A program made the position numbers and the translations under genes. Below the pieces are notes generated by a model, which saw only the letters and a program-made list of their open reading frames with translations, ran no database searches and was not told where the DNA came from. From positions 1-64,000 of the forward strand of contig CACLWE010000002.1 of NCBI GenBank assembly GCA_902610585.1: DNA of 64,000 nt, given 5' to 3'. Shown in pieces: positions 1 through 64,000 of this stretch (position 1 is its first letter; each line of letters begins with the position of its first letter). This DNA is from an uncultured Pelagibacteraceae bacterium (GTDB lineage: Bacteria > Pseudomonadota > Alphaproteobacteria > Pelagibacterales > AG-422-B15).

Positions 1-1224
1 ATCATTCCAGGTAAAAATGTTATTGGCATTGAAATACCCAATTCAATTAAGAACCCGGTATATTTGAGCGAGCTATTTAAAAACGAAAAGTTTGTAAATA
101 ATGAAAAAAATCTAATTTTAGCTCTTGGTAAAGATATTAGTGGTAATGCTAAATTTGCAAATTTAGAAAATATGCCTCATCTCCTGATTGCTGGAACAAC
201 CGGTTCAGGAAAGTCGGTAGGAATAAATGTCATGATAACATCAATTTTATACAAACACTCACCTGAAGACTGCAAGTTCATATTGATCGATCCAAAAATG
301 CTTGAATTATCAGTATATGAAGGAGTGCCTCACCTCATCACTCCCGTTGTGACTGATCCAAAAAAGGCAATAATTGCTCTTAAATGGGTTGTTAGAGAAA
401 TGGAGTCGAGATACAAAAAGATGTCTTTATTAGGTGTTAGAAATATTGAAAATTATAATCAGAGAATAATAGAAGCGATTAACAAATCAGAAAAAATAGT
501 AAGATCAATATCGTCTGGAATAAATCCAGAAACAGGGCAGCCAACAACCAAGCAAATTGAAATAGAGAATAAAAAAATGCCATTCATTGTAGTTGTTGTT
601 GATGAAATGGCTGACTTAATGATGGTTGCGGGAAAAGAAATTGAACACGCAATCCAAAGATTATCTCAGATGGCAAGGGCGGCTGGTATCCATTTAATAA
701 TGGCAACACAAAGGCCAAGTGTCGATGTTATCACTGGTACGATTAAAGCTAATTTCCCGAGTAGAATTAGTTTTCAAGTAAGCTCCAAATTTGATAGCCG
801 CACAATTTTAGGTGATGAAGGTGCTGAAAGACTGTTGGGAAAAGGAGATATGTTGATGATGACCGCAGGTGGGATAACTACAAGAATACATGGACCCTTC
901 ATATCGGATCAAGAAATTGAAAATATTGTCAAATCATTACAAAAGCAAGGGCATCCTGAGTATGATGATGAAATTTTGAGAGAGGAAACTGAGGATAATG
1001 AAATTGGAATAATATCTAATAGTGATCAGGATAGCTTATTTAAAGATTGTTTAGAGATTATTAAAAAAGAGGGTAAGGCGTCAACAAGTTTACTTCAAAG
1101 AAAATTGCAGATTGGTTATAATAGAGCTGCAAGAATTATAGATCAACTTGAAGAACAAGGTTATATCAGTACAGCAAACCATGTTGGCAAAAGAGAGATT
1201 AATTTTGAAAAGTTCAATATCTGA
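1..1224 (+). CDS. ftsK: DNA translocase FtsK, C-terminal part (5' end outside window)
   Basis: FtsK is a septum-anchored hexameric ATPase that pumps chromosomal DNA during division and activates XerCD at dif. The reading frame is open from base 1, and the first visible residues (IPGKNVIGIEIPN) belong to the conserved beginning of the motor domain, so the membrane and linker regions lie to the left. Visible residues 65-72 are the Walker A loop GTTGSGKS and about 195-202 the Walker B strand ending VVDE. The last ~65 residues form the winged-helix gamma domain that reads the KOPS polarity sequences. The stop overlaps the lolA start by one base, an arrangement common in alphaproteobacteria. An internal TTG at 64 is not a credible start because homology continues upstream of it. 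Confidence 0.95.
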   Translation: MIPGKNVIGIEIPNSIKNPVYLSELFKNEKFVNNEKNLILALGKDISGNAKFANLENMPHLLIAGTTGSGKSVGINVMITSILYKHSPEDCKFILIDPKMLELSVYEGVPHLITPVVTDPKKAIIALKWVVREMESRYKKMSLLGVRNIENYNQRIIEAINKSEKIVRSISSGINPETGQPTTKQIEIENKKMPFIVVVVDEMADLMMVAGKEIEHAIQRLSQMARAAGIHLIMATQRPSVDVITGTIKANFPSRISFQVSSKFDSRTILGDEGAERLLGKGDMLMMTAGGITTRIHGPFISDQEIENIVKSLQKQGHPEYDDEILREETEDNEIGIISNSDQDSLFKDCLEIIKKEGKASTSLLQRKLQIGYNRAARIIDQLEEQGYISTANHVGKREINFEKFNI

Positions 1225-1793
1225 TGAAACATCTTACCTTAGCTATTGCTCTATTTTTATGTCTGTTCGGTAAAGCAATTTCAAATGACATAATTACAAA
1301 AGTTGAGGAGAACTGGAATACAATTGAGTCAATGTCTGGCAAATTTGAGCAAACTGATACAGATGGTAAAATATTGCGAGGAGACTTTTTCTTCTTAAAA
1401 CCCTTCAAATCAAAATTTGTATACACTAATGCGGAAGAAAATATTATAACCAACGAAAGCCTGTTAGTTATAGTTGATAAAGAAGGTCATAAGATTGAAA
1501 GTTATACAATAGGTAATAACATCATAAAAAAGTTACTATCAAATGTAGTTTCATTAAATAAAGAATTTGATCTAGTCGGCTTTGAAACCAGCGATAATTT
1601 TCATGAACTACAGCTGAAAATTAAAAGTGACATCTCTGATAATCAGATTAATGTTTTCTTTAGTAAAGATACGTTAGACCTTAAAAAATGGCAAATTTTC
1701 GATGAATTTAATAATAAAACAGAATTAAAGTTTACAAAAATTAAAAAAAATATATTTATAAGCCAAAATTTATTCGTGGTTAAATACAAATAA
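1224..1793 (+). CDS. lolA: Outer-membrane lipoprotein carrier LolA
   Basis: This 189-residue protein starts with a typical signal peptide (about residues 1-20, charged MKH then a hydrophobic run), followed by the LolA-type fold. The early segment NTIESMSGKFEQTDTDG and the following LRGDFFFLKPFKSKFVY match the family's start, where lipoprotein carriers ferry lipoproteins from LolCDE across the periplasm. Its position directly after ftsK (one-base overlap, so probably co-transcribed and translationally coupled) is the usual alphaproteobacterial context. Length is normal for the family. The sequence is divergent and lysine/asparagine rich, as is the whole genome. Confidence 0.85.
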   Translation: MKHLTLAIALFLCLFGKAISNDIITKVEENWNTIESMSGKFEQTDTDGKILRGDFFFLKPFKSKFVYTNAEENIITNESLLVIVDKEGHKIESYTIGNNIIKKLLSNVVSLNKEFDLVGFETSDNFHELQLKIKSDISDNQINVFFSKDTLDLKKWQIFDEFNNKTELKFTKIKKNIFISQNLFVVKYK

Positions 1794-1827
1794 TTAAACC
1801 ACAGGCAGGTACAACACTTCAACTCAA

Positions 1828-3186
1828 ATGACTGTTACTTCTAAAAGTGAACTTAAGCAGTGGCTTAAGGCAAATAAAATAACTGAGGTCGAGTGTATTT
1901 TTCCCGATATGGCTGGATCCTCAAAAGGTAAGATTCTACCTGTTGAAAGATTTGTAAAATCCGTAGAAGATCAAAGCCTGAAGCTTTCAGACTCAGTTTT
2001 TGGACAAACAGTATCTGGTAAATGGGTTTATGAGAGCGAAGTAATAGATTATGTTGAAGAAGATCTGTTTATGGCTCCAGATCTTTCAACATTGAGAAGA
2101 ATACCCTGGAACAAAGAACCAACAGCGCAGATTATTTGCGATCTAAAATACAGCACCAACGAGTCTTCTGAAATTGCTCCAAGACAAGTATTAAAGAATG
2201 TCATACAGCAACTAAAGGATGAGAACTTGAAAGCAATAGTTGCACCTGAATTGGAATTTTACTTATGTGAGCAAAATCTTGATCCTGATATACCACTCAA
2301 AACACCGGTAGGTAAATCTGGTAGAAGAGAAACAGGCAGTAGAGTATTTGGTATTGACGCAGTAAATGAATTTGATGCGCTTACTGATGATATATATGAT
2401 TATTGTGAATTAATGGATATTGGAGTTGATACGCTTGTTCATGAGTCAGGACCCTCACAGATAGAAATAAATTTAAATCATGGTGATCCTCTTGATCTTG
2501 CTGATCAAGCATTCATGTTTAAACGAGCAGTAAGACAAGTTGCACTAAAGCATGAAATTCACGCAACCTTTATGGCGAAGCCGTATCAGGGGCAACCAGG
2601 TAGTTCAATGCACATTCACCAAAATTTGGTATCATTCAAAACAAATGATAATCTATTTAGCGACAAAGATGGCAATAACTCAAAAGATTTTATGAGATAT
2701 ATTGGAGGTCTTCAAACATACTTGCCTGATGCAATGTTATTATTTGCTCCATACGTCAATTCATATAGACGGTTTGTTATTGATGCGTCAGCTCCAATTA
2801 ATACACATTGGGGAATTGAAAATAGAACTGTTGCATTTAGGGTGCCAAGTTCACAGCCAGGTGCTAGAAGAATAGAAAACAGGATTCCTGGAGCAGACAC
2901 AAATCCCTATTTAGCAATAGCAGCATCACTAGCTTGCGGTTTACTCGGCTTAAAAGAAAAAATAGAACCAGAAAAACCTATAACAGGTGATGCATTTGAA
3001 AGAAGGCATAATATACCTAAATATTTACCTGATGCGCTAAAAAGACTTAAAGTGAGTAATGAACTTTCTGAAACTCTTGGTAAAGACTTCATCACACTTT
3101 TTACTGAAATAAAACAGACTGAACATGATGCATATCAAAACGTCATAAGCGCTTGGGAACGAGAGCACCTGCTTCTTAATGTATAA
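1828..3186 (+). CDS. Glutamine synthetase family ligase (PuuA-like, gamma-glutamylpolyamine synthetase type)
   Basis: The protein has 452 residues with the complete glutamine synthetase catalytic fold: the PELEFYL glutamate/metal strand near residue 141, the SSMHIHQN metal-binding segment near 260, and the nucleotide-binding stretch with RRFV and later NRTVAFRVP. The length and the motif variants (GSSMHIHQ rather than the type I form) fit the GlnT/PuuA group, which joins glutamate to amines such as putrescine, better than the ammonia-assimilating GlnA. The substrate cannot be read from sequence, so no symbol is given. No polyamine catabolic genes lie next to it. It stands alone on the plus strand and ends one base before a convergent gene; a hairpin with a T run lies just beyond its stop. 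Confidence 0.8.
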   Translation: MTVTSKSELKQWLKANKITEVECIFPDMAGSSKGKILPVERFVKSVEDQSLKLSDSVFGQTVSGKWVYESEVIDYVEEDLFMAPDLSTLRRIPWNKEPTAQIICDLKYSTNESSEIAPRQVLKNVIQQLKDENLKAIVAPELEFYLCEQNLDPDIPLKTPVGKSGRRETGSRVFGIDAVNEFDALTDDIYDYCELMDIGVDTLVHESGPSQIEINLNHGDPLDLADQAFMFKRAVRQVALKHEIHATFMAKPYQGQPGSSMHIHQNLVSFKTNDNLFSDKDGNNSKDFMRYIGGLQTYLPDAMLLFAPYVNSYRRFVIDASAPINTHWGIENRTVAFRVPSSQPGARRIENRIPGADTNPYLAIAASLACGLLGLKEKIEPEKPITGDAFERRHNIPKYLPDALKRLKVSNELSETLGKDFITLFTEIKQTEHDAYQNVISAWEREHLLLNV

Positions 3187-3187
3187 T

Positions 3188-3844
3188 TTATAAAAGGTCT
3201 TTATTCAGAATATAGCCTTTTTTTTCCTCAAAATTAATGAGTCTTTGCAAAGTTAAATTCTTTGTTATTTTTTTTCGAAGAGAATAAATATGGGTTTCAA
3301 GTGTGTGAGTATCTATATGCTCTGAGTAACTCCATACTTTCTCTAAAAGAACTTTCTTTGTTATGTACTCATTGCAATTCAAAAGCATATACTCGAATAT
3401 GTTTGACTCTTTTTCAGTAAATCGAATTAAAATATTTTTATTAAAAAGTGTTCGATTTCTTGGATCATATGTAAACATTTTGAATTTTTGAACTCGCTCG
3501 TTTTGACTTTTCATTAAGTCGAGTCGATTAGTTATGATTTCAAACATATCATTAAATCTAAATGGAATATTTAAAGCTATAATCTCAGATTCACTGGAAT
3601 AGGTTTCAAGAGTTTTATTTGATGTTTTAATTAGAATGAGTTTTTCAAAAGAGGCTTTTTGATCGATAATTTCATAATACATATCTTCATCAGCTAATAT
3701 GAAAGACAATTCATTTTTGAAAAAATTATCTCTATCAAGATTTCTAATTTCAAAATTTTTATTGCTAAAATTACTTACTACCTCAGTGATGATAGAATTA
3801 AGACAACTATCTGCTATGCATGTAGGAATTATTCTTTTTTCCAT
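3188..3844 (-). CDS. OmpR-type DNA-binding protein with degenerate receiver domain
   Basis: The C-terminal ~100 residues form a clear OmpR/PhoB winged helix: a first strand with LIRFTEKESNIFEYMLLN, then THTLETHIYSLRKKI, which is the recognition-helix region, and a final wing ending GYIL. The N-terminal ~115 residues have receiver-like length but lack the usual acidic pair after the first strand and the conserved phospho-acceptor and lysine positions; the place where a K-P dipeptide normally sits reads NIPFRF. The protein is therefore probably not controlled by ordinary phosphorylation. No histidine kinase is nearby. It is divergent from the L,D-transpeptidase gene with only 25 bases between them, so autoregulation and control of that enzyme are plausible but inferred. 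Confidence 0.75.
   Translation of the reverse strand: MEKRIIPTCIADSCLNSIITEVVSNFSNKNFEIRNLDRDNFFKNELSFILADEDMYYEIIDQKASFEKLILIKTSNKTLETYSSESEIIALNIPFRFNDMFEIITNRLDLMKSQNERVQKFKMFTYDPRNRTLFNKNILIRFTEKESNIFEYMLLNCNEYITKKVLLEKVWSYSEHIDTHTLETHIYSLRKKITKNLTLQRLINFEEKKGYILNKDLL
3192..3225 (+). terminator. Probable intrinsic terminator of the glutamine-synthetase-like gene
   Basis: AAAAGG (3192-3197) can pair with CCTTTT (3216-3221). A second inner stem TATT/AATA forms across a mismatched internal loop, and the hairpin runs straight into eight T residues (3218-3225). It begins six bases after the upstream stop and lies inside the last codons of the convergent gene. The stem is interrupted, so confidence is moderate. 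Confidence 0.45.
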
Positions 3845-3856
3845 ATATTTATCTAA

Positions 3857-3869
3857 TATAATATAAAAA
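3857..3869 (+). promoter_or_regulatory. -10 box immediately before the L,D-transpeptidase start
   Basis: TATAAT lies at 3857-3862 with only seven bases before the ATG at 3870. No convincing -35 box is visible at the expected distance. If used, transcription would begin at or next to the start codon. The site lies in the 25-base gap to the divergent regulator gene. Confidence 0.35.
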
Positions 3870-4364
3870 ATGAAATTATTCGTAAAAAATAATTATTTAT
3901 ATTTTGATACTGAGACTTTCAGGTGTGCAATTGGACTTAAAGGGGTAACTGCTAATAAACTTGAAGGCGACAAATGCACTCCTATTGGAGAATTCAGTTT
4001 TGATAAAATTTATTACAGATCAGATAAATTGGGTTTAATGAATTTTTCTATTCCGTCTGCTTCAATTTTGGAAGATGATGGCTGGTGTGATGATCCAAAA
4101 AGTAATTTCTATAATCAACACATCAAATTTCCATTTAGTGGTTCTGCTGAAAAACTCTATAGGAAAGACGATTTATATGATTTGATTTTTATTTTAAATT
4201 ACAATACTAATCCGATCATATCAGGTAAAGGCAGTGCAATTTTTTTACATGTTTGTAAAGATGATTTTACACCTACAGAGGGTTGTATTGCTTTAGAAAA
4301 AAAAGCTCTTTTAAAAATATCTAAAAGGATCGATTATGATTCTAAAATTATAATTAAAGCCTAA
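3870..4364 (+). CDS. L,D-transpeptidase (YkuD) family protein
   Basis: This 164-residue protein carries the YkuD catalytic signature near its end: His127 in FLHVC, then Cys139 in TEGCIAL, the nucleophile of enzymes that make 3-3 peptidoglycan cross-links or attach proteins to peptidoglycan. The start segment FRCAIGLKGVTANKLEGDKCTPIGEF is the usual opening of the catalytic domain. There is no signal peptide, which is also the case for the short alphaproteobacterial group that this resembles, so export and true substrate are uncertain. Its 3' end overlaps the convergent yggS stop by four bases. The divergent regulator next door may control it. Confidence 0.8.
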   Translation: MKLFVKNNYLYFDTETFRCAIGLKGVTANKLEGDKCTPIGEFSFDKIYYRSDKLGLMNFSIPSASILEDDGWCDDPKSNFYNQHIKFPFSGSAEKLYRKDDLYDLIFILNYNTNPIISGKGSAIFLHVCKDDFTPTEGCIALEKKALLKISKRIDYDSKIIIKA

Positions 4365-5014
4365 TTTCTCTCGCCAAATATTTGCGTTCCTATTCTAATA
4401 TGTGTTGTACCTGCTTCGATTGCGTCTTTAAAATCACCGGACATTCCCATACTTAATGAAGGAAGTTTAAATTGGTTGCCTATCTTTGCTAATTTAAGAA
4501 AATGTATTTTTGGATCATCATTGAGCGGAGGTAAACACATTAATCCTACGATATTTAATTTATAGTTGTTAATACAATTAGATATAAAACTATCAGCCTC
4601 CGATAATGGTACACCATTTTTTTGTATTTCATTGCCAGTATTAATCTGAATAAAATACTCTCTTGAAACACCATGTTTCTTCTCAAGATCATTAAATAAT
4701 TCAATGATTTTTATCCGATCAATTGAATGAATTACATCACAATATTGAAATATTGATTTTACTTTTTTACTCTGTATGCCTCCAATAAAATGAAGTTTTA
4801 AGTCAGAATACTCTTTTTTTAGCTGTATCCATTTACTTTCAACTTCTTGTATTTGATTTTCACCGAAAGACCTGTGACCAGCTTGGATTACTTGTTTGAT
4901 GTTCTCGATTGATTTTTTCTTACTTACTGCAATTAATTCAATTTCATTAAGGCTTCTACCAGAAATCTCAACTGTTCTTTCATAAGTTTCTCTAAATTTT
5001 GTATATGATGTCAT
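4361..5014 (-). CDS. YggS family pyridoxal-phosphate homeostasis protein (PLPBP)
   Basis: A single-domain alanine-racemase-like barrel that binds PLP and buffers vitamin B6 and amino-acid pools; it has no known catalytic turnover. The PLP lysine is in LIAVSKKK near the start, FGENQIQE and HFIGGIQSKK follow, and the phosphate-binding end reads LSMGMSGDFKDAI then IRIGTQIFGER. I place the start at the ATG at 5012-5014 (MTSYTKF, 217 residues). An upstream in-frame ATG would add eight residues encoded by the porin terminator hairpin, which is unlikely. No Shine-Dalgarno sequence is visible, and the A/T run of the terminator lies directly upstream, so expression may depend on read-through from the porin gene or on an unseen promoter. 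Confidence 0.88.
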   Translation of the reverse strand: MTSYTKFRETYERTVEISGRSLNEIELIAVSKKKSIENIKQVIQAGHRSFGENQIQEVESKWIQLKKEYSDLKLHFIGGIQSKKVKSIFQYCDVIHSIDRIKIIELFNDLEKKHGVSREYFIQINTGNEIQKNGVPLSEADSFISNCINNYKLNIVGLMCLPPLNDDPKIHFLKLAKIGNQFKLPSLSMGMSGDFKDAIEAGTTHIRIGTQIFGERN

Positions 5015-5020
5015 AAGATA

Positions 5021-5058
5021 AAAAAAAACACCCCGCATAAAATGCGAGGTGCTTTTTT
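5021..5058. terminator. Strong bidirectional intrinsic terminator (porin end / before yggS)
   Basis: CACCCCGCAT (5029-5038) and ATGCGAGGTG (5042-5051) form a ten-base-pair, GC-rich stem with one G-T wobble and an AAA loop. On the minus strand it is followed by eight T residues; on the plus strand by C then six T. It lies 25 bases beyond the porin stop and is the clearest terminator in the window, consistent with a highly expressed porin. Confidence 0.88.
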
Positions 5059-5082
5059 AAAAGAGACTAATTGGTTTTTAAA

Positions 5083-5949
5083 TTAGAAACCAACTACGTA
5101 ACCGAAACGCCAGTTTTGCGTGTCGTTTGCAGTTCCGCCAGCTTCATCAGTGTCTGTATAGTCAAGACCAAAAGAAGCAGCACCCATTGACTTATTGACA
5201 GAAATTTCCATCATGTCAACATCAGTCGCAGCGTCAAGAGATGCAAACTGGATACCCATGTCAAAACCTGCCATAGATGTACCTACACCCATAGTTGTTT
5301 CTTCGCTTCCGTTGTCTGAGTCATACATTCCATAACCAAGATTTAAACCAGCTATAGAATAACTAACTGTTACGAAAGAAGGATCGATATCAGTTGTTGT
5401 ATCTTTGTAATCAATTGATGTTACACCAGCTTTAACTGTTGCACCCATTAATGAAGTACCAACAGCATAAGACATTACTGGATCTACGTTAGCACCTTCC
5501 ATACCTCTTGTGATCATAAAGTCTAAACCACCCATAGAGTTAGAATATGCAATTGAGTTTCCAGATAGTGTGTCACCATCTACCCACGCGCCTAGCTCAG
5601 CAGATCCACAAGAACCAAGTGAGAAACAAGCTGGGTTACCGTCGTTTTTATCAACAGCAGAGTCACGGTTGTTACCGATTGCAACAGTACCCATACCTGT
5701 GTCAATGCTGATACCTGTCAATATATTAGTTGAGTATATAGACATAGCTGAAGATATACCCATACCGTTATCTAGTGAATCACTATAAGACACGTATATT
5801 GAGTTTGTTGAGAAACCTTGTGACATACCGTTACCAGCGTCAGAAATGTTTCCAATTGTCAAACCACCGATTGACATTTCAGCTTGTGCTGCGCCTGCAG
5901 CCATAACTGAAGCCAACGCAGTAGCTCCCATTATTTTTGATCTATTCAT
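5083..5949 (-). CDS. Outer-membrane porin-like beta-barrel protein
   Basis: The 288-residue product has a classic signal peptide (about residues 1-23, ending AAQA before EMSIGG) and a C-terminal aromatic residue (RFGYVVGF), the hallmark of BAM-inserted barrels. Alternating short glycine-rich strands such as SIYVSYSD and LNLGYGMYD fill the body, so it is probably a general porin. The composition is unusual: about 20 methionines, many aspartates, and few lysines and arginines, so the mature barrel should be very acidic. Two cysteines (ACFSLGSC) could close one loop. An upstream AAAGGA gives a decent ribosome-binding site. It has its own promoter region and a strong terminator; base use is richer in G and C than in its neighbours, as expected for high expression. 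Confidence 0.82.
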   Translation of the reverse strand: MNRSKIMGATALASVMAAGAAQAEMSIGGLTIGNISDAGNGMSQGFSTNSIYVSYSDSLDNGMGISSAMSIYSTNILTGISIDTGMGTVAIGNNRDSAVDKNDGNPACFSLGSCGSAELGAWVDGDTLSGNSIAYSNSMGGLDFMITRGMEGANVDPVMSYAVGTSLMGATVKAGVTSIDYKDTTTDIDPSFVTVSYSIAGLNLGYGMYDSDNGSEETTMGVGTSMAGFDMGIQFASLDAATDVDMMEISVNKSMGAASFGLDYTDTDEAGGTANDTQNWRFGYVVGF

Positions 5950-6181
5950 AATAATTTCCTTTCATATGTAATTGATCATAGTTAAATTTAACTAGAGTAC
6001 TTTTATCAAAAAAAGTGGCTTTTCATAAAGGTTAATTTACTAATGCAACACTTTATTTGTTAATTGTTGTATTTTAGCAACATACAGCTTTTGCTCAAAA
6101 AACAGTGAATATTGTGCTATCAAATGCTATTAATGTGTATTAATCCGATAATTTATCATGTAAAAGCAAATTTATAGATTT
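5950..6181. promoter_or_regulatory. Gene-free control region between porin and DUF3576 lipoprotein
   Basis: 232 bases separate two divergent genes. The porin side holds a ribosome-binding site, a perfect 16-base palindrome at 5979-5994, and possible -35/-10 pairs such as TTGCAT with TATGAA read leftward; none is decisive. The lipoprotein side is AT-rich without a clear promoter. No small ORF with convincing coding signs and no tRNA-like fold is visible. Confidence 0.5.
5979..5994. promoter_or_regulatory. Perfect 16-base palindrome upstream of the porin
   Basis: TAGTTAAATTTAACTA reads the same on both strands and lies 30 bases before the porin start codon, within the expected leader or promoter. 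It could be a binding site for a dimeric regulator. It contains only two G-C pairs, so chance in AT-rich DNA is a real alternative. Confidence 0.35.
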
Positions 6182-6730
6182 ATGACTAAAAACCTCATTT
6201 TTTCTGTAATTTTTTCACTTTTTCTTTTATCATGTGGAACTTCAGTTCTTGAAAGTACTATACCAGACGATAGCGGAAAAACCGAAAAACAAAAATCAAT
6301 GGAAAGGAAGCTTGAAAAAAGAGATGTTCGTTTGCCTGCTGACAGTCCACTGTTAAAAGGTGAGGGTATTTTCGATACTGAGGGGTTTTTTGATTTTGGT
6401 GGAAGTAATGATTCTTTCACAGTCAATTCAATATTATTTAATACAGCTCTCGACAAAATTGACTTCATGCCTCTCGTATCAGTCGACGCAAATTCAGGTG
6501 TCATAGTGACTGACTGGTATAGTTTCAATGAAGGCGTAACCCGAATTAAAATAAACATGAGGATTATTGATGAGGAAATGAGTGAGGGGAGTTTGAGCGT
6601 AAATCTATTTAAACAATCTTTTGAAAATAACATATGGGTTGATCGAGGAATGGATATAGAGCAGGCTGAGAAAATTAAAAATAGTATACTAACCTCTGCC
6701 AGAGATTTAAAAATTGCTTCTGAGCTTTAA
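6182..6730 (+). CDS. DUF3576 domain outer-membrane lipoprotein
   Basis: The 182-residue product opens with a lipoprotein signal (hydrophobic run and lipobox LLSC, Cys18). A polar linker and then a compact domain follow; FNTALDKIDFMPLVSVDANSGVIVTDWY is typical of DUF3576. The family is found mainly in alphaproteobacteria, often just upstream of leuS as here (22 bases before it). Its function is unknown; a role in outer-membrane assembly is suspected from the lipidation and from nearby lptE, but this is inference. Confidence 0.8.
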   Translation: MTKNLIFSVIFSLFLLSCGTSVLESTIPDDSGKTEKQKSMERKLEKRDVRLPADSPLLKGEGIFDTEGFFDFGGSNDSFTVNSILFNTALDKIDFMPLVSVDANSGVIVTDWYSFNEGVTRIKINMRIIDEEMSEGSLSVNLFKQSFENNIWVDRGMDIEQAEKIKNSILTSARDLKIASEL

Positions 6731-6752
6731 AATAATTCATTAAACTCATCTG

Positions 6753-9323
6753 ATGTCTGAAAAATATAACCCTAAAGTCATTGAAAAAAAATGGCAATCC
6801 TATTGGGAAGAAAATAAAATCTTTGAAAGCAAAATAGTACCTTCTAAAAAGAAGTATTATATTCTTGAAATGTTTCCCTATCCATCTGGAAAAATACATA
6901 TGGGCCATGTTCGCAACTATACATTAGGTGATGTAATAGCTCGTTTTAAGAGAGCACAAGGATTAAATGTTATGCATCCAATGGGTTGGGATGCATTTGG
7001 TCTACCAGCTGAAAATGCAGCAAAGGAAAACAATATATCTCCAAAGAGTTGGACTTATGAAAATATTTCTACAATGAAGGGGCAACTTAAAAAAATGGGA
7101 TTTTCCCTTGATTGGTCTCGTGAATTAGCTACATGTGATGAACTTTATTACCACCAACAACAAAAACTTTTTTTAGATTTTTATAATAAGAAACTCATTC
7201 ATAAAAAAGAGTCTCTTGTGAATTGGGACCCAATTGAAAATACAGTATTAGCAAATGAACAGGTAATCGATGGCAAGGGCTGGAGATCGGGTGCTGATGT
7301 TGAACAAAAAAAATTATCTCAGTGGTTCTTTAAGATAACAGATTATGCTGAGAATTTACTGGCAAGTCTTAATGAAATGGATAAGTGGCCAGACAAGGTC
7401 AAAACAATGCAAAAAAATTGGATTGGAAAGTCTATTGGTTGCGAGGTAAATTTTCAAATTTCACCAAATGAATTTGAACTAACAAGCAAAAATTTACAAA
7501 TATTTACAACTAGACCCGATACAATTTTTGGAGCAACTTTTTGTGCTTTATCGCCTTTTCATCCCCTGGTTGACGAATTACTCTCAAAAAATACAAAGAT
7601 TGCTGACCAAGTATCTAATCTTAGATCACAAAAAATTAGTGAGGAATCCATCTCAAAAAATGAGAAAGTTGGGATAGATACCGGCATTTTTATTGAACAT
7701 CCATTTATCAAAAACAAAAAACTTCCTGTCTATATAGCAAATTTTATCCTCATGGATTATGGATCTGGAGCAATATATGGATGCCCCGCTCATGATCAAA
7801 GGGATTTAGATTTTGCAAATAAGTATAACTTAGAGATACTTCAGGTCATTGACCCAAAGTCTGGAGAAAAATTTGATTTTAAGAATGCAATAACTGATGA
7901 TGGTACTTTAATCAATTCTGATTTTTTAAATGGTTTGGATGTTAATGATGCTAAGGAAACAATAATAAAAAAGTTAGTTGAACTAAAAGCTGGAAAAAAA
8001 ACAGAAAACTTTCGAATAAGAGATTGGGGCATTTCTAGACAGAGGTACTGGGGTTGTCCAATACCGATACTTTACAGAGAAGATGGTGAAATTATTCAGG
8101 TACCCGAGGATGATCTTCCAGTTAGGTTACCCGAAGATGTGGATTTAAGTTTACCCGGCAATCCACTAGATAATCATCCAACTTGGAAATATACCAAATG
8201 TCCTGTGACAGGAATGAATGCAGTACGTGAAACTGATACATTAGATACTTTTGTAGACTCGGCCTGGTATTTTTTAAGATTTTGTTCTCCAAATAACTCA
8301 AATGTGCCTTTTGATATTGAGGAAAGTAATTATTGGATGCCGGTGGACCAATATGTCGGAGGTGTTGAGCACGCTATACTTCACCTTTTGTATTCTCGAT
8401 TCTTTACTAAAGCACTTGATAATAAAAATTTAGATGAACCATTTGAAAGTCTTTTCACCCAAGGTATGGTATGTCATCACACTTACAAAAATATTAGCGG
8501 TAATTGGGTTTTTCCTAATGATGTAGATAAGGATAGAGGGACTCTATCACAAATTTCAACCGGTGAGGAAGTTTTTCAAGGGCCTATTGAATCTATGTCT
8601 AAATCGAAAAAAAATGTAATAGATCCGGAAACAATAATTCAATCGTTCGGCGCAGACGCTGCAAGATGGTTTGTTTTATCGGACAGTCCACCTGAAAAAG
8701 ATATCAATTGGTCAGACTCGGGTATTCAAGGATCTTGGAAAATATGTCAGAAAATTTGGACCTTAGTAAATGAAAACAAAAAGTTTTTGATTATGGATAA
8801 TCCTAAAGTTGATAATAATTTATCTGAAAATGCTAGAGATTTGATGTTTTTAATCAATCAAAATCTTGATGCCATAACAAAAAGTATTGAGAAATTTCAA
8901 ATGAATGTGGCAATTGCTAAAATTTATGAGATTGTGAATGGTTTATCTAAATATAAAGTAGTTTCAAAAGGTGATGAGCATGCACTGTGTTTAGCATTAA
9001 GAATACTGATTAGAGTGATTGAACCTATGATTCCTCATTTAGCTGAAGAATGCTGGTCTTTAGCAAAAATTAATTCATCGATTATGCACACACCTTGGCC
9101 AACAGTAGATAAGTCGTTTATTGAAAAAAATGAAGTTGTGGTGGCAATACAAATTAATGGGAAAAGAAGAGCTGAAATTAATATTGAGAAAGGTGCTTCA
9201 GAGAGTGACGTGTTTAACAAAGTTAAAAACATTCAAAATATTAGCGATGCATTATCTGGAAAAAATATAATAAAATCTATTTATGTGCCTAATAAGATAC
9301 TTAACATTGTTTTAAAATCATGA
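6753..9323 (+). CDS. leuS: Leucyl-tRNA synthetase
   Basis: A class I aminoacyl-tRNA synthetase of 856 residues that charges tRNA-Leu. The ATP-binding HMGH is at residues 49-52 inside [16 protein letters not shown], and the second signature MSKSK is near 615-619. Between them lies the editing (CP1) domain, with [12 protein letters not shown] and the hydrolytic GCPAHDQRD. The C-terminal anticodon-binding and tail regions appear complete, and the length is normal. It is followed by a four-base overlap (ATGA) with the TPR-sulfotransferase gene, which implies a shared transcript continuing to lptE and holA. Confidence 0.98.
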
Positions 9324-11029
9324 ATCGACACGAGCGACGAAAACAAAAGAAAATTAATAGCGGTATATCCAATTTACAAAATGAGTTACTAAAAGCAATT
9401 CAGTTTCATACAAAAAAAGACTTTAAAAATGCTGAAATATTGTATGAGCAAATTATTCTAAAAGAACCAAATAATTATGATGCACTTAGACATTTAGGGA
9501 TTCTTAAGCAAGACCTAGGGAATTATGAAGAAGCATACGAAAACTATTTAAAATGTATCAAAGTCAAACCTGACGGCTTCGAAGCACTTAATAACTTAGG
9601 CGCGGTTCATGTAAGAAATAAAAATTACCAGCTAGCTATAAAATGTTTTAATCGCGCATTTGAAATAAACCAAACATATGTACCAACAATTAATAATCTT
9701 GCAAGTTTGTATCACAAATTAAACCGTCCTACACAAGCCCTTGATATGTCCTCAAGGGCACTAAAATTGCAACCAAATAATTTAATCACTCTAAATCAGT
9801 ACGCTAAAGCTCTCATTATCAATAATGATCTGAATGAGGCGATCCAGATATTAGAAAAATATCACAAAACCTTCCCTGATCATGAGGACTTCGCGCTTAA
9901 CTTGTCCACTGCTTATAAAGAAATAGGTGAATTTGAAAAATCAAATGAGATTATAAATATACAATTTAGGCGCAACTTTAAAAACCTTCAATACTTGCTT
10001 GGATATTCACATATAAAAGAGAACAAACTCAATAAAGAACATATTAGTTATTATGAAGAGCAACTTGCGCAAGGAAACTATATGGAGGACGACAAAGTTT
10101 TAGTTTGTCATGCATTTTTTAGAAATTTTTCAAACCAAGGCAAATATGACGATGCAGCTAAATATTTAATAAGAGGCAACGATATTCAATATAAAATTAA
10201 ACCTTTTAATTTAGAAAAAGAAAAACAGGTTTATGAAAAAATTAAGTCATTATTTATACAAACAAAAAAAATTGAATTTGAGAAAACTAATAAACCTAAA
10301 CCAATATTTGTTTGTGGAATGCCTCGATCAGGTACTACATTATGCGAGCAAATACTCTCTTCTCATTCAAAGGTTGAGGGGGCGGGAGAATTAAGTTACT
10401 TGGCAGAGATGTCCGGGATAAACGCAATTATATCGCCAGAGGATATTGATCTTGTTAAATTTGAAGACGTTATAAATAATAGAAATGCTTCTTTAAAAAC
10501 TAGAAACAATTACTTAGATGCCCTTGAAACACACGCCGAAAAAAATCCAGAGTATATTTGTGATAAAATGCCCCACAATTATGTGCTCATAGGTTTAATT
10601 AAGTTTATTTTTCCTGAAGCAAAAATAATATATTGCAAAAGGGCTCCCATAGATAATTGCTTTTCACTATATTCACACAAATTTACAGAGCTTTCCCACC
10701 AATACTCCTATGATCAAAAAATGCTAGCCCAGTATTATAAATTACACGTAACACTTATGGATTTTTGGATTAAAAAGTTCAAAGACAGTATATTTGTGCT
10801 AGATAACGAGGAATTAGTTGAGAATCAGGAATTGATATCAAAACAACTGATTGAGTTTTGTGGATTAGAATGGGAAGATCAATGTCTTGATTTTCATAAA
10901 ACAAAGAGGCAAGTTAGAACAGCAAGTATTGAACAAGTTAGACAGCCAATCAATAAAAAATCAATTGGAGCATGGAAAAAGTATGAAAAATATTTTACCG
11001 AGTTAAAAACTGAATTGGACAAAAAATGA
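9320..11029 (+). CDS. TPR-repeat sulfotransferase
   Basis: Residues ~24-215 are tandem tetratricopeptide repeats (for example [20 protein letters not shown] and the following [20 protein letters not shown]). Residues ~328-560 are a sulfotransferase domain: the 5'-phosphosulfate-binding loop MPRSGTT is at 334-340, the GAGEL segment follows, and the 3'-phosphate-binding stretch [11 protein letters not shown] starts at 441. Such fusions transfer sulfate from PAPS, but the acceptor (protein, glycan or lipid) is not known here. There is no signal peptide, so it acts in the cytoplasm or at the inner membrane. It overlaps leuS and lptE by four bases each and is therefore locked into the operon. In better-known alphaproteobacteria leuS is followed directly by lptE, so this looks like an insertion. 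Confidence 0.88.
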
Positions 11030-11505
11030 TAAGAATTGCATGTATATTGATAATCATTTTATTAACATTGAGTTGTGGATTTAAGCCAATATATAAATTC
11101 TCAGATGAGAATACGCGAAATATAGGTTATTCAGTTACAATTTTAAACAACACATCAAGGGAGATTATAGAAGAAATAAATACAAATATAATTACAGGTA
11201 ACGATGAAAAATATTCTGCCTTGTTAACAATTAATGAAAGCTTGACACCGCTGATTATTAATACAAATGGAACTGTTGCAAAGTATAGAATAGAAATATC
11301 AATTAGTTATCAACTCGTTGACATTGTAACCAACGAAGAGGTCTCTAATGGTAGCGCGAGAGGTTTTGCACAATATGATGTTGGTACATCAGAAATTAAT
11401 AATGAGGATACAAAAAAAAGCATGGTTAAGATAGCAACAAAAAATGCAATCCAATTGATGGTATCAAAAATTCAAAGCAGTATATCTCAGGCAAATGATA
11501 ATTAA
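11026..11505 (+). CDS. lptE: LPS-assembly lipoprotein LptE
   Basis: A 159-residue lipoprotein with lipobox LLTLSCGFKPIY (Cys17) directly followed by the GF-P-Y motif that marks LptE. LptE plugs the LptD barrel and guides lipopolysaccharide to the cell surface. The body is divergent but has the expected length and an alternating-strand pattern (for example VAKYRIEISISYQLVD). Context is decisive: leuS upstream and holA downstream is the standard lptE neighbourhood. It overlaps holA by 11 bases and the preceding gene by four. Confidence 0.85.
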   Translation: MIRIACILIIILLTLSCGFKPIYKFSDENTRNIGYSVTILNNTSREIIEEINTNIITGNDEKYSALLTINESLTPLIINTNGTVAKYRIEISISYQLVDIVTNEEVSNGSARGFAQYDVGTSEINNEDTKKSMVKIATKNAIQLMVSKIQSSISQANDN

Positions 11506-12520
11506 AGATTTTCAATTAGAAAAAATAATTAGAGAAAACAAAAATTTCATTAGCATTCTTATTTATGGTCCGAATGATGGTCTTGTTAGAGAATACATTG
11601 AAAAGATTACACTTAACTATTTATCCAAAGATGAATATGAGGAGATAAGGTTTAACGGTAAGGAGCTAGATAATGATCCACAAAGTCTTAATGACATAAT
11701 ACAAACCGTCTCAATGTTCTATACGAGTAAAATTGTTATTACAGATAATATCAATGATAAACATATAAAGATAATTGAGAATATTGTAATGAGTGAACCA
11801 CAACAAGTTATTTTAATCTTAAAAGATGGCAATTTAAATAAATCCTCGAAAATAAGAAAGTTTTTTGAAACTGAAAAAAAATGCCTTTCACTGGCATGTT
11901 ATGAGGACGATGGTCGATCAATAATGCGAAATATCGATGAATTTATAAAAAGCAGCGATATTAAACTAAACAAAGATATAAAAAATTACCTATTACAAAC
12001 ACTAAGCAATGATCGAATGGTGAGCAAAAATGAGCTCGAAAAGATTGCGATATTTTATAAGGACTCCAAAAATAAAACTGAACTAGAAAATATTAAGAAT
12101 TTGCTAAATGACTCTAGTTCGCAAAATATGAATAAAATGAATGAGAGTGTAATGTTTGGAAATACATCTAAAAGTGCCAAGATAATGAACAAACTATTGT
12201 CAGAAGGAGCCAACCCAATTAGCCTTATAAGAAGCCTGACAAATTATTTATTGAGAATACAAAAAACAAAGATAGAAATGAAAAAGGGTAATAACTTTGA
12301 CTTATCTATAAAAAGTTTAAAACCACCTGTATTCTGGAAAGATAAAGAAAATTTTCAAAGACATTGTCTAAATTGGCCTCTAAAAAGTATTGAGAAAAAT
12401 CTCTTCGAACTTATGGAAGTAGAGATTTTGTGCAAGTTAAATAGTAAACTTGCTAATTTAAAATGCGAACGATCAATTTTGTTAATTGCGAGTAAAGGTA
12501 AGCAATACTTCAGAAATTAA
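11495..12520 (+). CDS. holA: DNA polymerase III subunit delta
   Basis: HolA is the wrench subunit of the clamp loader that opens the beta clamp. The 341-residue protein shows the family outline: an N-terminal region with ILIYGPNDGLVREYI near residue 22, the central KIVITDNI and QQVILILKDG strands, and a C-terminal helical collar with ANPISLIRSLTNYLLRI. Like other delta subunits it lacks a working Walker motif. The length fits and position after lptE is conserved. Its stop overlaps the convergent parB stop by four bases. Confidence 0.88.
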   Translation: MIIKDFQLEKIIRENKNFISILIYGPNDGLVREYIEKITLNYLSKDEYEEIRFNGKELDNDPQSLNDIIQTVSMFYTSKIVITDNINDKHIKIIENIVMSEPQQVILILKDGNLNKSSKIRKFFETEKKCLSLACYEDDGRSIMRNIDEFIKSSDIKLNKDIKNYLLQTLSNDRMVSKNELEKIAIFYKDSKNKTELENIKNLLNDSSSQNMNKMNESVMFGNTSKSAKIMNKLLSEGANPISLIRSLTNYLLRIQKTKIEMKKGNNFDLSIKSLKPPVFWKDKENFQRHCLNWPLKSIEKNLFELMEVEILCKLNSKLANLKCERSILLIASKGKQYFRN

Positions 12521-13377
12521 TTTTTTAATTTAGCAGTAACCAAGCCTAACTGGTCAAGAGTCTTATATTCAATTTTGATTGATCCGCCTTTTTTTCCCTT
12601 ATGTTCAATCACAACATTTAGCCCAAGCTTTGCTGTTAAATTGTTCTCTAGATCAATGGTGTCAGGGTCTTTTAGTTTTATCTTTTTTATTACAGATTTT
12701 CTTCGTTTTGCCAGTTCTTCTGCAGCTCTTACACTTAAGTTTTCACTTACAATCTTTTCTGCGAGTTGTTCTGGAAAGGCACTATTCATAATAGCTCGAG
12801 CGTGTCCTGATGAAATTTTTCCCTCTGAAATCATATCCTGGATTGACTGAGGCAAACCAAGTAATCTAATTATATTTGCAATATGACTTCTGCTTTTACC
12901 AACAATTTCTGCAAGTGCTTCTTGGGTGTGACCGTGGTTTTCAATTAATCTTTTATATCCAGTTGCTTCTTCAATCGGTGATAGATCTGCACGTTGAACA
13001 TTTTCAATAATTGCTATTTCTAAAGCTTCCACATCGTCTAGCTTTCTGATGACTGCAGGAACTTCATGGAGTTGTGCAATTTGAGCTGCTCGCCATCTTC
13101 TCTCACCTGCAATGATTTCATATGTTCCAGACTCTGTTGGTGAAGGTCTAACTAATATGGGTTGTACCAGTCCTTTTGATTTTATTGACTCAGCCAATTC
13201 ATTAATACTGTTTTTATCAAATAGTCTTCTTGGTTGCGATGAGCTTGGCTTAAGGTTTGCAATTGAAATTTTTGTTTCTTGATTTGAAGTTTCAGTTTGA
13301 GTTGAAATATCTTTTGTATCACCCATGAGGGATGAGAGGCCACGGCCTAAACCTTTTTTTGAAATTGATGAACTCAT
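12517..13377 (-). CDS. parB: Chromosome-partitioning protein ParB
   Basis: ParB binds parS near the origin, spreads as a CTP-dependent clamp and loads SMC. The 286 residues begin with KKGLGRGLSSL, the usual ParA-contacting N terminus. The CTP/spreading motif GERRWR is at 91-96, and a helix-turn-helix follows around 150-175 (KSRSHIANIIRLLGL). The C-terminal dimerisation part is short. It follows parA with a one-base overlap. A perfect parS lies 1.4 kb away inside rsmG. Confidence 0.97.
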   Translation of the reverse strand: MSSSISKKGLGRGLSSLMGDTKDISTQTETSNQETKISIANLKPSSSQPRRLFDKNSINELAESIKSKGLVQPILVRPSPTESGTYEIIAGERRWRAAQIAQLHEVPAVIRKLDDVEALEIAIIENVQRADLSPIEEATGYKRLIENHGHTQEALAEIVGKSRSHIANIIRLLGLPQSIQDMISEGKISSGHARAIMNSAFPEQLAEKIVSENLSVRAAEELAKRRKSVIKKIKLKDPDTIDLENNLTAKLGLNVVIEHKGKKGGSIKIEYKTLDQLGLVTAKLKN

Positions 13378-14165
13378 TAAGCAGCCTCCTGTTCTTTATT
13401 TTGTCTTATGATCTCGTCTGCTAATCTTAAATATGCCTGACTGCCTGCAGCTTTTTGATCATAGATTAGAGCTGGCATTCCAAATGATGGCGCTTCTGAA
13501 ACTCTTACGTTGCGAGGTATGATTGTTTCATATACTTGCTGACTTAAATGTTTTTTAACATCATCAGCAACTTGTGATGAAAGTTTATTTCTTCCATCAA
13601 ACATTGTTAAAACTATACCATCTATTGACAGACCTTGATTAAGATTTTGTTTTACTCTATCAATTGTTTTTATTAATTGACTAAGACCCTCTAATGCAAA
13701 AAATTCACATTGGAGTGGAACGATAATTGAGTCCGCTGCAGTCATTGCCATAACAGTAAGAAGGCTTAAAGCTGGCGGGCAATCTATAAAAACAAAACTA
13801 AAATCATTTAATGAATTTTGATCCGTTAAAATTTTTTTAAGAGTAAAAGCTCTATCTTTTACTTCTGCTAGCTCGGGTTCAATTCCTGATAGATCCACAG
13901 TAGATGGAATAATTTTTAAATTTTCTATTTCTGTATTTTGAATTGCGTCAAATAAATTGCATTGTGATGCAAGAACTTCATAAATTGAGTTGTTTCTGTT
14001 TTGATAATCTATACCTAGACCCGTACTTGCATTTCCTTGAGGATCGAGATCTATAATTAAAACTTTTTCCCCAATTGCAGCTAAGGCTGTGGATAAATTT
14101 ATTGCAGTTGTAGTTTTTCCCACTCCACCTTTCTGATTTGAAATAGCTATTATTTTACTTTTCAT
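13377..14165 (-). CDS. parA: Chromosome-partitioning ATPase ParA (Soj)
   Basis: A 262-residue P-loop ATPase with the deviant Walker motif KGGVGKTT at residues 12-19, the LIIDLDPQGNASTGLG segment and FVFIDCPPALSLL. ATP-bound ParA coats the nucleoid and ParB-parS complexes follow its gradient, which separates newly copied origins. It begins one base into the end of rsmG and ends one base into parB, the compact rsmG-parA-parB block typical of origin-proximal DNA. Confidence 0.97.
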   Translation of the reverse strand: MKSKIIAISNQKGGVGKTTTAINLSTALAAIGEKVLIIDLDPQGNASTGLGIDYQNRNNSIYEVLASQCNLFDAIQNTEIENLKIIPSTVDLSGIEPELAEVKDRAFTLKKILTDQNSLNDFSFVFIDCPPALSLLTVMAMTAADSIIVPLQCEFFALEGLSQLIKTIDRVKQNLNQGLSIDGIVLTMFDGRNKLSSQVADDVKKHLSQQVYETIIPRNVRVSEAPSFGMPALIYDQKAAGSQAYLRLADEIIRQNKEQEAA

Positions 14166-14788
14166 TAACTTATTGATTTTATTATATTTTTTAATTCTAA
14201 AATATACGAACCTTTTTCTCTTTCATTTTTATGCAAAACATGAGTAAAATTCCAACATTTAGTAGCTTGCACGAGCTCTTCATCTATATGTACACCTTTA
14301 TGCAGAAGCAATGTAGTGTTTTTTTTACATAAATTGTAACTAATTGATAATAAATGGTTTAATTGGCTGACAGCTCTCGCTAAAATGATATCAAATTTTC
14401 TATTTTCAATTTTTTCCGCTTTAACGGGAATCACTTCAGTATTTTTAAGATCCAAGTTAACAATGCACTTTTCGAGAAATAATGTTCTTTTAGATCTATT
14501 TTCACATAAAAAAACCCTATTTTTTGAGCTAAATAATAATGAAATTGGTATACCTGGAAGGCCAGCGCCGCTGCCAATATCAATGATATCATTTCCGTTG
14601 CTAGTTATAAACTGAGCCAATCTTAAAGAATCATAGAAATGTCTTGTCCAGATAATGTTTTTATCATTCTTTGATATTAAGTTTTGGTCCTCTGCTAAAA
14701 TCATTTCCCTGAATTCAGACAATTTTTCAATTGTTTCACGTGAAACATTTGGCAAGAGCTCTTTTAGAGCATCAGGCGAATCAATCAT
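14165..14788 (-). CDS. rsmG: 16S rRNA (guanine-527-N7) methyltransferase RsmG (GidB)
   Basis: A 207-residue SAM-dependent methyltransferase with the glycine-rich loop DIGSGAGLPGIPISLLF and the later ARAVSQLNHLL segment typical of RsmG. It modifies G527 of 16S rRNA, a position linked to streptomycin sensitivity. Codons 14-19 (NVSRET) overlap a perfect parS site, so the gene doubles as the centromere. It is placed between mnmG (10 bases upstream) and parA (one-base overlap), the conserved order. Confidence 0.95.
   Translation of the reverse strand: MIDSPDALKELLPNVSRETIEKLSEFREMILAEDQNLISKNDKNIIWTRHFYDSLRLAQFITSNGNDIIDIGSGAGLPGIPISLLFSSKNRVFLCENRSKRTLFLEKCIVNLDLKNTEVIPVKAEKIENRKFDIILARAVSQLNHLLSISYNLCKKNTTLLLHKGVHIDEELVQATKCWNFTHVLHKNEREKGSYILELKNIIKSIS
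14732..14747. other. parS: parS centromere site
   Basis: TGTTTCACGTGAAACA is a perfect 16-base palindrome identical to the widely conserved bacterial parS consensus recognised by ParB. It is embedded in the 5' part of rsmG, 1.4 kb from parB. I found no second perfect copy by reading the window. Confidence 0.93.
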
Positions 14789-14798
14789 TATTTTGATA

Positions 14799-16667
14799 TT
14801 AAGCTAATTTTTGAGATTTAGCTTTGGTTTTTATATATGATAAAATAACACTGAGAGCTGCAGGCGTAACTCCATCAATTCTTGATGCTTGAGATAAGTT
14901 TTTAGGCTTAATTTTTGTCAGTTTTTCAACAATTTCTGTTGATAAACTGGGAATTAATTCGTAATTCAGATTAGTGGGAATTTCAACTTTTTCCTCTTTA
15001 GTAATTGAAATGATCTCACTTTCTTGCTTCTTAAGATAGCCTTTGTAATGAGCCTCTGTTGTTATTTGGTCAAGAATTTCATTGCTATATTGCTTTAGAT
15101 TTAAGTCAAAGATCTCATCTATTTTATCAATATCGATATTAGGATAAGCTAATAAGTCAAAAGCTGATCTTTTTTTGCCATCTTGATTAATTTGAACCCC
15201 GATCTTTGAAAGTGCATTAGGTGTAACATATTGATTTTTAACAATTTTATTGACTTTTTCTAGTTCAATTTTTTTAGCTGAATACTTTTCATATCTGCCA
15301 GCTTCAACTAACCCTAAATTGTACCCAACCTCTGTTAATCTTAAATCTGCATTATCTGCTCTTAATAACAATCTGTATTCTGCCCTAGAAGTGAACATTC
15401 TGTAGGGCTCCGTAACCCCCTTTAGGGTTAAGTCGTCAATCATTACACCAATGTATGAGTCGTTTCTTGAAAAAACATGTTCTTTATTACTTAAGGAGAT
15501 TGCAGCATTCAAACCTGCTACAAGCCCTTGCGCAGCAGCTTCCTCATAACCTGTTGTGCCGTTTATTTGACCAGCAAGATAAAGACCTTTTATTTTTTTT
15601 GTTTCCAATGTTTGATAAAGTTCTTGTGGATCAATAAAATCATATTCAATTGCATAACCATGCCTTACTATTTTAGCATTCTCTAAACCATTGATTTTAC
15701 TTATGAATTCGTCCTGTACATCTGGCGGAAGAGAAGTTGAGATGCCATTTGGGTATATTAAATCACTATCAAGTCCTTCTGGTTCTAAGAAAATTTGATG
15801 CCTCAATTTATCTGCAAATTTTACAACTTTATCTTCTACAGAAGGGCAATATCTTGGCCCTGTACCACTGATTTGACCTGAGTAAATAGCTGATTTTGTT
15901 ATATTTTTTTGAATTATATTGTGAACTGCCTCATTTGTATAAGTCATGTGGCACGGTAATTGTTCATTATGAGTTTTTGTGGTTAAAAATGAAAAGTAAG
16001 AGTGCTCATCGTCAGCCTCCTGTTTTTCAAGTCTAGAAAAGTCTATTGTATTTTTATCCAGTCTCGCAGGTGTCCCAGTTTTTAAGCGTCCAATATTAAA
16101 GCCAGTTTTATAGAGTGAATCTGCAAGTCCTATTGAGGGAGAATCGCCGTGTCTTCCAGCTGGGATAGTTTTGTCTCCTAAGTGGATAAGGCCATTCAAA
16201 AATGTACCAGTTGTGATGATAACTTTTTTAGTAGATATTTTTTTACCACTTGCGCAAATCACACCAGCAATTTGTTTGTTACTATCAAAAATTAAATCTT
16301 CTACAGGATCAAAAAAGAGTTCTAAATTCTTTGTATTTTCAATCTCCTCCTGCATGTGTTTTTTATAAAGCTTTCTATCTGATTGAGCTCTTGGTCCTCT
16401 TACTGCAGGGCCTTTTGTTCTGTTGAGTAACCTATATTGAATACTTGATAAATCAGCTATACGCCCCATTATTCCATCCAGGGCATCGATTTCCCTTACT
16501 AAATGGCCCTTGCCAAGACCACCGATTGCAGGATTACAGGACATTTCCCCAATAGTGTCAAATTTATGGCTGATTAAGAGGGTTTTTGCACCAACACGTG
16601 CAGAAGTAGTCGCAGCTTCACAGCCAGCATGCCCTCCTCCAACTACAATAACATCATAACTAGTCAT
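14799..16667 (-). CDS. mnmG: tRNA uridine-34 carboxymethylaminomethyl modification enzyme MnmG (GidA)
   Basis: MnmG, with MnmE, installs the carboxymethylaminomethyl group on wobble uridine 34. The 622-residue protein starts with the FAD-binding GGGHAGCEAA loop, contains MSCNPAIGGLGKGHLVREIDA and the catalytic-cysteine region GTGPRYCPSVEDK. It ends in the helical tRNA/MnmE-binding domain (ASRIDGVTPAALSVILSYI). Length and motifs are complete. It is co-oriented with mnmE (48-base gap) and rsmG. Confidence 0.98.
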   Translation of the reverse strand: MTSYDVIVVGGGHAGCEAATTSARVGAKTLLISHKFDTIGEMSCNPAIGGLGKGHLVREIDALDGIMGRIADLSSIQYRLLNRTKGPAVRGPRAQSDRKLYKKHMQEEIENTKNLELFFDPVEDLIFDSNKQIAGVICASGKKISTKKVIITTGTFLNGLIHLGDKTIPAGRHGDSPSIGLADSLYKTGFNIGRLKTGTPARLDKNTIDFSRLEKQEADDEHSYFSFLTTKTHNEQLPCHMTYTNEAVHNIIQKNITKSAIYSGQISGTGPRYCPSVEDKVVKFADKLRHQIFLEPEGLDSDLIYPNGISTSLPPDVQDEFISKINGLENAKIVRHGYAIEYDFIDPQELYQTLETKKIKGLYLAGQINGTTGYEEAAAQGLVAGLNAAISLSNKEHVFSRNDSYIGVMIDDLTLKGVTEPYRMFTSRAEYRLLLRADNADLRLTEVGYNLGLVEAGRYEKYSAKKIELEKVNKIVKNQYVTPNALSKIGVQINQDGKKRSAFDLLAYPNIDIDKIDEIFDLNLKQYSNEILDQITTEAHYKGYLKKQESEIISITKEEKVEIPTNLNYELIPSLSTEIVEKLTKIKPKNLSQASRIDGVTPAALSVILSYIKTKAKSQKLA

Positions 16668-16715
16668 GATTAAGTTAATTAAATTAACTTAGACTAATTG
16701 CAATCAATTATTTTT

Positions 16716-18011
16716 TTATTTACCGATGCAAAAATCTTTAAAAATAACTTCTAAATATTCTTCAACATCAACATGACCAGTTATTTTTCCGATTTCTTGA
16801 ATGGCTATTCTTAACTCCTCAACCATAAGTTCAGAATTAACTTTTAAATCTATACTTTTTGCACTGAGTAAACTTTGTATTGAATTTTGAACACCTAGAA
16901 TGTATCGAGTCTTTGTTGGTATTGTATCGGTGTAACTTATGAATTTGCTTGATACGTGCTCAGCAATTTTATTGATTAAATTATCAATACCACTTCCATT
17001 TGAAACTGAGATATTGATACAGCCTTCTTTTTTATAATTATTATGCAAGTCACATTTATTTAGAACTGTAAGTCGATCCTGATGTAACTCAACATCATTT
17101 GGATCATCAAATAATTCCAAAACTAAATTTGCTTCTTTTATTTTACTTTGAGTTATTTCAATTCCTTTTTTTTCGATCTCGTCTTCAGTGTCTCTTAAAC
17201 CCGCAGTGTCTGTTAAAATGACTGGAAATCCAGCAATATTTAGCCTTACTTCAATCGCGTCTCTGGTCGTGCCCTCCCTATCAGACACAATTGCAACATC
17301 ACGATTAGCAAGTGAATTTATCAAACTTGATTTGCCAACATTTGGAGATCCAATAATGGCGACTTTATAACCGTCTCTTAATATTTCTCCTTGATTACGT
17401 TGTTTTAAGTGCTCATTCATTTCGTCTAAAAGTTTTTCAATTTTTGAATTGATGTTGTTAAGAACATTTTCAGGAATGTCTTCATCTGCAAAATCTATAT
17501 CCACTTCGAGATAAGCAACTAACTCTATTAAAGACTTTCTCCATGATAAATATAATTTATTCAGTGAGCCATTCATCTGAGATAGTGCTTGATTATGTTG
17601 AATTTCAGTTTGCGCATTAATTAGATCACCCATGGCTTCAATTGCTGTTAGATCCATTTTGTTATTCACAAATGCTCTTTTTGAAAATTCACCAGGTTGA
17701 GCAAGTCTTAACTGATCAATATTAGAAAGTGATTTAAGTAAAAGCTGAACAGTTGTATGGCCGCCATGCACATGAAACTCAACAACATCTTCACCTGTGA
17801 AACTTTTTGGTTTTGAGAAGAACACAGCAAGACCTTTGTCAATTAAGTTACCACTTTCTGGATCATAAAATTCTGATTTTGTTAAGACGTTTGGATCGAA
17901 GTGACTCTTTCTAGAAATTGTTTTAAGAGCGGTGAGCGCTAGATGTCCTGAGACTCTTACAACCGCTAACCCCGCAACACCGCTGGCAGTTGATAGTGCA
18001 AAAATTGTCAT
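16716..18011 (-). CDS. mnmE: tRNA modification GTPase MnmE (TrmE)
   Basis: The 431-residue protein has the N-terminal folate-binding domain (ALSTASGVAGLAVVRVSG), helical domain, inserted GTPase domain and the conserved C-terminal FCIGK with Cys428. The P-loop GSPNVGKS is at 221-228, DTAG at about 268-271 and NKCD follows. It acts as a dimer with MnmG in the wobble-uridine pathway. Its start overlaps the upstream ferredoxin-like gene by four bases. It is slightly shorter than the usual ~450 residues but lacks no domain. Confidence 0.97.
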   Translation of the reverse strand: MTIFALSTASGVAGLAVVRVSGHLALTALKTISRKSHFDPNVLTKSEFYDPESGNLIDKGLAVFFSKPKSFTGEDVVEFHVHGGHTTVQLLLKSLSNIDQLRLAQPGEFSKRAFVNNKMDLTAIEAMGDLINAQTEIQHNQALSQMNGSLNKLYLSWRKSLIELVAYLEVDIDFADEDIPENVLNNINSKIEKLLDEMNEHLKQRNQGEILRDGYKVAIIGSPNVGKSSLINSLANRDVAIVSDREGTTRDAIEVRLNIAGFPVILTDTAGLRDTEDEIEKKGIEITQSKIKEANLVLELFDDPNDVELHQDRLTVLNKCDLHNNYKKEGCINISVSNGSGIDNLINKIAEHVSSKFISYTDTIPTKTRYILGVQNSIQSLLSAKSIDLKVNSELMVEELRIAIQEIGKITGHVDVEEYLEVIFKDFCIGK

Positions 18012-18328
18012 TTTTTTATTTGAAGATTTTCAGCGATACGGTCATTAATAAGATGTTCATTGATTACTTGGTCCACATCTTCTTCTGTTTTACATGAGTA
18101 CCAAACATTATCTGGATAAACAACAAGTGTAGGACCAAATTCACAATGATCCAAACAGCCTGATGCATTTATCCTTATTTTCTTATCGGAAACCAATTCT
18201 TTTGTTTTTTTCTTCATATAAGCTCTCAGCACTGTAGAATTTTTAGAGGCACAACAACCTTTTGGATGACCATCGGGTCTTTGGTTTGTACAAAAAAATA
18301 CGTGTCTTTCAAAAAATTTGTTAGTCAT
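18008..18328 (-). CDS. Thioredoxin-like [2Fe-2S] ferredoxin
   Basis: A 106-residue protein of the (2Fe-2S) ferredoxin group with a thioredoxin-like fold. Cys13 (HVFFCTNQRP), the GCC pair at 25-26, and the later ASGCLDHCEFGP provide the cluster ligands. The final helix and the WYSCKTEEDVDQVI end are typical. It may serve as an electron carrier; partners are unknown. It overlaps mnmE by four bases and is divergent from ogt with a 30-base gap. Confidence 0.83.
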   Translation of the reverse strand: MTNKFFERHVFFCTNQRPDGHPKGCCASKNSTVLRAYMKKKTKELVSDKKIRINASGCLDHCEFGPTLVVYPDNVWYSCKTEEDVDQVINEHLINDRIAENLQIKK

Positions 18329-18347
18329 AAGGTCAGAAAGTTATAAT
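18318..18347 (+). promoter_or_regulatory. Sigma-70-like promoter of ogt-apt
   Basis: TTGTTA at 18318-18323 and a perfect TATAAT at 18342-18347 are spaced by 18 bases; the ATG follows 11 bases after the -10 box. The -35 box lies inside the first codons of the divergent ferredoxin gene. The expected transcript leader is about five bases. Confidence 0.55.
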
Positions 18348-18358
18348 ATCTTATATAT

Positions 18359-18814
18359 ATGAGCAGCTACGTTTTCAAATCAATCATTGGCAATATTGAG
18401 CTTGTCTCAAGCAAAAATAGAATAATTGCAGTTCATAGAACAAGGAAAAAGCCCAATAAAACAGAGGATAAGCTTCTAAAAAGATCTGCGCTTCAAGTTA
18501 AAATGTATCTTGCGCGCAAAAGGCAATCCCTTAATTTTCCAACAAGACAAATGGGCACAAGATTTCAAAACCGTGTTTGGAATTATTTACAAAGGATACC
18601 TTATGGTAGAACAACAACTTACGGCGATATTGCGAAGAAATTAAGAACATCGCCTCGAGCTGTTGGGGGCGCCTTAGGAAAAAATAATCTTATGATGACA
18701 GTTCCATGTCATAGAGTAGTTGGGAGTGACGGCAAACTCACAGGATTTACATCAGTGGGTGGATTAAGTACCAAAAGAAATTTACTGAACATTGAACAAA
18801 AAACTAAAAAATAA
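18359..18814 (+). CDS. ogt: Methylated-DNA--protein-cysteine methyltransferase
   Basis: A suicide DNA-repair protein that removes O6-alkyl groups from guanine onto its own cysteine. The 151 residues carry the active-site signature MTVPCHRVVGSDGKLTGF and the helix-turn-helix region YGRTTTYGDIAKKL with RAVGGALGKN. The N-terminal domain is reduced compared with Ogt of enteric bacteria. It is the first gene of a two-gene rightward unit with apt, inserted among leftward genes; the two coding regions overlap by 23 bases. Confidence 0.9.
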   Translation: MSSYVFKSIIGNIELVSSKNRIIAVHRTRKKPNKTEDKLLKRSALQVKMYLARKRQSLNFPTRQMGTRFQNRVWNYLQRIPYGRTTTYGDIAKKLRTSPRAVGGALGKNNLMMTVPCHRVVGSDGKLTGFTSVGGLSTKRNLLNIEQKTKK

Positions 18815-19331
18815 ACTCAAAAAGAAAATTAGAGTAATTCCTAATTTCCCAAAAAAGGGTATTCAGTTTCAAGACATAACTTCAATCACAGACAGTAAGC
18901 CGCTTTTTACCGAAGTTGTTAATGAAATTTCTAAATATTGTAAAAAAAATAAATTTACTAAAGTAGCTGGTATAGAGGCGAGAGGCTTCATCTTTGGATC
19001 AGCTGTTGCCTACAAGCTTGGCTTACCTTTTATTCCAATAAGAAAAAAAGGGAAACTTCCAGGAAAAATAGTCAAACAAACATACAAGCTAGAGTATGGA
19101 ATGGATGAAATCCAGGTACACAAACATTCTATCACTTCCAAAGATAAAGTTTTGATTGTCGATGACTTAATTGCAACCGGCGGAACAGCTAACGCGGCCG
19201 CAAAGCTAATTTCAAAGCTTGGGGTAAAGAAAATTGAATTTTTTATGATAATTGATTTATGGAACCTTAAAGGCTCAAAGAAGATTTCTAAAAAATATCA
19301 GATAAGGTCGTTGATGGAGGCGGAAGGATAA
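18792..19331 (+). CDS. apt: Adenine phosphoribosyltransferase
   Basis: Converts adenine and PRPP to AMP (purine salvage). The PRPP-binding motif VLIVDDLIATGGTANAA is clear, as are IPNFPKKGIQFQDIT at the N terminus and the GIEARGFIFGSAVAYKLG loop. The start is a TTG at 18792 inside the end of ogt; no in-frame ATG exists before the conserved IPNFP segment, so a TTG start is the best choice and suggests coupling to ogt translation. The 179-residue length is normal. It ends one base before the convergent rho stop. Confidence 0.93.
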   Translation: MNKKLKNKLKKKIRVIPNFPKKGIQFQDITSITDSKPLFTEVVNEISKYCKKNKFTKVAGIEARGFIFGSAVAYKLGLPFIPIRKKGKLPGKIVKQTYKLEYGMDEIQVHKHSITSKDKVLIVDDLIATGGTANAAAKLISKLGVKKIEFFMIIDLWNLKGSKKISKKYQIRSLMEAEG

Positions 19332-19332
19332 T

Positions 19333-20598
19333 CTACTTATTCATTGACTGAAAGAAATCAGCATTATCTTTAGTTTCTTTCAGTTTACCGAGTAAGAACT
19401 CGATAGAGTCCATTGTTCCCATTGGGTTCAAAATACGTCTTAAAACATACATTTTCTGAAGCTCGTCTTTATCAAGCAGTATCTCTTCTTTTCGAGTACC
19501 AGACTTAGTAATATCAATTGCAGGATATATTCTTTTATCAGCAACTTTTCTATCCAATATAATTTCTGAGTTTCCAGTACCTTTAAATTCCTCAAAAATT
19601 ACCTCATCCATTCTACTTCCTGTATCTATCAGAGCAGTTGAAATAATAGTTAATGAACCGCCATCTTCAATGTTTCTAGCTGCACCAAAGAATCTCTTTG
19701 GTCTTTGAAGTGCATTGGCATCAACACCACCAGTTAAAACTTTTCCTGAACTTGGAACAACCGTATTGTAAGCACGACCCAATCTTGTAATGGAGTCTAG
19801 AAGAATAACAACATCCTTTTTATGCTCTACTAATCTTTTTGCTTTATTGATCACCATTTCAGCAACCTGCACGTGACGTGATGCAGGCTCATCAAACGTT
19901 GAGCTGACAACCTCTCCTTTTACAGAGCGTTGCATGTCAGTAACTTCCTCTGGTCTCTCATCAATTAATAGAACCATCAAATAACATTCAGGATGATTAT
20001 CAGTAATTGAATGTGCAATATTCTGAAGTAAGACTGTTTTACCTGTTCTTGGGGGTGAAACAATAAGTGCTCTTTGACCCTTACCGATTGGCGCAACCAG
20101 GTCAATTACTCTTGAACTTTGATCGCTTGCTGGTTTTTCAGTTTCTAATCTGATTTGCTCATCTGGATAAAGAGGTGTCAGGTTATCAAAGTTAATTTTG
20201 TTTCTGCTTTTTTCAGTTGCTTCGTAGTTGATTGTATCAATTTTTAATAATGCAAAATAACGTTCACCGTCCTTTGGTGCTCTAATTGGACCTTCAACAG
20301 TATCTCCGGACCTCAATCCAAATCTTTTAATTTGACTTGGGCTTACATAAATATCATCAGGACCTGGAAGATAATTGGCCTCCATTGATCTTAAAAAACC
20401 AAACCCATCCTGTAAAACTTCTAAAACTCCCTCACCGTCAATATCTTTGCTGTCACTTGCAAGAGTTTTCAATATTTCAAACAGCATATCTTGTGTACGC
20501 ATTGAACTAGCGTTTTCAACGCCAAGTTCCTCTGCATAAACAAGAAGTTCTTGTGGAGTTTTTTTCTTAAGGTCTCTTAGTTTTAAGTTTTTATCCAT
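19333..20598 (-). CDS. rho: Transcription termination factor Rho
   Basis: The hexameric RNA helicase that ends transcription of untranslated RNA. The 421-residue protein has the N-terminal Rho helical segment, the RNA-binding motif DGFGFLRS near 64-71, the Walker A loop PPRTGKT at 182-188, the [12 protein letters not shown] Walker B region and the Q/R-loop end with KSGTRKEE. It is complete and close to E. coli size. It is divided from hemJ by a 77-base gap with no recognisable element. Its 3' end contains an 11-base inverted repeat. Confidence 0.98.
19347..19384. repeat. 11-base inverted repeat in the 3' end of rho
   Basis: ACTGAAAGAAA (19347-19357) and TTTCTTTCAGT (19374-19384) are perfect complements separated by 16 bases, inside the last ~16 codons of rho. 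It could fold in apt read-through RNA or in rho mRNA. There is no following T run, so it is not a standard intrinsic terminator. Confidence 0.55.
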
Positions 20599-20675
20599 TC
20601 GTTTTAATGATGATGATAATGTGGAAAATAGTTTGGAAGCTGCTTTCTAACCGTAATCGTTAAAGATAGCAAGTT

Positions 20676-21119
20676 TTATATTGGTTTAAAAATAACTAGA
20701 AATACGACAATTATCATCAAAACTGTTGGAAATTCATTGATAATTCTAAAAAAACGCTCTGATTTCGGCCTTTTGTCCTCTTGAAACTCTCTTGTTAATT
20801 TTGAGAAATACCCATGAACTCCAGACATGAGGATCACAAATATGATTTTTAATTGAAGCCATAATTGAAACAATGCGTCAATACCCAAATTTGATATCAA
20901 CGCTAAACCAAACAACCATGAAAATATCATTGCTGGATTCATAATAATTTTAAGTAAACGTAATTCCATTAATTTAAAAGTCTCTGAAGAGTCAGACCCC
21001 ACCTCTTTACTCCAATGATAAACAAATAATCTTGGCAAATATAATAAGCCCGCCATCCAAGCTATAACGCTGATGATGTGCAAACTAAGAAATAAATTAT
21101 ATAAAAAAATTGAATTCAT
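20676..21119 (-). CDS. hemJ: Protoporphyrinogen IX oxidase HemJ
   Basis: A 147-residue membrane protein with about four hydrophobic segments. The family signature HIISVIAWMAGLLYLPRLFVYH with its essential histidine is near residue 14, and a conserved lysine-bearing stretch, LKIIMNPAMIFSW, follows. HemJ oxidises protoporphyrinogen to protoporphyrin in bacteria that lack HemG/HemY. It is sandwiched between rho and hemH, overlapping hemH by four bases, which ties it to the haem pathway (hemE-hemH-hemJ on one leftward unit). Confidence 0.93.
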   Translation of the reverse strand: MNSIFLYNLFLSLHIISVIAWMAGLLYLPRLFVYHWSKEVGSDSSETFKLMELRLLKIIMNPAMIFSWLFGLALISNLGIDALFQLWLQLKIIFVILMSGVHGYFSKLTREFQEDKRPKSERFFRIINEFPTVLMIIVVFLVIFKPI

Positions 21120-22135
21120 CTTAATTCTTGATCACATTGTTTAAACGTTGCTGGACATATCTTTTGCCTGATATTCCCGCTCTCAACTTTCTCTGACTCG
21201 CTGACTATTTCAGATAAGCTTTCTATAAATGTTTGATCAATATTTAAAGACTCAGATCTATAATAATGCTTACAACCTAGTTCGCTTGCAAGTTCTTGGT
21301 ACTCAATATCTAATTCAACAAGTGTTTCAGAGTGATCCGAGACAAACGCAATTGGAACGATAACCAGCGCCCTGTCTTCGCTAATTGCATTTTCAATTTC
21401 ACTTGGTGTTGTTGGTTCAAGCCATTTAACTGGGGTAACTTTACTTTGGTAAGCCAAAACATGATCTTCATAACCATGAATGCCCTGCATGACCGCCTTT
21501 ACTGTTTGTTCCACTTGCCACTGATATGGATCACCTTTTTTAATTATTGATACAGGTAAACTGTGAGCGGAAAACAGAACTCTTACTTTTTTATCTTTAA
21601 TGTGGTTTATTTTATCTTGGATCAGTTTCTGATGGGCTTTGATTAATTTTGCGTCATATGGATAACAACAGGTGTATTTTGTTTTTGCATTTAATTCCTG
21701 GTTTTGTGCTTCGTTGAACCATGCATCCAGAGAAGATTTTGTTGTTGTTGTGGAGTATTGTGGATACAGGGGCAGTAAAAATATTTTGTCTGGGTTATAG
21801 TCTTTGACTTTTGAAACTACCTCAGCTGTCATTGGATGCCAATATCTCATGCAAACAAATACTTTGTTCTCGATGCCTTTGTTTTCTAACTCTTTCTGAA
21901 GGGCCTCTGCTTGGGAGTTTGTAATGTCAAGAATAGGTGATTTACCGCCTATTTCGGCATAAATTTCAGTGGCCTCTTTGGTACGACGGGAGGATATAAG
22001 TCTTGCCAATAAATACCTGAGGGGATTTGGAAGTCTAAATATGTTGGGATCATTAAACAGATTAAATAAAAAAGGTTTTACGCTTTCTTGTTTGTCTGGT
22101 CCACCCAAGTTAAATAAAACAACCGCTGTTTTCAT
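21116..22135 (-). CDS. hemH: Ferrochelatase
   Basis: Inserts ferrous iron into protoporphyrin IX, the last haem step. The 339-residue sequence begins VVLFNLGGPDKQESVKPFLFNLF. It contains the active-site histidine in FSAHSLPVSIIKKGDPYQ and the glutamate region FVSDHSETLVELDIEY. Cysteines near the C terminus (ICPATFKQCD) resemble those that hold a 2Fe-2S cluster in some ferrochelatases, but this is not proven. It overlaps hemE and hemJ by four bases each. Confidence 0.95.
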   Translation of the reverse strand: MKTAVVLFNLGGPDKQESVKPFLFNLFNDPNIFRLPNPLRYLLARLISSRRTKEATEIYAEIGGKSPILDITNSQAEALQKELENKGIENKVFVCMRYWHPMTAEVVSKVKDYNPDKIFLLPLYPQYSTTTTKSSLDAWFNEAQNQELNAKTKYTCCYPYDAKLIKAHQKLIQDKINHIKDKKVRVLFSAHSLPVSIIKKGDPYQWQVEQTVKAVMQGIHGYEDHVLAYQSKVTPVKWLEPTTPSEIENAISEDRALVIVPIAFVSDHSETLVELDIEYQELASELGCKHYYRSESLNIDQTFIESLSEIVSESEKVESGNIRQKICPATFKQCDQELR

Positions 22136-23118
22136 GTTGACCTTATCTGTAAGAGCATTTGCTCAACCTTCTCAATTGATGTCTCGGGTAAAACCCCGTG
22201 TCCTAAATTAAAAATATGTGGTCTTTCTTTAAAAGCAAACAATATTTCTTCAATTTTCTGACTAAGATTTAGGGAGTCTTTTAATAGGTGTTTAGGATCC
22301 AGGTTTCCTTGAAAAACAATTTTATCGTTTAGCTCATTAATTTTATCTAAAGGAAAATTATAGTCTAAAGTAATACAGTCAAGCTTATCTATATTTGAAT
22401 ATTTTTTATAGCATGCAAGGTTAGTGTTTCTAGGAAAGCCAATAATAGGAATGTCTTTTATTTTTTTTATACTCTCAATAATTTTTTTTGTAGGTTGAAT
22501 ACACCATTTGTTGAACTGTTCGTCATTCAAGTGTTCTGCCGCTGATTCAAATATTTGAAAAGCATCAATCCCATAATTAATTTGCATTTCTGCATGTTGA
22601 ATAATCGCAAGTGTCATTTGTTCGATTAAATTGTCTATTTGCGAAGTCTTTTTTATAACATCTTCGGATTTTAGTTTTTGGCGTTCATTCTTTTCATATA
22701 AACAATAAAACAGGGTCGTCCATGCTCCACCAGCAAATCCTATTAAGGGGACATCTGTATTTTCTTTAATTTTTTTTATTCCTGTTGCAAGGGGTAGGGT
22801 TTTTTCAGGGTTGTAATCTATATTTTCATTAAACTTTATTATTGGACCTTGCCCTTCGATAAAATTAACAGTTGATCCTGCAGCAAGGGGGGTTATAAGA
22901 ATATCTGAAAATACAATACAGGCGTCCATACCATATCTTTTTACAGGCTGCATTGACACTTCAAGTATTGTCAAAGGGTCTAGAAACATATCCATTAAGT
23001 CCCCAAATCTTTTTCTTATGGCCATGTACTCAGGCAAATGTCTTCCCGCTTGCCTCATTAACCAAACTGGTGTTGGGTTCGTTTTCTTTCCTTTAAGTGT
23101 ATCTATAAATATACTCAT
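22132..23118 (-). CDS. hemE: Uroporphyrinogen decarboxylase
   Basis: Removes four carboxyl groups from uroporphyrinogen III. The opening PVWLMRQAGRHLPEYMAIR is the family signature, YGMDACIVFSDI supplies the catalytic aspartate, and NLGHGVLP marks the C-terminal end. The frame is open for 60 more codons upstream, but that extension is non-homologous and is read from the origin candidate. The ATG at 23116-23118 (MSIFIDTLKG, 328 residues) is the right start. It is the first leftward gene from the proposed origin. Confidence 0.95.
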   Translation of the reverse strand: MSIFIDTLKGKKTNPTPVWLMRQAGRHLPEYMAIRKRFGDLMDMFLDPLTILEVSMQPVKRYGMDACIVFSDILITPLAAGSTVNFIEGQGPIIKFNENIDYNPEKTLPLATGIKKIKENTDVPLIGFAGGAWTTLFYCLYEKNERQKLKSEDVIKKTSQIDNLIEQMTLAIIQHAEMQINYGIDAFQIFESAAEHLNDEQFNKWCIQPTKKIIESIKKIKDIPIIGFPRNTNLACYKKYSNIDKLDCITLDYNFPLDKINELNDKIVFQGNLDPKHLLKDSLNLSQKIEEILFAFKERPHIFNLGHGVLPETSIEKVEQMLLQIRST

Positions 23119-23392
23119 TATATTATATATATAATTGTAGTTGTTTATGTTCCTGTGGAATTGTGTATATATAAAAAGTCGCTTTTTGCCCACAATTCGA
23201 TACACAGAACAATCGCTTTGAATTATAAGCTTTTTAACCTTATACACCGCCGTGGAAGAAAAAACACTGCATCTATAACAGGTGAACAAAGTTTGCAAAA
23301 ATTCTCAATAAAGATAGAAAAATAAGTTAAAAACTACAAATGAGCAAAGTTAGTAAAAGTACTCACACGCCTTAGGAGGTTTATACAGGTTT
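23119..23392. other. oriC: Candidate chromosome replication origin (oriC)
   Basis: This 274-base gap between divergent hemE and maf has no credible gene. It contains four sites resembling the DnaA box TTATNCACA: 23162-23170 (minus strand ATATACACA, 8/9), 23198-23206 (CGATACACA, 7/9), 23240-23248 (TTATACACC, 8/9) and 23381-23389 (TTATACAGG, 7/9). An A/T-only stretch lies at 23117-23135, and there is a dyad at 23158-23198. The hemE-side location and flanking genes (rho-mnmEG-rsmG-parAB left, maf-aroE-coaE-dnaQ right) match the known Caulobacter origin neighbourhood. Genes are mostly transcribed away from this point. Function is inferred. Confidence 0.65.
23158..23198. repeat. Two-tier dyad in the origin candidate
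   Basis: GAATTGTG (23158-23165) pairs with CACAATTC (23191-23198). Inside it AAAAAG (23173-23178) pairs with CTTTTT (23182-23187) around a TCG loop. The internal loops are seven and three bases. The left arm overlaps a DnaA-box-like site. It could be a cruciform, a protein-binding dyad, or a hairpin in a leader RNA. Confidence 0.6.
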
Positions 23393-23998
23393 ATGAACAG
23401 AGATATAATTTTGGCATCTAAAAGCGAAACAAGGATTAAATTGTTACGTAACGCCGGTATAACCTTTGAGTCCGTTGCTCATGGTATAGATGAGGATGAA
23501 GTAAAGCTGTCGATGAGTAAAAATACACCCGAAGAGGTCGTGATTAAACTTGCCGAGATGAAGGCCTTGAAGCCCTCCATGTCTAATAAAAGTGCATTTG
23601 TTATTGGATCAGACCAAGGTTTGGATCTGAAAGGCGAATTGATTAACAAGGCTCTGGATAGAAGTGAAGCAAAAGAACAGTTGATTAAAATGAGCGGATC
23701 TATCCACACACTTATAACCGCCACAACAGTCGCTCAAGATAGTAATATTATTTGGAAGTATGTGGACAGATCCAAAATGCATATGCGAAAGTTGAGTGAG
23801 GACCTGATAAAAGAGTATTTAAATAAAGTCGACGATAATGTTCTTGATCTTGTGGGCGTCTATGCAATTGAGGAAGAAGGAATTAAACTTTTTGAAAATA
23901 TTGGGAGTGACCTTTTTTCAATACAAGGCATATCATTAATTCAATTAACCCAGTTCCTTTGGGACAACAATCTTCTATTTGAAAACAATGTCACATAA
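23393..23998 (+). CDS. maf: Maf family nucleotide pyrophosphatase
   Basis: Maf proteins hydrolyse dTTP/UTP or modified nucleotides to monophosphates and are linked to septation control. The 201-residue sequence opens with ILASKSETRIKLLRNAGI, contains the catalytic-aspartate region VIGSDQGLDLKGE and the LDLVGVYAIEEEG end. The DQ form at the active site may place it in the YceF-like (m7GTP) group, which I did not resolve. An unusually good ribosome-binding sequence, TTAGGAGG, sits at 23372-23379, 13 bases before the ATG. It is the first rightward gene from the origin candidate. Confidence 0.92.
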   Translation: MNRDIILASKSETRIKLLRNAGITFESVAHGIDEDEVKLSMSKNTPEEVVIKLAEMKALKPSMSNKSAFVIGSDQGLDLKGELINKALDRSEAKEQLIKMSGSIHTLITATTVAQDSNIIWKYVDRSKMHMRKLSEDLIKEYLNKVDDNVLDLVGVYAIEEEGIKLFENIGSDLFSIQGISLIQLTQFLWDNNLLFENNVT

Positions 23999-24803
23999 AA
24001 AAATAGCAGTTATTGGAGATCCAATAGATCACAGCCTTTCACCTAAAATTCATAATCACTGGATTGAAAGAGAGAAAATTGATGTGGGCCCCTACCAAAA
24101 AATAAATGTAAAAAAAGAAAACTTTATCAAGGATGTTGACCGTTTAATAGAAGAGGGTTACTACGGTTTAAATGTTACAGTCCCTCTTAAAGAGGACGCT
24201 TACAAATATTGTGACAACACATCTGATGTTGCAAGAGCTCTCAAAGCAGTTAATACGATCAAAGTAAATAAAGATGGTGTTTATGGGGATAACACCGACC
24301 CGGTTGGTTTTGAAAAATCAATTGCAAACAAAGACCTAAATAACAAGTTATGTTTAGTACTTGGAGCTGGCGGATCAGCAAGGGCAGTTGTGTATGCGCT
24401 AACACACATGCAGTGTGAGGTTGGTATTTATAATAGAACAAAAGAAAACGCAGACTCACTTTGCAGTGACCTTGGTGTAGAAGCAACAATCCTAACAGAA
24501 ACAACACTTAGAGAGTTTGTTGGATCCTCACAATTAGTTGTCAACACTACAAGCTTAGGACAACAAGAGGGCGAAGAAAACAATTTAATAGACTTTGATA
24601 ACCTCAATTCATCAGCACATGTTTACGACCTAATATATAATCCAAGTAAGACGGCCTTTTTAAGACAAGCTGAGAAAAATGGCTGTACAGTTCAAAATGG
24701 ACTAGAGATGCTAATTCATCAAGCTGCGCAGTCCTTCAAATTGTGGCACGACACAATGCCTGAGATTGATGAAAATTTAATGAGTGTACTGGGGGTTAAA
24801 TAG
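23988..24803 (+). CDS. aroE: Shikimate dehydrogenase
   Basis: Reduces 3-dehydroshikimate to shikimate with NADPH. The N-terminal substrate domain has IGDPIDHSLSPKIHN and LNVTVPLKE (catalytic lysine); the Rossmann loop is LGAGGSARAVVYAL near residues 124-137, followed by YNRTKENA and NTTSLG. I chose the ATG at 23988 (MSHKKIAV, 271 residues), overlapping maf by 11 bases, rather than the upstream TTG at 23979. It overlaps coaE by one base. Confidence 0.95.
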   Translation: MSHKKIAVIGDPIDHSLSPKIHNHWIEREKIDVGPYQKINVKKENFIKDVDRLIEEGYYGLNVTVPLKEDAYKYCDNTSDVARALKAVNTIKVNKDGVYGDNTDPVGFEKSIANKDLNNKLCLVLGAGGSARAVVYALTHMQCEVGIYNRTKENADSLCSDLGVEATILTETTLREFVGSSQLVVNTTSLGQQEGEENNLIDFDNLNSSAHVYDLIYNPSKTAFLRQAEKNGCTVQNGLEMLIHQAAQSFKLWHDTMPEIDENLMSVLGVK

Positions 24804-25426
24804 TGTTGTTGGTTGGTGTAACGGGCTCTATTGGGATGGGAAAGTCCACAGTTGCTCAAATGTTTAAAGAGCATGGTTACGGCGTTTATAATGCCGACGA
24901 TACGGTTCATTATATCTACGAAAACGACGGAGAGGTGATAGAAAAAGTAGAGAGACAATTTCCAGGCTCAACGAAAAATGGTGTAGTCAATCGACTAGCA
25001 TTAAGAGATATTCTAAATAAAGATCCTGATAAATTTAGAGATCTAGAACAAATTGTTCATCCTGTTACAAGGAAATACCAAATAATTTACATAAACAAAT
25101 TAATTGAAGAAGGAAAGACGGGTTGTGTTTTAGATATCCCACTACTCTTTGAAACTGGAGGAGAGAAATATGTAGACGTTTCTGTTGTGGTTACAGCGTC
25201 CGAAGCAACGCAACAATCTAGAGTGGTGTTGGAGAGAAAAGTACCGTTAGAGATTTTTAAAGCTATTAAAGATCAACAAATGCCAGACAGAGACAAATTA
25301 AAAAAAGCAGATTACATCATTTCAACCGATAACAATATTGAAGATACTAAATTAGAGGTAAAAGAAGTTGCTGCAAAAATTAAATTGATTAATCCAAAGG
25401 CGTGGAATACCTTCTTCAATCAATGA
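24803..25426 (+). CDS. coaE: Dephospho-CoA kinase
   Basis: Catalyses the last step of coenzyme A synthesis, phosphorylating dephospho-CoA. The P-loop GVTGSIGMGKST is at the N terminus, and ADDTVHYIYE and VLDIPLLFETGGE are the family acceptor and lid motifs. The start is a GTG whose first base is the last base of the aroE stop; no closer ATG precedes the P-loop. Length (207 residues) is normal. It ends in an ATGA overlap with dnaQ. Confidence 0.95.
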   Translation: MLLVGVTGSIGMGKSTVAQMFKEHGYGVYNADDTVHYIYENDGEVIEKVERQFPGSTKNGVVNRLALRDILNKDPDKFRDLEQIVHPVTRKYQIIYINKLIEEGKTGCVLDIPLLFETGGEKYVDVSVVVTASEATQQSRVVLERKVPLEIFKAIKDQQMPDRDKLKKADYIISTDNNIEDTKLEVKEVAAKIKLINPKAWNTFFNQ

Positions 25427-26133
25427 GACAAGTTGTTCTTGATACAGAAACCACCGGACTAAGGCCTTCAGAGGGTCACAGAGTCATTGAAATTGCCGCA
25501 ATAGAGATAATTGATTACCTTCCCACTGGTAAAACATACCAACAATATATTAATCCCCAGCGAGATGTGCCGGACTCATCATTTAATGTACATGGTTTGA
25601 GCTACGAATTTTTAAAAGACAAGCCTTTATTTGAGCATATTGTATCAGAGTTCTTAGAATTTTTAGGTAAAGATCCAATTATTGCTCACAATGTAGACTT
25701 CGATGTTGGCTTCTTAAATTACGAACTTAACACTTGTGGTAAAGAATCTCTTAAAAATGATAAAATTGACACTGTCTCGATTGCTAGAGAAAAATTTCCT
25801 GGCCAAAGTGTATCACTTGACGCGCTTTGTAAAAGATTTGCAATTGATAACAAGCAGAGAGAAAAACATTCAGCTACTATTGATACCGAGCTCTTAGCCC
25901 GTGTGTATATAGAACTAATGGATGCTCGCGAACTAAGCCTGGATCTAAGCGCCAAGTCAGTAACAGCCAACTCCATCCCTTCTTTTGATACTGAAAAAAT
26001 CAAGAATAGAAATCTAGCACCTCGAATTTCTGATCAAGAAAAAAAATCGCATGAAGAATTTATTCAAACACTAGGTGAGCACTCTATTTGGAAAAAAATT
26101 AATCAATCTAAAAACAATCAAACGAGTGAATAG
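25423..26133 (+). CDS. dnaQ: DNA polymerase III epsilon subunit (3'-5' proofreading exonuclease)
   Basis: The DEDDh exonuclease signature is complete: VVLDTETTGL at residues 4-13, AHNVDFDVGFLNYEL in the middle and HSATIDTELLARVY. The start at 25423 (MRQVVLD, 236 residues) makes a four-base ATGA overlap with coaE; an upstream in-frame start would add seven unlikely residues. The C-terminal tail is the polymerase-contacting part. Location beside coaE near the origin is standard in alphaproteobacteria. Confidence 0.95.
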   Translation: MRQVVLDTETTGLRPSEGHRVIEIAAIEIIDYLPTGKTYQQYINPQRDVPDSSFNVHGLSYEFLKDKPLFEHIVSEFLEFLGKDPIIAHNVDFDVGFLNYELNTCGKESLKNDKIDTVSIAREKFPGQSVSLDALCKRFAIDNKQREKHSATIDTELLARVYIELMDARELSLDLSAKSVTANSIPSFDTEKIKNRNLAPRISDQEKKSHEEFIQTLGEHSIWKKINQSKNNQTSE

Positions 26134-26938
26134 CAAAATTAATCATATTTCTAGCGATAACGGCAATTATCAAAAAGTACCTACGCCAGCCGCATCAGTA
26201 TTGCTAATACGAGATACTAAACAGCGGATAGAAGTGTTTATGATTAAAAGATCCATGAAAACAAATTTTGGTGGCGTATGGGTATTTCCAGGAGGTAAAA
26301 TTGATAATGAAGATATTTCAAATAATTATTTAAAATACAGCCCCCATCTTGATGATGTTTTAGCATCAGAAAGGCTTGGATTAAAAAAAGACGGCCTTTC
26401 ATATTGGGCTGCAAGTATAAGAGAGTGTTTTGAGGAAAGTGGAATTCTTCTTGCAAATAAAAAGGGAGTAAATTTAAAAAATACCTTTTTAAAAAATGAT
26501 GATATTAAAATAATAGATCAATACAAAAGAAAAATTCTACAGGGTGAAAATATTTTTTATGAAATGATAGATATTTTAAATTTAGAATTGGCAACAAATG
26601 AACTTGCATATATTTCGCACTGGGTTACTCCAAAAATAGAAAAAAGAAGATACAGCACTAGGTTTTTTATAGCCCGCACAACCGATCAGGTAGCCGTACA
26701 CGATGGCGTGGAAGGAGTTGAAAGCAAATGGATCAATCCTGAGAAAGCTCTTGAACAGTTTAAGGCTGGAGATTTTCCTATGATCATGCCAACAATTAAA
26801 AATCTTGAAATGATTTGTGGTTATGCTGATACTTCTGAGCTTTTATCTTTTATGAACAATAAAGATAAAAACGATATACCAAACGTTGAACCAGTTTTTG
26901 AGATTGTTGACGGTGAACCTAAATTAATCAGATACTAG
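26126..26938 (+). CDS. NUDIX hydrolase
   Basis: The Nudix box appears as GGKIDNED... followed, after an insertion, by AASIRECFEESGILL, so the metal-binding REXXEE helix is intact although the box carries a longer loop than usual. The sequence VPTPAASVLLIRD opens the fold and HWVTPKIEKRRYSTRFFIA is typical of the large alphaproteobacterial Nudix proteins beside dnaQ/secB. The substrate is unknown (CoA- or nucleotide-diphosphate-like compounds are possible). Start is uncertain: GTG at 26126 overlaps the dnaQ stop, while GTG at 26075 would add 17 residues. It ends convergent with secB, overlapping by four bases. Confidence 0.85.
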   Translation: MNSKINHISSDNGNYQKVPTPAASVLLIRDTKQRIEVFMIKRSMKTNFGGVWVFPGGKIDNEDISNNYLKYSPHLDDVLASERLGLKKDGLSYWAASIRECFEESGILLANKKGVNLKNTFLKNDDIKIIDQYKRKILQGENIFYEMIDILNLELATNELAYISHWVTPKIEKRRYSTRFFIARTTDQVAVHDGVEGVESKWINPEKALEQFKAGDFPMIMPTIKNLEMICGYADTSELLSFMNNKDKNDIPNVEPVFEIVDGEPKLIRY

Positions 26939-27357
26939 TTCTTACCTTTTTTTTTCTTATAAAGTTCAGCAAAATTTACAGGATCCAACATCAGTGGTGG
27001 TAAAGAACCATCAGCGTGTAGATCATAAATGATACGTCTTGCAAATGGAAAAAGTATTCTTGGACACTCCACTAATAAATAAGCTTCTTTAATATCATCA
27101 GTTAAATTTTCAATTTCAAACAAACCTACATACTTAAGATCAACTAAATATAAACTATCTTCACCGCGTCTGGCGCCAACATTAATTTGAAGTTCTATTT
27201 CATAGACTTCGGTACCTTTACGACTCTGAGCCTTAACATCAATGTTTGCATTAATAGTTGGTCTATCACTTCCAGGTTGAAATGATCCTGGGCCATTTGG
27301 ATTTTCAAAAGACAAGTCTCTAACAAATTGTGTGATAATTTTTGATTTCACATCCAT
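26935..27357 (-). CDS. secB: Protein-export chaperone SecB
   Basis: SecB holds preproteins unfolded and delivers them to SecA. The 140-residue protein shows the family pattern: KIITQFVRDLSFENPN at the start, VYEIELQINVGARR (peptide-binding strand), and the SecA-contacting LLVECPRILFPFARRII followed by PPLMLDPVNFAELY. It starts one base inside the end of fxsA, from which it is probably co-transcribed. Confidence 0.96.
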   Translation of the reverse strand: MDVKSKIITQFVRDLSFENPNGPGSFQPGSDRPTINANIDVKAQSRKGTEVYEIELQINVGARRGEDSLYLVDLKYVGLFEIENLTDDIKEAYLLVECPRILFPFARRIIYDLHADGSLPPLMLDPVNFAELYKKKKGKN

Positions 27358-27791
27358 TACTTTTTTTCCTCATCATCAATTTCAAAGTAATCACCTTCAA
27401 TAGTTGAGTTATGCTGATTATTTTGATTACCATATCGAGAAAGCATATAACTTGCTACTAACTTGATAAAAATTATTCTTGAGATCGGTATTAATCCTAG
27501 GAAACCTAAAGCATCAGTAAAAAACCCTGGCGTAATTAATAAAATACCTGAAATAAGTATAACAAGTCCTTCAAACATAGTTTGAACAGGCGCTTCAAGG
27601 TTTTGCAATTGTGTAGCTAATTTCTGAAATGTATTAATGCCTTGCTGGCGAACAAAAAAGACTCCTACAATCGCCGTAAGAAATATGAGCATAATGGTAT
27701 AAAGGGACCCGATTATACTGCCTATTTCAATAAATAAGCTAATTTCGATGATCGGAATAAGTATGAAAATTGCGATAAATATAAAAAACAA
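27357..27791 (-). CDS. fxsA: FxsA family membrane protein
   Basis: A 144-residue protein with three to four hydrophobic segments: IFIAIFILIPIIEISLFIEIG at the start, then YTIMLIFLTAIVGVFFVRQQG, which is the FxsA signature, and GLVILISGILLITPGFFTDALGF. FxsA is a small inner-membrane protein known for relieving phage T7 exclusion in E. coli; its native role is unknown. Start codon is a TTG; no ATG is available. It runs with secB on the minus strand and diverges from timA across a 66-base gap. Confidence 0.88.
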   Translation of the reverse strand: MFFIFIAIFILIPIIEISLFIEIGSIIGSLYTIMLIFLTAIVGVFFVRQQGINTFQKLATQLQNLEAPVQTMFEGLVILISGILLITPGFFTDALGFLGLIPISRIIFIKLVASYMLSRYGNQNNQHNSTIEGDYFEIDDEEKK

Positions 27792-27818
27792 AATAAAAAG
27801 TAAATATTGAAAGTTTAG

Positions 27819-27847
27819 TTTAAATCCCTAAATAAGGACTCTATAAT
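27819..27847 (+). promoter_or_regulatory. Sigma-70-like promoter of the Tim44-like gene
   Basis: TTTAAA at 27819-27824 and a perfect TATAAT at 27842-27847 are spaced by 17 bases in the gap to fxsA. Only ten bases separate the -10 box from the ATG at 27858, predicting a leader of three to five bases. Confidence 0.55.
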
Positions 27848-27857
27848 ATTTAAACTT

Positions 27858-28472
27858 ATGAGTGAAGCGTTTCAATACATAGATATTTTGATTTTAGCAA
27901 TTATTGCTGGCATAGTCCTCCTCCGTCTTAGAAGTGTTCTAGGAAGACGCACTGGTCATGAAAAAACAGACAAAACCTCTTATAATTATGAAACACCACA
28001 GACTTCACAGGAAGAAAAAGTAATACCAATTGAACCAAAAACTTCATCCAGTAAGCGCGAGGACGGCTGGTTTGATAACGATGACTTCTTGCAGGGAGCA
28101 GCAAATGCCTATGAGACTATTGTTACTAATTTCGAGAATGGCAACAAAGATGCATTAAAGTCTTTACTCTCTGACGATGTGTTAAATAGTTTTTCATCAG
28201 TTATTGATGAAAGAAACAGTAAGAGTGAAACAGTCGAATTTAATTTTATTGGAATTGAAAAGTCAGAAATTGTTCATAAAGATTTAAAGAAAAATCCAAT
28301 GGAAGTGACTGTAAGATTTATCTCTGAGATGATCACCTGTATCAAAAACAGTAAGGACGAAGTTATTTCTGGTAGCTTGAATCAAGTTCAAAAAATTACT
28401 GATGTTTGGACATTTGAAAAGATAAAAGATAAAAAAAGTTCGAATTGGCTGCTTACAGCGACTTCTGATTAA
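27858..28472 (+). CDS. Tim44/TimA domain membrane-anchored protein
   Basis: The 204-residue protein has one N-terminal membrane helix (IDILILAIIAGIVLLRLRSVLG) with a basic flank, a low-complexity linker to about residue 70, and a Tim44-type domain (FLQGAANAYETIVTNFENGNKDALKSLL at its start, DVWTFEKIKDKKSSNWLLTAT at its end). Alphaproteobacterial TimA is the presumed ancestor of mitochondrial Tim44; its bacterial role is not settled. Position opposite fxsA-secB is conserved. It converges with the thioesterase, overlapping by four bases. Confidence 0.88.
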   Translation: MSEAFQYIDILILAIIAGIVLLRLRSVLGRRTGHEKTDKTSYNYETPQTSQEEKVIPIEPKTSSSKREDGWFDNDDFLQGAANAYETIVTNFENGNKDALKSLLSDDVLNSFSSVIDERNSKSETVEFNFIGIEKSEIVHKDLKKNPMEVTVRFISEMITCIKNSKDEVISGSLNQVQKITDVWTFEKIKDKKSSNWLLTATSD

Positions 28473-28897
28473 TCAATTAAATACTTATTCAACTTTGTTC
28501 TTATATCGTCTGGAATAGTTGCAGATTTCATACTTTTTTGGTTGGTATTGACCCAAGTAATATTGGCTGAATTTAAAATTTCGTCTGATCCTACCCTATA
28601 TATTTCTTGTATGAATGTCATACTTGAGTTTCCAAGTTTCTTTACACCTGTGTAAACTTCAAGTTGATCATTCAGTCTTGCGGGACTTTTAAAATTCATT
28701 TGAACGCCAACAGTATGAAAATCGTTGCTCGTATTTTTTATATACTCATCTTGATTAAAACAATCCTCAAGCATTTCACTTAAAGAAATATCAAAATATG
28801 TTAAGTAATGAGAGTTATAGACTATTCTTTGACAATCTACTTCCGAGTAACGTACTTTTATTTTATTTAAGTGAGTTTTTTTATTTTTTAAAGACAT
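28469..28897 (-). CDS. Hot-dog acyl-CoA thioesterase (4HBT family)
   Basis: A 142-residue hot-dog fold protein. KVRYSEVDCQRIVYNSHYLTYFD is the 4-hydroxybenzoyl-CoA thioesterase/YbgC signature with the catalytic aspartate (EVD) and the YNSHYL helix. The central GVQMNFKSPARLND and QEIYR strands fit. The substrate is probably a short- or medium-chain acyl-CoA, unproven. It begins five bases after hslU ends, so it is probably in the hslVU transcript. Confidence 0.85.
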   Translation of the reverse strand: MSLKNKKTHLNKIKVRYSEVDCQRIVYNSHYLTYFDISLSEMLEDCFNQDEYIKNTSNDFHTVGVQMNFKSPARLNDQLEVYTGVKKLGNSSMTFIQEIYRVGSDEILNSANITWVNTNQKSMKSATIPDDIRTKLNKYLID

Positions 28898-28902
28898 AAA
28901 AA

Positions 28903-30207
28903 TTAAAGAATAAATTTAGAAAGATCAGTATCTTTTGATAATTCATTTACATTATCTTTTACGTAGTTTGCATCAATTGTTATTTTTTCTCCACTTTTAT
29001 CAGCTGCAGAAAAACTAATATCTTCCAGTACCCTCTCAAGAATTGTATGTAATCGACGAGCACCTATATTCTCAATGGTTGAGTTTATATCTACAGCAAG
29101 AGTTGCAATTGCATCGATGCCATCTTCGCTGAAGCTAATTTTAACATCCTCAGTACCCATGAGTGCCTCATATTGTTTGATAAGGCTATACTTAGGCTCA
29201 GTCAGAATACGTTTAAAGTCCTCCTGTGAAAGTGCTTTGAGATTAACTCTTATTGGCAGTCTGCCCTGTAATTCCGGCAGTAAATCTGAAGGCTTGGAAA
29301 GTTGAAATGCTCCAGATGCGATAAAAAGAATATGATCAGTTTTGATGGTCCCGTGTTTTGTATTTACTGTTGTGCCCTCAATTAAAGGTAACAAGTCTCT
29401 TTGCACCCCTTCTCTTGAAACATCACCACCAACCCTCTCGCTTCTCGCACATACTTTGTCTATTTCATCAATAAATACAATTCCATTATCCTCAACCGCT
29501 TTTTTTGCCTCATTTACAATTTGATCAGTATCAATCAGCTTATCTGACTCTTCATTCACAAGGATTTCATAAGAGTCCGCTACTGTTGTTTTCTTCTTCT
29601 TAGTTTTTGGCCCCATGGCTTTACCGAGCATATCGTTCAGATTTATCATTCCTATACCTGCACCTTGTCCACCTTGAAGGTCAATTGTCGGGAACGACCC
29701 AGTGTCTTGAACAGCTATTTCTATTTCTTTCTCATTGAGTTCATTATTTCTAAGTTTTTTTCTGAAACTCTCTCTTGTTGCTGGCCCAGAACCTGGTCCA
29801 ACTAATGCATCAAGCACACGTTCTTCAGCAGCTAATTGTGCTTTTGCTTTGACTTCTTTTCTCTTTATCTCACGAACCATTGTAATTGCTATTTCAATTA
29901 AGTAGCGAACAATGGATTCTACATCTCTTCCTACATAACCAACTTCTGTAAATTTAGTTGCCTCAACTTTTATAAAAGGTGCTTGTGCTAATTTTGAAAG
30001 TCTTCTAGAAATTTCGGTTTTACCAATGCCAGTTGGACCGATCATTAAAATATTTTTTGGAAGAACTTCTTCTCTCATATCTTCTGGTAATTGTTGCCGT
30101 CTCCAACGATTTCTCAATGCGATAGCAACAGATTTTTTTGCATCATCTTGTCCAATTATATATCTATCAAGTTCGGAAACAATTTCCCTTGGTGAAAACG
30201 CTTGCAT
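28903..30207 (-). CDS. hslU: ATP-dependent protease ATPase subunit HslU
   Basis: HslU unfolds substrates for the HslV peptidase. The 434 residues include [21 protein letters not shown] at the N terminus, the Walker A loop [14 protein letters not shown] near 53-60, GYVGRDVE pore/substrate region, the Walker [11 protein letters not shown], the sensor with GRLPIRVNL and the C-terminal [18 protein letters not shown] and LSKFIL tail that inserts into HslV. Complete. It lies three bases downstream of hslV. Confidence 0.98.
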
Positions 30208-30210
30208 TAT

Positions 30211-30762
30211 CTAATACTCAATTTTTTCAAGTGTTACATTGCTGTTTGTAAAAATACAGATCTCACCAGCAATTTTTAGTGACTTCAAAGCAATTTCTTC
30301 AGCAGTAAGATCAGTATCAATAAGGGCTTTAGCAGCAGATAGTGCATAATTACCACCGCTACCAATACCAATAATTGACCCTTCAGGGTCTAACACATCA
30401 CCCATTCCAGTAATAAGAAGTGATGTAGAAGAGTCTGCAACCGTAAGAAGTGCTTCTAGACGCCTTAAATATTTGTCGGTGCGCCAATCTTTCGCCAGTT
30501 CAACACATGCCCTGGTAAGCTGTTTAGGATGCTTTTCTAGTTTCGCTTCCAGTCTTTCAAATAAAGTAAATGCATCTGCAGTTGCTCCGGCAAAACCAGC
30601 AATAACACTACCATCACCTATTTTTCTAACCTTTTGGGCAGTGCCTTTAATGACTGTATTTCCAAGACTAACTTGCCCATCACCGGCGACAACAACCTGA
30701 TTGCCTTTTCTTACACTAATAATAGTTGTGCCGTGCCATGACTGACTTTGTTGATTTTCCAT
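30211..30762 (-). CDS. hslV: ATP-dependent protease peptidase subunit HslV
   Basis: A proteasome-beta-like N-terminal threonine peptidase of 183 residues. [25 protein letters not shown] is the family start; Thr12 (after an 11-residue propeptide ending HG) should become the nucleophile after self-processing. Such short propeptides are usual in alphaproteobacteria. [16 protein letters not shown] in the C-terminal half is typical. It is the first gene of hslV-hslU-thioesterase and diverges from hisB over 114 bases. Confidence 0.98.
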
Positions 30763-30770
30763 GATTAATG

Positions 30771-30800
30771 TAATGTGGCTATTTATTTATTAACTTCAAG
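30771..30800 (-). promoter_or_regulatory. Heat-shock (RpoH)-like promoter candidate for hslVU
   Basis: Read leftward, CTTGAAG (30794-30800) and CCACATTA (30771-30778) are spaced by 15 bases and resemble the sigma-32 pattern CTTGAAA / CCCCATNT. HslVU is a classic heat-shock operon. The -10-like element is only eight bases before the start codon, which would leave almost no leader and lowers confidence. Confidence 0.35.
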
Positions 30801-30876
30801 CCCTGACTTTTCATTAAAAATTACATTTTTATAGATAATTCAGTGATTTATTGATAGAAACCGACTGGATTTTGTT

Positions 30877-31476
30877 ATGAGAACAGCAGAGTATAAAAGA
30901 AACACCAAAGAAACCTCCATCTCTGTCGATATAAATATCGACGGAACAGGTAAGTACGATATCAAAACTGGCATAGGATTTCTTGACCATATGCTTGAAC
31001 AACTATCAAAGCACTCACTTATTGATATGAAAATAAAAGCAACAGGAGATACTTACATTGACTATCACCATACGACTGAGGATACAGGAATTGCAATTGG
31101 TGAATGTTTATCAAAAGCATTGGGTAATCGACAAGGTATTACACGTTATGCGCACTCATATATTCCAATGGATGAGACTTTATCAAGAGTTGCGCTTGAT
31201 TTATCAAATAGACCTTATCTAATTTGGAAAGTACAATTTAGTACTCCAAAGATAACTTCTTCTCAAGGTGATTTTGATACTGAATTATTTAAAGAATGGT
31301 TCCAAGCTTTTGCACAAGCAAGCGGTACAACATTACATGTAGAAAATATTTATGGAGAAAATAACCATCATATAATTGAATCTTGCTTCAAGGCTTTGGC
31401 AAGAAGTTTAAGAAATGCTGTTGCGATTAACGAGCGAGAGGGAATGAATATTCCTTCTACCAAAGGACAACTTTAA
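30877..31476 (+). CDS. hisB: Imidazoleglycerol-phosphate dehydratase
   Basis: HisB dehydrates imidazole-glycerol phosphate in histidine synthesis. The monofunctional 199-residue form shows the metal-binding histidine motifs [28 protein letters not shown], and the mirror set [19 protein letters not shown]. No phosphatase domain is fused, as is usual in alphaproteobacteria. It is the first gene of the rightward his-containing unit and is followed two bases later by bcp. Confidence 0.97.
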
Positions 31477-31478
31477 CA

Positions 31479-31937
31479 ATGATTAAAGAAGGCCAAAAAT
31501 TATCTTCATTCAAACTTAAAAATCAAAAGGATGAAGAAGTTAAATTTCCTACAAAAGAAGACACGGTAATTTATTTTTATCCCAAAGCTGATACTCCAGG
31601 TTGTACAAAAGAGTCTTGTGATTTCCAAAGTAATCTTCGAAAGTTAAACAATCTAAAGGTTAGAGTTTATGGTATATCTAAAGACACTGTTCAAAAACAA
31701 AATAAATTTGCTGAAAAATACAAATTAAAATTTGACCTTCTTTCTGATGAGAGTGATAAAATCTGTGAGAAATTTGGGGTATGGGTTAAAAAAAGTATGT
31801 ATGGCAGAACGTACAAGGGCATAGAAAGATCTACATTTCTTATTATGAAAGGCAAGGTTGTAAAGGTTTGGAGAAAAGTGAAAGTAAATAATCATGTAGA
31901 GGAAGTTATTGATACTATTAAAAAAATAAATAAATGA
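31479..31937 (+). CDS. bcp: Bcp-type thioredoxin-dependent peroxiredoxin
   Basis: The motif YFYPKADTPGCTKESCDFQ holds the peroxidatic cysteine and, five residues on, the resolving cysteine of atypical 2-Cys Bcp/PrxQ enzymes, which reduce peroxides with thioredoxin. YGISKDTVQKQNKFAEKY and the later GRTYKGIERSTFLI support this. 152 residues is normal. It lies between hisB and hisH and overlaps hisH by four bases, an unusual guest in a his cluster. Confidence 0.95.
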   Translation: MIKEGQKLSSFKLKNQKDEEVKFPTKEDTVIYFYPKADTPGCTKESCDFQSNLRKLNNLKVRVYGISKDTVQKQNKFAEKYKLKFDLLSDESDKICEKFGVWVKKSMYGRTYKGIERSTFLIMKGKVVKVWRKVKVNNHVEEVIDTIKKINK

Positions 31938-32572
31938 AGTTAGTAATTATCAACTACGGCTCAGGAAATTTACATTCAGTACACAAGGCATTTGAAGTCG
32001 TAAATAATAACTTAGAAAATCCATATGAGATTATCGTTACAAATACACCATCTGAAATATTAAATGCCGATAAATTAGTTCTTCCCGGTGTAGGAGCTTT
32101 TCAAGATTGTAAGAACGCAATTCACAAAATAGACGGTTTGTTTGAAAGTCTTGAACAACTGGTAATTGTTGAAAAAAAAGCTTTTATGGGCATTTGTGTT
32201 GGTATGCAATTACTAGCAGAAAAATCTTTGGAATTCGGTGAATGTGAGGGCTTTGGATGGATACCTGGAGAAGTAATCAAGATCGAGGCTCCGGTTGATT
32301 ATAAAATTCCACACATGGGATGGAATGAAATTACTTATAGTAATCATGAATTACTGATTAATATTCCACAAAATACTGATTTTTATTTTGTGCACAGCTA
32401 TTACTTTAGAACTAAAAAAAATGAAAATTGCATTGCAACTACAAATTATCCAAATCCAATTACTGCAGCAGTAATTAAGGAAAACATTTTTGGTACACAA
32501 TTTCATCCAGAAAAAAGTCATAATAACGGAAAAAAAATAATTAAAAACTTTCTCGAGTGGGAACCTTCATGA
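31934..32572 (+). CDS. hisH: Imidazole glycerol phosphate synthase, glutaminase subunit
   Basis: A class I glutamine amidotransferase of 212 residues supplying ammonia to HisF. The nucleophile is in MGICVGMQLLAE, and the His-Glu pair in GTQFHPEKSHN. The start IINYGSGNLHSVHKAF is the HisH signature. It overlaps bcp by four bases and hisA by four bases (ATGA). Confidence 0.97.
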   Translation: MKLVIINYGSGNLHSVHKAFEVVNNNLENPYEIIVTNTPSEILNADKLVLPGVGAFQDCKNAIHKIDGLFESLEQLVIVEKKAFMGICVGMQLLAEKSLEFGECEGFGWIPGEVIKIEAPVDYKIPHMGWNEITYSNHELLINIPQNTDFYFVHSYYFRTKKNENCIATTNYPNPITAAVIKENIFGTQFHPEKSHNNGKKIIKNFLEWEPS

Positions 32573-33291
32573 TTTTATTTCCAGCGATTGATTTAAAAGA
32601 TGGAAAGTGTGTAAGATTAAAACAAGGTGATTTTAAAAAATCAACAACATACAACGAGTCACCGTTAGAACAGGCTAAAATTTTTGAAGATTTAGGCGTG
32701 GAATATTTACATTGCGTTGACTTAGATGGCGCGCTCAAGGGCAATTTTGAAAATATTAAGTCTATTGAGCAAATAAAAAATAGCACGAATCTTAAAATTC
32801 AGTTCGGTGGTGGAGTTAGGAATATAGAGAGAGTCGAAAGACTCATTAATATTGGTGTTAATAATGTGATTATCGGAACATCAGTATTTGAAAATAAATC
32901 TTTTTTTGAGGAATCAGTTTGCAATTATCCTAATCGAATTTCAATTGCTCTCGACATTAAGCAAAACCAAATTGCTACAAAAGGTTGGAAAGAGCTAAAA
33001 GATTTACAAATTTCTGATTTCTTTAAAAGTATAGAATATCTTAATATCAACTCAATAATTATTACTGACGTTATGAGGGATGGTATGAAGCAAGGAATTA
33101 ACTTTGAAATGCTAGAAAATTTAATGGTTCAAACAGAGTTTGACTGTGTTGCATCAGGTGGTGTATCAAATATCACGGACCTTATTAACCTGAAGAAAAA
33201 AAATTATTCACAAATGAAAGGTGTAATTGTAGGTAAGGCAATTTACGACAAAAATATTGATATTGATGAGGCATTAAAGATAGTTAGATAG
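32569..33291 (+). CDS. hisA: ProFAR isomerase HisA
   Basis: A (beta/alpha)8 barrel isomerase of the histidine pathway. The start [20 protein letters not shown] gives the catalytic aspartate, [17 protein letters not shown] and [14 protein letters not shown] follow, and [12 protein letters not shown] with GVIVGKAIY are the phosphate-binding loops. I use the ATG at 32569 (240 residues), in a four-base overlap with hisH; an upstream GTG would add four residues. Confidence 0.97.
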
Positions 33292-33292
33292 A

Positions 33293-34051
33293 ATGTTAAA
33301 AAAAAGAATCATACCTTGTTTAGATGTTGATCGTGGGAGAGTTGTTAAAGGTGTCAATTTTGTTGACTTAATTGATGCTGGTGATCCTGTTGAACAAGCA
33401 AAAATCTATAATTCTGAGGGAGCTGACGAGCTTTGCTTTCTTGATATAACTGCATCAAGTGACGATAGAGAAACTCTCTTTGAGGTTGTAAAAAAAACTG
33501 CTGAGAATTGTTTCATACCACTCACTGTTGGTGGAGGTGTCAGGACCATTGATGATATATCTCGTTTGCTTCATCATGGAGCAGATAAAGTGTCTGTAAA
33601 TACAGCTGCAGTTGAAAATATTAACCTGGTTGCAAAAGCAGCAAAGAAATATGGTTCCTCAACAATAGTTATAGCTGTGGATGCAAAAAAAACTGGAGAC
33701 AAAAGTTGGAATATATTTACTCATGGGGGAAGAAAGTCTACAGATATTGATGCATTAGAATATTGTATTGAAGTCGCTAATTTAGGAGCTGGTGAAATAT
33801 TACTAACCTCAATGGACAGAGATGGAACAAAAATAGGATTTGATAATGAATTATTGAGTACTGTCTCATCCTCTATTGATATTCCTGTTATTGCCTCAGG
33901 AGGCGTTGGAAACCTCGAGCACTTTGTTGAAGGGGTATTAAAGGGGGGAGCTAGCGCTCTATTAGCTGCTTCTATTTTTCACTTTGGAGAATATAGTATT
34001 AAAGATGTAAAAACATATCTTGCTGAACAAAATATAGCAGTTAGGATTTAA
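33293..34051 (+). CDS. hisF: Imidazole glycerol phosphate synthase, cyclase subunit
   Basis: The barrel partner of HisH, forming imidazole-glycerol phosphate and [24 protein letters not shown] has the catalytic aspartate, [18 protein letters not shown] and [12 protein letters not shown] the second aspartate, and [13 protein letters not shown] the phosphate loop. Complete at 252 residues. It begins one base after the hisA stop. Confidence 0.98.
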
Positions 34052-34053
34052 TT

Positions 34054-34341
34054 ATGAAAGGTTATTGGGTAGTAAAAGTCAATGTATTAAATCCGGACAA
34101 GCAAAAATTGTATGCAGAGTACGCAACTGAGGCGGTCAAAAAATACAATGGTAAATTTTTAGTACGGGGTGGCGAACAAACAACTATGGAAGGTAAAGAG
34201 TTTAAAAGAAACGTCATAGTTGAGTATGAGACAATTGAAATAGCTAAACAGGCTTATAACTCAGAAGAATATCAAAATGCAAAAAAAATCTTGGGAGACG
34301 AAAAGGATAGAATTTTTGCAATTGTTGAGGGAGTGGAATGA
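34054..34341 (+). CDS. DUF1330 family dimeric alpha-beta barrel protein
   Basis: A 95-residue ferredoxin-like alpha/beta protein. The first strand YWVVKVNVLNPDKQKLY, NGKFLVRGGEQTTMEG and the RNVIVEYETIEIAKQAYNS end are diagnostic for DUF1330. Function is unknown; related folds include monooxygenase-like and heme-degrading proteins, but no catalytic residue can be assigned. It is tightly placed between hisF (two bases) and hisE (four-base overlap), so it is co-expressed with histidine genes, with no obvious metabolic reason. Confidence 0.85.
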   Translation: MKGYWVVKVNVLNPDKQKLYAEYATEAVKKYNGKFLVRGGEQTTMEGKEFKRNVIVEYETIEIAKQAYNSEEYQNAKKILGDEKDRIFAIVEGVE

Positions 34342-34649
34342 GCAGTAAAAAAGTTGATGTACTAGCTCGGCTCTTTGATACAATTATTTCACATGCTAAT
34401 GAAGACCCTTCAAAATCTTATACGGCAAAACTTATATCAGAAGGTAAAAGTAAATGTATAGAAAAGTTAAAAGAGGAATCACTTGAAACTGTGGAGGCCG
34501 CTGAAGAAGATAATGTAGAGCAAATAATTTATGAATCGGCAGATCTTATTTATCATTTGTTAGTCATGTTGAAAAAATTTGATATTACTCCTGATCAAGT
34601 CTATGAAGAGTTAGAAAAAAGAGAGGGCAAAACAGGACTTAGAGATTAA
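34338..34649 (+). CDS. hisE: Phosphoribosyl-ATP pyrophosphatase
   Basis: Hydrolyses phosphoribosyl-ATP, the second histidine step. The MazG-like helical signature is SYTAKLISEGKSKCIEKLKEESLETVEAA and then YESADLIYHLLVMLKK. The 103-residue stand-alone form (no HisI fusion) is usual in alphaproteobacteria. hisI is not in this window. It overlaps the DUF1330 gene by four bases and the HIT gene by one. Confidence 0.95.
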   Translation: MSSKKVDVLARLFDTIISHANEDPSKSYTAKLISEGKSKCIEKLKEESLETVEAAEEDNVEQIIYESADLIYHLLVMLKKFDITPDQVYEELEKREGKTGLRD

Positions 34650-35038
34650 TGTCATATGATAAGGAAAATATTTTTGCTAAGATTTTAAGAGGTGAAATCC
34701 CTTGTGATAAAATTTATGAGGATGAATATGTCCTGTCATTCAAAGATATTCGTCCGCAAGCACCTTCACATGCCCTAGTAATTCCAAAAGGGGAATACAT
34801 AGACATAAATGATTTTAGTGCAAATGCTTCGGACGAAGAAATAGTTGGTTTCAACCGGGCTATTTCAAATGTAGCAGATATGTTGGGCATAAGTGAAAAA
34901 GCTGGAGGAGGAGGATACAGGCTTATCGCAAATGCCGGTAAGGATGCGCATCAAGAAGTACCTCACTTACACTTTCATTTACTCGCGGGAAGACCATTGG
35001 GACCAATGGTATTTCCTGAAAAACCTGAATACGAATAA
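34649..35038 (+). CDS. HIT family (HinT-like) nucleotide-binding protein
   Basis: A 129-residue histidine-triad protein: EVPHLHFHLLAGRPLGPM contains the His-x-His-x-His motif, and the start NIFAKILRGEIPCDKIYEDEY is the HinT opening. HinT hydrolyses AMP-lysine and similar phosphoramidates. The gene follows hisE with a one-base overlap, an association seen in many alphaproteobacteria. Confidence 0.95.
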   Translation: MSYDKENIFAKILRGEIPCDKIYEDEYVLSFKDIRPQAPSHALVIPKGEYIDINDFSANASDEEIVGFNRAISNVADMLGISEKAGGGGYRLIANAGKDAHQEVPHLHFHLLAGRPLGPMVFPEKPEYE

Positions 35039-35043
35039 TCAAT

Positions 35044-35505
35044 ATGACTGAAAAAATCTCAGACGCTGAACTCATCAAGCTGTTTAATAAGAATAAATTA
35101 TTTGATCTTTTTAATATGACTGTTCTTGAAGTTGATACTAAAGTCGGCAACATCAAAGTTGAGTTTGAAATTGATAAAAAATATTGTAATCCTGCAGGTG
35201 ACGTCCAAGGAGGTATTGTCAGTGGCATGGTGGATGATACAACTGCATTAGCTTTTATATTTCAAAATCATTTCAAAAAAAGACCACCAACAATAGAACT
35301 TAAAACAAATTTTTTATATCCAACTAAACCGGGGAAAGTTATTGGATATGGACGAGTGGTGAAGTCTGGAAAAAATATTGTATTCTTAGAGGGTAGACTG
35401 GAGCAAAATAATAGGACCGTTGTTACCTCAACATCAACATGTGTAAGCGTTGATATGCCTCAGGTGAATTTAAAAAAAATGATTGGAGATAATAATGAAA
35501 AATAA
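35044..35505 (+). CDS. PaaI-type hot-dog thioesterase
   Basis: A 153-residue hot-dog protein. NPAGDVQGGIVSGMVDDTTALAF carries the PaaI/YdiI-type helix with the usual acidic residue, and PPTIELKTNFLYPTKPGKVIGYGRV is the outer strand pair. Probably an acyl-CoA thioesterase of unknown preference. It lies five bases after the HIT gene and overlaps the following reductase by 11 bases, suggesting joint expression with it. Confidence 0.85.
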   Translation: MTEKISDAELIKLFNKNKLFDLFNMTVLEVDTKVGNIKVEFEIDKKYCNPAGDVQGGIVSGMVDDTTALAFIFQNHFKKRPPTIELKTNFLYPTKPGKVIGYGRVVKSGKNIVFLEGRLEQNNRTVVTSTSTCVSVDMPQVNLKKMIGDNNEK

Positions 35506-36505
35506 ACAGTGGATTTTAAAAAATTTTCCAGTTGGTGAAATCAGTGAAGGGGACTTAGTTCTAGAGGAAAATGAAGTACCCATTCTCTCAGATAGTCAAA
35601 TTTTAATTAGAAATATATATCTTTCCCTAGATCCCGCAAATCGGGGATGGATGAGCGGACAAAAATCCTATGTGGATGCAATGCAGACTGGTGATATTAT
35701 GAGAGGCGGTACAATCGGCATAATTGAAGAAAGTAAAAATGAAAAATTTAAAAAAGGTGAAATTGTAAACTGTATGGGCGGTTGGCAGCAATTTTGTTTA
35801 AGTGACGGTAAAGGTGTAAGGCAAATTCCTCAAGGCACCGGCTTTCCACTTGATAGTTATATGAGCGTTTTAGGAATGACTGGTCTTACAGCTTACTTTG
35901 GTTTACTTGACATAACTGATCCACAGCCTGGAGAAACACTAGTTGTGTCTGCAGCAGCAGGTGCTGTTGGATCAATAGTGTGTCAAATAGGAAAAATCAA
36001 AGGCTGCAAAGTAGTTGGCATTGCTGGCTCAGATACAAAGTGTAAATGGTTAGTCGATGAATTAGGTATTGACTCAGCAATTAATTATAAATCTGAAAAT
36101 GTTAGGCAAAGACTTAAAGAAAGTTGTCCGGATGGAATAGATATATATTTTGAAAATGTAGGCGGCAGTATTACTGAGGCAGTTTTAACTCGAATGAATA
36201 TTAATGGTAGAATTAGTCTCTGTGGCTTAATCTCAGTATATAACGCTGAGTCCATTGGTCCAGGACCTGCATGGGGAAATTTATTAATAAAGAGAATTAA
36301 ACTCAAAGGATTCATAGTTTTTGATTACTTCAAGCGTTATATGGAAGCTTATCAAGATATCACTCAATGGCTTAAAGATGATAAAATCAAATATAAAAAT
36401 CATATTATACCAGGCATTGAGAATGCAGGAGAGGCAATAAGAAAATTATTTTCTGGCGCAAATGAAGGTAAGTTAATAGTTCAAATTAGCGAAGAACCTA
36501 ATTAG
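35495..36505 (+). CDS. NADP-dependent MDR oxidoreductase (CurA/YfmJ-like)
   Basis: A zinc-independent medium-chain reductase. NIYLSLDPANRGWMS near residue 44 is the signature of the alkenal reductase/CurA group, VVSAAAGAVGSIVCQIGKIKGCKVVGIAGS is the NADP-binding Rossmann loop, and DIYFENVGGSI follows. Substrates of relatives are enals and enones; this one is unassigned. I chose the ATG at 35495 (336 residues) because GGAG lies six bases upstream; a TTG at 35483 is an alternative. It converges with the next gene, overlapping by eight bases. Confidence 0.9.
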   Translation: MKNKQWILKNFPVGEISEGDLVLEENEVPILSDSQILIRNIYLSLDPANRGWMSGQKSYVDAMQTGDIMRGGTIGIIEESKNEKFKKGEIVNCMGGWQQFCLSDGKGVRQIPQGTGFPLDSYMSVLGMTGLTAYFGLLDITDPQPGETLVVSAAAGAVGSIVCQIGKIKGCKVVGIAGSDTKCKWLVDELGIDSAINYKSENVRQRLKESCPDGIDIYFENVGGSITEAVLTRMNINGRISLCGLISVYNAESIGPGPAWGNLLIKRIKLKGFIVFDYFKRYMEAYQDITQWLKDDKIKYKNHIIPGIENAGEAIRKLFSGANEGKLIVQISEEPN

Positions 36506-37394
36506 TGTTTTCAGAATACCTTAAAGATTTTTGAATAAAATTATCTTTTTCGTCTAAAATTGTTATCTTATGCTTTTTATTATCTCGCATTTTATCCTGT
36601 GCAACCATATGAATAATACTTACAGCTTCATATGGAGCATAATAATCAATAAATGAATTCAAATCAGTAGACCATCTATAAGGACCCATGTAGTTGCATA
36701 TTTCTGGCAAAGCCTCGTATGCAAGTTCTTCATGGTATGAAATAATACCTAGCGCTAATTGCGTTGTGGTAAACAATCTTATTCTTTTATTATTAATTAG
36801 GAATTTTTGCCAATATCTCAGCCTTTCCCAATGTGGGGCATCTTTTGCAATTGCAAATATTCCAGCATTGAGAGTAGGCCTACAAATTAATTTGTTTGAT
36901 ATTTTGCTAGGCAGTTTAGCCTTACTCGCATTCTTGTATAAAATATTCTTCAAAAGATACAGAGGTCCAAAAATTTTTTTCACACTCATATGATGACTCT
37001 GAAGTCTTGAAGCTTGAGATACAATTGCAAGTTTATTTTTCTTTATAACAATACGTACAATATCCAATGCAGTACTGTTTTGAAACCACGCGTCTGCATC
37101 TACCCAGAATAAATATTCGGCATTTGGAAAAAGCTTATCCAAATTAGCTTTAGCAAGCTCCACTTTTAAAAATTTTTTATTACCTGCCCGCGCCTCTGTT
37201 TTAGTATCTGGCCAACCAGGATCAATAACATCAATTTTTTTTGAACGAAAAATATTTACTTGTTCCAAGGATAATCCGCCATCTAAAACTGAAATCTTTA
37301 TATCTTTATCATCTAATTTGTTAACCGACTCACAAAGCTCATTAATTAGATCAAAATATTTTGAGTCGCCGCCGGTGATTAAGTCTAATTTCAT
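36498..37394 (-). CDS. Putative GT-A type glycosyltransferase
   Basis: A 298-residue protein without a signal peptide. The motif YLFWVDADAWFQNST looks like the DxD metal site of GT-A glycosyltransferases, and PTLNAGIFAIAKDAPHWERLRYWQKF resembles the N-x-G-hydrophobic segment of the GT8 family. KKIFGPLYLLKN and the HEELAYEALPEICNYMGPYRW end are also visible. Donor and acceptor are unknown. It may decorate lipopolysaccharide or a capsule, but no surface-sugar operon surrounds it. It stands 21 bases from an SDR gene on the same strand. Confidence 0.6.
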   Translation of the reverse strand: MKLDLITGGDSKYFDLINELCESVNKLDDKDIKISVLDGGLSLEQVNIFRSKKIDVIDPGWPDTKTEARAGNKKFLKVELAKANLDKLFPNAEYLFWVDADAWFQNSTALDIVRIVIKKNKLAIVSQASRLQSHHMSVKKIFGPLYLLKNILYKNASKAKLPSKISNKLICRPTLNAGIFAIAKDAPHWERLRYWQKFLINNKRIRLFTTTQLALGIISYHEELAYEALPEICNYMGPYRWSTDLNSFIDYYAPYEAVSIIHMVAQDKMRDNKKHKITILDEKDNFIQKSLRYSENTN

Positions 37395-37415
37395 ATAAAA
37401 TTATTACAGGCTTTT

Positions 37416-38264
37416 TTAAATGTCACTTCGCTTTGTAACCATCTTATCTAGCATTCTGTCGGTGATTAACATTGGAAGTGTCCAATACATCAATTTATTC
37501 GGAGTAATAGTATATCGTGTTTTTCTGTTTGGATCATGAAGCGCATTAAAAATTAATTTTCCAACCTCCTCGGCTGGAAACGCTATCTTCTTTGCATTTT
37601 TCATTCTTTTTGGAATATTCTTAGCCACTTTAGCGTAATCAGATTTTTTTAAAGTTGCTAAAAACTTCTTATCTATTTTGTCAAAAATTTTTGATTTTAT
37701 TGGTCCTGGTCCAATAATAACAACATCTACCCCATATCTGATCAGTTCTCTTCGTAAAGAGTGGCTTAAACCTTCTAAACCAAACTTAGAGGCAGTGTAA
37801 GCTCCAACTCCAGGCATTCCAATTTTTCCTGAAATTGAACTTATATTAAATATCACACCCTTTTTTGAATTATTATTTTTTTCCGCACCACATAAAGGTG
37901 CAAAAAATTTTAAGACTCTGAATGCGCCATTTAAATTAATATTAATTTGTTTTTCAAAATCTTTAACTTTTTGCAATAATATAGGGCCAGATATTGCAAC
38001 TCCTGCGTTGTTCACCAATGCGAGGAGATTTGAGTTTTTCAAATCTTTTTTTAATATAGATGCAGCCTTTTTCACTTGAGTTTCCTTTGTTACATCAAAG
38101 ATTAAAGGGGTAAAGTTTTCTCTAAAGATTTTTTTTAACTTGTTTGCATCTTTAGAATTTCTAACACTCCCATACACATGAAAGCCTTTTTTAACAAAAT
38201 AGCTTAATGTTCCATGTCCAATTCCTGAAGAAACACCTGTTATCAATATAGACTTTTTGTTCAT
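37416..38264 (-). CDS. Short-chain dehydrogenase/reductase
   Basis: A classical SDR of 282 residues. GVSSGIGHGTLSYF near residue 10 binds the nucleotide, NNAGVA and ISSISGKIGMPGVGAYTASKFGLEGL supply the active Ser and Tyr-x3-Lys, and GPGPIKSKIFD closes the fold. The C-terminal tail (RKTRYTITPNKLMYWTLPMLITDRMLD) resembles the retinol-dehydrogenase-like SDRs annotated as oxidising lipids. The specific substrate cannot be inferred. It overlaps the upstream kinase gene by four bases. Confidence 0.88.
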   Translation of the reverse strand: MNKKSILITGVSSGIGHGTLSYFVKKGFHVYGSVRNSKDANKLKKIFRENFTPLIFDVTKETQVKKAASILKKDLKNSNLLALVNNAGVAISGPILLQKVKDFEKQININLNGAFRVLKFFAPLCGAEKNNNSKKGVIFNISSISGKIGMPGVGAYTASKFGLEGLSHSLRRELIRYGVDVVIIGPGPIKSKIFDKIDKKFLATLKKSDYAKVAKNIPKRMKNAKKIAFPAEEVGKLIFNALHDPNRKTRYTITPNKLMYWTLPMLITDRMLDKMVTKRSDI

Positions 38265-39214
38265 AATCTTGCTCCATATATTTGGATTATTTTTGAAGCG
38301 AAGTTTACACCTTCATTTCCACAATATTCTAAGTCTCTCTCGTTAATAAAACCAAGTAAAAAACCAGCTGCGAAAAGGTCTCCAGCACCGGTAGTATCCA
38401 CCAGTTTTTCAATTTTTTGAGCTTTTATTTGTATCTCTTCGTCTTTATTAATAATCATTGCCCCTTTTTCACCAAGGGTGATAGCAAATATTTTATTTTG
38501 TTGTTTAATAATCTTAAGGCAATCTTCAAGATTATCTTTTTGATAAAGTGATTTGATTTCTTCTTCATTAGCGAAAATTATGTTTGCTTCATTATTTACT
38601 AGATCTAAAAAACTTTCTCTAAATCGTTCAATACAAAATACATCAGACACACTAAATGCTACAATTTTTCCTGCATCTTTGGCAATTTTGATTGCTTTTT
38701 TTATTGCTTCTTGGGCATCATCAAGATCCCATAGGTATCCCTCAAGATATGTAATTTTTGAGTGAGAAATAACTTCTTTGTTTATATCACTTGCATTTAA
38801 CTTTTGAGAAATACCTAAGTAAGTACTCATTGTTCTTTGCGCGTCAGGAGTTACCATCACAAGACATCTTCCAGTTTCACTTTCATCTGATTGAGCTGTA
38901 TTGGCAAAAATAACCTTTTCTTTCTCTAGACCTTTTATAAATGAATTTCCAACTTTATCTTCACCTACCTTGCCAATGAATGCAGTTTTTATATTATTTT
39001 GGGCTAAAGCAACAATTGAATTAGCAACTGATCCACCAGAGACATTTGCTTTAATCTCAATCTCTTTAGATAATGATTTGATGCTGTCTAAATCTACAAG
39101 GGACATTAGACCTTTCCTGAGCTCTTTTTTATTTAGAAACTCTTCATTAACATCAGTAATTACATCAACGATTGCATTACCTATTCCAACAATATCAAAT
39201 TCCTGATTTACCAT
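38261..39214 (-). CDS. PfkB family carbohydrate/adenosine kinase
   Basis: A ribokinase-superfamily protein. GIGNAIVDVITDVNEEFL opens the fold, GGSVANSIVALAQNNIKTAFIGKVGED is the substrate region, and DTTGAGDLFAAGFLLGF holds the catalytic DTxGAGD. The alphaproteobacterial group is often labelled adenosine kinase. I choose the ATG at 39212-39214 (317 residues), preceded by GGTGG; earlier in-frame ATGs fall within the neighbouring SDR gene. It overlaps that gene by seven bases. Confidence 0.9.
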   Translation of the reverse strand: MVNQEFDIVGIGNAIVDVITDVNEEFLNKKELRKGLMSLVDLDSIKSLSKEIEIKANVSGGSVANSIVALAQNNIKTAFIGKVGEDKVGNSFIKGLEKEKVIFANTAQSDESETGRCLVMVTPDAQRTMSTYLGISQKLNASDINKEVISHSKITYLEGYLWDLDDAQEAIKKAIKIAKDAGKIVAFSVSDVFCIERFRESFLDLVNNEANIIFANEEEIKSLYQKDNLEDCLKIIKQQNKIFAITLGEKGAMIINKDEEIQIKAQKIEKLVDTTGAGDLFAAGFLLGFINERDLEYCGNEGVNFASKIIQIYGARL

Positions 39215-39939
39215 GTTTCCACCCATGGACGGAGATCTAACTCGAATGTCCAAGCATTTTTAGGTTGATTATGAATGACTAAGTAGTTTTGCGCAATATC
39301 GTCTGGCTTCATAAGGCCATCAATTTTCTTCTTTTCTTTTACATATTCAGGAAAAAGCTTATTAACCCACGGCGTATCTATTGCACCATCCACAATAATG
39401 TGTGCTACATGTATGCCTTTTGGAGCTAGTTCTTTTGCCATACTTTGCGCTAAAGCTCTTTTTGCTTGTTTAGCGCCGGAGAACGCAGCAAAACCCTCTT
39501 TACCCCTGATGCTTGCTGTTGCTCCGGTGAAAATTATTGTGCCTTTTTTTCTTGGTATCATTTTTCTTGTTACTTCTCTTCCCATTAGAAAAGCTCCAAA
39601 AGTCGCCATTTCCCATACTTTATAATATTTTTTTGAAGTTGTTTCTAAAATGTTGAAACGAATGTTGGCTCCAATGTTGTATACGGCCACATTAATTTCA
39701 CCAATCTCTGTTTCAATCTTATTAATAAAGTTAATTACATCTTCTTCTTTTCTTGCGTCTAAACTATATGCGAAACACTTTCCGCCATTTTTTTCTATTT
39801 CTTCTTTAAGTGGCGATAATTGATCCCCGTTCCTTCGAGCAACTACAGTAATGAAGTTATTTTGTGCAAATACTCTCGCTACCGCAGAACCAAGGCTGTC
39901 ACCCGCACCGATAATGAGTGCTACTTCTTTATTAATCAT
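39208..39939 (-). CDS. SDR family oxidoreductase
   Basis: A 243-residue short-chain dehydrogenase-like protein. IIGAGDSLGSAVARVFAQ is the coenzyme loop, YNIGANIRFNI takes the place of NNAG, and FTGATASIRGKEGFAAFSGAKQAKRALAQSMAKEL covers the active site. The usual tyrosine of Y-x3-K reads F(SGAK), so catalysis may be altered. The end FELDLRPWVETW is typical of a group of alphaproteobacterial SDRs. The ATG at 39937-39939 fits better than one seven codons upstream. Function is unknown. Confidence 0.83.
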   Translation of the reverse strand: MINKEVALIIGAGDSLGSAVARVFAQNNFITVVARRNGDQLSPLKEEIEKNGGKCFAYSLDARKEEDVINFINKIETEIGEINVAVYNIGANIRFNILETTSKKYYKVWEMATFGAFLMGREVTRKMIPRKKGTIIFTGATASIRGKEGFAAFSGAKQAKRALAQSMAKELAPKGIHVAHIIVDGAIDTPWVNKLFPEYVKEKKKIDGLMKPDDIAQNYLVIHNQPKNAWTFELDLRPWVETW

Positions 39940-39998
39940 AATGAATAAAGGTATCAGCAAACAATAGACAGTTAAAGGTGTTTTATTTTTATAACCAT

Positions 39999-40652
39999 TT
40001 ATGCTTTTTTTGTTTTAATTGGCTTTTTTCTAGTTGGATAACAAGTTTTACATATTTTACACTCTATTCCAAAACAACTTCGAGCTTCACAATATTCCCT
40101 TCCATAAAATATTATTTGTAAATGTAACTTGTTCCATAGTTTTTCAGGAAATATTTTTTTTAAATCCTTTTCGGTTTGCCTTACACTCTTACCATTTGTT
40201 AATCCCCATCTTTGGGCAAGTCGATGAATATGAGTATCAACAGGAAATGCTGGGTGACCAAAACCTTGTGACATTACAACACTAGCTGTTTTATGCCCTA
40301 CTCCAGGAAGCGCCTCTAGATCTTCAAAAGTTTCTGGAACCTTACCACTATAATTTTTCATCAATATTTTTGATAGCTTTGAGATAGCTTTTGACTTTTG
40401 TGGAGCAAGACCACAGGGTCTAACAATATTATAAATGGTTTTGACTGGCAGCTTCTCCATTTTCGCAGGATTATTTGCTTTCTTAAAAAGTAAAGGAGTT
40501 ACTTCATTGACCCTTTTATCCGTACACTGCGCACTCAGAAGAACAGAAATTAATAGTTCAAAATTATTTTTATGATTTAGTGGAATTGGGGTTTCGGGAT
40601 AAATTTTATTTAAAATACTAATAATTTTTTTTGCCTTATCAGCCTTTAACAT
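39999..40652 (-). CDS. nth: Endonuclease III
   Basis: A base-excision repair glycosylase/AP lyase. The helix-hairpin-helix LPGVGHKTASVVMSQGFG supplies the catalytic lysine, and FPVDTHIHRLAQRWGL the aspartate. The C-terminal cysteine cluster is Cys188, 193, 198, 201 and 204 (C-x4-C-x4-C-x2-C-x2-C), which differs from the E. coli C-x6-C-x2-C-x5-C 4Fe-4S loop, so the cluster geometry may be changed. 217 residues is normal. dapB follows it upstream on the same strand, a common alphaproteobacterial order. Confidence 0.95.
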   Translation of the reverse strand: MLKADKAKKIISILNKIYPETPIPLNHKNNFELLISVLLSAQCTDKRVNEVTPLLFKKANNPAKMEKLPVKTIYNIVRPCGLAPQKSKAISKLSKILMKNYSGKVPETFEDLEALPGVGHKTASVVMSQGFGHPAFPVDTHIHRLAQRWGLTNGKSVRQTEKDLKKIFPEKLWNKLHLQIIFYGREYCEARSCFGIECKICKTCYPTRKKPIKTKKA

Positions 40653-40669
40653 TATGGTTCTTTTTCAAC

Positions 40670-41482
40670 CTAACTTATATTTAACACATCCGACATGTCA
40701 AATAGGCCAGGTTTTTTGTTCATGCCCCATTTCACAGCTTGTATTGCTCCGTTAGCAAAAATACCCCTATCTTTAGCTGTATGCTTGATAGTAATATCCT
40801 CATCCCTGCTTGAAAAAATAATTTCGTGATCACCAATTACTTCACCTTTGCGGAAGGATGAGACTACAATTTTATCTTTAGTACTTTTAGCTTTTATGTT
40901 TAGACGAGAGATTTTTTTAATATTTTCAAATTTTTTATTTTTACCTTCTGCTGCAGCCTGCCCCATCATTACTGCAGTGCCTGAAGGTGCGTCAATTTTA
41001 TGTCGATGATGTGTTTCGTTTATTATTGTGTCAAAATCATTTTTTAAACTTGAGGAACTTATTTTAATTAATTTATTTATTAGGTTTATACCTAAACTCA
41101 TATTACCTGATTTTATGATTGTTGCATGCTGCGCAGCGAGTTTAATTTTTTTTAATTGAGAGCTATTAAAACCTGTAGTTCCAATTATATGTACTATTCT
41201 TGCTTGAGCTGCATATTTTGTATGGATCATAGTTGCTTCAGGAGTTGTGAAGTCAATAACAGCGTCAGTTTTAGCAAATAATGGAATTATATTATCTGTG
41301 ACTTTAATTTTTAATTTTTTCGTATTTAGTAATTGACCTAAATCTTTGCCAATAGCTTTATGCCCACTTCTCTCGGTTGCACCGTACAAAACAAGTGATT
41401 TATCTTTCAAAACTCTTTTAGCGATTTGCATTCCCATGCGTCCGGTTACGCCAGTTACTACAATTTTTATTTTTTTCATCAA
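40670..41482 (-). CDS. dapB: 4-hydroxy-tetrahydrodipicolinate reductase
   Basis: The lysine/diaminopimelate pathway reductase. VVTGVTGRMGMQIAKRV is the nucleotide loop, DFTTPEATMIHTKYAA follows, and ETHHRHKIDAPSGTAVMMGQ is the substrate-binding signature. 270 residues. The second methionine is a possible start one codon later. Lies between nth and dnaJ on the same strand. Confidence 0.97.
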   Translation of the reverse strand: MMKKIKIVVTGVTGRMGMQIAKRVLKDKSLVLYGATERSGHKAIGKDLGQLLNTKKLKIKVTDNIIPLFAKTDAVIDFTTPEATMIHTKYAAQARIVHIIGTTGFNSSQLKKIKLAAQHATIIKSGNMSLGINLINKLIKISSSSLKNDFDTIINETHHRHKIDAPSGTAVMMGQAAAEGKNKKFENIKKISRLNIKAKSTKDKIVVSSFRKGEVIGDHEIIFSSRDEDITIKHTAKDRGIFANGAIQAVKWGMNKKPGLFDMSDVLNIS

Positions 41483-41518
41483 TTTAGGATAATCGAAATA
41501 ATTGAAAAAGTAAGTTTT

Positions 41519-42655
41519 TTAAGCTTTTGTTTTCCAAAAATCCTTAGCTTTTTTAAAAAATGCCGATGTTAAAGGACTCTCATTTTGATCACTGGTTTCT
41601 TGAAAGGATTTTAATATTTCAATTTGCTTCTTACTTAAATTTACTGGTGTTTCAACTTTTGCCTGAATATACAAATCACCTAAATAACCGTTGCGAACAT
41701 TAGGCATGCCTTTTGATTTTAATCTGAATTGGTCACCAGATTGAGTACCTTGAGGTATTTTTAGCCTTGCTTTACCGCCATCTATTGTCGGTATGTCAAT
41801 AGCGCCGCCAACAGCAGCATCAACCATAGATATTGGGACCTCAGCAAATAAATTTTCATTTTCACGAGCAAATATTTCGTGCTCATTTACATTTACAAAT
41901 ATATACAAGTCCCCCTGCTGCCCGCCGTTTAGACCCGCTTCACCTTCTCCAGATAGTCTTATTCTAGAACCATCATCAACGCCTTTTGGTATTTTCACCA
42001 TCAAACTCTTTGTTCTATGCGTTCTCCCAGTTCCGCTGCATGGTCTGCATGGATCTGAAATAGTTGAACCACTGCCCTGACAAGTTGGGCAAGTTTGTTG
42101 AATTGAAAAAAATCCCTGCTGCGAGCGAATTTGTCCCCTTCCTCCACATGACTGACAAGTTACTGGCTGACTTCCTTGAGATGCGCCAGAACCAGAACAA
42201 GAGTCGCATTGAACTTGAGTTGGAATTTTTACTTTAAATTTTTTACCATTATATGCTTCTTCAAGATTAACAGTAATATCATATCTTAAGTCTGAGCCAC
42301 GATTATTTGTTTTTCTTCTACGATTTCCTCCGCCACCAAAAAAGGATGAGTCTCCAAAAAAATCTTCAAAAATATCTTGAAAAGCTGATGAATTAAAATC
42401 AAAACCAAAACCGCCCTGGCCTGTATTACCATCCACTGCCGCATGACCAAACTGGTCGTAAGCTGAACGTTTTTCTTTATCATGAAGTACAGCGTATGCC
42501 TCACTCGCTTCTTTGAATTTAACTTCCGCATCCGCATCACCCTGATTACGATCAGGATGATATTTCATTGCTAATTTTCTGTAGGCTTTTTTTATTTCAG
42601 TGTCATCAGCTGACTTGGAAACGCCAAGAACTTCATAATAGTCTCTTTTTGTCAT
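41519..42655 (-). CDS. dnaJ: Chaperone protein DnaJ
   Basis: A full-length type I Hsp40 of 378 residues: J-domain with [11 protein letters not shown] (HPD at about 33-35), a Gly/Phe-rich region ([14 protein letters not shown]), the zinc centre with four CxxCxGxG modules ([32 protein letters not shown]), and C-terminal substrate domains. It works with DnaK and GrpE. Twelve bases separate it from dnaK. Confidence 0.99.
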
Positions 42656-42667
42656 AAGCTTACCTGC

Positions 42668-44593
42668 TTACGGTTGCTTATTATCTTCTTTGACTTCCTC
42701 GAATTCAGCATCAACAACTTTTTCATTTTTCTGATCAGATCCAGCAGCTGAATTATCAGATGGCTCGTTTGGATTAGGAGCATCTTGTTGTTGAGCCTTA
42801 TACATTGCTTCACCTAATTTCATAGACGATTGAGTTAATGCTTCAAGTCCACTTTTAATCTTATCGGTATCATCTGAAGCAACAGCTTCTTTTAAAGCCT
42901 TAATATCGTTTTCAATTGTATTCTTTTCTTGCTCAGAAACCTTATCACCAAATTCTTTTAGATTTTTTTCAGCAGAGTGTATCATTGTGTCTGCTTGGTT
43001 TTTAATATCAACACCCTCTCGCTTTTTCTTATCTGCTTCCGCGTTGGCTTCAGCTTCCTTGACCATTTTGTCGATCTCTTCTTCACTCAAACCACCTGAT
43101 GCTTGTATTTTAATTTGCTGTTCTTTTCCTGTGCCTTTATCTTTTGCAGACACATTTACAATTCCATTAGCGTCAATATCAAATGTTACTTCAACTTGAG
43201 GAACACCCCTGGGCGCAGGTGGTATACCTACTAAGTCAAAGTTTCCAAGCAATTTATTATCTGCAGCCATTTCTCTCTCACCCTGGCATACTCGTATCGT
43301 TACAGCGGTCTGATTGTCATCAGCAGTTGAAAACACCTGACTTTTCTTTGTTGGAATTGTTGTATTTTTATCAATTAATTTTGTAAAAACACCTCCAAGT
43401 GTTTCAATACCAAGGGATAGAGGTGTAACATCAAGCAATAGTACATCCTTAACATCCCCTTGAAGAATACCAGCTTGAATAGCTGCACCCTGTGCAACAA
43501 CTTCATCTGGGTTTACTCCTTTATTAGGTTCTTTACCAAAGAAGTTTTTAACAGTTTCTATAACTTTAGGCATTCTTGTCATTCCACCAACCAAGACTAC
43601 CTCGTCAATTTCACCCGCACTCAATCCGGCATCCTTGAGAGCTGCATCACATGGTTTAATTGTTTTCTCAATTAAATCATCAACAAGTGTTTCAAGCTTT
43701 GCTCTAGTCACCTTGATATTTAAATGCTTGGGGCCTGATTGATCAGCTGTAATAAACGGTAAATTAATTTCTGTTTGAGACGTTGAAGATAGTTCGATCT
43801 TAGCCTTTTCAGCAGATTCTTTCAATCTTTGGAGTGCTAACTTGTCTTGAGTAAGGTCAATATTATTTTCTTTCTTAAATTCTTCAGCAAGATAATTTAA
43901 AAGACGAGTATCAAAATCCTCACCACCTAAAAATGTATCACCATTAGTTGACTTTACTTCAAAAACTCCATCGCCAATTTCTAGAATTGAAATATCAAAA
44001 GTACCACCGCCTAAATCATATACAGCAATAGTTTTGCCATCTTTCTTATCTAAACCATAAGCTAGTGCAGCAGCAGTTGGCTCATTAACGATTCTTTCAA
44101 CCTCAAGTCCAGCTATTTTGCCAGCATCTTTAGTAGCTTGTCTTTGGGCATCATTAAAGTAAGCAGGAACTGTGATGACAGCTTTTTCAACTTTTTCTCC
44201 TAAATACCTTTCTGCGTCTTCTTTTAATTTTTGAAGTACAAAAGCAGAAATTTGAGATGGTGAATATTTTTCAGATCCTGACTCTACCCATGCGTCACCA
44301 TTTTCAGATTTAATGATCTTAAAAGGCACCATGTCAGCATCTTTTTTGACCATTGGGTCTTCGAAAGACCTGCCAATAAGTCTCTTGATCGCAAAAAATG
44401 TATTTTCGGGATTTGTGACGCCTTGCCTTTTTGCAGGTTGTCCCACTAACTTTTCTTCGTCACTTCCAAAACTTATAATTGAAGGCGTTGTTCTAGATCC
44501 TTCAGCATTTTCAATAACCTTGGGATCCTTTCCATCCATTATCGAGATACAGCTATTTGTAGTCCCTAAATCTATTCCTATTACTTTTGCCAT
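42668..44593 (-). CDS. dnaK: Chaperone protein DnaK (Hsp70)
   Basis: A 641-residue Hsp70. [17 protein letters not shown] opens the ATPase domain, [16 protein letters not shown] and [10 protein letters not shown] are the nucleotide motifs, and the substrate-binding domain starts at [14 protein letters not shown]. The acidic C-terminal tail is [10 protein letters not shown]. No deletions are visible. It precedes dnaJ. Upstream lies a 117-base gap with a heat-shock-like promoter, so it need not depend on grpE transcription. Confidence 0.99.
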
Positions 44594-44616
44594 ATTCTTA
44601 ATTTGATATTTGACCT

Positions 44617-44646
44617 ATATATGGGTAGTTGATTGTGCAGTACAAC
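44617..44646 (-). promoter_or_regulatory. Heat-shock (RpoH)-like promoter candidate for dnaKJ
   Basis: Read leftward, GTTG (44643-44646) and CCCATATAT (44617-44625) are spaced by 17 bases, near the alphaproteobacterial sigma-32 pattern CTTG / CCCATAT. The -10-like element ends 23 bases before the dnaK start codon, a sensible distance. No CIRCE inverted repeat is visible in this gap or before grpE. Confidence 0.45.
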
Positions 44647-44710
44647 CCCTTGTTGAAAAAAAGAGTTAAATAAGATTGTAAAATATTGCTATACTATCTT
44701 ATTGAATTCA

Positions 44711-45262
44711 TTAATCTTTTTTCTTAACCACGCCCACAAGTGCTGGTCTCAGAAGTCTATCTCCAATTTTGTATCCCTCTTGAACAACCTCAGCAACAGT
44801 TCCTGCTTCTTGATCATCCTTTTCCACTTCAAACATCGCTTGGTGGATATTCGGATCAAACTGCTCGCCCAGTGATTTTATTTGTTCAATCTTAAATCTT
44901 TCAAACGCAGATATAATTTGTTTTTCAGTAAGCTCAATTCCCTCAAATAGTTGTGATAAACCATCTGATTTTTCTTTTACTTCTTTGGATTTAACTGAAG
45001 TTATAGCTCTTTGGAGATTATCGAGTACTGATAATATCTCTTTTGCGAAATTTGAAATGACATAATTGCTTAAGTCCTCTTTTTCTCTATCAAATCTTTT
45101 TCTTAAATTTTCATTTTCAGCCATACTGGTTAGAAGCCTGCTCTCAAGCTCTTTAAGCTTATCATTATTATCAGCACCTGCTTCTTCAGTTTTTGCTTCA
45201 GAATTATTATCCACTTTGTCTGGCTTAGGGTCTAAATTTTTTTTATTTTTATTTTTGGCCAT
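44711..45262 (-). CDS. grpE: Nucleotide exchange factor GrpE
   Basis: GrpE releases ADP from DnaK. The 183-residue protein has a charged N-terminal tail (KKNLDPKPDKVDNNSEAKTE), a long coiled-coil (about 33-95), and the beta domain with LGEQFDPNIHQAMFEVEKDD and TVAEVVQEGYKIGDRLLRPALVGV. It is upstream of dnaK with a 117-base gap. The hrcA repressor gene that usually precedes grpE is absent; rph diverges instead. Confidence 0.96.
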   Translation of the reverse strand: MAKNKNKKNLDPKPDKVDNNSEAKTEEAGADNNDKLKELESRLLTSMAENENLRKRFDREKEDLSNYVISNFAKEILSVLDNLQRAITSVKSKEVKEKSDGLSQLFEGIELTEKQIISAFERFKIEQIKSLGEQFDPNIHQAMFEVEKDDQEAGTVAEVVQEGYKIGDRLLRPALVGVVKKKD

Positions 45263-45267
45263 AATTA

Positions 45268-45298
45268 ATTATGTAATGATCTATATTATTTTCGTCAA
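45268..45298 (-). promoter_or_regulatory. Possible sigma-70-like promoter of grpE
   Basis: Read leftward, TTGACG (45293-45298) matches the -35 consensus at five of six positions; CATAAT at 45268-45273 (19-base spacing) or TACATA at 45270-45275 (17-base spacing) could serve as -10. The -10 lies five to seven bases before the start codon, again implying little or no leader. Confidence 0.35.
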
Positions 45299-45305
45299 TA
45301 CATAG

Positions 45306-45311
45306 TATAAT
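45306..45311 (+). promoter_or_regulatory. -10 box just upstream of rph
   Basis: A perfect TATAAT lies nine bases before the rph ATG in the 58-base gap to grpE. The -35 region is not recognisable. Its position predicts transcription starting within about three bases of the start codon. Confidence 0.4.
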
Positions 45312-45320
45312 TTATCCCCA

Positions 45321-46034
45321 ATGAGAAATAATAGAAATATTAACCAACTAAGAGATATAGAAATAATTCCCAATTTTTCATGCAATCCGGAAGGCTCATG
45401 TTTAATTAAATGTGGCGATACGCATGTGATCTGCAGTGCTTCACTTGATAGAAATTTACCAAGATGGTTAAAAAATTCAGAGACCGGGTGGGTAACAGCA
45501 GAATATGGAATGTTACCAAGATCAACTTCTGAGAGAATGTCTAGAGAAGCAGCTAAAGGCAAACAATCTGGTAGAACACAGGAAATACAAAGACTAATTG
45601 GAAGATCATTAAGATCTATAGTTAATTTAGAAGACTTAAGAGAATTACAAATAATAATAGATTGTGATGTTATTCAAGCAGATGGTGGAACAAGAACTAC
45701 TTCAATCTCAGGATCATTTATTGCACTTCAATTGTGCATAAATCATATGCTTAACAAAAAAATTATAAAAAAAAATCCAATAAGTGAATATGTTGCCGCA
45801 ATCAGCTGTGGAATTATAAATGGTGAGCCTTATTTAGACTTAGATTTTGAAGAAGATCAAAATGCTGAAGTAGATGCAAACTTTGTAATGACAGAAAGTG
45901 GTAAATTAGTTGAAGTACAGATGACTTCAGAAAAAAAGCTTTGTGAGGAGAGGTCATTTAACGCAATGTTTGAACTTGCAAAATCAGGGATTTCCGAGAT
46001 TATCCAAATGCAAAAACAAATTTTAAGTGATTAA
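45321..46034 (+). CDS. rph: Ribonuclease PH
   Basis: A phosphorolytic 3' exonuclease that trims tRNA ends. The 237-residue protein has SGRTQEIQRLIGRSLRSIVNLE, the phosphate-binding CDVIQADGGTRTTSISGSFIALQ and the DLDFEEDQNAEVDANFVMTESG catalytic aspartates. Complete. rdgB overlaps its end by eight bases. Confidence 0.97.
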   Translation: MRNNRNINQLRDIEIIPNFSCNPEGSCLIKCGDTHVICSASLDRNLPRWLKNSETGWVTAEYGMLPRSTSERMSREAAKGKQSGRTQEIQRLIGRSLRSIVNLEDLRELQIIIDCDVIQADGGTRTTSISGSFIALQLCINHMLNKKIIKKNPISEYVAAISCGIINGEPYLDLDFEEDQNAEVDANFVMTESGKLVEVQMTSEKKLCEERSFNAMFELAKSGISEIIQMQKQILSD

Positions 46035-46641
46035 AAATATAAAAGAAATAGTTATTGCCAGTCATAACGAGGGAAAGGTGAGAGAAATCAGATCTTTATT
46101 AAGGCCAATGGGATTCAAAATTTACTCTGCAAAAAATTTTTGTATCAATGAACCAATTGAAAACGGAAAAACTTTTAAAGAAAATTCTCTAATAAAATCA
46201 AAAAATGCTGCCAAAAAATCGGGCGTTCCTGCCATAGCTGACGATAGTGGTCTTTGTATTTTATCGCTTGGTAATCAACCTGGAATATATTCAGCCAGAT
46301 GGGCAGGGAAGGATAAAAATTTCGATACGGCAATCAGAAAAATTCAAAAAAAAATTTACAAAAATAATCATGTTAGTAAGAGCTCTCGAAAAGCTTTTTT
46401 TTGTTGTGCTTTATCCATTTATTTTCCAGATAATGATTACAGAGTATTCGAAGGAAAAATATATGGACATGTTCAATTTCCCCCTCTAGGCAAAAATGGC
46501 TTTGGATATGATCCCATATTCGTACCAATTGGATATAAAAAAACATTTGGTGAAATGAATTTCAATTATAAGGAAAGAATCAGTCATCGATCAATAGCGT
46601 TTAAAAAAATGAAAACGTATTTAGAAAGATTTAAAGCTTAA
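46027..46641 (+). CDS. rdgB: dITP/XTP pyrophosphatase (RdgB/HAM1)
   Basis: Removes ITP and XTP from the nucleotide pool. IVIASHNEGKVREIRSLL is the substrate-loop motif, AIADDSGLCILSLGNQPGIYSARWAG the catalytic aspartates, and GKNGFGYDPIFVP then ISHRSIAF the base-binding end. The start is a GTG inside the rph end; no nearer ATG precedes the homologous region. It converges with the lpoA-like gene, overlapping by four bases. Confidence 0.96.
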   Translation: MIKNIKEIVIASHNEGKVREIRSLLRPMGFKIYSAKNFCINEPIENGKTFKENSLIKSKNAAKKSGVPAIADDSGLCILSLGNQPGIYSARWAGKDKNFDTAIRKIQKKIYKNNHVSKSSRKAFFCCALSIYFPDNDYRVFEGKIYGHVQFPPLGKNGFGYDPIFVPIGYKKTFGEMNFNYKERISHRSIAFKKMKTYLERFKA

Positions 46642-47930
46642 TTTAATAGACTAAATTTTTGATTCTTTATCCTATATATTTTTGGTTGACGTGAGACATT
46701 GCCATTTGAATTCATTTTAAACCACCCATTTATGCCAATAAAGCCATTGGAGTTATGCAGCTTTTTTATAGTGAAATTGTTTTTGCCTTGATGAAGATTA
46801 CTGATGAGTCCAACTATATCGTAACTTAACGCTGCTAAAGAGTGTGGCTTAGAATCAAAAATTTCAAAATACATATTCTCAAATTTTCTTCTATTATCGA
46901 TGTCAAGTGACGTGAAGTAAGCATTTTCTAAACCTGGTTCTTTTAATGCTAAATTTTTTGCCCACAATGAACTACCAATATATTGTACTTTTTTAGGATC
47001 CACATCATAGTATGGAAGTATGGAGCTGAAGTTTGATACTTCTTGAAAATTTTGTGCAAAAATTAATAAAGCTTCAAAGTTTAATTCACCGTAGGTATCT
47101 AATTTTTTTAACTTCTTTAATTCTTCTTCAGCTTTTTCAGAATTTTCTTTTTCCAATTGTTTAATTTTGTTTTCTAAACTAGCTTTTCTTTCCTCAAAAT
47201 TTGAGACACTTTTTGAAATATTATAAAAATCTGGAGAGTTTGGATTATAGAAAGTGAAGATAAAGGAAGATAAATTGTTTGTAGACTGAAATTTTTTTAT
47301 TTCTCTTTCAACACGACTTCCAAATTCATTTCTAGGAACTAATACTGCATATTTTTTTAAATTACTCTTAATGGAATAGTTTAATAACTCTTTTATTTCA
47401 TCTTCCAATGTAAGCCCAAAAATATACAACCCATCTTTTTGTATTTCAGAATTATTAGAAAGCGCTATGATAGGTATATCTTCATTTTTTGTAATCTCTC
47501 TAACCTGACTTACTTTATTTGAGAAAACTGGTCCAATAATTATGTCTATATCATCTTCAAGTATTTTATATAATTGAGATAATAATTGTTCTTCGTCACC
47601 GGTATCAATTATAGAAAATATAATTTTTTTATTATTTTTTTTTTCAATTGCTAATTGAGCTGAGTTTAATAAGGATTGACCAATTTGATAATGTTTTCCG
47701 CTTAAAGGTAGCATTAAAACAACGTTAAGAAATTGCCTTTGAGTAATATCATTATCTTCTTTTAAAGGCTGAATTGATAGCGAATTATTTTTTTTATTAT
47801 TATTATCTAATTTTACAGATTTATTATTTGTGATAGTTTCATTTTGGTAATTAGTCGGTGTTTCACAACCAAGAAAGCTAATAAAAGTAAAAAAAGTCGT
47901 TAATAGTATAATTTTTTTTTTAAAATACAT
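46638..47930 (-). CDS. LpoA/YraM-like penicillin-binding protein activator lipoprotein
   Basis: A 430-residue lipoprotein: signal with lipobox SFLGCETP (Cys22), a low-complexity linker rich in Asn and Lys to about residue 65, then a periplasmic-binding-protein-like fold (LNVVLMLPLSGKHYQIGQSLLNSAQLAI; IDIIIGPVFSNKV; YIFGLTLEDEI). A lysine/glutamate coiled-coil interrupts the fold near 245-275. Relatives of E. coli LpoA stimulate PBP1a from the outer membrane, and adjacency to rsmI and dolP matches that locus. Whether it activates a PBP here is inferred. Its ATG abuts the rsmI ATG with no base between. Confidence 0.8.
   Translation of the reverse strand: MYFKKKIILLTTFFTFISFLGCETPTNYQNETITNNKSVKLDNNNKKNNSLSIQPLKEDNDITQRQFLNVVLMLPLSGKHYQIGQSLLNSAQLAIEKKNNKKIIFSIIDTGDEEQLLSQLYKILEDDIDIIIGPVFSNKVSQVREITKNEDIPIIALSNNSEIQKDGLYIFGLTLEDEIKELLNYSIKSNLKKYAVLVPRNEFGSRVEREIKKFQSTNNLSSFIFTFYNPNSPDFYNISKSVSNFEERKASLENKIKQLEKENSEKAEEELKKLKKLDTYGELNFEALLIFAQNFQEVSNFSSILPYYDVDPKKVQYIGSSLWAKNLALKEPGLENAYFTSLDIDNRRKFENMYFEIFDSKPHSLAALSYDIVGLISNLHQGKNNFTIKKLHNSNGFIGINGWFKMNSNGNVSRQPKIYRIKNQKFSLLN
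47907..47912 (+). promoter_or_regulatory. -10 box of rsmI inside the lpoA-like signal sequence
   Basis: A perfect TATAAT on the plus strand lies 18 bases before the rsmI ATG and within codons of the divergent lipoprotein signal peptide. There is no intergenic DNA, so the rsmI promoter has to lie within that gene. No clear -35 box. Confidence 0.4.
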
Positions 47931-48827
47931 ATGAGCATAAAATTAGATAATGGTTATATTAATGAATTATTAAAATACGAAAAGGTTCAAAATGGATTAT
48001 ACATTGTGGCCACTCCCATCGGTAATTTAGGTGATATTACCTTACGAGCTCTAAAAATCCTTTCTTGTGTAGATTTAATCTTATGTGAGGATACTCGCAT
48101 AAGTAAAAAATTAACAAATAAATATGGAATTAAAACGAAACTAAAGCCATTTCACAAATTTAATTCAAAAAAATCTATTCCCATAATAATAAAAAAATTG
48201 GTGGTGGGGCAATCAATCGCAATAATATCCGATGCAGGAACACCAATAATTTCAGACCCAGGATTAGATCTTATAAAGATTTGTGACGAAAAAAAAGTTG
48301 ATGTATTTTCATTGCCTGGTCCATCAGCAACAATAGCAAGTTATGTTTTGTCTAGTTTTGCTGAAAAATCATTTATGTTTAGAAGTTTTTTTCCAAGACA
48401 TAAAAAAGAGGCTTTAAAAGAAATAGATTTAATAAAAAAAATTGGTTGCGCAGTAATATTTTTTGAATCACCTCAACGGATTCTTAAAACACTCAATTTT
48501 ATCAATGATTATTATGGAAGCTGCTATATAACTTTTGTTAGAGAGTTAACAAAAAAAAATGAGGAAGTAATTAATTCAAATATTACATCAGTTATTGAAA
48601 AATTAAGAAATAGAAAGAAAATTTTAGGCGAAATAACCTTTATAGTTAAACCTCTTTATCATCTGAAAGAAAATAAAATTTCAAGTAAAGAAATTTTAAC
48701 CTTATCCGATCAACTTATTAAATCTGGTCTTAATATTTCCAAAATTTCAAAAATTATTTCAAGTGACTTTGATGTTTCTAAAAGAGAGGTATATCAATTA
48801 CTAATAAAAAATAAGCAAAGTTCCTAA
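47931..48827 (+). CDS. rsmI: 16S rRNA (cytidine-1402-2'-O) methyltransferase RsmI
   Basis: A SAM-dependent rRNA methyltransferase of 298 residues. GLYIVATPIGNLGDITLRALKIL and LCEDTRISKKL are the substrate-binding start, SDAGTPIISDPG the SAM site and SLPGPSATIASYVLSSF the next loop. It is the first gene of the rightward run with dolP and gshB. The N-terminal ~20 residues before GLYIV have no alternative start. Confidence 0.95.
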   Translation: MSIKLDNGYINELLKYEKVQNGLYIVATPIGNLGDITLRALKILSCVDLILCEDTRISKKLTNKYGIKTKLKPFHKFNSKKSIPIIIKKLVVGQSIAIISDAGTPIISDPGLDLIKICDEKKVDVFSLPGPSATIASYVLSSFAEKSFMFRSFFPRHKKEALKEIDLIKKIGCAVIFFESPQRILKTLNFINDYYGSCYITFVRELTKKNEEVINSNITSVIEKLRNRKKILGEITFIVKPLYHLKENKISSKEILTLSDQLIKSGLNISKISKIISSDFDVSKREVYQLLIKNKQSS

Positions 48828-48835
48828 TTTTGATA

Positions 48836-48841
48836 TATAAT
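48836..48841 (+). promoter_or_regulatory. -10 box before the BON-domain lipoprotein gene
   Basis: A perfect TATAAT lies 11 bases before the ATG at 48853, in the 25-base gap after rsmI. No convincing -35 box is seen. Short predicted leader, as at several other genes here. Confidence 0.38.
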
Positions 48842-48852
48842 CATTTTTAATA

Positions 48853-49443
48853 ATGAATGTTAAATTTATATTTTCCTTAGTTTATATAACCCTTCTATGT
48901 ATCCTGTTTGCTCATTGCACACAAGTTGCAACTGGAACAGCGGTAAAGTTGGTTACTGTCAATCAAGAAGACAGATCAATTGGAGAGTTTGTTGATGACA
49001 CGATTATAAAGGCTTCAATCAAAAATACATACTTTGATCAAAACGGAGAATTATTTTTTAATATTGATGTGGAAGTCTCAGAAGGTAGAGTTTTACTAAC
49101 TGGGACTGTAGAAAATATAGATCTTAAAATTGAAGCAACTCGGATTGCCTGGGGAGTAACAGGGGTACAAACTGTTATTAATGAAATACAAGTATCAAAC
49201 TCAGATAATATAATTAACTTTGCTGACGATCTTGTTATTAGCACAAAGGTAAAAGGAAAATTAATATTAGATGAAAATATAAATTCATTGAATTATAGCA
49301 TTGAGACAGTTAATAAGCTGGTTTACATTATAGGTATTGCAAAAAGTGAGAATGAACGAGATTTAGTAATAAATATTGCCAGAGAAGTATATGGTGTAGA
49401 GGAAGTATTAGACTATATCTCAATTCAAACTGATGAAATTTAA
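48853..49443 (+). CDS. BON-domain outer-membrane lipoprotein (DolP/YraP-like)
   Basis: The 196-residue product has a lipoprotein signal (LLCILFAHCTQVATGT, Cys22) and two BON domains: residues ~48-115 (IGEFVDDTIIKASIKN... VLLTGTVENIDLKIEATRIAWGVTGVQTVINEI) and ~120-190. DolP supports BAM activity and outer-membrane integrity in E. coli; location after rsmI and near lpoA mirrors that locus. Function here is inferred by family and context. Confidence 0.83.
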   Translation: MNVKFIFSLVYITLLCILFAHCTQVATGTAVKLVTVNQEDRSIGEFVDDTIIKASIKNTYFDQNGELFFNIDVEVSEGRVLLTGTVENIDLKIEATRIAWGVTGVQTVINEIQVSNSDNIINFADDLVISTKVKGKLILDENINSLNYSIETVNKLVYIIGIAKSENERDLVINIAREVYGVEEVLDYISIQTDEI

Positions 49444-49448
49444 TTTAA

Positions 49449-50378
49449 ATGAATATCGGATTTCAAATAGATGAAATTGACAAGCTTAATGTCAAGACTG
49501 ATAGTTCTTTACCACTAATATTAGAGTCTCAAAAAAGAAATAATAAAAATTTTTATTTTTTACCAAGCAGTCTCACTTACAAAAATAATTTAGTTTATGC
49601 ACAAGCTAGAGAAATCACTTTTAAAAATAATAAATTAGAAAATTATATAATTGGCAATTCAAAACAAGTCAGGGTTGATAATTTCAGATATGTTTTTGTT
49701 CGACAAGATCCGCCTTATAACATGGAATATATTTCTTCTATGCACCTTCTAGAACAAGTCAAAGGATCAACGGAGTTTATAAATCATCCAAGGGGGATAA
49801 GAAATGCACCAGAAAAAATATCAATGCTGGCATACAAAAAAATTATACCTCCAACAATTATTACAAGAACAAAAAAAGAAATAAACGACTTTACCAAGAA
49901 AAATGGTAAGTGTGTAATTAAACCTCTATACGGTAATGGAGGTGAAAGTATATTTTTGCTTAATAGTCAGGATGAAAATTATAATCAAATCACAGAAAGG
50001 TTTATAGATGAGTTTAAAGAACCATTTATTATTCAAAAGTTTCTCCCACAAATCAAATATGGAGATAAAAGAATTATCTTAATTAATGGAGAGCCAATTG
50101 CAGCTTTGAGAAGGATACCTAAAAAAAACGAAATTCGCTCGAATATTCATGTCGGAGGAAACTGCGAGCCAATCAAAATATCAACACAAGATCTGAAAAT
50201 CTGTAATGCAATTAAACAATTTTTAAAAGACGAAGGGCTTTTTTTTGTAGGTATAGATATAATTGGTAAGTATTTAACCGAAATTAATGTTACCTCGCCA
50301 ACCTGTATTCAAGAAATTAAAAAACTTCACAGAATTGACATATCAAAAATAATTTGGGATCAGCTTTCAAAAAACTGA
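49449..50378 (+). CDS. gshB: Glutathione synthetase
   Basis: An ATP-grasp ligase of 309 residues joining gamma-glutamylcysteine and glycine. GFQIDEIDKLNVKTDSSL opens the family, FRYVFVRQDPPYNMEYISSMHLLE is the substrate region, GKCVIKPLYGNGGESIFLL is the ATP-binding lysine and glycine loop, and FVGIDIIGKYLTEINVTSPT the metal-binding end. gshA is not in the window. It follows dolP after five bases. Confidence 0.95.
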   Translation: MNIGFQIDEIDKLNVKTDSSLPLILESQKRNNKNFYFLPSSLTYKNNLVYAQAREITFKNNKLENYIIGNSKQVRVDNFRYVFVRQDPPYNMEYISSMHLLEQVKGSTEFINHPRGIRNAPEKISMLAYKKIIPPTIITRTKKEINDFTKKNGKCVIKPLYGNGGESIFLLNSQDENYNQITERFIDEFKEPFIIQKFLPQIKYGDKRIILINGEPIAALRRIPKKNEIRSNIHVGGNCEPIKISTQDLKICNAIKQFLKDEGLFFVGIDIIGKYLTEINVTSPTCIQEIKKLHRIDISKIIWDQLSKN

Positions 50379-50388
50379 TTAATTTATT

Positions 50389-51351
50389 ATGAGTATACAG
50401 GCCAAAATTCTCAACTTTATGCTTAAAAAATTTGTAAAGGACGTTCAGCCTCCTGTTGACCAAAGATCTTACATTGAAGCAAGAAAAATGATGAACCAAG
50501 AAGGTTATACTGATCATGATATTTCATTGGGATCAAAGATATTACAAAAAATAATCTTTAATAGAGTTACATCGTCTATCAGTGTTAATGAAATTAATTT
50601 AAATGGTATTAGAACTTTACACTTTATGGATGAAAAATCTGATAAAGAAAAGTGTATTCTATATTTCCATGGCGGAGGATATGTTGCTGGGTCACCAGAA
50701 ACACATCAAAACATGCTTGTAACACTAGCAAAGTTATCCTCAATTCAAATATTTGCTATTGATTATTCACTGTCGCCTGAAAGTATATTTCCTAAGGCAA
50801 TCAATGAAGCAATAAATAGTTATAACGCATTATTAGAAAAAGGATTTAAAAATAAAAATATATTTTTTGGTGGGGACTCTGCTGGAGGCAATCTATCACT
50901 GGTCAGTACTCTAAAATTACAGGAATTAGATCAAAAATTACCCTCAAAACTTTTTTTACTATCACCTTGGACTGACTTAACCGGAGAGGGGAGAAGTATC
51001 AAAGAAAATTCAAAGTCAGATCCATATTTGTCATATGATAATTGGTTGAATACATCACTCTCTATGCAGAAAACTGTAAAAGAATGGTATGCTCCAAATC
51101 AGAATTATAGAAATCCTCTTATATCACCAGTTTTTGCTGATTATTTTAATTATCCAAAAACATTGATTCAGGTTAGTGACATTGAAATATTGTATAGCGA
51201 TTCCCTGGATCTTGAGTCTAAAATAAAAGATGGAAATAATGAAGTGAGTCTCAGTATTTACAAAAACTTACCTCATGTCTGGCAGATATTTGGTTTTTTA
51301 CCTGAAGCAAAGCAAGCGCTTAATGAGATTTCGAATTTTTTAAAAAATTAA
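50389..51351 (+). CDS. Alpha/beta hydrolase (HSL/acetyl-esterase family)
   Basis: A hormone-sensitive-lipase-type esterase of 320 residues. YFHGGGYVAGSPETHQNM is the oxyanion HGGG motif, FGGDSAGGNLSLVS holds the nucleophilic serine, and PLISPVFADYF with the C-terminal HVWQIFGF supplies the Asp/His end. The substrate (a short acyl ester) is unknown. It lies 10 bases after gshB and ends in a four-base overlap with convergent maeB. Confidence 0.88.
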   Translation: MSIQAKILNFMLKKFVKDVQPPVDQRSYIEARKMMNQEGYTDHDISLGSKILQKIIFNRVTSSISVNEINLNGIRTLHFMDEKSDKEKCILYFHGGGYVAGSPETHQNMLVTLAKLSSIQIFAIDYSLSPESIFPKAINEAINSYNALLEKGFKNKNIFFGGDSAGGNLSLVSTLKLQELDQKLPSKLFLLSPWTDLTGEGRSIKENSKSDPYLSYDNWLNTSLSMQKTVKEWYAPNQNYRNPLISPVFADYFNYPKTLIQVSDIEILYSDSLDLESKIKDGNNEVSLSIYKNLPHVWQIFGFLPEAKQALNEISNFLKN

Positions 51352-53615
51352 CTCTTAAAAGCTGATAATGCAGCTAAATTAACAATATCCGCAACATTTG
51401 CGCCTAAAGGTACAATTTGTATACTTTCCTTAAAGCCAACTAAATACGGACCGACAAGTGTGCCACCACCCAACTCCTGAAGCATCTTTGTAGAAATGCT
51501 CGCACTGTGAATAGCTGGCATTATTAATAAATTTGCAGGGCCAGATAATTTACAAAATGGATAAAGGTTCATTAAGTTTTCGTTCAAGGCGGTATTTGCT
51601 CCCATTTCTCCGTCGTATTCGAAATCCAAATTTCTTTCATCAAGAATTTTCTTTGCATCTCTCATATATACCGATCTCTCAGTAAATGGCCTTCCAAAAT
51701 TCGAATATGATACAAGAGCAGCCCTTGGTTCTATGCCAAATATTTCTCTTACTACCTCCGCACTTTCTTGTGTGATATTTGCTAATTGAGAGGCATTGGG
51801 CATATCATGTACATTTGAGTCTGCAACAAAAATAGTTCTTCCATTACATAACATTACTGTCATGCCAAGAATGGTTTTGTTTGGTATGGGGTCAAGTACA
51901 TATTCAATACTTTCTAAAGATGCTGCATAGCTTCTTGTTAAGCCACAAACCATTGCGTCAGCTTCTTTTAAGGAAACCATGCATGCTGCGAAAACATTTC
52001 TTTCCCGATTTAAGAGATCTAAGCAATCCTTTTTTAAAAATCCTTTTCTCTGTAAACGATGATAGATATGTTCCGCATATCTATCATGCGCTGATTTGTT
52101 TCTAGTACTGTGTATTTCCATTTGATCATAAAAATCTAAACCCATTTCCTGCATTTTATTTTTTATGACATCATCTCTTCCAATTAAAATAGGAGTACCC
52201 ATTCTATTATTAAGAAAAATTACAGCAGCCCTAATCATATCTTCCTCTTCCCCTTCAGTGAAAATAACTCTTTTGGGATTTTCTTTCACTTCTTGAAAAA
52301 CTTTTTGAAGAAGGCCTGCTGAGGGATTAAGTCTTGCTGATAATTCATTTGAATAGTTTTCCATGTCAACTATTGCTTTTCTTGCAACACCGGTGTCCAT
52401 AGCAGCCTTGGCAACTGCAGGAGGAACTTTGCTGATTAGTCTTGGATCAAAGGGAGAAGGAATAATATAATCTGGTCCGTACTGAGGTCTTTTTCCAGGG
52501 TATGCATTTGCAACTTCGTCAGGTACGTCTTCCTTCGCTAGGTCGGCTATGGCTTTGGCAGCAGCAATCTTCATTTCAAGATTGATTGTTTTTGCCCTTA
52601 CGTCTAATGCCCCTCTAAATATATAAGGGAATCCAAGAACATTATTAACTTGATTGGGATAGTCAGATCTACCGGTTGCAATAATTGCATCATCTCTGCA
52701 TTCTTTAATTTTTTCAGGCAATATCTCAGGTTCAGGATTTGCCATTGCAAAAATAATTGGTTTTTCTGCCATAGATAAAACCATCTTTTCGCTAATGATG
52801 TTGCCAATTGAGAGACCAAAAAAAATATCAGCTCCATTTAGTGAATCTTCAAGCGTTCTGCATTTTGTTTTTACTGCATGGGCAGATTTCCATTGATTCA
52901 TATTTTCTTTTCTTTCAGTATGAATAACCCCTTTTGTATCACATAGTATTGCGTTCTCATTTGGCATACCCATTGCCTTTAATAGCTCTAGACATGCAAT
53001 ACCAGCAGCACCTGCACCGTTAACAACAATTTTTGCTTCATTAATTTTTTTGCCTGCAAGATCCATGGCATTTATGAGTGCTGCAGCAGATATAATTGCA
53101 GTTCCGTGTTGATCATCATGAAAAATGGGAATATCCATTATTTCTTTAAGTGAATCTTCTATTATAAAACATTCAGGAGCTTTAATATCCTCGAGATTTA
53201 TCCCCCCGAAGGATGGACCCAAATATTTTACAGAATTAATAAATTCTTCAGCATCCTCAGTGTCAATTTCTAAATCTATTGAGTCTATGTCTGAGAATCT
53301 TTTGAATAATACAGACTTGCCTTCCATAACTGGTTTTGATGCATGCGCACCCAAATTTCCAAGACCCAATATTGCAGTTCCATTAGATATGACCGCAACA
53401 ATGTTTCCTTTGCTTGTGTAGTCATAAACTGTACTTCTATCATCAGCGATGGCGTTAACTGGCGCTGCAACACCAGGCGAATAAGCCAGTGAAAGATCTC
53501 TCTGAGTTTCAAGAGGTTTTGTCGCCTTGATTTCTATTTTCCCAGGTTTGCCTTGTGCATGAAACACCAAAGCCTCCTTCTCACTAAAATGTTCTTCTCT
53601 GTCTTTTTTTGTCAT
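51348..53615 (-). CDS. maeB: NADP-dependent malic enzyme with phosphotransacetylase-like domain
   Basis: Decarboxylates malate to pyruvate, giving NADPH. The 755 residues contain the malic domain (LAYSPGVAAPV; FHDDQHGTAI), the NAD(P)-binding domain (VVNGAGAAGIACLELLKAMG), and from about residue 430 a PTA-like domain (PKRVIFTEGEEEDMIRAAVI; LLIMPAIHSASI) that in this family is usually regulatory rather than catalytic. Complete. It has its own promoter candidate and diverges from murJ over 121 bases. Confidence 0.96.
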   Translation of the reverse strand: MTKKDREEHFSEKEALVFHAQGKPGKIEIKATKPLETQRDLSLAYSPGVAAPVNAIADDRSTVYDYTSKGNIVAVISNGTAILGLGNLGAHASKPVMEGKSVLFKRFSDIDSIDLEIDTEDAEEFINSVKYLGPSFGGINLEDIKAPECFIIEDSLKEIMDIPIFHDDQHGTAIISAAALINAMDLAGKKINEAKIVVNGAGAAGIACLELLKAMGMPNENAILCDTKGVIHTERKENMNQWKSAHAVKTKCRTLEDSLNGADIFFGLSIGNIISEKMVLSMAEKPIIFAMANPEPEILPEKIKECRDDAIIATGRSDYPNQVNNVLGFPYIFRGALDVRAKTINLEMKIAAAKAIADLAKEDVPDEVANAYPGKRPQYGPDYIIPSPFDPRLISKVPPAVAKAAMDTGVARKAIVDMENYSNELSARLNPSAGLLQKVFQEVKENPKRVIFTEGEEEDMIRAAVIFLNNRMGTPILIGRDDVIKNKMQEMGLDFYDQMEIHSTRNKSAHDRYAEHIYHRLQRKGFLKKDCLDLLNRERNVFAACMVSLKEADAMVCGLTRSYAASLESIEYVLDPIPNKTILGMTVMLCNGRTIFVADSNVHDMPNASQLANITQESAEVVREIFGIEPRAALVSYSNFGRPFTERSVYMRDAKKILDERNLDFEYDGEMGANTALNENLMNLYPFCKLSGPANLLIMPAIHSASISTKMLQELGGGTLVGPYLVGFKESIQIVPLGANVADIVNLAALSAFKS

Positions 53616-53631
53616 ATTCTCTTTTTTGGAT

Positions 53632-53659
53632 TTTATATAGGTTTTTGCCTGCTTTTCAA
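53632..53659 (-). promoter_or_regulatory. Sigma-70-like promoter candidate for maeB
   Basis: Read leftward, TTGAAA (53654-53659) and TATAAA (53632-53637) are spaced by 16 bases; the -10 box ends 16 bases before the maeB start codon. Both hexamers are close to consensus. The murJ side of this gap has only weak candidates. Confidence 0.45.
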
Positions 53660-53736
53660 ATTCAAAAGATATATATTGAATGAACCTTTATTTTTGAAGT
53701 TATTTAAATCAAAATAGATTAATAAACAATGTTTAT

Positions 53737-55275
53737 ATGAACGTTTTAAGGTCATCATTTATTTATTCTCTTTTTACATCGATAAGTAGAGTTTTCGGTT
53801 TTATAAGAGACATGTTGATTGCCAATTTTTTAGGTACGGGAATAATTGCTGACATTTTCTTTATTGCTTTTAGGCTGCCAAATACGTTTAGAAGAATTTT
53901 TTCAGAAGGAGCATTAAATTCGGCGTTTGTACCTATTTACACTAAACTTATTAATGAAAATATTAGACAGAGGTCTAGCGAATTCGCCGGAAGTATTTTT
54001 TTGATTTTTTTATTGGTATCATCATTAGTGGTCATAATTATAGAAATTTTTATGCCATTTTTTATAACAATTTTAGCTCCAGGATTTACGAATGATCAAG
54101 CTAAGTTTGATGAATTAGTAAAAGTTTCTAGGATTATTTTTCCTTTTTTGATTTTAATAAGTATTTCATCAATTTGCTCGTCAATTCTAAATTCACATAA
54201 TAAATTTGCATTGTCAGCAGCTCTTCCTATAATATTAAATATCACACTGATTATTGCGCTGATTATTGCTGCTTATAGCATGGTTGATTTTTTAATAATA
54301 TTATCATGGAGTGTAATTATAGCTGGGTTAATTCAAGTCATATTTCTTATATTTGCTTTAGCTAGGGAAAAGATATATTTTTTCTTTACTACAAAAATCT
54401 ATAGTAAAAATATTAAACGCTTTACCAAATTATTTTCTGCGAGTTTTTTCTCGTCTGGACTATTGCAGATAAATATCTTAATTGGAACAATAATTGCTTC
54501 ATATGAGAGTGGCGCTATCTCATATTTATATTATGCTGATCGGGTTTACCAATTACCTCTTGCTCTAGTAGGAATAGCAATAGGTATTGCTCTACTTCCC
54601 TCAATTTCAAGCAAGGTAAAATCGGATAGTTATGAAGCGATTCACAAATCAATTGAACAAACTTTGTTATATTCATTGCTATTTGCTGTTCCTGCATCTG
54701 TGGGAATTTACGCTTTATCAGAGGAAATTATTAGTGTTCTCTTTGAAAGAGGAGAATTTGGTGAGAAATCTTCATTATTTACAGCTAAAGCTCTTAAGTT
54801 CTATGCTTTGGGCCTTATCGCTTTCATCGTAATGAAAATCTATACCCCAATTTTTTTTGCATACGAAAATGCAAAACCTACTCTATATATTACCGCTGTC
54901 AATTTAGTTACAAACACTTTTTTGAGTGTGATATTATTTGTTAATATTGGATTTATAGGAATCCCAATTGCTACAAGTATATCAGCATGGATGAGTGTTT
55001 TGTTAATGAATTATTACTTGAAAAAGTACGATTATTATCGAATAAGTAAGAGAATTTTATTACCTACAACCATAATTATTACTGTCTCACTCATAATTTA
55101 TTTTTATTTATTTCTTCTAAAAAACTATATAGGGATATTTATTATTTTATTAGAAGACTACGAAATTATATTTCTTTTATTTTCAGTACTTTCTTCAATA
55201 TTGCTTTATTTTATTCTAATTTCATTTTACAAGCCGTTTAAATATTCTGAAATTAAAAGAATTTTTAAAAAATGA
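53737..55275 (+). CDS. murJ: Lipid II flippase MurJ
   Basis: A MOP-superfamily flippase of 512 residues with about 14 membrane helices. The N-terminal SLFTSISRVFGFIRDMLIANFLG and FRLPNTFRRIFSEGALNSAFVPIY are the MurJ signature, including the conserved arginines of the central cavity; ERGEFGEKSS and YTPIFFAYENAKPTLYI appear in the second half. It moves lipid II outward for peptidoglycan synthesis. It overlaps trpS by four bases. Confidence 0.95.
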   Translation: MNVLRSSFIYSLFTSISRVFGFIRDMLIANFLGTGIIADIFFIAFRLPNTFRRIFSEGALNSAFVPIYTKLINENIRQRSSEFAGSIFLIFLLVSSLVVIIIEIFMPFFITILAPGFTNDQAKFDELVKVSRIIFPFLILISISSICSSILNSHNKFALSAALPIILNITLIIALIIAAYSMVDFLIILSWSVIIAGLIQVIFLIFALAREKIYFFFTTKIYSKNIKRFTKLFSASFFSSGLLQINILIGTIIASYESGAISYLYYADRVYQLPLALVGIAIGIALLPSISSKVKSDSYEAIHKSIEQTLLYSLLFAVPASVGIYALSEEIISVLFERGEFGEKSSLFTAKALKFYALGLIAFIVMKIYTPIFFAYENAKPTLYITAVNLVTNTFLSVILFVNIGFIGIPIATSISAWMSVLLMNYYLKKYDYYRISKRILLPTTIIITVSLIIYFYLFLLKNYIGIFIILLEDYEIIFLLFSVLSSILLYFILISFYKPFKYSEIKRIFKK

Positions 55276-56294
55276 GTGAAATTAGAAATAATACTGTTTT
55301 ATCAGGTGTTCAACCTTCAGGCGACCTCCATATAGGTAATTATCTTGGTGCAATTAAAAATTTTGTAAGCATGCAAAATGATTATAAGTGTTTTTTTTGT
55401 ATAGTAGATTTACACGCAATTACTGTAAAACAAGATCCAAAGATCCTCAAAAAAAATACTTTGGAAGTTGCGGCAACTTACATTGCATCAGGTATAGACC
55501 CAAAAAAAAGTATTATATTTAATCAAAGTAGCGTTCCAGCGCATTCAGAGCTTGCTTGGATAATTAATTGTGTAACAAGAATGGGATGGTTAAGTCGAAT
55601 GACACAATTTAAAGATAAGGCTGGTAAAGATAAAGAGAATGCAAGTTCAGGATTATTTATTTATCCAAACTTAATGGCCGCTGATATACTAATTTATAAA
55701 GCAACTCATGTACCAGTCGGAAATGATCAAAAACAGCATCTTGAACTCACGAGAGATATTGCACAAAAATTTAATCGTGACTTTAATTGTGAAAACTTTT
55801 TTCCAATTCCCGAGCCAATTATAGACAAGGATATTTCAAGAATAATGTCTCTCAAAGATGGAAATCAAAAAATGAGTAAATCAGATCTATCTGAATACTC
55901 ACGTATAAGTCTCTTAGATGAGAGTGATCAGATTATAAAGAAGATTAAAAAAGCAAAAACTGCTGATACAGTGATGCCAGAAAAAATTGATGACATACTT
56001 AAATTAAGCGAAGTTAATAATTTGCTTAATATTTATTCAGGATTTTCTGGGCTTGAAAAACAAAAACTAATTGATCAATATAAAGGAAAAACTTTTTCAA
56101 TTTTTAAATCTGATTTATCTGATACTCTTGTGGAAAGAATTAAACCAATCACATCAGAGATTAAAAAACTTATGCAAGATAAGCATTATCTTCTGGGGAT
56201 TTTGCAAGAAGGTAGAAATAAAGCGAACGAGGTTGCGAAAAAAACAATTAATGATGTATATGACATTGTAGGTTTACTAAGAAATGAAACATAG
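55272..56294 (+). CDS. trpS: Tryptophanyl-tRNA synthetase
   Basis: A class I synthetase of 340 residues. LSGVQPSGDLHIGNYLGAI contains the HIGN form of the HIGH motif, VPVGNDQKQHLELTRDIAQKFN the tryptophan pocket, and GNQKMSKSD near residue 200 the KMSKS loop. Complete. It overlaps murJ by four and the usp gene by 11 bases; the murJ-trpS-usp-nfuA order is common in alphaproteobacteria. Confidence 0.98.
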   Translation: MSEIRNNTVLSGVQPSGDLHIGNYLGAIKNFVSMQNDYKCFFCIVDLHAITVKQDPKILKKNTLEVAATYIASGIDPKKSIIFNQSSVPAHSELAWIINCVTRMGWLSRMTQFKDKAGKDKENASSGLFIYPNLMAADILIYKATHVPVGNDQKQHLELTRDIAQKFNRDFNCENFFPIPEPIIDKDISRIMSLKDGNQKMSKSDLSEYSRISLLDESDQIIKKIKKAKTADTVMPEKIDDILKLSEVNNLLNIYSGFSGLEKQKLIDQYKGKTFSIFKSDLSDTLVERIKPITSEIKKLMQDKHYLLGILQEGRNKANEVAKKTINDVYDIVGLLRNET

Positions 56295-56760
56295 ATCAAA
56301 ATTTTTAGTAATAGTTGATGACTCTAAAGAATTGAATGTAGCAATTAGGTTTGCGGCTAAGCGAGCACAAAATACAAACGGAGGAGTTATTCTATTAAAT
56401 GTTCTTGAACAATTTGACCCTCAACAATGGCAATCAATTGAAGATATAATCCTCCAAGAGGCAAGAGATAAAGCACAAGAAAAGTTACAAAAATGGTCTA
56501 AAGTCATTAATGAGCTTACTGATATTGTTCCTGAGTTAATGGTAAAGGAGGGAGTCACAAGTGAAAAAATCATTGAAACACTTGACGAAGATGATGCAAT
56601 TAGATTTCTAGTCCTAGCTGCCGCTGAATCAGATCAGCCAGGACCACTTGTATCTCTCCTAGCAGGACAAAAATCAGGTAAATTGCCTGTTCCTCTTGTG
56701 ATTATTCCGCAGGGGCTATCTAATGAAGTAATAGATGATTTAGCGTCAAGATCAGATTAA
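56284..56760 (+). CDS. Universal stress protein family
   Basis: A 158-residue UspA-like alpha/beta protein. KFLVIVDDSKELNVAIRFAAKRAQNTNGGVILLNVLE begins the fold; the C-terminal half FLVLAAAESDQPGPLVSLLAGQKSGKLPVPLVIIPQGLS replaces the ATP-binding G-x2-G-x9-G pattern by a variant, so nucleotide binding is uncertain. Role unknown beyond a presumed stress link. The ATG overlaps the trpS end by 11 bases. Confidence 0.85.
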   Translation: MKHRSKFLVIVDDSKELNVAIRFAAKRAQNTNGGVILLNVLEQFDPQQWQSIEDIILQEARDKAQEKLQKWSKVINELTDIVPELMVKEGVTSEKIIETLDEDDAIRFLVLAAAESDQPGPLVSLLAGQKSGKLPVPLVIIPQGLSNEVIDDLASRSD

Positions 56761-56805
56761 AAATAATAGAAATTTCAGTAACTTAATAAATATCTATTTC
56801 AAAAC

Positions 56806-56835
56806 TTTAAAAATTAATGAAATTATCTATATAAC
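56806..56835 (+). promoter_or_regulatory. Sigma-70-like promoter candidate for nfuA
   Basis: TTTAAA (56806-56811) and TATAAC (56830-56835) are spaced by 18 bases in the 86-base gap after the usp gene. The ATG at 56847 is 11 bases after the -10 box. The pair resembles that before the Tim44-like gene. Confidence 0.45.
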
Positions 56836-56846
56836 TCTTAATTATT

Positions 56847-57410
56847 ATGTTCATACAAACTGAATCAACACCAAACCCAAATTCATTGAAATTCATACTT
56901 GATGACTATGAGATATGTGAAAATCCTATCGAGTTTAAAAAATCTCAAGAGGGTACTCATTCGGCGCTAGCCGCTGAGCTCTTTAAAATAAATGGTGTTG
57001 AGAATATACTATTCAATAAGAATTGTATTTCTGTAAACAAAAATAAGTACACTTGGGATCAACTTAAAGCTTCAATATTACATGTAATTTCAAATCATAT
57101 AAATTCTGGTCTACCAGCTATCGATGATAAAAATATTAACTCAAGCGAATTGGATAATATTCTTTTTGATGATGATGACTTAAAAGTGGTGAATATGATC
57201 AATAGCATTTTGTCTTCAAAGATAAGACCAGCAATTATGCAAGATGGTGGAGATGTGAAATTTATAAAATATGAAAGTGGTACAGCATTTCTATCTCTAA
57301 AAGGAAGCTGTGCGGGCTGTCCCAGCGCAACTGTTACATTGAAAAATGGAATTGAAAATATGCTAAAACATCATGTTCCTGAAGTCAAAAAAGTCGAGCA
57401 AGTATCTTAG
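56847..57410 (+). CDS. nfuA: NifU/NfuA iron-sulfur cluster carrier
   Basis: A 187-residue Fe-S scaffold or carrier with an N-terminal Nfu_N domain (MFIQTESTPNPNSLKFILDD) and a C-terminal NifU domain carrying the CAGCPSATVTLKNGIENML thioredoxin-like CxxC that binds a 4Fe-4S cluster. The Nfu_N form is shared with mitochondrial NFU1. Lies 14 bases before the next gene. Confidence 0.95.
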   Translation: MFIQTESTPNPNSLKFILDDYEICENPIEFKKSQEGTHSALAAELFKINGVENILFNKNCISVNKNKYTWDQLKASILHVISNHINSGLPAIDDKNINSSELDNILFDDDDLKVVNMINSILSSKIRPAIMQDGGDVKFIKYESGTAFLSLKGSCAGCPSATVTLKNGIENMLKHHVPEVKKVEQVS

Positions 57411-57424
57411 ACGATTTAATAACT

Positions 57425-58393
57425 ATGAATATCTTAATTTCGCAAAATAAAAATATTAGATTTCTTTTTAAAGTATATTATTTTATTTTCTTACTAATTG
57501 TTTTAGTAGTTTTAAGTTCTTTGATAGCCTCTAATAATTTTTATCAAAAGTCAGATATTATGAAAAGTTTGTCTATTAATAGTGATGAAAAAGACTTACA
57601 ATTATCATATATAGTTGATTTATATACAGCAAAATCTCTTCAGCAAAACAAAATTATTCGTGATTTCCAAATTGATGATATTAAGCATTCTAAAACTGTC
57701 CCCTATATTACGGTCGTTAAACTACCTCGTGATTTAAAAAATATTAAATCTACAAAAAATAGAAAAGAGTTATTTATTAAAATTACGTTACCTCTAATAG
57801 TTCAAGAAAATGATAAACTCCTGTCCCTTAATAAAAAAATTAAATCAATTAAGAATAGTTTTGGCCAGTTATCTCGAAAAGATGCTATTTGGGTTCAGAA
57901 ATTAATGAATGAATATAAAGCTGATACTCTGGATGCTCTATTAATTAAAGTAGATAAGATACCTGTATCACTTGCTCTCGCTCAAGCTGTGATTGAAAGC
58001 GGCTGGGGAACATCAAGATTTGCATATGAGGGTAATGCACTTTTCGGGCAATATGTTTGGGGAGGAAACAATAATGGAATTATACCTAACGACAGAGAAA
58101 CTGATGCAAAGTTTAAAATTAAATCATTTAGTAGTTTAAGTGAGTCAGTAGCGTCTTATATGAAAAATCTAAATACAAATTATCACTATAATGATTTCCG
58201 TATTAATAGATATGTTTTACGATCAAATAACATGCCTTTAAGTGGTACTTACTTAGCTGATTATCTATTAAGCTACTCTATCGAAGACGATTATACTGAT
58301 AAGATTAAAAATATAATTGAAATGAATGATTTTGAAGATTTTGAGGACTTGAGTTTAGAAAAACAGCTTAAGTTAATAACGGATATTATTTAA
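57425..58393 (+). CDS. Bax-like membrane-anchored glucosaminidase
   Basis: A 322-residue protein with one N-terminal membrane helix (about residues 15-37, YYFIFLLIVLVVLSSLIASN) and a C-terminal glucosaminidase domain: VSLALAQAVIESGWGTSRFAYEGNALFGQYVWG includes the catalytic glutamate, and FSSLSESVASYMKNLNTNYHY the second half. E. coli Bax relatives cleave peptidoglycan glycan strands. The acidic C-terminal tail is unassigned. It ends overlapping the convergent deacetylase by eight bases. Confidence 0.85.
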   Translation: MNILISQNKNIRFLFKVYYFIFLLIVLVVLSSLIASNNFYQKSDIMKSLSINSDEKDLQLSYIVDLYTAKSLQQNKIIRDFQIDDIKHSKTVPYITVVKLPRDLKNIKSTKNRKELFIKITLPLIVQENDKLLSLNKKIKSIKNSFGQLSRKDAIWVQKLMNEYKADTLDALLIKVDKIPVSLALAQAVIESGWGTSRFAYEGNALFGQYVWGGNNNGIIPNDRETDAKFKIKSFSSLSESVASYMKNLNTNYHYNDFRINRYVLRSNNMPLSGTYLADYLLSYSIEDDYTDKIKNIIEMNDFEDFEDLSLEKQLKLITDII

Positions 58394-59420
58394 CTAAAAA
58401 CTGATATCCAAACCAATACCATTTATCATCCACCTTAGTTGTACAATTTATTCTAGCTCTTCCGTTTAGATATGCTTCATTTAACTTTATTTGAACCCTA
58501 TTTTTTTTTATATTTATTATTTCTTGCTTATCCCACTTACCGCCAGGATTAGAAAAACAATTAATTGGATTTCCTTTCAAATCTTGATTAATACTGAACT
58601 CTATTGATGGTTTTTTGTTGTCAATCAAAAACATATCTGTTGGTAAAAAATTATTCACGTTTAAGGAATAAGAATTTACAGCAAACTCGAATCTATCTAT
58701 TTCACCAAATCTCTCATTTAATGAAAATCTGGGTAAATAATATCGATCGTCAAAACTTGAAACAACGCCCGAGTGTTGGCCAAATGCATGGGAAATATCA
58801 AATTCTTTCAAAATTGAAATTACCTCATTACTTGTCTCACCATATGGATACGCAAAAAGTTTTGGTATGAAGCCGATATTTTTTATCCAACTTTTATGAG
58901 AATCTAAAATGTCATTTTTTATATCTGAAACTTTATTTAGAGGCATGTGCAAATGTGTAGATGTATGCTGACCAATGCTTCCTCCTTCATTGATAAATTG
59001 CCTGATTTCTGACCATGTCATGTAACCCTTCGTTTTTTTATCAATTATGTCGGTAGAAACAAACAATGTGACTGGAATATTATTTTCTCTGAATATCGGC
59101 CAGGCAAACTTATAAAAAGAGCTATAAGCATCATCAACAGAAAATGCTACAGATTTTTCATTAAATCTATCATTATTATCTAAATTTTTAATTATATCCT
59201 TTAGCTCTACAACTTTAATTTTGCTATTAATAACATAGTCAATGTGTGATCGAAATTGCTTTTCTGTAACATTGGTTGAAGGGTATTTCCCCTCTCCAAA
59301 TCTGTGATACATAAATACCGAAACGCCCGGTTCAGAGAGAGCTGGCCAAGTAAATGAAAAAAATATTAATAGAAATAAAAAATGACTTTTACTAAAGCAA
59401 GAAAAAAAAAAATAATTCAT
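58386..59420 (-). CDS. Exported polysaccharide deacetylase (NodB family)
   Basis: A 344-residue protein with a signal peptide (hydrophobic FLFLLIFFSFTWPALSE, about residues 13-29). The NodB domain has AFSVDDAYSSFYKFAWPIF with the metal/catalytic aspartates and GQHTSTHLHMPL with the His-x3-His pair, so a zinc-dependent deacetylase is probable. The C-terminal ~100 residues are extra strands of unknown role. Candidates for substrate are peptidoglycan or an exopolysaccharide; the neighbouring glucosaminidase hints at wall work, which is inference. Confidence 0.85.
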   Translation of the reverse strand: MNYFFFSCFSKSHFLFLLIFFSFTWPALSEPGVSVFMYHRFGEGKYPSTNVTEKQFRSHIDYVINSKIKVVELKDIIKNLDNNDRFNEKSVAFSVDDAYSSFYKFAWPIFRENNIPVTLFVSTDIIDKKTKGYMTWSEIRQFINEGGSIGQHTSTHLHMPLNKVSDIKNDILDSHKSWIKNIGFIPKLFAYPYGETSNEVISILKEFDISHAFGQHSGVVSSFDDRYYLPRFSLNERFGEIDRFEFAVNSYSLNVNNFLPTDMFLIDNKKPSIEFSINQDLKGNPINCFSNPGGKWDKQEIINIKKNRVQIKLNEAYLNGRARINCTTKVDDKWYWFGYQFLVK

Positions 59421-59461
59421 ATGATCTAATTTTTAGTCTATATGTAAATAATAGCAATAAC

Positions 59462-60088
59462 ATGTTTTTAATTTTAGATTTTACGCAATCATTTCGACTA
59501 GCAATAATAAACAACGAGCAGTTTATTAGTAAAGAGATTAAATCAAAAAAAAATATATCTGAAATATTAATCCTAGAAATTGATAAATTCTTAAAAAATT
59601 TAAAAACAAACATAAAAAAAGTTAAATCGATTTATGTAGTCACCGGACCTGGAAGCTTTACAGGCATTAGATCATCATTAACTTTCGCAAAGACGCTCAA
59701 ATTGACTAAAAAGCTTAATGTTTTTGGATTATCTAAATTTGAGATTATAAATGCTAAAATAAAAACTAATAAAATTAATAAAAAAAGATACATATTTTTG
59801 CATTTTAGGGATAATCAATTTTTTACACAAACTTTTATAAACTTTAAAGCTCAAGATGAAGCAAGATTAATCAACATTGAAAACGATAAATTAAAATATA
59901 ACAAACATACAACTTATATTTATGATAATGATTTGTTTGAAGATTTTTTAGGAAATAGGATTAAACAAAATGAAAAAAAGAATTTATATTTTGTGAATTA
60001 TAATTTACTTGAATTGCATGAAATTATTCTAAAAAATACTATTGATAACATGGATCCAAAACCGTTATATATAAGTAACTATTTTTAA
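59462..60088 (+). CDS. tsaB: tRNA threonylcarbamoyladenosine synthesis protein TsaB
   Basis: A 208-residue ASKHA-fold partner of TsaD for the t6A37 tRNA modification. The signature VVTGPGSFTGIRSSLTFAKTLK near residue 60 is clear, and the short FGLSKFEI follows. The usual N-terminal D-T-S reads DFTQS. The C-terminal half is strongly divergent. The rimI acetyltransferase gene that normally follows tsaB in this order is missing; fur comes directly after ten bases. Confidence 0.87.
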   Translation: MFLILDFTQSFRLAIINNEQFISKEIKSKKNISEILILEIDKFLKNLKTNIKKVKSIYVVTGPGSFTGIRSSLTFAKTLKLTKKLNVFGLSKFEIINAKIKTNKINKKRYIFLHFRDNQFFTQTFINFKAQDEARLINIENDKLKYNKHTTYIYDNDLFEDFLGNRIKQNEKKNLYFVNYNLLELHEIILKNTIDNMDPKPLYISNYF

Positions 60089-60097
60089 AATGATCAA

Positions 60098-60517
60098 ATG
60101 ATTGACGTAAAAAAATTGTGTAGTGAAAAAGGATTGAGAATGACAGAGCAAAGAAATATTATTGCTGACGCTATTACTGAAATGAGTGTAGAGGGGCATC
60201 CTGACGTAAATGAAATTTTCTTAAAAGCAAATGAAATGGATAAAAATATCAGCATTGCAACAGTATATAGAACAGTTAAATTGTTTGAAGAATATGGCGC
60301 TATAGAAAAGCATGAGTTTAAAGATGGTAGATCAAGATATGAAGCTATTGAAGATCATCATCACGATCACTTAATAGATATCGAAACAGGAGAAATACAC
60401 GAGTTTACTAACGATCAAATTGAAACTATTCAACGCTCAGTTGCTGAGTCTCTCGGTTACAAACTTGTCGATCACAGACTAGAACTTTATGGAATTAAAA
60501 TTAAAAAAAATAATTAG
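60098..60517 (+). CDS. Fur family metalloregulator (Fur/Mur-like)
   Basis: A 139-residue repressor with the N-terminal winged helix GLRMTEQRNIIADAI and the recognition segment SIATVYRTVKLFEEYGAI, and the metal-site stretch DHHHDHLIDIETGEIHEFTND. The CxxC pairs of E. coli Fur are absent (DIETGE replaces CLDCGK), as in the alphaproteobacterial Fur/Mur group, so iron or manganese sensing cannot be told apart here. No Fur box was identified upstream of any gene in the window. Confidence 0.92.
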   Translation: MIDVKKLCSEKGLRMTEQRNIIADAITEMSVEGHPDVNEIFLKANEMDKNISIATVYRTVKLFEEYGAIEKHEFKDGRSRYEAIEDHHHDHLIDIETGEIHEFTNDQIETIQRSVAESLGYKLVDHRLELYGIKIKKNN

Positions 60518-61294
60518 ATGTCTATTTTAAGACTCTTTTTAATATTAATATTATTAGTTTTAATTATATTCATATCAATACCATTACAAATTTTTTTTAA
60601 TATCATTAGTTCTAGGTTAAAAAAAATTTATCCAATGTTTTTTTATCGTATGATAAAAATTTCAACAGGTATAAATATTAATTTTGACTCAACTAAACTT
60701 AATAAAAAAAATTCTGGAGTACTTTATATTGCAAACCATGTGTCATGGTTTGATATTATTTGCTTAGGTACACTGCTTAATGCAAGGTTTATTGCAAAAA
60801 AAGAGGTTTCAAAAATGGGGATATTTGGTTATTTAGCAAAACTTAGTAATACTTTTTTTATAGATAATGAAAAAAAAAATAGAATAATAGAATATAATCA
60901 TCTAATTCAAAAAAAACTTCAAGAAGGGGAAAATTTTATTATTTTTCCAGAAGGAACAACATCTGATGGCAATGGAATAATAAATTTTAAATCTTCTATG
61001 CTAGAGTGTGCTTTTGATGATAATAATCAAATAAATATTCAGCCTATTTCAATATGCTATTCCAAGATAAATAATATTCCAATGGGAATATATTTAAGGC
61101 GAAGTATCGCATGGGTAGGTGATACATCTATGGTTGTGGCTATGGCAAATTTTTTGAGATCTGGTAGAATAACTGTCGATATTATTTTTCATGAAATTAT
61201 GAGTGCTAATTATTTTGATAATAGGAAAGAATTGGCAGCATATTGTGAAAGGCAAATACTAAACGGCTTAAATCAAAATATAAAAGTTAATTAA
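60518..61294 (+). CDS. plsC: 1-acyl-sn-glycerol-3-phosphate acyltransferase (PlsC/LPLAT)
   Basis: A 258-residue membrane-bound acyltransferase with an N-terminal hydrophobic helix (LFLILILLVLIIFISIPL), the catalytic NHVSWFDI (H-x4-D), and FPEGTTSDGNGIINFKSSM for glycerol-phosphate binding. The family also includes ornithine-lipid OlsA, which this sequence could equally be. It directly abuts fur and is one base from miaB. Confidence 0.87.
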   Translation: MSILRLFLILILLVLIIFISIPLQIFFNIISSRLKKIYPMFFYRMIKISTGININFDSTKLNKKNSGVLYIANHVSWFDIICLGTLLNARFIAKKEVSKMGIFGYLAKLSNTFFIDNEKKNRIIEYNHLIQKKLQEGENFIIFPEGTTSDGNGIINFKSSMLECAFDDNNQINIQPISICYSKINNIPMGIYLRRSIAWVGDTSMVVAMANFLRSGRITVDIIFHEIMSANYFDNRKELAAYCERQILNGLNQNIKVN

Positions 61295-61295
61295 A

Positions 61296-62603
61296 ATGAG
61301 GCATTCAACCTTTTTTGTAAAATCTTATGGATGTCAAATGAATATTTATGATAGCGAAAAAATTACAACCATCTTGGAGAATAGAGGATTTAAGCAAAAT
61401 AATAATTTAGAAAGCGCTGATCTGGTTGTATTCAATACTTGCAATATAAGAAATAAAGCAGCCCATAAACTTTATTCTGATATAGGTAGAGTAAATAAGC
61501 ATAAAAAAAAAAGAACCATTGCGGTTGTCGGTTGTGTTGCCCAGGCCGAAAATGAAGAAATGTTTAAAAAAAATAAATCAATTGATATTATTTTAGGTCC
61601 ACAAAGTTACCATTTACTGCCCCAAATGATTGATGATCTAAAACAAAAACCAAAACAATTAAATACTGAATTTATTGTAAATGAAAAGTTTGATTATCTT
61701 TCTGAGCAAAAAAGACAACAAGGCGTTTCTTCATATTTAACTATTCAAGAAGGATGTGATAAATTTTGTTCCTTTTGTGTCGTTCCATATACAAGAGGTC
61801 CTGAATACTCTCGTACTTTAACGTCACTAATAAATGAAGTGAACTTCCTTACAGAAAATGGCGCAAAAGAAATAGTATTGTTGGGTCAGAATGTAAATGC
61901 ATATAGTGCTTCTCATAACGGTAGAAAAATAAGTATATCAGATCTAATTGAAGAAATTGCTAAAAATGAAAATGTAAAAAGAATAAGATACACAACTTCA
62001 CATCCAATAAACATGAGCGATAATCTAATAAAACTTCATTCTACAAATGATAAGCTTATGCCTTTTCTTCATTTACCAGTTCAATCAGGCTCATCAAATA
62101 TTTTAAAAAAAATGAATAGAAAATATGATGTGGACTTCTATAGAAAAATTATTGAAAAATTAAAAGCTATAAATCCAAAAATTGAAATATCATCAGATTT
62201 TATAATTGGTTATCCAGGTGAAACAGAAGCTGACTTCAAAAAAACACTTGATTTAGTAAATGAGATAAAATTTACTCAATCTTATTCCTTCATCTATAGT
62301 GCAAGACCAGGCACAAAGTCATCATTTGAGGAGGATAAAACTCCGCTAAGTATAAAAAAAGAAAGATTGTTAGTTCTTCAAGAAAAATTAAGAAGTATAC
62401 AATTTGAATTTAATAGTACTTTTTGTGGAAAAAATGTTGATGTTTTAGTTGAAAATCAAAGTACTAGTAACCCTGAATATTTTTTCGGAAGAACACCTTT
62501 TATGCAATCAGTTTACATAAAGTCACAAAACATTAATTTAGGTGAAGTCAAAAATGTAAATATTTCAACTTGCAATCATAAGAACTTATATGCTAATTGT
62601 TAA
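61296..62603 (+). CDS. miaB: tRNA-2-methylthio-N6-dimethylallyladenosine synthase MiaB
   Basis: A radical-SAM methylthiotransferase of 435 residues. The N-terminal UPF0004 domain carries three cysteines for the second 4Fe-4S cluster (SYGCQMN, FNTCNIR, VVGCVAQ); the SAM cluster motif is EGCDKFCSFCVVPYTRGPE; LHLPVQSGSSNILKKMNRKY follows, and a C-terminal TRAM domain. It modifies A37 of tRNAs that read U-starting codons. Confidence 0.97.
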   Translation: MRHSTFFVKSYGCQMNIYDSEKITTILENRGFKQNNNLESADLVVFNTCNIRNKAAHKLYSDIGRVNKHKKKRTIAVVGCVAQAENEEMFKKNKSIDIILGPQSYHLLPQMIDDLKQKPKQLNTEFIVNEKFDYLSEQKRQQGVSSYLTIQEGCDKFCSFCVVPYTRGPEYSRTLTSLINEVNFLTENGAKEIVLLGQNVNAYSASHNGRKISISDLIEEIAKNENVKRIRYTTSHPINMSDNLIKLHSTNDKLMPFLHLPVQSGSSNILKKMNRKYDVDFYRKIIEKLKAINPKIEISSDFIIGYPGETEADFKKTLDLVNEIKFTQSYSFIYSARPGTKSSFEEDKTPLSIKKERLLVLQEKLRSIQFEFNSTFCGKNVDVLVENQSTSNPEYFFGRTPFMQSVYIKSQNINLGEVKNVNISTCNHKNLYANC

Positions 62604-62623
62604 ATTAAGGTTCGTATAAAAAT

Positions 62624-63637
62624 TTGAAAAATAAATTAATCAATAACACTCACAAAAAAAATTCCGTACAAGGTTTACATTCAGCAGTAATACAAATAGA
62701 AAACTCGGATACGTTAGACATATTTGGTGTGAATAACGAAAACATAGATTTTTTTGAAAAAAATTTGCCATTAAAAATATATCAAAAAGGCAATCAACTA
62801 ACTATTCAAGGAAATAAAAAAAATATTGACATTCTGAGAAGTTCGATAAGTAAAACAATAAGCGAAAAAAAGATGAAAAAAAAAGTTGATAAAAATACTA
62901 ACTTAATGCAAGAGAATTTAAAAATGTATATATCAAATGATGTTAGAAATATAAATATTACAAAAACTGTTAAATTAGATGTTATTGGTAAAAGTAAATT
63001 ACAAAATACCTATTTAGAAATATTGCAAAAGAAACAAATAGTATTTGCGGTCGGACCAGCAGGAACTGGAAAAACTTTCCTTGCTGTTGCTGCGGCAGTT
63101 TCTCAACTATTAGAAAAAAAGTTCGATCGCATTATTTTATCTAGACCAGCAGTTGAGGCTGGTGAAAAGTTAGGGTTTTTACCGGGTGATCTAAAAGAAA
63201 AAGTTGATCCATACTTGAGACCGCTTTATGACTCTTTGTATGATTTAGTGCCTTCTGATATTGCGTTAAGAAAAATTCAATCATCTGAAATTGAAATTGC
63301 TCCGTTAGCATTTATGAGAGGAAGGACACTCAATAATTCTTTCGTCATACTAGATGAAGCTCAGAATGCAACGCATAATCAAATTAAGATGTTTTTAACT
63401 AGATGCGGTAAGAACTCAAGAATGGTAGTAACTGGCGATCCTTCACAAACAGATCTAAATAGACGAAGTGATTCTGGCTTACTTAGATCAATCAAAATCT
63501 TAGCAGACATTAAAGGTGTCTCAGTTATTAATTTCGGGCAGAAGGATATTGTTCGAGATGAAATGGTTACAAAAATTATAAACGCCTACGACTCTTACGA
63601 TAATCAAATTAAGGATCTATTCGATCAAAAAAAATAA
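62624..63637 (+). CDS. PhoH family P-loop ATPase (PhoH/YbeZ)
   Basis: A 337-residue PhoH-like protein. An N-terminal KH-like region precedes the Walker A motif GPAGTGKT at 144-151; RPAVEAGEKLGFLPGDLKEKVDPYLRPLYDSL and FVILDEAQNATHNQIKMFLTR are hallmarks of the family. YbeZ partners with YbeY in rRNA processing, and ybeY follows here. The start is a TTG at 62624; no in-frame ATG is closer to the homologous region. Confidence 0.95.
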   Translation: MKNKLINNTHKKNSVQGLHSAVIQIENSDTLDIFGVNNENIDFFEKNLPLKIYQKGNQLTIQGNKKNIDILRSSISKTISEKKMKKKVDKNTNLMQENLKMYISNDVRNINITKTVKLDVIGKSKLQNTYLEILQKKQIVFAVGPAGTGKTFLAVAAAVSQLLEKKFDRIILSRPAVEAGEKLGFLPGDLKEKVDPYLRPLYDSLYDLVPSDIALRKIQSSEIEIAPLAFMRGRTLNNSFVILDEAQNATHNQIKMFLTRCGKNSRMVVTGDPSQTDLNRRSDSGLLRSIKILADIKGVSVINFGQKDIVRDEMVTKIINAYDSYDNQIKDLFDQKK

Positions 63638-63641
63638 TAAA

Positions 63642-64000
63642 ATGATTGAAATTAATTATAATGTTGATGAGTTAAGGTGGAAAAAAAATTTTCCGCATTT
63701 CAAAAATTATATTTCAAAAACAGTAAATGAAACTTTAAAAGCTACTGATAAAGAAATCATTCACAATGTATCAGTAACCTTTTTTCTAACCTCAAATAAA
63801 AAAATTAGAGAATTAAATTTTAAGTACAGAAAAAAAAATAAATCCACAAATGTTTTGTCTTTTCCAATGCAGTCTTCTTATATGGATCGTTATCTTTTAG
63901 GTGACATAGTAATGGCAAACCAAACTTTACTAAAAGAAGCAATCGAACAAAATATTTCAAAGTATGATTACTTATGTAAGATGACAATACATGGTATGCT
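63642..64000 (+). CDS. ybeY: Endoribonuclease YbeY, N-terminal part (cut by right edge)
   Basis: The frame from ATG at 63642 is open to the window end (119 codons). It reads YbeY: the central NFKYRKKNKSTNVLSFPM motif, LLGDIVMA and the beginning of the zinc-binding H-G-x-L-H motif (IHGML at the edge). YbeY is a metal-dependent RNase for 16S rRNA maturation and quality control. It starts four bases after the phoH-like stop, the standard pair. Confidence 0.95.
   Translation, partial: MIEINYNVDELRWKKNFPHFKNYISKTVNETLKATDKEIIHNVSVTFFLTSNKKIRELNFKYRKKNKSTNVLSFPMQSSYMDRYLLGDIVMANQTLLKEAIEQNISKYDYLCKMTIHGM

Follow-up and report, generated by a model that had tools for sequence, protein, structure and literature searches.

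Is the short gene-free stretch between hemE and maf the replication origin of this chromosome, as the earlier note had inferred for a streamlined AT-rich alphaproteobacterium? The window analysed here covers the initial 64 kb of contig C2 (133 kb), in a genome of 1.21 Mb that is 77% complete, and the bacterium is indeed a streamlined AT-rich one, belonging to SAR11 (Pelagibacterales). The relatives compared are classed as Pelagibacteraceae or Pelagibacterales and include many single-cell genomes; one relative, G041 (1,308,759 bases, same order, other family), we take to be Candidatus Pelagibacter ubique HTCC1062. The gap is very probably the oriC of the SAR11 chromosome, of the hemE-type known in alphaproteobacteria and opened by DnaA. 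This reading is preferred because several lines agree, namely the box enrichment, the constant length with excess conservation, the single parS, the skew plateau and the hemE/COG1806 synteny, and they lend support to the inference in the earlier note. The hemE/COG1806 synteny defines such alphaproteobacterial origins in the literature (PMC1914354).

Extent and coding status of the gap

The gene starts (23118 on the minus strand for hemE and 23393 on the plus strand for maf) confirm a gene-free gap of 274 bp at 23119..23392, the length given in the earlier note. The boundary genes and the main elements are as follows.

22132 to 23118, minus strand: hemE, left boundary gene (TIGR01464, 2e-88; bit score just under the curated cut-off)
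23100 to 23140, unstranded: candidate DNA-unwinding element, an A/T patch at the hemE start (from nearest-neighbour energies; TATATA at 23126-23131 is invariant)
23119 to 23392, unstranded: non-coding hemE-maf gap of 274 bp, very probable oriC (from length, conservation, box enrichment and no Rfam match)
23393 to 23998, plus strand: maf, right boundary gene (TIGR00172, 1.3e-33, just under the curated cut-off)

The hemE frame extends upstream as a TTG-start ORF, up to 23298. The congeneric set consists of two subgroups, between which the hemE proteins are 56-59% identical, and the open hemE frame is just 336-348 aa in several congeners and in nearly all members of the sister subgroup. Also no conserved ORF was found in the gap, the longest in-gap frames varying in strand and length among relatives, and the gap is therefore read as non-coding. 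A small RNA or small protein encoded here would account for the high conservation of the gap, but the Rfam search of the gap returned no match up to E = 1 and the variation of the in-gap frames speaks against a protein, so that the chance of either being the reason for the conservation is close to negligible.

The gap as a whole is only slightly richer in A+T than average (69% vs 67%). The A/T-only patch pointed out earlier beside hemE is present, and among all 40-bp segments of the 64-kb window only one is less stable, by nearest-neighbour energies, than that starting at 23100. From left to right, the layout consists of the A/T patch, GTTTATG, CCTGTGGAATTGTGTATATATAA (with two overlapping DnaA-like sites on the minus strand), TTGCCCACA and more plus-strand sites up to 23389.

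Enrichment of DnaA boxes

Every gap of at least 100 bp was scored for DnaA boxes against its own dinucleotide shuffles and the gaps were ranked by z, the scored consensus being TTATNCACA with 0, 1 or 2 mismatches. The gap beside hemE ranked first in the own contig (z = 4.06, 24 gaps), in the congeners G059 (z = 4.98, 125 gaps in 652 kb) and G014 (z = 4.35, 69 gaps in 376 kb) and in HTCC1062 (z = 3.75, 213 gaps in 1.19 Mb), so that no better cluster by z was found in any other gap of the four assemblies, although these first ranks are not independent, three of the four genomes being congeners; HTCC1062, however, comes from another family. Three gaps of HTCC1062 exceed its hemE gap in raw box count because they are much longer. 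The mean box z in 18 gaps of Pelagibacteraceae and G019 is 3.1. A perfect box at 62728 in the window was considered as a rival site and rejected, its 'gap' arising mostly because ORFs were called from ATG only (a PhoH-like frame with a TTG start runs from 62624).

DnaA boxes and other elements within the gap

The following elements were located in the window's gap and compared with the two subgroups.

23143 to 23149, unstranded: invariant GTTTATG, between the A/T patch and the first boxes (identical in 36 of 36 gap sequences)
23154 to 23162, minus strand: possible low-affinity DnaA site AATTCCACA, read from the sequence (weak, 3 mismatches to TTATNCACA; positioned like the E. coli R1 box beside the unwinding region)
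23158 to 23198, unstranded: dyad GAATTGTG (23158-23165) / CACAATTC (23191-23198), read from the sequence
23162 to 23170, minus strand: DnaA box ATATACACA, core of the invariant TGTGTATATATA (1 mismatch to TTATNCACA, as in every sequence of both subgroups)
23186 to 23194, plus strand: DnaA-like box TTGCCCACA (2 mismatches; TTGCCCACAA invariant in 36 sequences)
23198 to 23206, plus strand: DnaA-like box CGATACACA (2 mismatches; retained in the own subgroup, degenerate among sister-subgroup sequences)
23240 to 23248, plus strand: DnaA box TTATACACC (1 mismatch; TTACCCACA or similar in the sister subgroup; about 1 mismatch in both subgroups)
23272 to 23280, plus strand: no box in the window; place of a perfect TTATCCACA in most sister-subgroup sequences (mean mismatch 0.29 in subgroup 2 and 3.9 in subgroup 1)
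23359 to 23367, plus strand: DnaA-like box GTACTCACA (2 mismatches; ATATCCACA with 1 mismatch in the sister subgroup)
23381 to 23389, plus strand: DnaA-like box TTATACAGG (2 mismatches; own subgroup only)

The four DnaA-box-like sites listed in the earlier note (23162-23170 minus, 23198-23206, 23240-23248 and 23381-23389) are all present as described, but the list was incomplete in that the conserved TTGCCCACA (23186), GTACTCACA (23359) and position 23272 were missed. The dyad described there was also found, intact in the window's subgroup only. The window's own gap has no perfect TTATNCACA and just two clear one-mismatch sites; a third one-mismatch site overlaps the maf start codon and for this reason its conservation is uninformative.

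At E. coli R1, a TGTGG-type box adjoins an unwinding region. BUS, with a DnaA box, a spacer and DnaA-trios, is laid out in the same way (PMC8287927). By the rules published there (at least 3 NAN trios at most 16 bp from a DnaA box), no DnaA-trio or BUS match was found in the window's gap, and the same search in relatives gave scattered matches. The sister subgroup has a TAGTATTAG run, ten bases and then TGTGATG, and in Pelagibacteraceae the equivalent place often has TAGTATTAGTATTAT separated by a short spacer from TGTGAATAA, with TAG/TAT trinucleotide runs in several. The p values of the trio runs against shuffles are mostly 0.05-0.3 in single sequences and not significant in most. As single-sequence shuffles often reach them, the trio-like runs beside a box in the sister subgroup and Pelagibacteraceae are taken as suggestive only of a possible BUS-like layout.

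Conservation among relatives

In 36 distinct sequences of the genus the gap measures 271-277 bp, and 271-275 bp within the window's subgroup. Gap sequences are 91% identical inside each subgroup and 55% identical across the two, whereas the four-fold degenerate sites of seven neighbouring genes are 67-80% identical in the window's subgroup, 59-77% in the sister subgroup and 30-45% between the two; the gap is thus more conserved than such sites of the flanking genes. Runs invariant in the 36 sequences are TATATA (23126), GTTTATG (23143), TGTGTATATATA (23162) and TTGCCCACAA (23186). Boxes that turn over in a frame that stays constant is how an origin under purifying selection would be expected to look. 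Against the gaps of Pelagibacteraceae, the window's gap is hardly alignable except for box-like words. We also raise, as a doubtful possibility, that the oriC of the window's subgroup no longer has any consensus DnaA box or a DnaA-trio but has kept a rigid 271-275-bp frame with the invariant GTTTATG, TGTGTATATATA and TTGCCCACAA, in which case opening may depend on sites of low affinity set at fixed distances, or these blocks may be read by another protein.

The conservation could instead stem from promoters and leaders, if the gap were the divergent promoter region of hemE and maf only and the origin lay elsewhere in the skew plateau. The gap separates divergent genes and must contain their promoters, the invariant TGTGTATATATA could act as a hemE -10 element, and the plateau is not resolved by skew. 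Yet promoter-like sites in a sigma-70-type scan of the gap are no more numerous than in shuffles (the promoter and terminator scan of the gap being uninformative), and promoters do not predict that the gap ranks first for DnaA boxes in four assemblies or keeps its length over deep divergence (hemE down to 56% identity), nor do they predict the parS and hemE/COG1806 context. Also, a promoter and an origin may coexist in one gap. We therefore hold a promoter region alone to be very unlikely and keep to the reading of the gap as oriC.

Partition site and neighbouring genes

On the hemE side of the gap lie the partition genes and their site.

12517 to 13377, minus strand: parB (TIGR00180, 204 bits)
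13377 to 14165, minus strand: parA, adjoining parB (ParA/MinD family matches, all under equivalog cut-offs, hence superfamily only; 54-57% identity to Pelagibacteraceae over most homologous genes)
14732 to 14747, unstranded: parS TGTTTCACGTGAAACA, exact palindromic, inside the rsmG coding sequence beside parAB (only exact site in the genome as assembled; 8.4 kb from the gap)

Exactly one exact parS was found in 45 of the 58 genomes searched, that is, in every genome having any, and a reversed control pattern gave zero sites in the same 58 genomes. Where parS and hemE are on one contig, parS lies 7-19 kb from the hemE start (40 of 40 genomes). A parS near the origin is a general criterion for oriC, and one origin-proximal parS, as found here, is the expected arrangement. 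In 2 of the 40 cases (G040:C1:1107034 and G051:C9:58058) parS is on the opposite (maf) side of the gap, 17-19 kb away, pointing to par genes that would have been rearranged across the origin.

NCBIfam agrees with the gene calls for parB, rsmG, mnmG, mnmE, rho, aroE and dnaQ, and the order hemE, maf, aroE, coaE, dnaQ is preserved in 17 Pelagibacteraceae genomes, both in accord with the hemE neighbourhood that had been proposed. From hemE back to parB the genes run almost all leftward, and maf, aroE, coaE and dnaQ rightward, as had been stated. Two plus-strand genes at 18359-19331 of the window break the leftward block between mnmE and rho and by eye are an O6-alkylguanine-type methyltransferase and an adenine phosphoribosyltransferase.

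The gene for RP001/PpsR, reported earlier as absent so that the gap abuts maf, proved to be missing genus-wide: PpsR/COG1806 (PF03618) was absent in 35 of 35 congeners searched, including one estimated 99% complete. All 22 genomes searched in the other family (Pelagibacteraceae) have it, and there the order is hemE, a gap of about 240-300 bp, PpsR and then maf. On comparison of these gene orders, the simplest reading would be that the PpsR gene was lost in the window's genus and the origin stayed beside hemE.

Two genomes of genus g2 of the same order (G036 and G039, with loci L065 and L068) carry a version of hemE with 26% identity, located far away from the par region. In G036 parS (121.8 kb) and PpsR (140.5 kb) are together and hemE (718 kb) is about half a genome away; in G039 parS (1043 kb) and PpsR (1061 kb) are again together and hemE (412 kb) is about half a genome away. 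The origin of these two genomes may lie beside PpsR, without hemE.

GC skew and the position of dnaA

In HTCC1062 the cumulative GC skew is lowest at 307.6 kb and highest at 996 kb, and the antipode of this maximum is at about 342 kb. The hemE gap (335.5 kb) is on the skew-minimum plateau opposite this maximum, where skew resolves only to tens of kb. In G059 and G014 the plateaus extend over about 345-470 kb and 170-290 kb, with the gap at 423.8 kb and 209 kb, respectively. The distance of the gap to the skew and gene-strand minima is 28-45 kb in HTCC1062 and 36-40 kb in G059 and G014, and the skew minimum of the window's own contig is at 45 kb. Taking the gene-orientation minimum of HTCC1062 (291 kb) gives 66.9% of coding bases leading vs 66.0% for the gap. 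With gene strand removed, the third-codon-position skew of HTCC1062 is described better by a switch at 250 kb than by one at 335 kb and does not localise the origin. Skew supports the region but cannot single out the hemE-maf gap within tens of kb, a limitation also reported for several alphaproteobacteria (PMC1914354).

The distance from the gap to dnaA is 63-66 kb, which puts dnaA close to the right edge of the plateau, and an origin by that gene, about 65 kb to the right, would resemble that of many bacteria outside the alphaproteobacteria. However, the intergenic region preceding dnaA (88016-88342) contains a single one-mismatch box and does not rank with the top gaps, dnaA of HTCC1062 (398.9 kb) is farther than hemE from the skew antipode, and parS is on the hemE side, all of which makes an origin at dnaA extremely unlikely.

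If the gap is oriC, initiation may be pictured by analogy with other bacteria. DnaA, the domain IV of which holds GGRDHTTV and RPRQ, the standard DNA-binding signature, and which is encoded about 65 kb away, would bind the mostly imperfect boxes clustered at 23154-23389 and form an oligomer growing toward hemE, and it would open the A/T patch at 23100-23140. The helicase would load at the opened patch and two forks would depart; ParB on the single parS, 8.4 kb from the gap, would afterwards segregate the newly made origins.

Comparison with known origins

Among the features described for hemE-type origins, the gap has hemE as its boundary, box enrichment (with imperfect boxes in the window), an A/T unwinding element and conservation above its surroundings. 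CtrA (TTAA-N7-TTAA), strict IHF (WATCAN5WTR) and GANTC sites were absent from the gaps of five SAR11 representatives. CtrA sites are not universal at hemE-type origins, some Ehrlichia and Wolbachia being without them (PMC1914354), and Pelagibacter is reported to have no ctrA orthologue (PMC2877005).

Cori of Caulobacter crescentus (hemE / COG1806) is likewise beside hemE and has DnaA boxes and an A/T-rich element (PMC1914354), but the window is without COG1806/PpsR, so that its gap abuts maf, the length is 274 bp vs about 404 bp, and the CtrA, strict IHF and GANTC sites are lacking in the gaps of the SAR11 representatives. Origins of Rickettsia prowazekii and related bacteria (hemE / RP001) share the boundary gene hemE, an A/T-rich genome and a gap of a few hundred bp (PMC1914354), whereas the window is without RP001/COG1806 and its gap has no CtrA sites and is 69% A+T vs about 82% in Rickettsia. 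In Wolbachia (hemE / COG1253) hemE is also retained with the COG1806 side altered (PMC1914354); there, in contrast, the gap ends at a CBS-domain gene after rearrangement, while the window merely is without PpsR, maf, aroE, coaE and dnaQ being still in order. The hemE-PpsR gap of Pelagibacteraceae (HTCC1062) is homologous in position and alike in length (about 240-300 bp), box enrichment and nearby parS, but PpsR is kept, some have perfect boxes and TAG/TAT runs stand beside the TGTGAATAA box, the rest being hardly alignable. The window's gap is, in all likelihood, an ordinary hemE-type origin as in Caulobacter and Rickettsia, minus one flanking gene.

SAR11 bacteria rank with the most abundant cells of the ocean, and no paper giving a SAR11 origin at sequence resolution was found in the literature searched. 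A defined origin with a single parS lets read-depth growth-rate estimates be anchored, a small CtrA-free alphaproteobacterial origin becomes testable, and the 36-sequence alignment reveals the bases under constraint.

GANTC methylation in Pelagibacter follows the ori-to-ter position, where the ori of the study's MAG was placed by a skew script (PMC9516812). Most genomes of the two families have GcrA. In HTCC1062 the gap with the second rank for DnaA boxes (488276-488398) contains a perfect box and is directly upstream of gcrA (487844-488275, minus strand), which suggests that DnaA may control gcrA in this bacterium reported to be without CtrA.
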